Positions 1 to 36,941 of a stretch of 36,941 nt of DNA are shown piece after piece; the first letter of the stretch is position 1, and every line of letters starts with the position of its first letter. The notes beneath the pieces are model-generated. The model ran no database searches. It saw nothing but the letters and a program-made list of their open reading frames with translations, and had not been told where the DNA came from. The DNA comes from an uncultured bacterium. GTDB taxonomy: Bacteria > Bacteroidota > Bacteroidia > Chitinophagales > Chitinophagaceae. Both the position numbers and the translations under genes were made by a program. The stretch is taken from positions 1-36,941 of the forward strand of contig CAJBZC010000055.1 in NCBI GenBank assembly GCA_903959965.1. Reading direction: 5' to 3'.

Positions 1-1641
1 CGGTTCAATATCCTGAAGTTCTTTGCACAGGGAAGGCTCAAATTCGAACCGGTGTTTTCTAGCGAGGGGGAGCAGTGTTTTCTTCAGGTATTCCTGCCAT
101 TCCGATGATTTGATTGACGTGCTTCGTTTTGCAATCAGGGAATGCAGGGTATCATATTCTTCCGGATCGTCCCATAGGTAAAGTGTATTGTTATGGAGCA
201 GCATGAAGTCGCTTGTCCATTCGTTGTCGACCAGATCTATGTTCAGTTCACGGGATTGACCGCTGCATCCCACTTCGATTCCATTTTTCTTCTGGCTGAC
301 ATGAATCGAGGGGATCAATCCTGCATCTGAGACCTGAATGGGTACAAGGTTTCGGGTATTGAAAGGTTTTCCTGCCGGGAGCAGGAAGAACGGGGTTTCT
401 TCATGGTATTCTGCGAAGAGTTTCCTGAGTTTTGGGTATAGATATTCGATGATGAGGCTTTCCGTATCCGCAGGCAGTCCTGCTTCATCGCTACTAATGA
501 TATTTTCCCATATACCGGCGAAGGGAGAATTCCGGTTTACATACTTACTGATTTCTGAAACGTGCAGTTTGCGTAGTATCTGGAGTGCGGAGATGTCTCT
601 TTCTGAAAGTCCTTCCGTCACGATATACTTCTGCAGTTCAAGTTTTTCGACCTTCCCGAGGAGTTTGTCGCCCAGCTCATTGAACTCTCCCGTCACGACT
701 TCGATAGAGAATCCCGGGTATGTTTTTTTCTGTTCAACGAAAACCACGCCGAGTCTATTTCCACCTGAAAAAACGGCTGTTGTCTGTGGTTCTTCGACAT
801 TTGTAGTGGAGGGTGGCTTGACCAGTTCTACTTCCCTGACAGGAGCTGCTACTCTTTTTACCGACTGATCAAGCACTCGCAGGAAGGGTTTTCCTTCCTT
901 GTACGTGAATTCGAATTTCTGATTCCAATCGGGTTCATCCATGCTGTACCCGTAGGCGGCGAGGAGTTTATTCTTATCCTTATCCCAATTTCTGATAGAG
1001 TCGAAGTAATTGGGTCCGAATGCGTTGAGCAATTGAACGAAGAGGATGGTCTTATGGAGGCAAAGTGGATGTTGTTTTTCATCGCACCTGCAGGAGGTAT
1101 CGAAATTTCTTTCCTCATTTTTTTGAATGACGACCGGAAATTTTTCATCCAATAACTCCATGATCGCTTCGACCCGCTCATCTTTCGCCTTTACGATATT
1201 GGCTTTCTGGGATCTGAGAAATTTTTCTGCGTTTTCGTATGCTTCTGAAGATGCGAGGAGTCGGATGGTCTTGAGGTCGATCAGCTTCATTTTTACGACC
1301 GTGTGCTTCTGGTCGTATGTCAGGGTTTTTTCACCGAGGACATTTTTGTCGATCAGTTCCTGCAATTGAAAGAGGGCCGCTGCTTCATGTCTGCAGATAT
1401 CCCCGAGGTTATAAGGGCATGAGCATCTGACGAGCAGCGCGCGCGGATCCTTATATTTCTGAATGTGTACTTTGTAGAATGTGGCGTAGTGGTCGTCCTT
1501 TACCCGGAAAGTGACCGCACTCAACAGATCATCATGTTCGAGGAATTCTACATAGCCGATGGCATGTATCTTTTTCCCTCTTCGTATGACTTCGTCAGTG
1601 CCGTTGTTGTAGATGAATTTGAGAAGGTGCGACAGTGCCAT
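1..1641 (-). CDS. SWIM zinc-finger protein, probable N-terminal part of a SNF2-family helicase (truncated by window edge)
   Basis: Manual minus-strand translation from ATG at 1641 gives MALSHLLKFIYNNGTDEVIRRGKKIHAIGYVEFLEHDDLLSAVTFRVKDD..., including CSCPYNLGDICRHEAAALFQLQ (SWIM CxCx(n)CxH) and a second Cys/His cluster CRCDEKQHPLCLHK. It stays open to base 1. It is missing from the ORF track because it has no stop inside the window. Confidence 0.75.
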   Translation of the reverse strand, partial: MALSHLLKFIYNNGTDEVIRRGKKIHAIGYVEFLEHDDLLSAVTFRVKDDHYATFYKVHIQKYKDPRALLVRCSCPYNLGDICRHEAAALFQLQELIDKNVLGEKTLTYDQKHTVVKMKLIDLKTIRLLASSEAYENAEKFLRSQKANIVKAKDERVEAIMELLDEKFPVVIQKNEERNFDTSCRCDEKQHPLCLHKTILFVQLLNAFGPNYFDSIRNWDKDKNKLLAAYGYSMDEPDWNQKFEFTYKEGKPFLRVLDQSVKRVAAPVREVELVKPPSTTNVEEPQTTAVFSGGNRLGVVFVEQKKTYPGFSIEVVTGEFNELGDKLLGKVEKLELQKYIVTEGLSERDISALQILRKLHVSEISKYVNRNSPFAGIWENIISSDEAGLPADTESLIIEYLYPKLRKLFAEYHEETPFFLLPAGKPFNTRNLVPIQVSDAGLIPSIHVSQKKNGIEVGCSGQSRELNIDLVDNEWTSDFMLLHNNTLYLWDDPEEYDTLHSLIAKRSTSIKSSEWQEYLKKTLLPLARKHRFEFEPSLCKELQDIEP

Positions 1642-1729
1642 GTACTCACGATGATGGTTAATTCAGGGTAGTCGACCCTCATTGCCACGCAACAGATGTA
1701 TTGAAATGGTAAATGAACAGGCCAATTTG

Positions 1730-1737
1730 CAAAAGTA
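1730..1737 (-). promoter_or_regulatory. Bacteroidota -7 box TACTTTTG upstream of the SWIM/SNF2 gene
   Basis: Minus-strand TACTTTTG matches TAnnTTTG, about 90 nt upstream of ATG 1641; no clear -33 TTG seen. Confidence 0.35.
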
Positions 1738-1801
1738 ACCTAAAAATGCCGGTTTAGCGAAGCCTTGTTCATTTCTGGGGTGGACATTCATTAACGAAAC
1801 A

Positions 1802-2533
1802 TCATTTGCATACGAGTCTGTCGCCTCTGAAGATGGGCAGCACCGGGGCCTGGTCGGGAGTCAGGCAGTATCGAATATCTTTTTCCAGGCCATAATTCAT
1901 CAGTCGGTGATAGTGTGAGGCGTCGTTTTCCTTCATGAATTCGAATGGATCCTGCTTTGCCTGGTGGTAGGTGTTCAATGCTAGTTTTGAGGCATCGCAA
2001 TTGATGTTGAAGTGGTTTCCAATTCTGTTGATCACTGCGCCTGCGAAGATGGTATCTTCGATATTGACCCGGTCTTTCCATGCCGCGCAGCCCAGGATCA
2101 CGGGCATGTTTCTGTTCAGGATGTGATCGCAGACGGCAGACAGGTTGGGAAACGAGCCGGTGATGATCTCTGCAGCGCCGTTATCGAGTGCCATATGCAG
2201 GAGTTTGGTACCGTTCGTTGTTGTCAGGACGAGTTTCTTTCCATTTACAAATTCGGGGTGGTATTCGAAGGGAGAGTTTCCGTGGGCCAGTCCTTCTGCG
2301 ATCCTTCCATCCCTTTCACCGGCTGTGATTGCATTGAGTTCGGTACCGATCTCGATGCATCTCGGAACGGAGGCGACCGGAATAACACATTCCGCTCCGT
2401 TATGCAGGGCGGTGGCTATGGTGGATGTGGCTCTGAGTACATCGATGATGACGACCATGCTGTCGTTTAGGTCGTACAAATTCAGCAATGCCGGAGAGAG
2501 GCAAGTAAATAATGCTGGTTTTGAGGATGACAT
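1802..2533 (-). CDS. comB: 2-phosphosulfolactate phosphatase (ComB family)
   Basis: MVVIIDVLRATSTIATALHNGAECVIPVASV, GERDGRIAEGLAHGNSPFEY and LVLTTTNGTKLLHMA are ComB-like motifs. Confidence 0.85.
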   Translation of the reverse strand: MSSSKPALFTCLSPALLNLYDLNDSMVVIIDVLRATSTIATALHNGAECVIPVASVPRCIEIGTELNAITAGERDGRIAEGLAHGNSPFEYHPEFVNGKKLVLTTTNGTKLLHMALDNGAAEIITGSFPNLSAVCDHILNRNMPVILGCAAWKDRVNIEDTIFAGAVINRIGNHFNINCDASKLALNTYHQAKQDPFEFMKENDASHYHRLMNYGLEKDIRYCLTPDQAPVLPIFRGDRLVCK

Positions 2534-2563
2534 CAGATTTATCGGTTCGCGGCGTTAAGTGTT

Positions 2564-3652
2564 TTATTTTACAAAGGGCAGTTTCGCTACTTTGGCTTTC
2601 AGTGATTTGTCGCGCACATCGATGAAAATTTCCGAATCAAGTGCAGCGTGTTCGGTGAGTACATATCCCAGGCCGATTCCTTTGCCGATGGTCGGTGACT
2701 GTGTTCCGGACGTGACGCGTCCGATGAGGTTTCCTTCGTTATCGCGAATCAGGTAATCGTGTCGCGGGATTCCGCGATCAATCATTTCGAAGCCGACGAG
2801 TTTTTTTTCGGGGCCTGCTGTTTTTTGTTTGGTCAGGAACTCGTCGGCTGTGAATGATTTAGAGAACTTGGTGATCCAGCTTAATCCGGCTTCGATGGGT
2901 GTGGTGAAATCATCGATATCATTTCCATACAGACAGAAGCCCATTTCGAGTCGGAGCGTATCCCGGGCGCCCAGGCCAACAGGTTTGAGTCCGAGGGGGC
3001 CGGCTGTTTCAAAAATCTTTTTCCAGATGATGTCAGCGGCGTTTTCCTTGTCTTCGAAATAGATCTCCACACCGCCTGATCCGGTGTAACCGGTGGCGCT
3101 GATCAGGACATTGTCGACACCTGCGAAACGCCCTTTTACGAATGTGTAATATTTAAGGTTGAGGATGTCGATCTCGGTGAGTGGTTGAAGCATTTTACAG
3201 GCATTGGGGCCTTGAACAGCCAGCAAGCATGTTTTATGCGAAATATTGTGCATTTCAACGCCTTGTGAATTATGACGCTGAATCCACTCCCAATCCTTTT
3301 CAATATTGGATGCATTGACAACGAGCATGTACACCTGATCTTTTTCGATGCAATACACGAGCAGGTCGTCAACAATACCTCCGTTTTCGTTGGGCAGGCA
3401 ACTATACTGAGCTGCACCATTGTTCAATTTACCGGCATCGTTGGATGTAACTCTTTGAATGAGATCCAGGGCGTTTGGTCCTTTGAGGATGAATTCGCCC
3501 ATATGGCTGACATCGAATATCCCCGCATTGTTTCTGACGGCATGGTGTTCGTCGTTAATCCCGGAGTATGAGATGGGCATGTTATAGCCGGCGAATTCGG
3601 CCATTTTAGCGCCGAGTCCGATGTGTTTTTCAGTAAACGGGGTCTGTTTCAT
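2564..3652 (-). CDS. gcvT: Aminomethyltransferase, glycine cleavage system T protein
   Basis: [29 protein letters not shown]...FDVSHMGEF...[19 protein letters not shown]...[19 protein letters not shown]. Confidence 0.95.
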
Positions 3653-3725
3653 ACGCTGCGTATTGCGGTGCGAAATTATGGTATTCAGTTGAGCTGCGTT
3701 ATTCAGAAACTATCACAAAATGAAA

Positions 3726-3745
3726 GCCCGGACAGAGGTCCGGGC
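3726..3745 (-). terminator. Hairpin terminator (minus strand)
   Basis: Perfect 8-bp stem GCCCGGAC-CTCT-GTCCGGGC followed on the minus strand by TTTCATTTT. Confidence 0.6.
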
Positions 3746-3759
3746 CATTTACCAAGCCT

Positions 3760-3796
3760 GAAGCCACCGCCAGGGAACAACATCCCTGGGTGGTTC
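3760..3796 (-). other. Long hairpin in the PspC-gcvT intergenic region
   Basis: Minus-strand GAACCACCCAGGGA-TGTTGT-TCCCTGGCGGTGGCTTC: near-perfect 14-bp stem with small bulges. Confidence 0.5.
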
Positions 3797-3814
3797 AAAG
3801 CTGCGTAAGTTTCT

Positions 3815-5905
3815 TTATGAACGGGAAGTAACGTTTATCATGAGTTCGGGCATTTCTTTTTGGATTTGCCCGAAGTCAACATCCATATTAATGATGGTGT
3901 CTTTACCATTAATTCTGATGTCTATGGATTCCTTAAAGTTTTTTTTGTCTTTCTTCAGATCCCGGAATTCGTCTTCGAGTTTTTCTTTGAGTTCTTCGAT
4001 GCGTTCTTCCGGTGTGAGACCGAGTTTGTCGAGACCATAGGTATTCATTCGGTACCAGCGGTCGTATTCGAATGGGAAGTATTGATCATCAAACTGGTAG
4101 CTGAAGTTAAACTGCAATCCGGTCTTCTTTCCTTTGAGGTCGAAAAAGTCGAACCATTCGGTGGAGCCGTCGATCCTGATGGTTTTCCCTTCAGGTACTT
4201 CAATGACAAGGATAACTTGTTGGTTTCTGAATTTGTCTGCCGCGGCGATCGCGAAGCCTTTTGGCAGGTAGATGATGCTGTCTTCCTGTCGGATATCGAA
4301 GGAGATTTTTTCTGCCTTATTTTCTGCTTCGATGGTAGAACCACCTCTCGACGCCTTGAAGATCTTCAACCTGTAGAGGCTGTCCGGGCTTTTTGAGACC
4401 CTGATTCTGACGGTATTCAGGATAAGGCTGTCGTTATTGGGAGAAACGGCTGGTGCATCATCGTCGTCGTCGAACCAGTCGATGGTTTCGAAGCGGCCCG
4501 GATATTTGCCAAGTCGGAGTTCCAGTGAGCCGGAGGTCGGTTGATTGATGGCAATGGTATTTTCTGTTTCCGATCTTTTATCAAAATGTCTGCCCAGGAG
4601 ACTGATGAATGCGAAGAGGGATACCCAACCCAGCGTCCACAGGGTTCCAAATGCATATCCGAGAAACTTGTTCTTAGTGCGTGCTCCAATGATCCTGCGG
4701 ATCAGCCAGATGACGAGCGCTACGATGGGCAGGCCGATGAACAGCAACAAGGTGCCTGCGGCAGTAGCCTGTTCCCAGTAACCATCGAGGATGAAAGATT
4801 GGAAGGGCAGCAGCAGGGATGCACCGAAGAGGATGCCCATGAGCGCCATGAGTAGTGCAAGGGCGATGACAGATGCGATGAACAGGAAGAAAATTTTGAA
4901 TATCATCCCGATAGCGTAGCCGATTCCTGAGCGTCTGGAGGCTTTTTTAACGCTTGTTGTCAATTGGCTGGCGCTTTCCGATGCTTCTGTTCCCCATTGC
5001 TTTGCTTTCGTTCCAGCTATGTCAGCGGCCTTTACGGATTTTGTCTTCAAATCTTGTATTTCTTCACGAACGGTATCCCTGATACTTTCGAGGTCTACTT
5101 TTTCGCCCCTCATTTCCAGTTTTTCAGAAGTCGTACTGGCGATCGGCACCACAATCCAGAGGATGATATAAGCAAGGAATAGCATCCCACCAAAGGGTAT
5201 GGTGAGGAAAATGGCGGGCCCCCAGAATAATTGGTTCAGAAAACCGAGGAGGATCGGAGACAAAAAAATCAGCCTGGGAATCCACGCGGCGATGTTGAAA
5301 TAGCTGGATAGTCCGGAGCAAACGCCGCCTATGATCTTGTTTTCAGGATTTCTGAATAGTCTTTTCTTTACATTGGTGCTCAGTGCTTTATCTGGCAACA
5401 CGATCCATAAGATAATGTAGATCAGGATACCGGATCCAAATCCGCCGAAGGTAATGACAGCGAAAAGGAGTCTTACAATGGTGGGATCAATTTTCAGATG
5501 GTGGGCGATCCCGCTGCAGACGCCGGCCAGGATCGTATCATTTGAATTCCGGTAGAATGATCCTCTCGGTTCGGCAGCAACTGTCTTTGGCGTGGTTTCA
5601 GATTCGTTTCCGTTGGTTTCCTGTCTGTTTTGGTTTTCCACGCGTTCGAAGTCTGCTGGTCTTCCAATGCTTGAAATGATGTTTTCGAGATCAACTTCGG
5701 TGATGCAGCTGTTGGCTTCCTTTGCGAGTCTGTTCGTGAAAAGTTCAGCGATTCGGTTTTCGATGTCGTTGATGATCTCATCACGTCCTTCTTCATTCCT
5801 GAAGTAATGTCTGAGGCTGTCTATGTATTTTCTGAGGTCTTCATAGGCGGGTTCTTCGATGGGTATGACCCTGCCCTGGAAGTTTATATTTATGACCTTT
5901 TTCAT
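3815..5905 (-). CDS. PspC domain-containing membrane protein (two PspC domains)
   Basis: Two PspC-like blocks: NDTILAGVCSGIAHHLKIDPTIVRLLFAVITFGG and ENKIIGGVCSGLSSYFNIAAWIPRLIFLSPILLG, followed by several hydrophobic segments. Confidence 0.88.
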   Translation of the reverse strand: MKKVININFQGRVIPIEEPAYEDLRKYIDSLRHYFRNEEGRDEIINDIENRIAELFTNRLAKEANSCITEVDLENIISSIGRPADFERVENQNRQETNGNESETTPKTVAAEPRGSFYRNSNDTILAGVCSGIAHHLKIDPTIVRLLFAVITFGGFGSGILIYIILWIVLPDKALSTNVKKRLFRNPENKIIGGVCSGLSSYFNIAAWIPRLIFLSPILLGFLNQLFWGPAIFLTIPFGGMLFLAYIILWIVVPIASTTSEKLEMRGEKVDLESIRDTVREEIQDLKTKSVKAADIAGTKAKQWGTEASESASQLTTSVKKASRRSGIGYAIGMIFKIFFLFIASVIALALLMALMGILFGASLLLPFQSFILDGYWEQATAAGTLLLFIGLPIVALVIWLIRRIIGARTKNKFLGYAFGTLWTLGWVSLFAFISLLGRHFDKRSETENTIAINQPTSGSLELRLGKYPGRFETIDWFDDDDDAPAVSPNNDSLILNTVRIRVSKSPDSLYRLKIFKASRGGSTIEAENKAEKISFDIRQEDSIIYLPKGFAIAAADKFRNQQVILVIEVPEGKTIRIDGSTEWFDFFDLKGKKTGLQFNFSYQFDDQYFPFEYDRWYRMNTYGLDKLGLTPEERIEELKEKLEDEFRDLKKDKKNFKESIDIRINGKDTIINMDVDFGQIQKEMPELMINVTSRS

Positions 5906-5917
5906 TGTTGCTGAAGT

Positions 5918-6286
5918 TTAAGATGGGTTCGAGGTGGTTTCCGGTTCGTTCTCCTGTTGTTTTGTCTCCGTGATATGCTTTACGGCGTTGACGAGTTCTT
6001 GCCAGGTATTTTCCAGCTCTTTATAAAAGAGGTTTCCCTTTTCTGTGAGGCTGAAATATTTCCTGGGAGGTCCTGCCAGGCTTTCCACCCACCTGTAAGA
6101 GAGAAGGTCGGCATTCTTGAGTCTGGTCAGCAAGGGATAGAGGGTGCCTTCCAGGATGTTGAGGTTGGCTTTTTTCATTTCTTCAATGATGTCGCTGGGA
6201 TATGCTTCCGCTCTTTTAATAATAGAGAGGATGCAGAACTCCAGCACTCCTTTTCTCATTTGGCTCTGGGTGTTGTCGATGTTCAT
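5918..6286 (-). CDS. PadR family transcriptional regulator
   Basis: MRKGVLEFCILSIIKRAEAYPSDIIEEMKKANLNILEGTLYPLLTRLKNADLLSYRW...PRKYFSLTEKG: typical PadR wHTH; 12 nt upstream of the PspC gene. Confidence 0.92.
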   Translation of the reverse strand: MNIDNTQSQMRKGVLEFCILSIIKRAEAYPSDIIEEMKKANLNILEGTLYPLLTRLKNADLLSYRWVESLAGPPRKYFSLTEKGNLFYKELENTWQELVNAVKHITETKQQENEPETTSNPS

Positions 6287-6430
6287 GGCATCTTGATTAT
6301 GTGTTTCGGTGATGAATCCGAACAGAACTCAAGCCGGTGCTTTACTCGGAAGATTGACTCTTCAGCATGCGTCAGTATTAACATTCCGAGTTTCTGTTCC
6401 ATTGACCGGACAAAAATATGTCATTGTTTA

Positions 6431-6451
6431 GTACTATGCAAAACAAAGTAC
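6431..6451. promoter_or_regulatory. Candidate PadR operator dyad
   Basis: GTACTATG-CAAAA-CAAAGTAC: inverted GTACTwTG arms, with a degenerate second copy GTACTAAG-CAATA-TGTAGTAT at 6465-6485. Confidence 0.45.
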
Positions 6452-6500
6452 ATAATATATAAAAGTACTAAGCAATATGTAGTATTATAAATAAAACAAA

Positions 6501-6517
6501 TTATTGATAATCAATAA
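6501..6517. promoter_or_regulatory. Perfect 17-nt palindrome
   Basis: TTATTGAT-A-ATCAATAA: 8-bp arms around one base. Confidence 0.4.
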
Positions 6518-6766
6518 ATAAACTTTTAACCAGGTTGGTTTATTTGATTAAAGAATGTAATGATTTCAGGTTGAGAAGATTGGTTTATTGATTTCATTCG
6601 ATGTGTTGATTTCAGCGTATCATTCATTTTTCATCCATTTTTATGTACAAAAAGCATAGATCTGACCTAGTTTATTCATTAAATGAATGATTTTTCCCTC
6701 AAAATGCCGCTGGACTATTTGAACAATATGGAAAAAGGGATATTTTGTCGTCCAATGTTTGAATGA

Positions 6767-7939
6767 TTGATGCGAAAAAGGAAGTACCCATACCCTTACA
6801 AGGCCTGGTTGACGATATCGAATGATCCGGACAACACGGACATGAAGATTTGGAAGGAACTTGACGATTTGATTTTCAATAGATTAAGTCTGCCATGGGC
6901 CAATTCCATTTTTTTATCCTCCCATAATCTGAATCTTCCGGATCAGGTAAACATGGCTGATCACCCTGAAATTTCCGTTCAGCCCACGGACACGATTCAT
7001 ACCTGGGGTGATTTTGTGCATGGGGGTGCGCGGGGCTTTTCGAGGGAGGATGCGTTGGCTGGCATGGCTTTGTTGGATCAACATGGAATTCGTCCGTTGG
7101 TATGGGTGGATCATTCCAGATTTACCGGCAATTTGCTGCATGGTCACACCTGGGGCAGTCGGCCGGTTCACCGGGACAGTTCCGGGATCAATTACACGGT
7201 TCACGAATACACCCTGGATCTGATCGACCAGACGGGAGTCAGATATATCTGGGACGGAGGCCTGACTGAGGTCATTGGACAGGACAGGGTCCGTTCTATC
7301 TGGGATCAACTGCCTGGGAAGTCGAGGCTGAGATCGTTATTGACCGGCATCAAAATCAAGGTCAGGGAGCGGATTACGACATTGAGGAAGGGGCCCTCGA
7401 AAAGAAGCAACGAACTTTACTTCACACATCTTTTTCCGGACGGACGAACACTTTATTGTTTTCAGCGCTACGGTAAGTGGAGGAATGCTGATATAATGGG
7501 TTTATCCCGACAGATTTCCACCAACACAGTTGACACTTTGATCAAGAACCAGGGTGTGATGGTGGCCTACACACATCTGGGAAAAAAGAATCCGGAATTG
7601 AAGGGAGATCGTCATGTTCCGGATGAGACCTTGAAGTGTCTGGAGCATGTAAGGAAGCGAATGGATGATGGTCTGTTGAATTTCAGCGCTCTATCTGATT
7701 TATTGGATTATCTCGTGATACGAGATCATATGGTGATCGATGACCGGGTGGTGGATTTCAGAACGGATGGCATTCGATTCAGTCCGATGAAGCCTGAGGA
7801 TCTGTTCCGTCACAGGTTTTCCCTCGAAGGTGTTTTGGATCATCATGATGTAGAGATAAGGTTGGATGGTAAGCCATTGCTTCAGGCAAAGTTGCAACCG
7901 GAAGCGGATGGTGTCTGTTCCATAATCTTTCGAGCATGA
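6767..7939 (+). CDS. Polysaccharide-deacetylase-like protein (distant)
   Basis: KAWLTISNDPDNTDMKIWKELDDLI... near the N-terminus resembles the TFDDxPD region of NodB-like folds. Several conserved-looking His/Asp sites (HTWGDFVHG, VWVDHSRF, RYIWDGG). The assignment is by pattern only. Confidence 0.45.
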   Translation: MMRKRKYPYPYKAWLTISNDPDNTDMKIWKELDDLIFNRLSLPWANSIFLSSHNLNLPDQVNMADHPEISVQPTDTIHTWGDFVHGGARGFSREDALAGMALLDQHGIRPLVWVDHSRFTGNLLHGHTWGSRPVHRDSSGINYTVHEYTLDLIDQTGVRYIWDGGLTEVIGQDRVRSIWDQLPGKSRLRSLLTGIKIKVRERITTLRKGPSKRSNELYFTHLFPDGRTLYCFQRYGKWRNADIMGLSRQISTNTVDTLIKNQGVMVAYTHLGKKNPELKGDRHVPDETLKCLEHVRKRMDDGLLNFSALSDLLDYLVIRDHMVIDDRVVDFRTDGIRFSPMKPEDLFRHRFSLEGVLDHHDVEIRLDGKPLLQAKLQPEADGVCSIIFRA

Positions 7940-8739
7940 GACTGGCCATCATGACTCCCCGGCGCCCACAGTCGGAGATGTTGATCCGTCGGCTGGGTCA
8001 GGTTGGTTTGGCTCCTACCCTCGTGTTATATCATCAGAAGCAGGATGTTACGGGACTCGGAAGATGGAAGAAGTGGGTGAAGGATACGGTCAGGTCGATC
8101 CTTTTTTTCAACAGTATTTTGGAGCGTGTTCGCAGGGTTCGTTTGTCCAATGAGCGGGCTTCCAGCCTGTTTCTGGATCAATTTGCATTAAGGCATTCCC
8201 TGGATCGGGACCAAGAACTGCCGAAAGCAGTTCACGAGATCAGTCGTGTCAATGCTGAGGAGACGGCCAATCTGTTGCGCGCGCATGACATTGACATTCT
8301 CTTCATCTGGGGTGTGCCCATTATAAGACCCAATATCATTGCTTCGGTGCGCAGGATGGTGATCAATGCACATTCTTCCATTTTACCGGAATACAGGGGA
8401 GCCAAGTCCGAATTCTGGCAATGTTATCATCAGGATTTCAAGCATGCCGGCGTCACATTGCATCAGGTTGATGTGGGAGTGGATACGGGAGATATTCTGA
8501 TGCAGGTTAAGGCCGATCCCGCGGATTGCGTAAATCCTGAGCGATTGAGGGTTTCGAATGCCATCCGGGTCATTGAGGGCTTGCCGGTGTTACTGGAGAC
8601 AGTCATATCCGGTTCTTATCGCCGCACATCACAAGCTGATCTTTCCAGCTCCAGGACACCCACATATCGCATGAAGGATGTCGGGATTCATCATTACAGC
8701 AGGGTTTATCTGGGCATAGATGTGGAGGCTGGTCGGTGA
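7936..8739 (+). CDS. Formyltransferase family protein
   Basis: VINAHSSILPEYRGAKSEFW...AGVTLHQVDVGVDTGDILMQ retains the N-H-D residues and the SLLPxYRG-like motif of the formyl_trans_N family. Start overlaps the upstream stop (ATGA). Confidence 0.8.
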   Translation: MRLAIMTPRRPQSEMLIRRLGQVGLAPTLVLYHQKQDVTGLGRWKKWVKDTVRSILFFNSILERVRRVRLSNERASSLFLDQFALRHSLDRDQELPKAVHEISRVNAEETANLLRAHDIDILFIWGVPIIRPNIIASVRRMVINAHSSILPEYRGAKSEFWQCYHQDFKHAGVTLHQVDVGVDTGDILMQVKADPADCVNPERLRVSNAIRVIEGLPVLLETVISGSYRRTSQADLSSSRTPTYRMKDVGIHHYSRVYLGIDVEAGR

Positions 8740-8771
8740 ACCATCCTGAATGACCGATTGTAGTTTGATGT

Positions 8772-9140
8772 ATGAAAACAGTCTATCATCTGACGCAATG
8801 TGGAACTTGTCAGCGCATCATCCGTGATCTGAAACTGGTGGAACGCGGCTTTGAATTAAGAGATATCAAGTTGCAGCCGATACAGCCTGCCGAATTGGAT
8901 CAATTCCGCGAGAAGACGGGCAGTTATGATTCCCTGTTCAGCAGGCGCGCCATCAAATACAAGACCCTGGGATTGAAGAATCAAATTCTTAAGGACGAGG
9001 ATCTGCGCGCGCTGATCCTGGAGGATTATACTTTTCTAAAACGTCCGGTGATCATCATCGGTGATGAGGTTTTCGCGGGCAATGAGCAGAAGACCCTGGA
9101 ACGTATTGCTGTCCGCTTGCAGTCCAAGGAGTCAGCATAA
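8772..9140 (+). CDS. ArsC/Spx-family thioredoxin-fold protein
   Basis: MKTVYHLTQCGTCQRIIRDL with CxxC; LSRRAIKYKTLGL-type middle; FLKRPVIIIGDEVFAG C-terminal motif. Confidence 0.8.
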   Translation: MKTVYHLTQCGTCQRIIRDLKLVERGFELRDIKLQPIQPAELDQFREKTGSYDSLFSRRAIKYKTLGLKNQILKDEDLRALILEDYTFLKRPVIIIGDEVFAGNEQKTLERIAVRLQSKESA

Positions 9141-11621
9141 TCAATCCACGATGCTGATCTTGGCGTAGTTGAGCATGATCTTTTTTTCTCCGTTCAATTC
9201 GAACTGAATGGTGGCGATCGGGTTGTGGGCTGCGCCTTCCATTTTGATTACTTTACCAAATCCGAATTTCTGGTGTTCCACACGTTGACCGACGGCCAGT
9301 TCGCCGGGATCGCTGGCTTTGAAATTGGGGCTGGGCGTATGTTCCACGGGTTTTGACGGCAGCGGTTTAGCGGGTGCATATGATGGTTTCGCCGGGGGTT
9401 CAGGGTATCTGGCATTTCCGGTGTTCGGGCGTTGAGGTTTTTGTCCGTATTCAGGTTTGTTGTTTCCAAATCCGCCTCTCATCCGATCTGAGGGTGATCT
9501 TTGGGCGAAACCGGAGCCCATATTTCTGAGTCCACCGCCTGCGAAGGAACGGTCGAGGTGTTCGTCCGGCAGTTCATCTATGAATCTGCTGGGTTCATTT
9601 TGTACGACCTGTCCGAATTTGTAACGGGTGTTGGCATAGGTGATCCAGAGACGTTTCTTAGCCCTGGTGATCACGACATAGAACAGTCTTCTTTCCTCTT
9701 CAAGTTCTTCCCTTGTATTGATGCTCATGGCATTGGGGAAGAGCATTTCTTCCAGGCCGGCGGCGAATACGCAGGAGAATTCCAGTCCTTTGGCGGCGTG
9801 GATGGTCATGAGTTTGACGGTGTCAGCGTTTTCATCTTTTTCATCCGCATCGGTGAGCAGCGTGATCTGTTGAAGGTAAGCGGCGAGTGTTGCGTTCTGT
9901 ATGCCTCTTTCCAGCGGCATGGGTTCTTTGGGCAGATTGCTGAAGAGGTTTGGTGCTTCATTGCTGCCGAGGGGTTCGTCGTTGAAAGCATCGTTATCCA
10001 GCACAACCCCGTCGATGTCGATCTGTGCGCGATTTTCCTGGTCGTCGACCCATTCCTTGATGGAGTTCAGCAGTTCCTGGATGTTTTCGTAGCGTTGGAC
10101 GCCTTCGGTGCTCTTGTCATTGAAGAGTTCGCGGACGATGTTTGTTTGTTTGCCGATATGCACAGCTACATCGTAGGCATTCCGGGTATCGAGCATGCTG
10201 GCGAAACTCCGGATCATGGTCACGAAGTTTTCGATGACTTCCAGGGTGGACGACCTGAATCCGAATTTAGCGGCCTGGGCGATGACATCCCACATGGAGA
10301 GGTTGTTCTCATTGGCCTGGAGGATGATCTTGTCGACGGTCGTTTTTCCAATGCCGCGCGCGGGATAGTTTATGATCCTTTTCAGGGCTTCTTCATCCTT
10401 AGGATTGATAAGAACCCGTAAGTATGCCACGAAATCCTTGATCTCCTTGCGTTGATAGAAGCTGATGCCACCGTACATCGTGTAGGGGATGCCCATTCGG
10501 CGGAGGGCTTCTTCGAAGGCCCGGCTTTGGGCGTTCGTGCGATAGAGTATAGCGAAATCCCGGTTGAAATAGTGATTTCTCAGTTTTTGCTCCTGGATGG
10601 AGTCTGCAACAAATTTGCCTTCGTCGTTATCGGTCAGTGTACGAACGACTTGTATCTTATCTCCGCCCTGGTTTTCGGTCCAGAGTTCTTTGGGAATCTG
10701 GTTCTTGTTATTGCTGATGACCTGGTTGGCGACCTCCAGGATCTGCTTGGTACTCCGGTAGTTCTGTTCGAGTTTGACGACGTGTACTTCTCCGTAGTCT
10801 TTTTGGAATTGCAGGATATTTTCGATGGTGGCGCCGCGGAAGGAGTAGATGGACTGGGCATCGTCACCAACGACGCATACGTTTTCGTGGGCTGCTCCGA
10901 GGAGTTTGATGATCTCGTATTGGGCGGGGTTGGTATCCTGATACTCGTCGATGAGGATGTATCTGAACTTGTGCTGGTACTTATGCAGGCTGTCCGGGAA
11001 GTTCTTCAGGAGTTCATAGAATTTTAAGAGTAAGTCGTCGAAGTCCATGGCGCCGTTCTTGAAGCATCGCTTTACATAGGCTGCATATATCTGGGCAATG
11101 GCGGGTCTGTTGGCGCGGGTATCTTCCTGTTGCAGGTAGTTGTCTGTGGCGTATTCTTCGGGTCCTATGAGTGCGTTCTTGGCCGAGGATATGCGATTAT
11201 AGACGGCGGCCGGTTTGTAGTGTTTGTCGTCGAGGTTGAGTTCATTGATAACAGTTTTCATGACGCTTTTTGCATCATCCGTATCATAAATGGTGAAGCT
11301 TTGTGGGTAACCGAGTCGTTGTGCCTCGCTTCTGAGGATCCGGGCGAAAACGGAGTGGAAGGTGCCGATGTACAGGTTCCTTGCTTCGTTGTTGCCGAGG
11401 ATATGTTCGACGCGTTCCTTCATCTCCCGGGCAGCCTTGTTTGTGAAGGTCAGGGCCAGAATTCTGAACGAATCGACCCCGTTGGCCATGAGGTGAGCGA
11501 TGCGGGTAGTGAGCACCTTGGTTTTGCCGCTGCCTGCACCGGCAATGATCATGAGGGGGCCTTCCAAGTGAAGGACTGCTTCCCTTTGCTTGTCGTTCAA
11601 ACCCTTCAGGTAGTCTTGCAT
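9141..11621 (-). CDS. ATP-dependent DNA helicase, UvrD/PcrA family
   Basis: LNDKQREAVLHLEGPLMIIAGAGSGKTKVLTTRIAHL (Walker A), ILIDEYQDTNPAQYEI, QNYRSTKQILEVANQVI, LMTIHAAKGLEFSCVF. Confidence 0.96.
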   Translation of the reverse strand: MQDYLKGLNDKQREAVLHLEGPLMIIAGAGSGKTKVLTTRIAHLMANGVDSFRILALTFTNKAAREMKERVEHILGNNEARNLYIGTFHSVFARILRSEAQRLGYPQSFTIYDTDDAKSVMKTVINELNLDDKHYKPAAVYNRISSAKNALIGPEEYATDNYLQQEDTRANRPAIAQIYAAYVKRCFKNGAMDFDDLLLKFYELLKNFPDSLHKYQHKFRYILIDEYQDTNPAQYEIIKLLGAAHENVCVVGDDAQSIYSFRGATIENILQFQKDYGEVHVVKLEQNYRSTKQILEVANQVISNNKNQIPKELWTENQGGDKIQVVRTLTDNDEGKFVADSIQEQKLRNHYFNRDFAILYRTNAQSRAFEEALRRMGIPYTMYGGISFYQRKEIKDFVAYLRVLINPKDEEALKRIINYPARGIGKTTVDKIILQANENNLSMWDVIAQAAKFGFRSSTLEVIENFVTMIRSFASMLDTRNAYDVAVHIGKQTNIVRELFNDKSTEGVQRYENIQELLNSIKEWVDDQENRAQIDIDGVVLDNDAFNDEPLGSNEAPNLFSNLPKEPMPLERGIQNATLAAYLQQITLLTDADEKDENADTVKLMTIHAAKGLEFSCVFAAGLEEMLFPNAMSINTREELEEERRLFYVVITRAKKRLWITYANTRYKFGQVVQNEPSRFIDELPDEHLDRSFAGGGLRNMGSGFAQRSPSDRMRGGFGNNKPEYGQKPQRPNTGNARYPEPPAKPSYAPAKPLPSKPVEHTPSPNFKASDPGELAVGQRVEHQKFGFGKVIKMEGAAHNPIATIQFELNGEKKIMLNYAKISIVD

Positions 11622-11807
11622 GACCGCAAGTTAGGATGATTGCCTTGCATGCGGGGACATGTGAAAAACAAAAGCCGTTTTGAGTATCGATGGATTTGAA
11701 AAGAATCCGTGTCGTGTGGTTTTCAACGGGTTGAACCTGCGAAAACCCTCAACCGGAAGGGATAGACACACTCGTACAATTACGCGTGAAATCGAGTACT
11801 TGTCTTC

Positions 11808-11839
11808 TTGACCCGCGCCTTGCAACAGGCCTATTTTTG
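11808..11839 (+). promoter_or_regulatory. Bacteroidota-type promoter TTG-N21-TATTTTTG
   Basis: TTG at 11808-11810 and TATTTTTG at 11832-11839, 17 nt before ATG 11857. Confidence 0.55.
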
Positions 11840-11856
11840 TTACAAATCCAATCCCC

Positions 11857-12078
11857 ATGAATCTCCTGATGTATGTCGAAGACGAACTCGTCGAATCCGT
11901 ACCATTGGAAAAGGAAATGATCTCCAAACCCGGTTATCTGGGTAATTTCAAGCGCAGGCTTCAGAACAAGCATCGTGAAGTATGTCCAAACGCACCCAAG
12001 CCGCAGTTTTTTGTGGTGAATCCTACCACACAAATCAAACCTGCGGAAATGTTGATTCGTGCGCTTTCGCATCATTAA
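11857..12078 (+). CDS. Small hypothetical protein (73 aa)
   Basis: ORF with a well-placed promoter: MNLLMYVEDELVESVPLEKEMISKPGYLGNFKRRLQNKHREVCPNAPKPQFFVVNPTTQIKPAEMLIRALSHH. Confidence 0.6.
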   Translation: MNLLMYVEDELVESVPLEKEMISKPGYLGNFKRRLQNKHREVCPNAPKPQFFVVNPTTQIKPAEMLIRALSHH

Positions 12079-12233
12079 CAGTTTATTCCCATCGAAAAGG
12101 GTGTCGATCCTCGTCTAAATGTTGTAAGGATATGATGTCGAAAAGCATGAAAGGAGTTGGAACTGATATCTTTTTTCCAAACCTTCAGGACTGTGAGGTG
12201 TTGAAAGTCACATATCTCATCGATTCAAATGAC

Positions 12234-12241
12234 TAATTTTG
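12234..12241 (+). promoter_or_regulatory. Bacteroidota -7 box TAATTTTG upstream of the DsbD-related genes
   Basis: Exact TAnnTTTG match 20 nt before ATG 12262. Confidence 0.45.
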
Positions 12242-12261
12242 TTTTAATCAAATGAGGAATC

Positions 12262-12729
12262 ATGATTCGTACACCGCTTTTTAAGTTCTTATTGCTGATG
12301 CCACTGGCTCTTTCTTTGTCTGCTTTGAAAGCCCAGGTGAAAAATCCGGTGAAATGGACACATACGGTCAAGGCGACGGGAGGAGGAAAGTATGTGGTCA
12401 GCATGAAAGCGGTACTGGAGAAGGGTTGGCATATCTATTCTCAGCATACGCCTGATGGGGGGCCGGTTCCCACCACTGTTGAATTCACGAAGAATCCGCT
12501 GGTTACATTTACCGGTACTGTCAAAGAGGTCGGTAAGCTGGAAAATCATTACGAGAAGTTATTTGGGGTCAATGTGAAGCAGTTTTCAAACGAAGTGACT
12601 TTTGTTCAGGACTTGTCCGTCAAAGGCAAGGTCAAGACGAATGTTAGCGGTAGCATTGAATTCATGATGTGTAATGATACCGAATGTCTTCCGCCGGCTA
12701 CCCAGCGTTTTTCGCTGACGCTACAGTGA
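12262..12729 (+). CDS. Secreted stand-alone DsbD alpha (N-terminal)-like domain protein
   Basis: Signal peptide, then KATGGGKYVVSMKAVLEKGWHIYSQHTPDGGPVPTTVEF...IEFMMCNDTECLPPATQRFSLTL, with the redox Cys pair (CNDTEC). Confidence 0.8.
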   Translation: MIRTPLFKFLLLMPLALSLSALKAQVKNPVKWTHTVKATGGGKYVVSMKAVLEKGWHIYSQHTPDGGPVPTTVEFTKNPLVTFTGTVKEVGKLENHYEKLFGVNVKQFSNEVTFVQDLSVKGKVKTNVSGSIEFMMCNDTECLPPATQRFSLTLQ

Positions 12730-12748
12730 ATCCCATCAAAAAATTCTT

Positions 12749-14731
12749 ATGGTTAAAAAAATATTATCCCTGCTGCTTTTTGCAGCGGGGATTTCTGCAC
12801 ATAGTCTGGCGCAGGAAGCACCCGTGGTTGGTTTTCAGAAGGAGCGGCTGAATGATTCCACGGTTCGGTTGTATTTTGATGTGAAGGGATCATCCGGCAC
12901 CCGCATTTATCGATTGCCGGATGGGCAGGATGTTTTGTATTCGGATATCGAGTTCGACAGTTCATCCAGGCCTTATATCACAGGGAAACCATCATCAATG
13001 GTTGCACCATTGCAGGAGCGTGACGAGGCATTGGAGGCGCAGACCTTTTTTCATCAGGATTCCGTGCGTTGGCGTCAGGACGTCAGGATTTCAACTACCG
13101 ACAGTGTGGTATTGAAGGGTGAATTGAGGTTCATGTACAAGCGTGGAGATGAATTTTTGAACGGATCGGAAACCTTTCGTTTCGAGATCGCTCCCGTCGC
13201 AGGTTCCTCTGATGCTTCGCCGATGGGAGACAGATCATTGTGGTGGATCTTCATTGCCGCTTTCGGTGGCGGCCTGTTGGCCTTGTTGACACCCTGTGTG
13301 TATTCCATGATACCCGTTACGGTGAGTTTCTTCACGAAGCGAAGTACAAACAGAACGCAGGGTATCCGGAACGCGATGTTTTATGCCGCTTCGATCATCA
13401 TCATCTTTACGTTGTTGGGTTTTCTCATAACCCTGGTATTCGGTCCGGCGGCTTTGAATAATCTGGCGACGAACTGGATTGCCAACCTGGTGTTTTTTGC
13501 CCTGTTTGTCATCTTCGGTATCTCTTTTCTGGGCGCTTTTGAGATCAACCTGCCATCATCCTGGATGAACAAATCTGATGCTCGTGCCGGCACGACCAGT
13601 TTCGTGGGCATCTTTTTCATGGCGTTGACCCTGGTGCTGGTATCCTTTTCCTGCACCGGTCCTATCATCGGGAACCTGTTGGTGTTGGCCGCCAAGGGAA
13701 GTTATTTGGGACCTCTGGTGGGGATGCTGGGATTTTCCGTCGCTTTGGCACTTCCCTTTGCCTTATTCGCCTTTTTTCCGAGCAAACTGAATATTTTAGG
13801 TAAGGCTGGTGGATGGTTGAATGCTGTGAAGGTTACGTTGGGCTTTCTGGAATTGGCGCTGGCGTTGAAGTTCCTGTCGAATGCCGATCTGGTGAAGGGC
13901 TGGCGCATCCTTGATCGCGAGGTTTTTCTAAGTCTCTGGATTGTGATCTTTGGTCTGCTGGGGTTATATCTGCTCGGTAAGATCAAATTGCATCATGATG
14001 ACGAGCTGCCGAAGAATGATTTCGGCCTTCCTTATTTGACGGTGACCCGACTGATGTTTGCGATACTTACGCTCAGTTTTACCGTGTACATGGTGCCGGG
14101 ATTGTGGGGGGCACCGCTGAAGGGGATCGGGGCGTTTGTACCACCCCTGGGCACTCAGGATTTCATTTCGACGTCGGGAGCCCAGCGATCTGTTTCCGAA
14201 ACCGATCATGATGATACAGGGTCCTCCGGATTACCGAAGCCGGTCAAATATCATGACCGGATGCGGATGTACGAGCCGGAGGTGGTGACAACATACGGGA
14301 TGTCCACGTATTTCGACTACGAAGAGGCCCTGGCCGTGGCGAGGAAGGTGGGAAAGCCTCTGATGATCGATTTCACTGGCATCAATTGTGTGAACTGTCG
14401 TAAGATGGAAGCGGAGGTGTGGAGTGATCCGGAAGTTATGAAGCGTCTGAAGGAGGATTTTGTGATCGTATCACTGTATGTTGATGTACAAAACATTGAT
14501 CTGCCCGAAAAAGAGCATTATTATTCAGAGGCGTTGACCAAGAAGGTTACCACCTTGGGAGACAAGAATGCTGACATGCAGGTCACGAGGTTCCAGGCCA
14601 ACAGCCAGCCATACTACTTCTTTGTCGACGGCGAAGAGAAGCGACTCGTATCGGAGGGATATGGTTATGATCCGAACATAAAGAAGTTCATCCGATTGCT
14701 GGATGATGCCAAGTCGGCCATGCAGCAATAA
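12749..14731 (+). CDS. DsbD-like thiol:disulfide interchange protein (N-terminal domain, transmembrane core, C-terminal thioredoxin domain)
   Basis: LLTPCVYSMIPVTVSFF and LVSFSCTGPIIGNLL transmembrane cysteines; C-terminal DFTGINCVNCRKMEAEVW thioredoxin-like CxxC. Confidence 0.9.
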   Translation: MVKKILSLLLFAAGISAHSLAQEAPVVGFQKERLNDSTVRLYFDVKGSSGTRIYRLPDGQDVLYSDIEFDSSSRPYITGKPSSMVAPLQERDEALEAQTFFHQDSVRWRQDVRISTTDSVVLKGELRFMYKRGDEFLNGSETFRFEIAPVAGSSDASPMGDRSLWWIFIAAFGGGLLALLTPCVYSMIPVTVSFFTKRSTNRTQGIRNAMFYAASIIIIFTLLGFLITLVFGPAALNNLATNWIANLVFFALFVIFGISFLGAFEINLPSSWMNKSDARAGTTSFVGIFFMALTLVLVSFSCTGPIIGNLLVLAAKGSYLGPLVGMLGFSVALALPFALFAFFPSKLNILGKAGGWLNAVKVTLGFLELALALKFLSNADLVKGWRILDREVFLSLWIVIFGLLGLYLLGKIKLHHDDELPKNDFGLPYLTVTRLMFAILTLSFTVYMVPGLWGAPLKGIGAFVPPLGTQDFISTSGAQRSVSETDHDDTGSSGLPKPVKYHDRMRMYEPEVVTTYGMSTYFDYEEALAVARKVGKPLMIDFTGINCVNCRKMEAEVWSDPEVMKRLKEDFVIVSLYVDVQNIDLPEKEHYYSEALTKKVTTLGDKNADMQVTRFQANSQPYYFFVDGEEKRLVSEGYGYDPNIKKFIRLLDDAKSAMQQ

Positions 14732-14743
14732 ACCATTATATCG

Positions 14744-14767
14744 GGCGGGAGGTGATCACTTCCCGCC
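14744..14767. terminator. Hairpin between convergent genes
   Basis: GGCGGGAGGTGATCACTTCCCGCC: 12-bp arms with one mismatch (G-U compatible). Overlaps the last codons of the minus-strand D-aminoacylase. Confidence 0.5.
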
Positions 14768-16330
14768 TGTTCTTTTCAGGGTTTGTCCGCTTCGTTGTCC
14801 GGTGTGTTGATTGTTTTCGACCACCGGGATTCCATTTACGATTACGAAGGGTATCCCTTCTGAAAACTGGTGTGGAACATCGAAAGTGGATCTGTCGCTT
14901 ACTTTTTCGGGGTCTAGTATGACGATATCGGCGGCAAATCCTTCTTTCAACAGGCCGCGGTCATTTAATCCGAATTTTTGGGCCGGCAGGGAGGTCATTC
15001 TGCGGATGGCTTCTTCGAAGCCGATGACACCCTGTTCGCGGACGTATCTTCCGAGTACGCGGGCATTGGTGCCATATCCACGAGGGTGGGGCATGCCTTT
15101 GCCGGAGCTCACACCGCCGTCTGCAGCAGGCATATTGAAGGGATATTTCATGAAATAGCGGACGTCATCTTCGTTCATGGTGTGATAGACCATCTGAGCG
15201 TTGCCTTTCATGAGCATGTCGAGGATGGTTTCGGCTTCGAATGCCGGTTTAGGTTTTCGGCCTTTCATTTTGTTGATCTCGCTGATGTTTTTGCCATTGA
15301 CCGTGGTGTCAGGACTATACATGGCTACGACTGCATAACTGTAATTCTTGTTTTTGGACTTTTTCAGAGTATTGGCCATGCCTTGGATGATCTTCTTTTT
15401 CAGGTCATTGTCTCTGATTCTTTTCCGAAGGGAGTCGAGTCCTCCATCGAGCGCCCAGTCCGGGACAGTGACGGCCAGGTTGGTGCTGCTGGCGGTATAT
15501 GGGTATTGATCGATCGTCACATCGAGGCCTTGTTTGCGGGCGTTGATCACCTGATCGAGCGTGGATGTTGACCGTCCCCAGTTTGACCGGCCGGCCACTT
15601 TGAAATGGGAGATCTGAACGGGGATGTCGGCTTCACGTCCGATGGTGAGGGCTTCTTCGATGGCCTCGGTCACTTTGCTGCCTTCGTTGCGCATATGTGT
15701 GGCATAAACTCCACTTTTACGTCCGGCGATACGTGCGAGGGAAACGATTTCTTCGGTTTTAGCATACATGCCGGGCAGGTAGATCAGGCCGGTGGAGAGT
15801 CCTACCGCTCCGTCGTCCATGGCATCTTGCATCAGGGAGTCCATTGTTCGTTGTTCTTCAGCGGTAGGAGCCTTATCGAGGAGTCCCATGCCGAGCCGGC
15901 GAATGGTATTATGGCCGGCCAGGGACGCGACGTTGATGGAAGTGCGCATGCTGTCCAACTTCTGGAAGAAAGTCCCCAGATCGTCGAAAGAATTTCCGCA
16001 GTTGCCGGTCACGACGGTGGTCACTCCGTCGCGGATGTAATTATCGGCGGTAGGCCGATCAAAAATACCTCCTTCGATATGTGCATGTACATCGATGAAA
16101 CCCGGTGTGACGTAAAGATTGCCGGCATCGATGGTTCGTGTGGCGGTATGTGGCAGGTTTTTACCCATGCCAATGATTCGTCCGTTTTTGATGGCGATAT
16201 CGGCACGGTACCAGTTATTGCCTGTACCATCGATGATCCTTCCGTTTTTAATGATGAGGTCGGCGGGTGTTTGGGCTGATGCGGTCAATCCAGCCAGGAG
16301 GCAGGCGAAGAATGTAATTCGGAAGGTCAT
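14756..16330 (-). CDS. N-acyl-D-amino-acid deacylase / D-aminoacylase (amidohydrolase)
   Basis: Signal peptide; ADLIIKNGRIIDGTGNNWYRADIAIKNGRI...VTPGFIDVHAHIEGG...GVTTVVTGNCGNS...YATHMRNEGSKVTEAIEEAL. Confidence 0.9.
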   Translation of the reverse strand: MTFRITFFACLLAGLTASAQTPADLIIKNGRIIDGTGNNWYRADIAIKNGRIIGMGKNLPHTATRTIDAGNLYVTPGFIDVHAHIEGGIFDRPTADNYIRDGVTTVVTGNCGNSFDDLGTFFQKLDSMRTSINVASLAGHNTIRRLGMGLLDKAPTAEEQRTMDSLMQDAMDDGAVGLSTGLIYLPGMYAKTEEIVSLARIAGRKSGVYATHMRNEGSKVTEAIEEALTIGREADIPVQISHFKVAGRSNWGRSTSTLDQVINARKQGLDVTIDQYPYTASSTNLAVTVPDWALDGGLDSLRKRIRDNDLKKKIIQGMANTLKKSKNKNYSYAVVAMYSPDTTVNGKNISEINKMKGRKPKPAFEAETILDMLMKGNAQMVYHTMNEDDVRYFMKYPFNMPAADGGVSSGKGMPHPRGYGTNARVLGRYVREQGVIGFEEAIRRMTSLPAQKFGLNDRGLLKEGFAADIVILDPEKVSDRSTFDVPHQFSEGIPFVIVNGIPVVENNQHTGQRSGQTLKRTGGK

Positions 16331-16391
16331 GCTTGGGGCTTGTTTCTTAACAAGGAAGATACGAAATCGGAATACATGCTAACTTTCGGGC

Positions 16392-16877
16392 ATGATCAGC
16401 GTAGCGTCACCGGAGGATTTCTCCTTTTTATATCGGTTGTACATGCATCCGGCCACTAACCCCTGGTTGTTGTACGAGGTGCAGCCAATGGAAGATTTCT
16501 TACCGGAACTGAGGATGTTGACGGACCGAGGTATGTTGTACACGTATGCCTTTGAGGGCGTGACTGTCGGGATGTTCAAGTTGCAGCCTATGAAACATCG
16601 CAACAGTCATATCGTCTATCTCGGCGGTGTGGCGATTGATCCGGATCATTCTTGCCGGGGCATTGGGACGGAGATGATCCGATCTGCGGTAGCACTTGCG
16701 CGTGGGAGGGGTTTTAAACGTATGGAGTTGACGGTGGCAACCGCCAATGAACGGGCAATACGTGTTTATGAACGTGTGGGATTTCGCTTTGAAGGTGTTC
16801 TGCGTGATTATAGTTATCTAGCTTCAGAAGACAGATTTATTGATGAGCAGGTCATGGGGCTCATCTTTGAGGATTAA
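16392..16877 (+). CDS. GNAT family N-acetyltransferase
   Basis: YLGGVAIDPDHSCRGIGTEMIRSAVALARGRGFKRMELTVATANERAIRVYERVGFRFEGVLRDY. Confidence 0.92.
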   Translation: MISVASPEDFSFLYRLYMHPATNPWLLYEVQPMEDFLPELRMLTDRGMLYTYAFEGVTVGMFKLQPMKHRNSHIVYLGGVAIDPDHSCRGIGTEMIRSAVALARGRGFKRMELTVATANERAIRVYERVGFRFEGVLRDYSYLASEDRFIDEQVMGLIFED

Positions 16878-16931
16878 CCCAGACCTCAAGATCTCGCAGT
16901 ACCGATTTTTCTGATCCGGGTCATCTTTCAC

Positions 16932-16965
16932 GGTGACTACAATCATCGTTTCAAGTGATGTCACC
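16932..16965 (+). promoter_or_regulatory. Bulged hairpin in the ppdK leader
   Basis: GGTGAC-taca-ATCA-tcgtttcaag-TGAT-GTCACC: nested complementary arms 56 nt upstream of ATG 17021. Confidence 0.3.
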
Positions 16966-17020
16966 CCATCAAACTGGGTGAGGGTTCAGCTTAACTATGT
17001 GGTGAAACAAATCCCATGTA

Positions 17021-19783
17021 ATGGCAAAGGCTCCTGTGACTCCACGAACCGGCAAATCCCGGAAATATGTCTATTTTTTTGGCGCTGGTAAGGCCGATGG
17101 CAACGAGTCCATGAAGAACCTCCTGGGGGGCAAGGGTGCGAATCTTGCTGAGATGGCGGGTCATCCCAGGTTGAGGTTGCCGGTTCCACCCGGATTTACG
17201 ATCACCACGGAGGTCTGCACTTATTACGATGCCAACAACCATACCTACCCGAAGCTATTGGAGGCTCAGGTCAGGTCTGCACTGGTTCAGGTGGAAGGCT
17301 TGATGGGCAAGTGTTTCGGAGATCCTGTCAATCCTTTGTTATTATCGATCCGATCGGGTGCGCGCCGGTCGATGCCCGGCATGATGGAGACAATCCTGAA
17401 TGTGGGATTGAATGCTGAAACGATCAAGGGGTTGATCGCTCAGACGGGAGACGAGCGGTTTGCTTATGATGCCTATCGCCGGTTTATCATGATGTATGCG
17501 GATGTGGTGATGGAGAAGGCGGCCGCTATTGAGCCCAAGGGAGGCAAAGGCATTCGTAAAGTGCTGGATGAAAAACTTGAGGCGATCAAACATGCCCGCG
17601 GTTATCAAAGTGATACGGATCTGACCGTGGAAGAGCTCAAGTCACTGGTCGAAGATTTCAAGAAGACGGTCAAGAAGGTATTGGGTCGTGCGTTCCCGGA
17701 TGATCCGTTCGAGCAGTTATGGGGTGGGGTGGGTGCTGTCTTTTCCAGCTGGAACGGAAAGCGTGCGGTTGAGTATCGTCGGATCGAGAAGATCCCGCCT
17801 GAGTGGGGTACGGCGGTGAATGTACAGTCGATGGTGTTTGGCAACATGGGCATGGACAGTGCGACAGGTGTTGCTTTCACGCGCAATCCCGGCACCGGAG
17901 AAAACCAGTTCTATGGAGAATATCTCGTGAATGCGCAAGGTGAGGATGTGGTGTCCGGTACGCGAACTCCTGCGCCCGTGAATGCCTATTCCAGGAACGA
18001 TCAGAGTGCGCATTTTCCCACGCTGGAGGAGATCATGCCCAAGCTTTATAAGGAGCTGAATGGATATCAACGTCGGCTGGAGCGTCATTATAAGGATATG
18101 CAGGACCTGGAATTTACCATTGAGCGGGGCAAGCTCTACATGCTGCAGTGCAGGGTGGGCAAGCGCAATGGTGTGGCAGCGGTTCGCATGGCCATTGAGA
18201 TGTTTCAGGAGAAACTGATCAATGAGGCGGCGGCCATCAACCGGGTGGCACCCAATCAGCTGGTGGAGTTATTGCTACCCATGCTGGATCCCGATGCGGA
18301 GCTGTTAAACAAACCTATTGCCAAGGGACTGCCGGCGGGTCCGGGCGGTGCGAAGGGCCGCGTCGTCTTTACTTCAGCCGAGGCCGTGGAATGGGCATCT
18401 CGGGGAGAGCAGGTGATCATGGTCAGGGAAGAGACTTCTCCGGAGGATGTAGATGGTATGCATAAGTCTCAGGCCATCCTGACCACGAAGGGTGGCATGA
18501 CTTCGCATGCGGCACTGGTGGCGCGGGGTTGGGGCAAGTGTTGCATCGTAGGTTGCGGTGACATTGAGATTCATTCGGAAACGAAGACCTTTAAAACGAA
18601 GGCCGGCCAGGTCATTCATGAGGGAGACTGGCTCAGTCTGAACGGATCGAAGGGCCTGGTTTATGAGGGGACATTGCCATTGGTGGACATCGATCTGAAC
18701 AAGAACAGTTCCTATCGTGATTTTATGAAGCTGGTCGACAAGCACCGGGTGATGGGGGTGCGTACGAATGCGGATACTGCCCATGATGCGGCCACGGCGT
18801 TGTCGTTCGGAGCCGAAGGTATCGGACTGTTCCGGACTGAGCACATGTTTTACGGGGAGGGGAGTGACAAGCCATTGTTCTTGTTGCGTAAGATGATCGT
18901 CAGCAAGACGGAGAAAGAACGTCGTACCGCATTGAATGAGTTGTTCAAGTATGTGAAGCAGGACATCAAGGAAACGATGAAGGTTATGACCGGATATCCT
19001 GTCACGATCCGGTTGCTGGATCCGCCCTTGCATGAGTTTGTGCCTCATGATCCGGCCAGGTTGCATGAGTTGAGCAAGGAACTGGGCATCAGTGTCAGCA
19101 TATTGAAGCGTCGCGTTTTGTCTCTTCACGAAAACAATCCCATGTTGGGTCACAGGGGTGTCCGGCTTGGCATCAGTTATCCGGAGATCACGGAGATGCA
19201 GGTTCGTGCCATCCTGGAAGCGGCCGCTGAGTTGAACAAGGCAGGTAAGAAGGTATTTCCGGAGATCATGATACCGGTGACTTGTACATCTAATGAATTG
19301 GTGCACCAGAAGGCCATCGTTGATCGGGTGTATGCTGAGGTATGTGCAACGAAGGGAGTGAAAAAGATTCCCTATTTGTTTGGCACGATGATCGAAATTC
19401 CACGGGCGGCGCTGAAGGCCGGGCAGATGGCTGAGTTTGCGGATTTTTTCAGTTTTGGAACCAATGATCTCACGCAGATGTGTTTCGGTTTCAGTCGTGA
19501 TGATATCGGTGGCTTCCTGCCGAACTATCTGGATCAGAAAATCCTGACGGAGGATCCTTTCCAAAGCATCGATCAGGAAGGCGTGGGGGAGTTGGTTCGA
19601 CTGGGAACGGAGCGAGGTCGTCAGACGAAGAAGAAATTAAAGGTGGGTATCTGCGGGGAGCATGGAGGAGATCCCGAGAGCGTGAAGTTCTTCCATCGTA
19701 TGGGATTGAACTATGTGAGTTGTTCTCCTTTCAGGGTACCCATCGCCAGACTTGCTGCGGCACAGGCGGCGCTGTCAACATAA
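17021..19783 (+). CDS. ppdK: Pyruvate, phosphate dikinase
   Basis: KYVYFFGAGKADGNESMKNLLGGKGANLAEMA; TTKGGMTSHAALVARGWGKCCIVGC (catalytic His); FGTNDLTQMCFGFSRDD; GICGEHGGDPESVKFFHRMGLNYVSCSPFRVPIARLAAAQA. Confidence 0.97.
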   Translation: MAKAPVTPRTGKSRKYVYFFGAGKADGNESMKNLLGGKGANLAEMAGHPRLRLPVPPGFTITTEVCTYYDANNHTYPKLLEAQVRSALVQVEGLMGKCFGDPVNPLLLSIRSGARRSMPGMMETILNVGLNAETIKGLIAQTGDERFAYDAYRRFIMMYADVVMEKAAAIEPKGGKGIRKVLDEKLEAIKHARGYQSDTDLTVEELKSLVEDFKKTVKKVLGRAFPDDPFEQLWGGVGAVFSSWNGKRAVEYRRIEKIPPEWGTAVNVQSMVFGNMGMDSATGVAFTRNPGTGENQFYGEYLVNAQGEDVVSGTRTPAPVNAYSRNDQSAHFPTLEEIMPKLYKELNGYQRRLERHYKDMQDLEFTIERGKLYMLQCRVGKRNGVAAVRMAIEMFQEKLINEAAAINRVAPNQLVELLLPMLDPDAELLNKPIAKGLPAGPGGAKGRVVFTSAEAVEWASRGEQVIMVREETSPEDVDGMHKSQAILTTKGGMTSHAALVARGWGKCCIVGCGDIEIHSETKTFKTKAGQVIHEGDWLSLNGSKGLVYEGTLPLVDIDLNKNSSYRDFMKLVDKHRVMGVRTNADTAHDAATALSFGAEGIGLFRTEHMFYGEGSDKPLFLLRKMIVSKTEKERRTALNELFKYVKQDIKETMKVMTGYPVTIRLLDPPLHEFVPHDPARLHELSKELGISVSILKRRVLSLHENNPMLGHRGVRLGISYPEITEMQVRAILEAAAELNKAGKKVFPEIMIPVTCTSNELVHQKAIVDRVYAEVCATKGVKKIPYLFGTMIEIPRAALKAGQMAEFADFFSFGTNDLTQMCFGFSRDDIGGFLPNYLDQKILTEDPFQSIDQEGVGELVRLGTERGRQTKKKLKVGICGEHGGDPESVKFFHRMGLNYVSCSPFRVPIARLAAAQAALST

Positions 19784-19812
19784 GTTGGGTTTTGGTTTTT
19801 AGTTTTACTAAC

Positions 19813-19842
19813 GGGTCGCCTTTTCAGGCGGCCCTCTTTTTT
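19813..19842 (+). terminator. Rho-independent terminator of ppdK
   Basis: GGGTCGCC-TTTTCA-GGCGGCCC followed by TCTTTTTT. Confidence 0.8.
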
Positions 19843-20013
19843 GTCCATACTCATCACGCTTTAATTACCATCTTTCCAATTAAGACCCATGTCGTTTTTT
19901 TCTGTAACATAAATCACAGAGCAGGCAAGTTCAGGTCATATTCCACTGAATTGATGGGATATTCTTTTGACAGATAAATATAAATATATCAGGAACCCGA
20001 AAAAAACCAACAG

Positions 20014-20178
20014 ATGAATCAAAGATTAATTGACCGATTTTCCTCTCTGATATTCATATTTATCGTTGCACATTTTTTCTCTTTAAGTGTAAAGGCGCAG
20101 ACCAATTATGGAACGCAGTTGATGAACACGGTGATTGAAGGAACTTCCAATGTGCACGATTGGGAATCGATACGGTGA
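20014..20178 (+). pseudogene. Truncated YceI-like gene remnant
   Basis: MNQRLIDRFSSLIFIFIVAHFFSLSVKAQTNYGTQLMNTVIEGTSNVHDWESIR*: signal peptide plus the YceI-like IEGTSNVHDWE start, then a stop. The next frame continues IDTVKGRPADYES. Confidence 0.5.
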
Positions 20179-20196
20179 AGGGACGTCCTGCTGATT

Positions 20197-20394
20197 ATGA
20201 GTCTGTTGTTTTTATTCCTGCAGGTCAAATTCTTCCCGGGTCTGGCGGAATTCTATTGGAGTGACATGTTCAGGTGGTCGGATGCATCGACCGACTGGAT
20301 GTTTTACGCGCATCCTTTTGTGGTGAGTTTTGCGCTGAAATGGTTCTGGCAGCTGTGGCCGGTATCATCTTTTCCTGGCTGAATCCGTAACCGG
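20197..20394 (+). pseudogene. Fragmentary membrane-protein-like remnant
   Basis: MSLLFLFLQVKFFPGLAEFYWSDMFRWSDASTDWMFYAHPFVVSFALKWFWQ in one frame and MVLAAVAGIIFSWLNP* in another; suggests a frameshifted short gene. Confidence 0.3.
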
Positions 20395-20429
20395 GATCAG
20401 TGTAAGAATGTCCTGGCGGGGAATATGGA

Positions 20430-20460
20430 TTGAACGTATGTTCTGCCTTTTCTATTTTTG
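20430..20460 (+). promoter_or_regulatory. Bacteroidota-type promoter TTG-N20-TATTTTTG
   Basis: TTG at 20430-20432 and TATTTTTG at 20453-20460, 14 nt before ATG 20475. Confidence 0.6.
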
Positions 20461-20474
20461 CAGAAACACGGGAC

Positions 20475-20969
20475 ATGTCAATCAGCATATTCGTAACGGG
20501 CGGCACTTTTGATAAGGAATACAATGAGCTCACGGGCACCTTGTTTTTCAAGGACACACATCTGATGGAGATGCTGCGACTGGGTCGGAGTCGCCTGGAT
20601 GTCAGGATCCGAACATTGATGATGATTGACAGTCTGGATATGACTGAGGGGGACCGTGATCTGATCGTAGAGCAGTGTCGACATTCGGAGGATGCTCGGA
20701 TCGTGATCACGCATGGGACAGATACGATGGCGGAGACAGCAAGGGTGTTGGCGGGCAGATCAATTGGCAAAACGATCGTACTTACCGGGGCGATGATTCC
20801 TTATAAGTTCGGCAGTTCCGACGGGTTGTTCAATCTCGGCAGTGCCCTTGCGTTTGTTCAGACCCTGTCACCCGGTGTGTATGTGGCGATGAACGGAAGG
20901 GTTTTCACCTGGGATAATGTGTGGAAGAATAAAAAAACCGGAGAGTTCGAAGAGCTCCCCGGTTTGTAA
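20475..20969 (+). CDS. Short asparaginase-type protein (N-terminal domain only)
   Basis: ISIFVTGGTFDKEYNELTGTLFFKDTHLMEML...IVITHGTDTMAETARVLAG...KTIVLTGAMIPYKFGSSDGLFNLGSALA. The promoter places the start at 20475, not at the ORF-track ATG 20430. Confidence 0.85.
   Translation: MSISIFVTGGTFDKEYNELTGTLFFKDTHLMEMLRLGRSRLDVRIRTLMMIDSLDMTEGDRDLIVEQCRHSEDARIVITHGTDTMAETARVLAGRSIGKTIVLTGAMIPYKFGSSDGLFNLGSALAFVQTLSPGVYVAMNGRVFTWDNVWKNKKTGEFEELPGL
20935..20965 (-). terminator. Terminator hairpin embedded in the 3' end of the asparaginase gene
   Basis: AAACCGGAGAG/CTCCCCGGTTT (one mismatch); on the minus strand followed by a T-run (TTTTTTTATTC), 23 nt after the ompA-like stop at 20988. Confidence 0.6.
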
Positions 20970-20987
20970 TCATGTTTATTGTTCCGA

Positions 20988-21857
20988 TCAGCGACCCGGA
21001 TTTTCGAGCAGTTTGAAGAACTGGTCGAGTTGGGGCAGGATGACGATGCGAGTACGTCGGTTGGCGGCTTTACCCTCAGGCGTGCCATTTGAGGCGATGG
21101 GCAGATACTCGGCGCGTCCGGCAGCGGCCATCTTGGCGGGATCCATTCCATATTCCTTTTGAAGCATCCGAACGACGGTGGTGGCGCGTTTTGCACTCAG
21201 GTCCCAGTTGTCTGCCAGAAGCCCCTTGGTGAAGGGAACATCGTCTGTATGACCTTCTACCATAAATTCGATATCGGGCTGATTTTTCAGTACAGTGGCC
21301 ACTTTCCCGAGGACTTCTTTGGCCTGGTCGGTGATATCGTAGCTGCCTGACTTAAATAGCAGTTTGTCGGAGATGTCGACGAAAACGACACCCTTGTCCA
21401 CCTTGATGTTGATGTCCTTGTCGTCGAGGTTTCCAATGGCACCTTTAAGATTCATGACGAGCGCCATGTTCAGCGAGTCTTTGCGCGACATCTGCCGTTG
21501 CAAGCCCTGGATATAGTTGTCTTTGGCTCCGATGTTTTCGAGTGATTTCTTGATGCTTTCCGCCTGTGAAGAGGATATGACGGAGAGGTCTTCCAATTGC
21601 TTCAGGGCCTGGTTGTTGTTTTTCTTGAGCATGTTGTTCTGCTCTTCCAGGAGGCCGATCTTCGATTCCAGTGCTGCCCGGTTCCGGTCTATTACTGCCT
21701 TTTCATCCCGGCAGGATTGAATTTGTGCCTGATAACCCTTGATGGAGATCTCTGCTTCATTCAGTTTTCCCTGCAGTGATTCGAATTTTTTGGTACTGAC
21801 GCATGAAAACATTGTCAGGCCCAATCCCATCAAAAACAGGCTACTTTTCTTGATCAT
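20988..21857 (-). CDS. OmpA family outer-membrane lipoprotein
   Basis: Lipobox MFSCVSTKKFE; coiled coil; IEFMVEGHTDDVPF...NWDLSAKRATTVVRML...AAAGRAEYLPIASNGTPEGKAANRRTRIVI. Confidence 0.93.
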   Translation of the reverse strand: MIKKSSLFLMGLGLTMFSCVSTKKFESLQGKLNEAEISIKGYQAQIQSCRDEKAVIDRNRAALESKIGLLEEQNNMLKKNNNQALKQLEDLSVISSSQAESIKKSLENIGAKDNYIQGLQRQMSRKDSLNMALVMNLKGAIGNLDDKDINIKVDKGVVFVDISDKLLFKSGSYDITDQAKEVLGKVATVLKNQPDIEFMVEGHTDDVPFTKGLLADNWDLSAKRATTVVRMLQKEYGMDPAKMAAAGRAEYLPIASNGTPEGKAANRRTRIVILPQLDQFFKLLENPGR

Positions 21858-22053
21858 GGTTTTCTCGTTATTTGTAAGGATTTATACCAACTAGATGGAT
21901 TAAAGTTAAAACAAAGGCTTCAAATCGATGTGGTCGGGTGATAAACAATTCAACCGGTGATTCTAAACCGTTTTGCCGGCAGTGATGGTTATCTCTGTGT
22001 GCTTTCCGAAACTCATCATTTTTTTCATATTTTAGACATCAAATAGATCCTGT

Positions 22054-22623
22054 ATGAACAGACGTGACGCGTTGGGCCGGGTTGCCCTTTTATTCGGAGG
22101 AACGATCGTGGGAGGCGCCGCATTTCTGGAGGGTTGTCGTCAGCCGGATGCGAAGTCGGTGGCCGGGTTGAGTTTCTCTACGGATGATATTGCTTTCCTG
22201 GACGAGCTGGCTGAGACGATCATTCCCACCACCAATACGCCCGGAGCCAAGGCTGCCAAAGTGGGTGCTTTCATGCAGGTCATGGTAACCGATTGTTACG
22301 AGGAGAAGGATCAGAAGATCTTTCTGGAGGGGATGAAGACCATCGACGAAGCTTGTCAGAAGTCGCATGGTCATGCATTCATGAAAGCGACACCCGAGCA
22401 GCGGCACACGCTGCTTTCCGGCATCGACAAGGAACTAAAGGAATATAATACCAAGAAAAAGAAGGAGGATCCGAACCATTATTTCGGACTGATGAAGCAG
22501 CTCACGCTGTTGGGTTATTTCACCTCTGAAATCGGCGCCACACAGGCTCTTCGGTATGTGGCTGTTCCAGGACGTTTTGAAGGATGTGTGCCTTACAAAA
22601 AGGGTGACAGGGCCTGGGCTTAA
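22054..22623 (+). CDS. Gluconate 2-dehydrogenase subunit 3 family protein
   Basis: MNRRDALGRVALLFGGTIVGGAAFLEGC; FLDELAETIIPTTNTPGAKAAKVGAFMQVMVTDCY; LGYFTSEIGATQALRYVAVPGRFEGCVPY. Confidence 0.88.
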   Translation: MNRRDALGRVALLFGGTIVGGAAFLEGCRQPDAKSVAGLSFSTDDIAFLDELAETIIPTTNTPGAKAAKVGAFMQVMVTDCYEEKDQKIFLEGMKTIDEACQKSHGHAFMKATPEQRHTLLSGIDKELKEYNTKKKKEDPNHYFGLMKQLTLLGYFTSEIGATQALRYVAVPGRFEGCVPYKKGDRAWA

Positions 22624-22712
22624 TGCTTTGAAAAGGCATCATCCGTGATTTTCTGAATGTTGTTGTCCTAGGCTGCATCGCCCTCATTAACCTCAACAAA
22701 CAATCGAGCCAT

Positions 22713-23627
22713 ATGACCATTGACAGAAGGAAGTTTCTCAGAACAGCTGCATGGGCGGCCTCCGGAATAACATTTGCTGGTATTGCCTGTAAGTCGGGCG
22801 GAACAGATCAAGCAGGCAGCGATACCGCCAAACTGGGTGCAGCGGCGGGAAGTAGTGTGGCATTGGCCTCTTATGGTTTGCAGTTGTACACGCTGCGCGA
22901 TGACATGCCAAAAGACCCCCGCGGTGTGATCAAACAGGTGGCGGGATTCGGGTATAAGGAACTGGAGGGATACGAAGGACCGCAGGGCATGTTCTGGAAT
23001 ATGCCGCATATGGATTTCAAGAAGTATCTCGATGAATTGGGTCTCACAATGGTGTCCTGCCATTGTGATATCGACAAGGATTTTGAGCGTAAGGCGGCAC
23101 AAGCCTCTGAAATCGGGATGCGTTATCTCATCTCACCCTGGATCGGTGCACAGAAAACAGCGGACGATTACAAGAAATTCGCCGATATCTTCAACCAGCG
23201 TGGCGAGATATGCCGAAAGAACGGAATCAGGTTTGCTTATCACAACCATGGTTACACCTTTGAGCCGGTGGAGGGTAAGATGCCGCAAGAATTGCTGATG
23301 GACGCTACGGATCCGGCCCTGGTGGACTTTGAAATGGATATCTACTGGGTGGTTACGGCCGGTGCCGATCCTTTGACATGGTTGGAGAAGTATCCAAATC
23401 GTTTCACGCTCTGTCATGTCAAGGATAGGATGAAAAATGCAGATCCCAAGGAACAGGATGCTTCCTGTGATCTGGGTGCAGGCACGATTGATTTTTCCAA
23501 AGTGCTCAGAGCAGCGGCCGACCGAGGCATGAAGCATTACATCGTAGAGCAGGAGCGATACGATAACACCACTCCGTTGAAGAGTGCTGAAGTAGGTGCA
23601 GCTTATCTGGCAGCCCTGCGCATCTGA
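22713..23627 (+). CDS. Sugar phosphate isomerase/epimerase (TIM barrel), Tat-type lipoprotein signal
   Basis: MTIDRRKFLRTAAWAASGITFAGIACKSGG; LQLYTLRDDMPKDPRGVIKQVAGFGYKELEGYEG; FAYHNHGYTF; CHVKDRM. Confidence 0.9.
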   Translation: MTIDRRKFLRTAAWAASGITFAGIACKSGGTDQAGSDTAKLGAAAGSSVALASYGLQLYTLRDDMPKDPRGVIKQVAGFGYKELEGYEGPQGMFWNMPHMDFKKYLDELGLTMVSCHCDIDKDFERKAAQASEIGMRYLISPWIGAQKTADDYKKFADIFNQRGEICRKNGIRFAYHNHGYTFEPVEGKMPQELLMDATDPALVDFEMDIYWVVTAGADPLTWLEKYPNRFTLCHVKDRMKNADPKEQDASCDLGAGTIDFSKVLRAAADRGMKHYIVEQERYDNTTPLKSAEVGAAYLAALRI

Positions 23628-23653
23628 TGAATATCACGTATGAGTTATAAGAG

Positions 23654-23682
23654 AAGCCGCCATTCGCGGCTTTTCATTTTTT
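23654..23682 (+). terminator. Rho-independent terminator after the isomerase gene
   Basis: AAGCCGC-CATTC-GCGGCTT followed by TTCATTTTTTT. Confidence 0.75.
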
Positions 23683-23705
23683 TGCCATCCCAACTACATA
23701 AGATC

Positions 23706-24152
23706 ATGAAACGACGACCAATCCTTTTGCTTCTCGTACTTCAGATTGTTTTCCTGATCCTTGCCATTCCGGATCTGAGGGCTCAGTCCCGTGCCGAGCG
23801 GAGCGTCAGGTTAATCCTTGACCAACAGACGGCTGCATGGAATCGGGGTGACCTGGAGGGGTTCATGCATGGATACTGGGAGAGTGATTCCCTGATGTAC
23901 ATCGGGAAGTCCGGTGTCACCTATGGGTATGCCAGCACCCTGGCAAGCTATCGACGTAATTATGGTGATACGGCCCGCATGGGAAAATTGAGGTTCGATC
24001 TCATTCAGGTCAGGCGACTTTCGGCCCGTTACTTTCACGTCGTTGGCAAGTGGTCCCTCAAGCGATCAGCCGGGGATGTGGGCGGACATTATACCTTGTT
24101 ATTCAGGAAGATAAGGGGCGAATGGGTCATTGTTTCTGATCATAGCAGTTGA
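23706..24152 (+). CDS. SnoaL/DUF4440-like secreted protein
   Basis: Signal peptide MKRRPILLLLVLQIVFLILAIPDLRAQ; ILDQQTAAWNRGDLEGFMHGYWESDSLMYIGKSGVTYGYASTLASYRRNY. The ORF-track start at 23640 lies before the terminator, so 23706 is preferred. Confidence 0.82.
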   Translation: MKRRPILLLLVLQIVFLILAIPDLRAQSRAERSVRLILDQQTAAWNRGDLEGFMHGYWESDSLMYIGKSGVTYGYASTLASYRRNYGDTARMGKLRFDLIQVRRLSARYFHVVGKWSLKRSAGDVGGHYTLLFRKIRGEWVIVSDHSS

Positions 24153-24228
24153 ACTATCCCTGATTTATTGAGGTAGAAATGCAACTTTTCTGTCTCAGGT
24201 TTCATCTAAACCTTCAAAACTTATTTAA

Positions 24229-25140
24229 ATGTTCGCCATCATTCTTGGAGTAATTCTGCTCGCTATTGCAATATTTCTTCCTGCCGGTACCCAACCTACG
24301 GCGCAACGGTTGATGCCGGTTTTGCGGGTTATAGCCATTGTGTTGATTGTCCTTGGTTTGATTACGTCCAGTGTGAAGCAGATAGATGCGGGATTTGTCG
24401 GGGTAAAATCTCTCTTTGGCAAGGTGCAGTCAGACATTTTACCGAGCGGTCTGAATTTTGTGAATCCAGTGATGGATGTCCGGGAGCTGGATGTCCGGAC
24501 GCAGAATTACACCATGAGTGGCCAGCACGATGAAGGCGCTCAAACGGGTGACGATGCCATTCGGGTGTTGACGGCGGACGGTTTGGAGGTGACGATCGAC
24601 CTTTCTGTGCTGTATCGGGTCATTCCGGAGGAATCGCCTCGTCTGATCCGCGAGATCGGGGTAAATTATGAAGACAAGATCGTGCGGCCGATCACCCGTA
24701 CCCGGATCCGTGACAACGCTGTTTATTATGATGCCGTTTCCCTGTATTCGACGAAGCGGGACGAGTTTCAGGACCGGATCTTCAAGTCGATCGATCAGGA
24801 TTTCAAGAAGCGGGGTTTGTTCCTGGAGAACCTGCTGGTGCGTAACATCACCCTGCCGGGATCTGTCAAGGCCGTGATCGAGCAGAAGATCAATGCGGAG
24901 CAAGATGCCCAGAAGATGCAGTTTGTCCTGCAGAAGGAAAAGCAGGAGGCAGAGCGCAAGCGAGTCGAGGCACAGGGTATTGCTGATTACCAGCGCATTG
25001 TGAGTGAGAGCTTATCCGAGAGGCAGTTGCAATACGAGCAGATCAAGGCGATGAAGGAACTCGCGGGATCCGCCAATTCGAAGATCATAGTGATGCCCTC
25101 GAAAGGAGGCGTACCCATTATACTGGACGGAAAGCAATAA
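24229..25140 (+). CDS. Prohibitin/SPFH (band 7) family protein
   Basis: N-terminal transmembrane segments; IDAGFVGVKSLFGKVQSDILPSGLNFVNPVMDVRELDVRTQNY; VIEQKINAEQDAQKMQFVLQKEKQEAERKRVEAQGIADYQ. Confidence 0.93.
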   Translation: MFAIILGVILLAIAIFLPAGTQPTAQRLMPVLRVIAIVLIVLGLITSSVKQIDAGFVGVKSLFGKVQSDILPSGLNFVNPVMDVRELDVRTQNYTMSGQHDEGAQTGDDAIRVLTADGLEVTIDLSVLYRVIPEESPRLIREIGVNYEDKIVRPITRTRIRDNAVYYDAVSLYSTKRDEFQDRIFKSIDQDFKKRGLFLENLLVRNITLPGSVKAVIEQKINAEQDAQKMQFVLQKEKQEAERKRVEAQGIADYQRIVSESLSERQLQYEQIKAMKELAGSANSKIIVMPSKGGVPIILDGKQ

Positions 25141-25154
25141 GGGATGCGAGAGGC

Positions 25155-25418
25155 TCAGCGAATGAGACGCTCACGATCCTTCCACCATTTTCGGTAGAGT
25201 TTCAGCATGAGAAAGAAGCTGACCAAGAGCCAGCTGTAGAATATCGCAGAACCAAGGGAATGTCCCTCTTCGAAGAGAAAATACCGGAATCGAATGCCGA
25301 AAATTGTGTTCACCAGCATCCACACAAGAGCTGCGGACAGGCTCCAGACGATCTTTTTCAGGAAAAGGGCGACATCGGGTTCCATGGACTCTTGAATTTG
25401 TTTGTTTTGTGCAAACAA
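25155..25418 (-). CDS. Small hypothetical membrane protein
   Basis: Two predicted transmembrane stretches (VWSLSAALVWMLVNTIF, AIFYSWLLVSFFLMLKLY), 20 nt downstream of the GH25 gene on the same strand. Confidence 0.6.
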   Translation of the reverse strand: MFAQNKQIQESMEPDVALFLKKIVWSLSAALVWMLVNTIFGIRFRYFLFEEGHSLGSAIFYSWLLVSFFLMLKLYRKWWKDRERLIR

Positions 25419-25438
25419 GCTTTAACAGGGCTTGTTCA

Positions 25439-26245
25439 TCAGGGCATCAGCAATTTCCGGAATTCCGTAGAGTCTCCGCGGAAAACATTGAAATCGACCC
25501 TTGACCGGATCCCGTTGACCCTGCCCGATTCGCTGAATTGCCAGAGGCTCCAGTTCCTTCCGATGCGGGGTTGATTCCTGCGCACATAATGTGCGACCCA
25601 GAGTTCATGATCGTTGAATTCATTGCCCAACACTCTGTGATAGAAGGATGGACTGGCATAGATGATGGGCTTCACTTTGTAATGTTTCCGGATAATGTCG
25701 AGCCATTCCCTGACCCGTTTCCTGACGGTTGCAGGTGGCATTCCGCGTGTTTCTTCGACGTCCAGCACGGGTGGAAGGTCTCCGCTGGTGAGTTTCACCT
25801 GTTGAATGAAGTGTGTTGCCTGTTGTCTGGCACTTTTATCCGGCAGAAAGTAGTGGTAGGCTCCGCGACGGATTCCGTTCTGCCTGGCGCTTCGCCAGTT
25901 TCTGTCGAAACGGGGATCTTTCAATCGGATTCCTTCTGTTGCCTTGATGAATGCAAAGCCGAGTCTGACGCGTCCTTCTTGCATCTGTCGGACAGCATCC
26001 CATGCGATATGTCCCTGGTGATGTGAAACGTCTATTCCGTAAATGTTGAAATCCGTCGGGATGGAGATGCCAAAACCCGGATACCTGGTGAATCTTGCCC
26101 TCCGATCCAGGATGTAATTTCTCAACAGATATCCGAGGAAACAGAGCATGGCGGTAAATGCAACGGCCCCGAGTATTTTGATGGTAAGGCTTTTTCGATG
26201 TCTTCTGGGTGTTTTCTTCGGGTTTCCCGGTTTCCTGACTGGCAT
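25439..26245 (-). CDS. Glycoside hydrolase family 25 lysozyme-like protein
   Basis: FNIYGIDVSHHQGHIAWDAV; FAFIKATEGIRLKDPRFDRNW; GDLPPVLDVEETRG; PIIYASPSFYHRVLG. Confidence 0.93.
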   Translation of the reverse strand: MPVRKPGNPKKTPRRHRKSLTIKILGAVAFTAMLCFLGYLLRNYILDRRARFTRYPGFGISIPTDFNIYGIDVSHHQGHIAWDAVRQMQEGRVRLGFAFIKATEGIRLKDPRFDRNWRSARQNGIRRGAYHYFLPDKSARQQATHFIQQVKLTSGDLPPVLDVEETRGMPPATVRKRVREWLDIIRKHYKVKPIIYASPSFYHRVLGNEFNDHELWVAHYVRRNQPRIGRNWSLWQFSESGRVNGIRSRVDFNVFRGDSTEFRKLLMP

Positions 26246-26311
26246 ATCTGCAAAGAAACATCCTATTCAATTTCGGTGCTAGCAATGGGCATTCGATTAA
26301 TTTTACATAGT

Positions 26312-27340
26312 ATGTCATCTCTGCACCTAACCGACACCTTGAATCTGATCTCACGCATTACCCTGCGCCGGGCGTGGAATGCGTTGAAGGTATATAGCAG
26401 TTTCCAGTTAAGTCGCCTGACAGGTCGGCCGATCCAGTGGGGTTTGCCGATCTCGATCTCCTTCGAGCCCACGACTTCCTGCAACCTGCGTTGCCCTGAA
26501 TGCCCGAGCGGATTGCGGGCCTTCACCCGTCCTACGGGTATGCTGGAGCCCTCGTTCTTTCGCCGTACCATCGACGAGATCCACCGTGATCTCATCTATC
26601 TGATCTTTTATTTTCAGGGAGAGCCATACCTGAACCCGGCTTTTCTGGACATGGTCTCTTATGCTTCGGCGAAGGGTATTTATACGGCGACCTCCACGAA
26701 TGCGCATTACCTGACACCGGAAAATGCCCGGCGAACGGTCGAGAGCGGGTTGGATCGGCTGATCATTTCCATTGACGGAACTACGCAGGAGGTGTACCAG
26801 CAGTATCGGGTGGGTGGAAAATTGGATAAGGTGATCGCCGGTGCGCAGGAGATCGTCAAGTGGAAACGGGAAATGAAGAGCAAGACGCCCTTTGTGATCT
26901 TTCAGTTTCTGGTGGTGCGTCCGAATGAGCATCAGATCGAAGAGGTAGAACGGCTTGGTCGTGAGATTGGTGTGGATGCTGTCTGGTACAAGACGGCCCA
27001 GATATACGATTACGAAGAGGATCCGAACGGTTTGGTCACCACGATCAATAAATATAGTCGGTACAAGACCGGAAATGACGGTAAGCGTGTTCCCAAGAAC
27101 AAGATGGCCAACCATTGCTGGAAACTATGGCACGCGAATGTAATCACCTGGGACGGGATCGCGGTGCCATGTTGTTTCGACAAAGATGCCACGCACCGCC
27201 TCGGGGATCTGAAAGGAGCTTCATTCCGGGAGATCTGGCATGATAAGGCCTATCGGGCCTTTCGTTCGCAGTTGATGCAGGGCCGTAAAAACATCGATAT
27301 TTGTTCCAATTGCAGCGAAGGAACCAAGGTCTGGGGCTGA
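26312..27340 (+). CDS. Radical SAM/SPASM domain protein
   Basis: ISISFEPTTSCNLRCPECPSGLRAF (CxxxCxxC); CCFDKDATHRLGDLKGASFREIWHD and IDICSNC (SPASM). Start could be 26285 or 26312. Confidence 0.88.
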   Translation: MSSLHLTDTLNLISRITLRRAWNALKVYSSFQLSRLTGRPIQWGLPISISFEPTTSCNLRCPECPSGLRAFTRPTGMLEPSFFRRTIDEIHRDLIYLIFYFQGEPYLNPAFLDMVSYASAKGIYTATSTNAHYLTPENARRTVESGLDRLIISIDGTTQEVYQQYRVGGKLDKVIAGAQEIVKWKREMKSKTPFVIFQFLVVRPNEHQIEEVERLGREIGVDAVWYKTAQIYDYEEDPNGLVTTINKYSRYKTGNDGKRVPKNKMANHCWKLWHANVITWDGIAVPCCFDKDATHRLGDLKGASFREIWHDKAYRAFRSQLMQGRKNIDICSNCSEGTKVWG

Positions 27341-27419
27341 ATAAAACCCAAGTGTCAGATCGCGGGATCGGAGGCTGAAGGGGAATTGGATGTATACCGG
27401 TGCTTTAAACTTGTTTATC

Positions 27420-28457
27420 ATGACAGAGCAGTTCAACAATCGCATCCGACAGGTCATCCTCCTGATCATCATTCTGGCCCTGGGATTTTTGATTGTGGAG
27501 GAGTTGTATATTTTCCTCCCTGGTTTCTTGGGTGCGGTAACGTTTTACATCATCGGCAGAAATCTTTGGTTTGATCTTACGGAGCGCCGCAAATGGGGTA
27601 AGTCGATTACGGCTACGTTATTCCTGACCGCCCTGTTCGTTTTGATCGGACTGCCCCTCTATTACGTATTCCATTTGGTTACTCCCAGGATCCATGACAT
27701 TTTCAGTCATTCCGATGAATTGCTGCAGGGGGTCAAGACATTGACTGACCGGATCACATCTATTGCGGGCTTTGAAGTGATCACCACAGATTCGATCGCC
27801 TCTATCCGCACGCGGATGAGCGGTTTCATTCCGACCTTTCTGAACAGTACAGCGAACATTCTGAGCAATATCGCGGTGATGTTCTTCGTCCTTTATTTCA
27901 TGTTCGTCAATGGTCGGGAGATGGAGCGACATCTCAACGGATACCTGCCACTGAGTCGATCGAGCATTGACGTACTGGCGGCGGAAACGATGAACAGCGT
28001 GCGTGCCAACGCCATTGGCATTCCGTTGATTTCGCTCATTCAGGGGGTTGCGGCGACGATCGGCTACATCATTTTCGGATTGAACGACTGGGGGATGTGG
28101 GGCTTTCTGACGGGTGTGTTCGCCTTTTTTCCGATCGTGGGGACGTTGGTCATCTGGGTTCCCCTGGTGATCTTTCTGTATGCCCAGGGGATGACCTGGC
28201 AGGGGACGGGTTTGTTGATCTATAGTCTGATCGTGACGGGCAATATCGATTACGTGGCGCGGATCAAGTTGATGAAGAAGATCGGAGATGTGCATCCGCT
28301 GGTGACGGTCTTCGGTGTGATCGTCGGTCTTAATCTATTCGGTTTCATGGGATTTATCTTCGGCCCACTGTTGTTCAGTTATCTGATGATCCTGATGCGG
28401 ATCTATACTTTTGAATTCGTGAATCATTCGTATCGGGATCTTCACGGAGACCGGTGA
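27420..28457 (+). CDS. AI-2E family transporter (PerM-like permease)
   Basis: Multi-TM; IPLISLIQGVAATIGYIIFGLNDWGMWGFLTGVFAFFPIVGTLVIWVPLVI; VHPLVTVFGVIVGLNLFGFMGFIFGPLLFSYL. ORF-track start is 27390. Confidence 0.9.
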   Translation: MTEQFNNRIRQVILLIIILALGFLIVEELYIFLPGFLGAVTFYIIGRNLWFDLTERRKWGKSITATLFLTALFVLIGLPLYYVFHLVTPRIHDIFSHSDELLQGVKTLTDRITSIAGFEVITTDSIASIRTRMSGFIPTFLNSTANILSNIAVMFFVLYFMFVNGREMERHLNGYLPLSRSSIDVLAAETMNSVRANAIGIPLISLIQGVAATIGYIIFGLNDWGMWGFLTGVFAFFPIVGTLVIWVPLVIFLYAQGMTWQGTGLLIYSLIVTGNIDYVARIKLMKKIGDVHPLVTVFGVIVGLNLFGFMGFIFGPLLFSYLMILMRIYTFEFVNHSYRDLHGDR

Positions 28458-28470
28458 ATGTAGTGCATCG

Positions 28471-28478
28471 TAACTTTG
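28471..28478 (+). promoter_or_regulatory. Bacteroidota -7 box TAACTTTG
   Basis: Exact TAnnTTTG match ending 4 nt before ATG 28483. Confidence 0.45.
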
Positions 28479-28482
28479 ACAT

Positions 28483-30078
28483 ATGGGTAATCATTCAACT
28501 AATGCTTTGGGCTGCGGTCTTTTGAACCGTGCCATTTGTCTCTTCGTCCTCATAACGGGGTTCCTGAGTACGGCTTTTGCACAGGATGAGGTATCCCCGC
28601 GTCATGAGTTTCGGGGGGCCTGGATCGCCACGGTAGATAATATCGACTGGCCTTCCAGAAAAGGATTGTCGAGCGCCGAGCAGCAGGCGGAATTCATCCA
28701 AATGCTTGATCTGCATCGGGCCAACGGCATGAATGCGATCATCATGCAGATCCGGCCGGCGGCGGATGCCTTTTATCCATCTTCTTATGAACCCTGGAGC
28801 GAGTGGCTGACTGGTGTGCAGGGTAAGGCGCCGGAGCCGTATTACGACCCGCTCCAGTTCATGGTCGAGGAAACGCATAAGCGGGGCATGGAGTTCCATG
28901 CGTGGCTCAATCCCTACCGTGCGGTATTCAACATCACCCGATCTTCAGTGGCCTCGGATCATATCACCCGTAAGCAGCCGGGTTGGTTTCTGGATTATGG
29001 CGACAAGCGATATTTCGATCCCGGTCAACCCGAAGCCCAGGTATTTGTCGGAAATGTCGTTTCAGATATTGTACGCAGATATGACGTGGATGCCATCCAT
29101 TTCGATGATTATTTTTATCCGTATCGGATTAGCGGAAAGGAGTTTCCGGACACTTCAACCTATCGGATCTACGGAGCCGGAATGACGCGGGATGACTGGC
29201 GCCGCAGCAATGTGGATTCCATCATCGTGCGTCTGCACCGGGTCATCAAGGAGGCCAATCCGGATTGTCGGTTCGGCATCTCCCCTTTCGGTGTTTGGAG
29301 AAACCAGGATCAGGATCCAAGGGGAAGCGCCACGAGGGCGGGTCAGACGAATTACGATGATCTCTATGCCGATATACTCCTGTGGTTGAAGAATGACTGG
29401 ATCGATTATGTGGCCCCTCAGTTGTATTGGGAGTTTACGCATCCCAATGCACCGTTCGAGCCATTGCTGGACTGGTGGAGCAAGAATTCTTTCGGCAAGC
29501 CCTGTTATATCGGTTTGGGATATTACCGGGCGGGCAGCAATACGGCCTGGAAGGATCGGACCTTGATTCCGAGGCAGTTGCAGGCCATACGACAGACACC
29601 AAATATTGGAGGGGCTATTTACTTTAGCAGCAAGTCATTCATCCGCAATCCGCTTGGTTGGAATGATACCTTGCGGACCCGGTTTTATCGCTATCCTGCC
29701 CTGGTGCCACCAGTACCGCGACTGGCGGGTATCAAGCCACTGTCACCGAGGATTGAAGCGGCGGAGTTGCAGCGCGATGACCTGATGCGGCTGACGGTGG
29801 TGGCACCGCAGGGTTTGACCGGCAAGATCCGTCAGGTAGCGGTATATGCACGCTATGGTGATGAGAAGGAAGGAGCAATGACCAAACTTATCGCCGTACA
29901 GCCTTTCGCTCAGCGGGTAGAGTTCGACATTACCTGTCCGATTGATGCGCGATTGATGCAGTATCACGTCACTTATGTTGATTCGGGTAATCGTGAGAGC
30001 GAGGCCGGCGATGGCGAAGGTTCGCGTATTCGCTTTGTTCGGGATCAACAGGGTGGCTGGCGACGGTCGGACCCTTAA
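28483..30078 (+). CDS. GHL10 (DUF187) family glycoside hydrolase-like secreted protein
   Basis: HEFRGAWIATVDNIDWPSRKGLSSAEQQAEFIQMLDLHRANGMNAIIMQIRPAADAFY...HAWLNPYR...YDVDAIHFDDYFYPY...GISPFGVWRN. Confidence 0.93.
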   Translation: MGNHSTNALGCGLLNRAICLFVLITGFLSTAFAQDEVSPRHEFRGAWIATVDNIDWPSRKGLSSAEQQAEFIQMLDLHRANGMNAIIMQIRPAADAFYPSSYEPWSEWLTGVQGKAPEPYYDPLQFMVEETHKRGMEFHAWLNPYRAVFNITRSSVASDHITRKQPGWFLDYGDKRYFDPGQPEAQVFVGNVVSDIVRRYDVDAIHFDDYFYPYRISGKEFPDTSTYRIYGAGMTRDDWRRSNVDSIIVRLHRVIKEANPDCRFGISPFGVWRNQDQDPRGSATRAGQTNYDDLYADILLWLKNDWIDYVAPQLYWEFTHPNAPFEPLLDWWSKNSFGKPCYIGLGYYRAGSNTAWKDRTLIPRQLQAIRQTPNIGGAIYFSSKSFIRNPLGWNDTLRTRFYRYPALVPPVPRLAGIKPLSPRIEAAELQRDDLMRLTVVAPQGLTGKIRQVAVYARYGDEKEGAMTKLIAVQPFAQRVEFDITCPIDARLMQYHVTYVDSGNRESEAGDGEGSRIRFVRDQQGGWRRSDP

Positions 30079-30123
30079 TCTGGTCAGTTGGTAGCGATCT
30101 GGGGTCAATCGTGACATGATCTG

Positions 30124-30429
30124 TCATCTTCTCTTCCCTTCGAGCCTGTCGACATATTCAAGTGAGCCCAGCCTCAGGCGAACGGGAATTCCGGTCTTCT
30201 TTTCCCAGTTCCATTCCTGCCGGCAGAAGAATCCAACATTTCTGACCTGTTTGTCCGGTAGCGGGGTGTGAAATCCGATTCGGATGGGTGGCTTTTGCCA
30301 ATGGGCAGGCGTGCTATCCTTGGCCCGATATACCTGAAATGAAGGAATGGTAGTATCCGCCGGAATCACAAGTTGTCGGGTTTCCTGCGAAGGGACTGAC
30401 CAGACTGCGATGCAAATCGTGAGCCACAT
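30124..30429 (-). CDS. Hypothetical secreted protein (101 aa)
   Basis: Short ORF with an N-terminal hydrophobic stretch, situated between GHL10 and divergent rpoN. Confidence 0.5.
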   Translation of the reverse strand: MWLTICIAVWSVPSQETRQLVIPADTTIPSFQVYRAKDSTPAHWQKPPIRIGFHTPLPDKQVRNVGFFCRQEWNWEKKTGIPVRLRLGSLEYVDRLEGKRR

Positions 30430-30513
30430 TGATTCTCCGGATTTATCGTAAATTTAGGCCTGATTTTTGATGGGAGCTCCGATTTTTTCAAACCCTGCAA
30501 TTATTCGATCCAT

Positions 30514-32013
30514 ATGGCCCTTCATCAAAGCCTACAGCAGAAGCTTCTCCAGAAGTTATCTCCTCAACAGATACAGTTGATGAAGCTGTTGCAGGTGCCT
30601 ACGGCTAACCTGGAGGAGCGGATCAAGGAGGAGCTTGAGGAGAATCCGGCATTGGAGATGTCTGAAGAGGGGGCTGTCAGTTCGGCGTCAGACGAACTTG
30701 GGGATGGGCTTGATGCGGGTGCTGAGGGGGATGATTTCGATGGTGATGAAGGTGGAGAAGATGATTACGGGAGTTTGGACCTGAGTGATTATGTGCAGGA
30801 CGAAGACGAGGTGGGGGATTATCGCTTGCGGGACGACAATCATCCTGAACTGGATGATGGGCGGGTTATACCGCACCGGGTAGAATCATCCTTCCATGAA
30901 TTGTTGTCTGAGCAGTTGGGCATGCTGAACCTGAGTGAAGAATCGCATCGCATTGCGGAGCAGATCGTCGGTAGTCTGGATGATGACGGATACCTTCGAC
31001 GGGAGACGGAATCTATTGTAGATGACCTGGCTTTCCGTCAGAACATACATACCACGGTGGCCGATACCGAGGCGCTGATCCAGGTGATACAGCAGTTCGA
31101 TCCCGCGGGCATTGCAGCCCGTGATCTTCGGGAGTGCTTGCTGTTGCAATTATACCGGCGGGTACCTTCCGGAGATGAGTATCTGCAGCAGGTGGCCATC
31201 CGGATCCTGGAAAAATATTTCGAGGAATTCACTCGTAAACATTATGAGAAGATACAGCGCTCGCTGAATCTTTCGGATGAGGGCCTGCGGGATGCCATCG
31301 CGATCATTCTGCGGCTGAATCCGAAGCCGGGTGGCCAGTTGGGGGCGGATGGGCCATCGGACACTTATCTGATTCCGGATTTTTTCATCCACAATAATGC
31401 CGGCAAGCTGGATGTGACGCTGAATGCGCGCAATGCGCCTGATCTCAGGGTCAGCGAAGGTTATCGGGAGATGTTGCGCGACTATGAGAAGGGCAGCAAG
31501 AGCGATCGTCGTCAGAAGGAGGCCGTGATGTTTATCAAGCAGAAGATCGATGCGGCCAAGTGGTTCATCGACGCCATCCGTCAGCGTCAGCAGACGCTGT
31601 TGCACACGATGGGTGCGATCCTGCAGCATCAACAGGAGTTTTTCCTGACGGGAGACGAAACAACGATGCGCCCCATGATCCTGAAGGATATCGCAGCTTC
31701 TACGGGTTTGGACATCTCCACGGTTTCGCGGGTGGCCAACAGCAAGTTTGTACAAACGGAGTTCGGTACCTATCGACTTAAGTTTTTCTTCAGCGAATCC
31801 TTGAGCACGGAAAGTGGCGAGGAGGTCTCGACCCGCGAGGTGAAGAAGATCCTGAGCGACCTGGTGGAATCTGAGAGCAAGAAAAAACCGTTGAGCGATG
31901 AGCGTTTGACGGAGTTGCTGCAGGAAAAAGGGTATAATATTGCACGTCGGACCGTCGCTAAGTACAGGGAGCAACTCAATATTCCTGTGGCGCGTCTCCG
32001 TAAATCATTGTGA
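30514..32013 (+). CDS. rpoN: RNA polymerase sigma-54 factor
   Basis: Region I QKLSPQQIQLMKLLQVPTANLEERIKEELEENPALE; acidic linker; MRPMILKDIAASTGLDISTVSRVANSKFVQTEFGTYRLKFFFSE; RpoN box variant ARRTVAKYREQLNIPVARLRK. Confidence 0.97.
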   Translation: MALHQSLQQKLLQKLSPQQIQLMKLLQVPTANLEERIKEELEENPALEMSEEGAVSSASDELGDGLDAGAEGDDFDGDEGGEDDYGSLDLSDYVQDEDEVGDYRLRDDNHPELDDGRVIPHRVESSFHELLSEQLGMLNLSEESHRIAEQIVGSLDDDGYLRRETESIVDDLAFRQNIHTTVADTEALIQVIQQFDPAGIAARDLRECLLLQLYRRVPSGDEYLQQVAIRILEKYFEEFTRKHYEKIQRSLNLSDEGLRDAIAIILRLNPKPGGQLGADGPSDTYLIPDFFIHNNAGKLDVTLNARNAPDLRVSEGYREMLRDYEKGSKSDRRQKEAVMFIKQKIDAAKWFIDAIRQRQQTLLHTMGAILQHQQEFFLTGDETTMRPMILKDIAASTGLDISTVSRVANSKFVQTEFGTYRLKFFFSESLSTESGEEVSTREVKKILSDLVESESKKKPLSDERLTELLQEKGYNIARRTVAKYREQLNIPVARLRKSL

Positions 32014-32017
32014 TCGC

Positions 32018-32665
32018 ATGACTGAAGCGAGTCTTCCCGTTGTTTACCCGACCTGGCTCACGCGGCTGGCCGGATTGTTTTCCTGGCTGTTTCATCCCCT
32101 GTTTCTGGGCGTGTACATGATGTATTATATCGTGTTCGTCCATCCGGATCTGTTCCTGGCCGTCCCGGAGCGCGTCCGCATGTTCAGGTTCATCACCTTC
32201 GTGGTCAACAACCTGTTCTTTCCGTTGCTGATCGTGATGCTGATGCGTTGGCTTGGTTTCAGTAGTTCACTACAGATGCGGACGCCGCGGGAGCGCATTG
32301 TTCCATACATTGCCTCAATCACTTTCTTTTTCTGGACCTGGCATGTGTTCCGCAACCAGTCGGATTCGCCGGAAGTGTTGATCGACATGTGTCAGGGCAT
32401 GTTTTTCGCTTCAAGCGTGGCGATCGTCCTTAATAATTTTTCGTTGATCAGCATGCATGCGATCGGATTGGGCGGCCTGCTGGGCCTGATGTACAACCTG
32501 ATCGACCGGGGATTGGCGGAGTCTGCCCTGCCAATGATTATTTCGATCCTGCTGACAGGACTCGTTTCCACTTCGCGACTCATCCTGGCCAGGCATACTC
32601 CTGCGGAAATAATTCTGGGATTGCTGACGGGTTTGGTCACCCAATGGGTGGCATATCTGCTATAG
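32018..32665 (+). CDS. PAP2-superfamily-like integral membrane protein
   Basis: Multi-TM; C-terminal TSRLILARHTPAEIILGLLTG resembles the last PAP2 motif. Start 5 nt after the rpoN stop. Confidence 0.65.
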   Translation: MTEASLPVVYPTWLTRLAGLFSWLFHPLFLGVYMMYYIVFVHPDLFLAVPERVRMFRFITFVVNNLFFPLLIVMLMRWLGFSSSLQMRTPRERIVPYIASITFFFWTWHVFRNQSDSPEVLIDMCQGMFFASSVAIVLNNFSLISMHAIGLGGLLGLMYNLIDRGLAESALPMIISILLTGLVSTSRLILARHTPAEIILGLLTGLVTQWVAYLL

Positions 32666-32707
32666 ACTACTCCCCGGAGGCCCAAATAATTGAAGAAGCC
32701 TGATCTA

Positions 32708-33496
32708 TCAGCTCTTGAGCAGGGTTGAATTTTCGAGGTAATACTGATCGGGATAGTACATGAAGAGTACGTTTCCGTCTTTCAACTTATCGATGATGGG
32801 CCGGTGCAGCGGAGCCGGAACGGCAGGGCATCCGAAGCTTCTGCCGATGTAGCCTCTGCCATTGGCGATCTGTTCGCTGGCGTATGCGGCTGCGTGCATG
32901 ACGATGGCCCGGGATAGCGCCTTGTCGTTCACACCTTTTTCGCATCCGTCGAGTTGAAGCGAATATCCGTTGGAGCCCTGGTAAGTCTTTCGGGTGACGT
33001 AAAACCCAAGGCTGCTCATATGGGACGATGGCTTATTGGAGAAGCGAGTGGCATATTCCAGTCCACTGTTTTTTCCATGGGAGACGTAGGTGTGGTAGGC
33101 CAGTTTTTTTGCTTTCAGGTCGATGACGAAGAGTCTTTTCTGCCTGGAGGGTTTGGTGAAATCGACGATGGCGAGCACGCTGTCGTATCCCGCCCTGCCT
33201 TCGTTCCGTAGTTTTTCGAAGCCTTTCATGGCCATTTCGAAGACGTTTTGGTCGAGTCCGGCTTCGCAGAGGTTCATTTCTTCATACACGGCGACCGACG
33301 GTGATTTTTCTGTTGGATCAACCGCCGGTCTTCCATATACTAATGTGTTTGTGTTTGGAGACGCTTGCGACCGGGTGCCTGCGATCAGGAGGGATCCTGC
33401 GATCAGGAGCGTTGCGGATGACATGCCGATGGCACATTTGTGTAGTATGTTCATTTTTCTGGAGGAGTTCTTCATGTGATTAGGGTTCATGGCCAT
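32708..33496 (-). CDS. Murein L,D-transpeptidase catalytic domain family protein
   Basis: FVIDLKAKKLAYHTYVSHGKNSG...FYVTRKTYQGSNGYSLQLDGCEKGVND...VMHAAAYASEQ...YIGRSFGCPAVP. Start could be 33475 or 33496. Confidence 0.85.
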   Translation of the reverse strand: MAMNPNHMKNSSRKMNILHKCAIGMSSATLLIAGSLLIAGTRSQASPNTNTLVYGRPAVDPTEKSPSVAVYEEMNLCEAGLDQNVFEMAMKGFEKLRNEGRAGYDSVLAIVDFTKPSRQKRLFVIDLKAKKLAYHTYVSHGKNSGLEYATRFSNKPSSHMSSLGFYVTRKTYQGSNGYSLQLDGCEKGVNDKALSRAIVMHAAAYASEQIANGRGYIGRSFGCPAVPAPLHRPIIDKLKDGNVLFMYYPDQYYLENSTLLKS

Positions 33497-33640
33497 TGTC
33501 TATATGTGGTTTTTCTTCCGTTATCGAATAAGACACTGTGTAATATCCTGATCAAATCCACGCTATGTACTTAACAAACCCTGTGCCGAAGCGACGGAAA
33601 TATGACTTTTTTGACATGAATAGAACATAGTTAACTAATT

Positions 33641-33673
33641 AATTATTTGTATAATATTGTCATACAATTAAAT
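33641..33673. promoter_or_regulatory. Imperfect inverted repeat in the divergent intergenic region
   Basis: AATTATTTGTAT-AATATTGTC-ATACAATTAAAT: 12-bp arms, 10 of 12 complementary. Confidence 0.35.
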
Positions 33674-33758
33674 ATATATGATTGATTGAAATGTTAAAAT
33701 ACATTATTCTTCTTCAACGGAGTGATCGGGGTTTGGTGGTCAATTGGCTGACCGGGTT

Positions 33759-33766
33759 TACATTTG
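33759..33766 (+). promoter_or_regulatory. Bacteroidota -7 box TACATTTG
   Basis: Exact TAnnTTTG match ending 4 nt before ATG 33771; TTG at 33733-33735. Confidence 0.45.
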
Positions 33767-33770
33767 CAGG

Positions 33771-35195
33771 ATGCGCAAACAGAAATTCCGGGTGATTGAG
33801 CAGGTGTTGGTCACGGGTTATGCCGCGGAGGGTCGTTCTTTGGCCAGGCTTGACGGCAAGGTGGTATTTATTGAGGGGGCGGTGCCGGGTGATGTGGTGG
33901 ATGTGGCGGTTACCCGCAGCAAGAAGGACTGGGCGGAGGGTCGAGTCTTGCGTTTTCATGCTTATTCGGAGGAAAGGGTAGCCCCCTTTTGCGCCCATTT
34001 CGGCGTGTGTGGTGGTTGCAAGTGGCAGATGTTGCCGTATGAGCGTCAGTTGCAGTACAAGCGGCAGGAGGTCGAGGATAATCTGCGTCGGATCGGAAGG
34101 ATTGAGTTGCCGGAAGTCATGCCTATCCTGGGCGCGGAGGCTACGCGTGCCTATCGGAACAAGCTGGAATTCACCTTCAGCAGTAAGCGGTATCTGACGG
34201 ATCAGGAGATGCGTGAGGTGTCTGTGGAGGAGCGGGATGTCCTGAAATCAAAGCCGGCTTTGGGTTTTCATGTGCCAAAGTTGTTCGACAAGATCGTAGA
34301 TATTGAGACCTGTCATTTGCAGGGCGGTCCGGTGAATGAGATTCGAAATTGGATCCGAACGGAGGCGCTGGCACGGGGTCATGTCTTTTACGATATTCGT
34401 TCGCACACCGGCTGGCTTCGGAATCTGGTCTTCAGGCAATGTGAAACAGGGGAGTTGATGGTGAATCTGGTGATTGCTGCACCTGAGCCGGAGGAACGGG
34501 ATCGTTTGTTGCGGGATCTGCATGCGGTGTTTCCGATGATCGACTCAATGTATTTCACGGTCAATGCGAAGATGAATGATAGCATTCATGACCTGACACC
34601 GGTCTTATTTGCCGGCAAGCCCTATGTGACAGAGCGGTTGGGTAGTTTATCGTTCCGCATCGGTCCGAAGTCGTTTTTTCAGACCAACACCCGTCAGGCA
34701 GAGCGTTTATATGAGCAGACAAAGCTGTTGGCGGGCTTGACGGGTCGGGAGACCGTTTACGATCTGTATTGCGGTACGGGTAGTATTGGCTTATTCGTCA
34801 GCGACCTGGCGGCGAAGGTGATTGGCGTGGAAGTGATTGCGGCGGCGGTAGATGATGCGCGCGAGAATGCAAGGATCAACGGGATCGAGCATGCTGAATT
34901 CTTTGCCGGTGATGTGATCGATGTGTGTGATGATGCGTTTTTTGCGCGGCATGGCCGGCCGGACGTGATCATCACGGATCCTCCCCGGGCGGGGATGCAT
35001 GAGCAGCTTGTGCGTAAAATATTGGAAATCAGGGCACCTCGTGTGGTGTATGTGAGTTGTAATCCGGCCACACAGGCTCGGGATCTGCAGTTACTGGATG
35101 CCGCCTATGCCGTGACAGCGGTTCAGCCGGTGGATATGTTTCCGCATACTCATCATATTGAGAACATTGCACAGCTGACGCTTAAAAATCTTTAG
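33771..35195 (+). CDS. rlmD: 23S rRNA (uracil-C5)-methyltransferase, RlmD/RumA family
   Basis: TRAM-like N-terminus; CAHFGVCGGCKWQMLPYERQLQYK cluster; FFQTNTRQAERLYEQ; VYDLYCGTGSIGLFVS; DVIITDPPRAGMHEQLV; VYVSCNPATQARDLQLL. Confidence 0.92.
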   Translation: MRKQKFRVIEQVLVTGYAAEGRSLARLDGKVVFIEGAVPGDVVDVAVTRSKKDWAEGRVLRFHAYSEERVAPFCAHFGVCGGCKWQMLPYERQLQYKRQEVEDNLRRIGRIELPEVMPILGAEATRAYRNKLEFTFSSKRYLTDQEMREVSVEERDVLKSKPALGFHVPKLFDKIVDIETCHLQGGPVNEIRNWIRTEALARGHVFYDIRSHTGWLRNLVFRQCETGELMVNLVIAAPEPEERDRLLRDLHAVFPMIDSMYFTVNAKMNDSIHDLTPVLFAGKPYVTERLGSLSFRIGPKSFFQTNTRQAERLYEQTKLLAGLTGRETVYDLYCGTGSIGLFVSDLAAKVIGVEVIAAAVDDARENARINGIEHAEFFAGDVIDVCDDAFFARHGRPDVIITDPPRAGMHEQLVRKILEIRAPRVVYVSCNPATQARDLQLLDAAYAVTAVQPVDMFPHTHHIENIAQLTLKNL

Positions 35196-35217
35196 GAAGG
35201 CCTAGAAGGAGAGACAG

Positions 35218-35225
35218 TAACTTTG
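35218..35225 (+). promoter_or_regulatory. Bacteroidota -7 box TAACTTTG
   Basis: Exact TAnnTTTG match 19 nt before ATG 35245. Confidence 0.5.
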
Positions 35226-35244
35226 TGAGATCAACACATTCGAC

Positions 35245-35940
35245 ATGCGAACGGAATTCAGGCCCAGAGGATATAGCAATCTGCCCACGATCGTTAAAAA
35301 TCTGTTGATCATCAATGGCCTGGTCTGGCTTGCACAGATCACCATTGGGGATCGTTTGATTGGGATGGAGGAGACTTTTGCCTTGTTTTATGTGAAATCA
35401 TTTTATTTCAAGCCCTGGCAGGCGGTCACTTACATGTTTCTGCACTCCCCTGCGAATTTTTTTCACTTGCTGTTCAACATGTTCGCGTTATGGATGTTCG
35501 GAAGTACGTTGGAGAACCTTTGGGGCCCGTCTCGTTTTCTGATATTCTATCTGTTGTGTGGGATCGGTGCTGCAGCGGTGCATATGGGAGCCCTTTGGTA
35601 TGACATCTCACAACTTGAGCCGTTGTTCCGACAGGGATTGATCAGTGCCGAGCAGTTTGAGATGGCCTTGAATGTGCCCACGATGGGTGCATCGGGGGCG
35701 GTGATGGGGATCTTTGCGGCTTTTGCGTACACTTTCCCCAACAGTGAAATGCTGATATTGCCGATTCCATTTCCGATCAAGGCGAAATGGGCCTTACTGG
35801 GATTGGCGTTAATGGATCTCTTTGGTGGTATTTCCAGCCAGCAATCAGGCATTGCACATTTTGCGCATTTGGGTGGCGCCGCCTTCGGCATCCTGCTGGT
35901 CATGATCTGGAATCGAGGAAACCGCAGGATGTTCTATTGA
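35245..35940 (+). CDS. Rhomboid family intramembrane serine protease (catalytic)
   Basis: FFHLLFNMFALWMFG, GASGAVMG (GxSG) and GIAHFAHLGGAAFG (catalytic His). Confidence 0.93.
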   Translation: MRTEFRPRGYSNLPTIVKNLLIINGLVWLAQITIGDRLIGMEETFALFYVKSFYFKPWQAVTYMFLHSPANFFHLLFNMFALWMFGSTLENLWGPSRFLIFYLLCGIGAAAVHMGALWYDISQLEPLFRQGLISAEQFEMALNVPTMGASGAVMGIFAAFAYTFPNSEMLILPIPFPIKAKWALLGLALMDLFGGISSQQSGIAHFAHLGGAAFGILLVMIWNRGNRRMFY

Positions 35941-35992
35941 GGCGTGTTTCCTTGCGCCTGATTATTTTTTAATTTTAGGGGGGGATAAACAC

Positions 35993-36913
35993 ATGGGTTA
36001 CAGAGATTATCCGAAGCGCAGCACTTCTAACTGGAGTGCATCCAATCCATTGATCATGCTGGTCATCATCAATGTGATGTTCTTCATATTGCTGCATTTC
36101 ATCAAGAGTATCTACAATTTCTCCCGCTTACCGGAGGGGCTGTTCATGCAGCATGTTCATGACTGGTTTGTTGTTCCGGCTCGGGCGGGTTTACTCCTGC
36201 AGCGTCCGTGGGTGCTGTTCACGGCCATGTTCACCCAGATGAATCTGATCCTGATGATCAGTAATATGTTCTGGTTATGGACCTTTGGATACATTCTTCA
36301 GGACTTGATCGGGGAGCGCCGGTTATTTCCGTTGTATCTCTATTCCGGATTGACTGCTACACTCATTTTTCTGTTTATGTTTAACGCCATTCCCCAGTAT
36401 GGGGTTTTGGCGGCGTCACTTAACTATTCGGGTGCGACGGCTTCTATCCTGGGCGTGGCAGTTGCTGCAACGGTTATCTCCCCGCAGTATCGGTTGTTTC
36501 CGATGATCGGGAACGGGATTCCGCTATGGCTGCTGACCCTGGCGTTCGTGATCATTGACCTGGCCTCGATATCGGCATCTACATACATGTTTTTTGTGCA
36601 TGGTGCTGCGGGGTTGACGGGTTTTTTCTTTGCGCGCGCCTTGCTCAAGGGCAGCGACTGGTCGGCCTGGATGAATAATCTATATGACCGGATTACGCAT
36701 CTTTTCCAACCCCGGGAAACAACCAAAAGACGAATGGTTAGGAAGGAGGAGGTTTTTTATAACACGCGTGGGAAACAACCTTTCGTTCGCAAAGGAAATG
36801 TCACCCAACAGCGAATTGATGAAATTTTGGATAAGATCAATCAGAAGGGGTATCAAAAGTTGACTGAAGAGGAAAGGGATTTGTTGAGAAGGGCCAGTGA
36901 AGGAGAAATTTAA
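35993..36913 (+). CDS. Rhomboid-like protein with C-terminal extension, probable pseudoprotease
   Basis: Aligns by eye with the preceding rhomboid (ISNMFWLWTFG; SGATASILG; FVHGAAGLTG). C-terminal tail QQRIDEILDKINQKGYQKLTEEERDLLRRAS. Confidence 0.85.
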   Translation: MGYRDYPKRSTSNWSASNPLIMLVIINVMFFILLHFIKSIYNFSRLPEGLFMQHVHDWFVVPARAGLLLQRPWVLFTAMFTQMNLILMISNMFWLWTFGYILQDLIGERRLFPLYLYSGLTATLIFLFMFNAIPQYGVLAASLNYSGATASILGVAVAATVISPQYRLFPMIGNGIPLWLLTLAFVIIDLASISASTYMFFVHGAAGLTGFFFARALLKGSDWSAWMNNLYDRITHLFQPRETTKRRMVRKEEVFYNTRGKQPFVRKGNVTQQRIDEILDKINQKGYQKLTEEERDLLRRASEGEI

Positions 36914-36941
36914 AGCGTACAGATGGGGCGTCTGCTGGAGA
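36897..36941 (+). CDS. Possible start of a downstream CDS running off the right edge
   Basis: GTG at 36897 opens VKEKFKAYRWGVCWR to the window end, overlapping the rhomboid stop. Very short, so weak. Confidence 0.25.
   Translation, partial: MKEKFKAYRWGVCWR

Follow-up and report, generated by a model that had tools for sequence, protein, structure and literature searches.

Results

The locus

The window analysed here, a stretch of 36,941 nucleotides, is a complete contig of a genome assembly (92% complete) from the Chitinophagaceae, a family of soil and water bacteria. Two open reading frames lie on its plus strand, separated by 19 bp (Table 1). The first encodes a protein of 155 amino acids, whose residues 1-24 look by eye like a Sec signal peptide, and the second a DsbD-type transmembrane reductase of 660 amino acids, which is the only DsbD_TM match in the assembly. 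The strong terminator-like hairpin just 3′ of the reductase gene may act as a transcription terminator. It sits between two convergent genes, the reductase gene and an ORF on the minus strand (14756-16330) that is amidohydrolase-like by eye and whose 3′ end it overlaps.

Table 1. Features of the two-gene locus (positions in the window).
Feature	Position	Strand	Basis
Standalone secreted DsbD-alpha protein, 155 aa	12262..12729	+	Pfam DsbD_N, E 9e-9; model pLDDT 92
Active-site hairpin C137-NDTE-C142 (CxxxxCLPP) of the standalone	12670..12687	+	Aligns with E. coli C103/C109
DsbD-type transmembrane reductase, 660 aa	12749..14731	+	DsbD_TM, E 7e-24; Thioredoxin_7, E 1e-13
Fused Cys-less alpha (Ig-fold) domain	12815..13201	+	hhalign 99.9% against standalones; model pLDDT 90
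Former active-site hairpin KRGDEF, K131 and F136 at the cysteine positions	13139..13156	+	Alignment with the standalone and E. coli DsbD
Transmembrane domain (DsbD beta), C183 and C302	13238..13879	+	PF02683
C-terminal thioredoxin-like domain (DsbD gamma), C547-VN-C550	14315..14665	+	Thioredoxin_7 / Thioredoxin_2; phmmer
Strong terminator-like hairpin, 12 pairs, 8 of them G-C	14742..14769	+	Consensus match only

The full DsbD set of six redox cysteines is present at this locus, distributed as two and four over the standalone and the reductase. The original prediction had placed a redox pair in the 155-aa protein, and indeed C137 and C142 are the only cysteines of that protein. It had also stated that the membrane-core cysteines and the C-terminal CxxC were kept in the 660-aa protein, which is borne out by the four cysteines of its whole sequence: C183 (LTPC), C302 (FSCTGP), and C547 with C550 (CVNC). 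In the fused domain, K131 and F136 align where the standalone has C137 and C142, in agreement with the C to K and C to F changes initially proposed.

The standalone scores 35.8 bits against DsbD_N (PF11412; cut-off 25) and keeps the C...CxPP active site. The reductase has the PF02683 membrane domain with its conserved cysteine pair and the thioredoxin-like domain with its CxxC, both as in DsbD, and a phmmer search with the C-terminal domain returned DsbD gamma and the homologue 3f9u among its matches. The redox pair that characterizes the alpha domain of a DsbD is missing from the fused domain, and we therefore regard the 660-aa protein as a DsbD-like variant rather than as a canonical DsbD.

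The fused domain is a DsbD alpha domain

The N-terminal 160 residues of the 660-aa protein match no Pfam family, DsbD_N included. In several relatives DsbD_N does reach the fused copy, the match breaking off at model position 93-97, short of the cysteines. With a profile built from the standalones, the fused copy in the window is recovered at E 1.7e-9, and nearly every other Cys-less fused domain has an E-value of 1e-6 to 1e-24. Furthermore, when 25 standalones were aligned to 26 fused domains, profile against profile, hhalign gave a probability of 99.9% (E 1e-32) over 150 columns.

As PDB sequence searches with the standalone and fused profiles returned no DsbD matches, we turned to fold comparison. 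The AF2 model of the fused domain, built from a six-sequence alignment, has a mean pLDDT of 90, and its best Foldseek matches in the PDB are the DsbD-alpha structures 1z5y, 3pfu, 1jpe, 1vrs and 6dps, with those of E. coli and Neisseria among the top ones. These matches are modest (E 6e-4 to 2e-3, TM about 0.5-0.6), but the leaders are nearly all DsbD-alpha. The standalone model (pLDDT 92) has as top matches the ScsB N-domain 6c29, which the fused-domain model matches as well, and N. meningitidis nDsbD. The fused N-terminal region is thus an alpha domain homologous to the standalone, and the objection that it might not adopt a DsbD alpha fold falls.

Cysteine retention and standalone partners in the family

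In 100 Chitinophagaceae genomes and named relatives, we surveyed a total of 94 DsbD loci. The Pfam DsbD_N family was too insensitive for this purpose, as it missed the window's own copy, and a profile of standalones was used instead. Among the 94 family loci, the cysteine pair of the fused alpha is absent in 71 (including L060, whose low-complexity N-terminus is unrecognisable as an alpha) and kept in 20. The remaining 3 (L044, L057 and L058) have no fused alpha at all and lie beside a standalone. The original prediction was also open to refutation had most orthologues retained both cysteines; the 71 loci show that they have not. Both membrane cysteine motifs are found in all 94 loci, and the membrane and CxxC cysteines in all complete proteins. 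The DsbD ORFs of L086 and L087 (474-495 aa) stop before the C-terminal CxxC, probably because of a frameshift or a split gene.

In 80 of the 94 loci the gene immediately upstream of DsbD encodes a standalone. Cysteine occupies both active-site positions in all 75 aligned standalones, and further standalones recovered by whole-genome searches likewise keep both. Six Cys-less loci lack an adjacent standalone (L005, L006, L007, L059, L064 and L092), and their genomes all encode one with CxxxxC elsewhere; a Cys-bearing standalone was thus found in every Cys-less genome examined. Eight Cys-bearing loci have no adjacent standalone, and in 6 of these genomes there is no standalone at all (one of them, G047, is only 79% complete). 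All six standalone-free genomes have Cys-bearing fused domains. The standalone also adjoins 12 of the 20 fused domains that keep their cysteines, and it is therefore not merely a replacement for a lost catalytic domain.

Such a distribution would be expected if the cell needed one catalytic alpha, either in cis or in trans, although it is not statistically secure. Indeed, a Fisher test relating cysteine loss to standalone presence gives p 5e-5 with kinship ignored and with only about three independent state changes behind it, a number with which a phylogenetically corrected test cannot reach significance.

Residue changes and rate of evolution

In the Cys-less domains the former cysteine positions are mostly occupied by K or G, and by F or a one-residue deletion, respectively, and a new common consensus, K/G-x-G-D/E-E-F/Y, is found at the old active site. 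His57 is present in 75/75 standalones and 20/20 Cys-bearing fused domains, and in only 10 of 68 Cys-less ones. Structural residues persist in the same 68 domains (G130 in 60, F150 in 58). The Cys-less fused domains thus show the signs of a lost catalysis with a conserved fold. We also considered a cap-loop aromatic as a further sign of lost catalysis, but discarded it, as its column fails to separate the groups.

About half of the Cys-less domains (33/68) carry a PxxxCG motif, with a single cysteine, in the linker that immediately precedes the membrane domain. This motif, which is absent from the window's protein, belongs to a second DsbD class (L061-L098; L061 and L063 are examples).

In the Cys-less clades, identity is 40-46% for the fused domain against 58-67% for the standalone, and the fused domain was the less conserved one in every pair compared. 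In the Cys-bearing clade the two values are similar (50% for the fused domain, 45% for the standalone). Judged by sequence identity, the Cys-less fused domains are evolving faster than their own standalones.

Origin of the Cys-less domain

Domain trees place all Cys-less fused domains in one clade with 98-100% support, whether or not the cysteine columns are included, whereas the family's Cys-bearing fused domains nest among the standalones. In the membrane-core tree, the Cys-less clade of the window is sister to a Cys-bearing clade. Forcing the fused domains of these two clades together made the tree 154 log-likelihood units worse and was rejected (AU p 0.0004). A separate loss of the cysteines by point change in the window's clade was therefore discarded, and the Cys-bearing fused domains seem to go back to standalones that were fused again. 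Most simply, a single ancient event removed the cysteines in the family, and in some lineages a copy of the standalone later replaced the dead domain. The description of the locus as an alpha domain duplicated in tandem therefore holds for its architecture and not for a recent duplication, since the lineage of the Cys-less copy is old and separate from that of its neighbour.

Arrangements in other Bacteroidota

In our sample, Cys-less fused alpha domains occur only in the Chitinophagaceae, and in the other loci of the phylum that were read the fused alpha, where present, keeps its cysteines. The DsbD proteins of other Bacteroidota draw on the same domain families as those found here, shuffled between cis and trans, and a single fused Cys-bearing alpha is among the arrangements. 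L174, L178, L184, L194 and L199 encode DsbDs of 790-890 aa with two tandem fused alphas, both with a cysteine pair. In L153, L157, L159, L163 and L183, from other families of the phylum, an alpha-less DsbD of about 490-570 aa has a Cys-bearing standalone directly upstream. The apparent additional N-terminal regions of L192, L196 and L204 probably result from start codons called too far upstream.

Discussion

DsbD, which exports reducing power from the cell, is the textbook case of a relay whose domains pass electrons to one another within one chain. In E. coli, the path leads from thioredoxin to the membrane domain, then to the C-terminal and the N-terminal domain, where C103 and C109 form the redox pair, and finally to DsbC, CcmG or DsbG (PMC7347389). 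The E. coli and Neisseria proteins share with the system described here the alpha fold, the membrane cysteine pair, the C-terminal CxxC and a total of six redox cysteines. However, they gather these in one chain with a catalytic fused alpha, whereas here the catalytic alpha is a protein of its own and the fused one has no cysteines.

We consider it probable that the products of the two genes work together as a single reducing system, a DsbD split in nature, with the alpha domain acting in trans and the fused copy serving as a non-catalytic Ig domain. By homology, cytoplasmic thioredoxin would supply electrons to the membrane pair C183/C302, which would hand them to the C547/C550 pair of the thioredoxin-like domain, which would in turn reduce the C137/C142 disulfide of the secreted alpha protein. 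The latter would then deliver them to periplasmic clients. The fused Cys-less domain would most likely be a non-catalytic platform, which docks the standalone or shields the C-terminal domain.

The original prediction, in which the fused alpha became structural while a separate alpha carries electrons, is supported by several of our results, from which we infer both the electron passage and the structural role. His57 was lost together with the cysteines while the residues of the fold stayed, the Cys-less domains evolve faster than their standalones, a Cys-bearing standalone accompanies them in every genome examined, and related loci pair an alpha-less DsbD with a standalone. Several points go against a split DsbD: few independent state changes lie behind the link between cysteine loss and the standalone, the latter also occurs beside Cys-bearing fused domains and is unlinked in six genomes, and clients might be reduced by the C-terminal domain itself. 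In this last case no alpha partner would be needed, TlpA/ResA-type clients would receive electrons straight from the C-terminal domain, much as an alpha-less DsbD or CcdA might supply them, and the standalone would be an independent reductase or a client. Alpha-less relatives exist, Legionella DsbD2 has been reported to have no alpha domain (PMC4491210), and the assembly, 92% complete, yielded no DsbC_N protein. Nevertheless, such a direct reduction seems unlikely to us in view of the adjacency of standalone and reductase in most loci, of the presence of the standalone in all Cys-less genomes examined, and of its absence only where the fused alpha has kept its cysteines.

The Cys-less domain could also be a decaying relic devoid of function, which would be compatible with electron transport by the standalone. 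Its faster evolution, the three family members that have dispensed with a fused domain and the failure of Pfam to recognise the window's copy would all fit such a decay. It is difficult to reconcile with an intact Ig fold kept in about 70 loci, with the persistence of the fold positions and a confident model, and with the new consensus at the old active site, and we hold it to be improbable. This last feature, a conserved charged motif on the former active-site hairpin, would suit a new role in ligand, metal or client binding unrelated to the positioning of the standalone, but nothing indicates a specific ligand and the domain always co-occurs with a standalone alpha in the genome, so that this role too appears doubtful.

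The split DsbD that we favour has partial precedents in ScsB, with its tandem Ig-folds, and in the alpha-less Legionella DsbD2. In ScsB of Proteus mirabilis (PDB 6c29), the N-terminal region comprises tandem Ig-folds within a single chain (Furlong et al. 2018 JBC, doi 10.1074/jbc.ra118.001860, as cited in PMC9675693). The arrangement described here differs in having one Ig unit per chain, encoded by two genes. Legionella DsbD2 and CcdA resemble it in functioning without a fused catalytic alpha; unlike them, the reductase studied here keeps a homologous Cys-less alpha and has the gene for a separate catalytic one beside its own. The domains of E. coli DsbD, expressed as separate polypeptides, reportedly work together (Katzen and Beckwith). 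Our searches of the open-licence literature did not turn up any account of this arrangement in Bacteroidota.

These results correct the annotation of the locus, as Pfam fails to see the fused domain in the window's protein and the small protein next to it is readily passed over as a redox partner of the reductase. More tentatively, the Cys-less fused domain might be a dedicated receptor and the detached alpha a diffusible shuttle, charged at the membrane and then leaving it, so that a tethered delivery domain would have become a mobile carrier throughout the family. If the split is indeed family-wide, with the dead copy still in place, it would allow one to ask what the tethering of the alpha domain is for: speed, specificity or reach.
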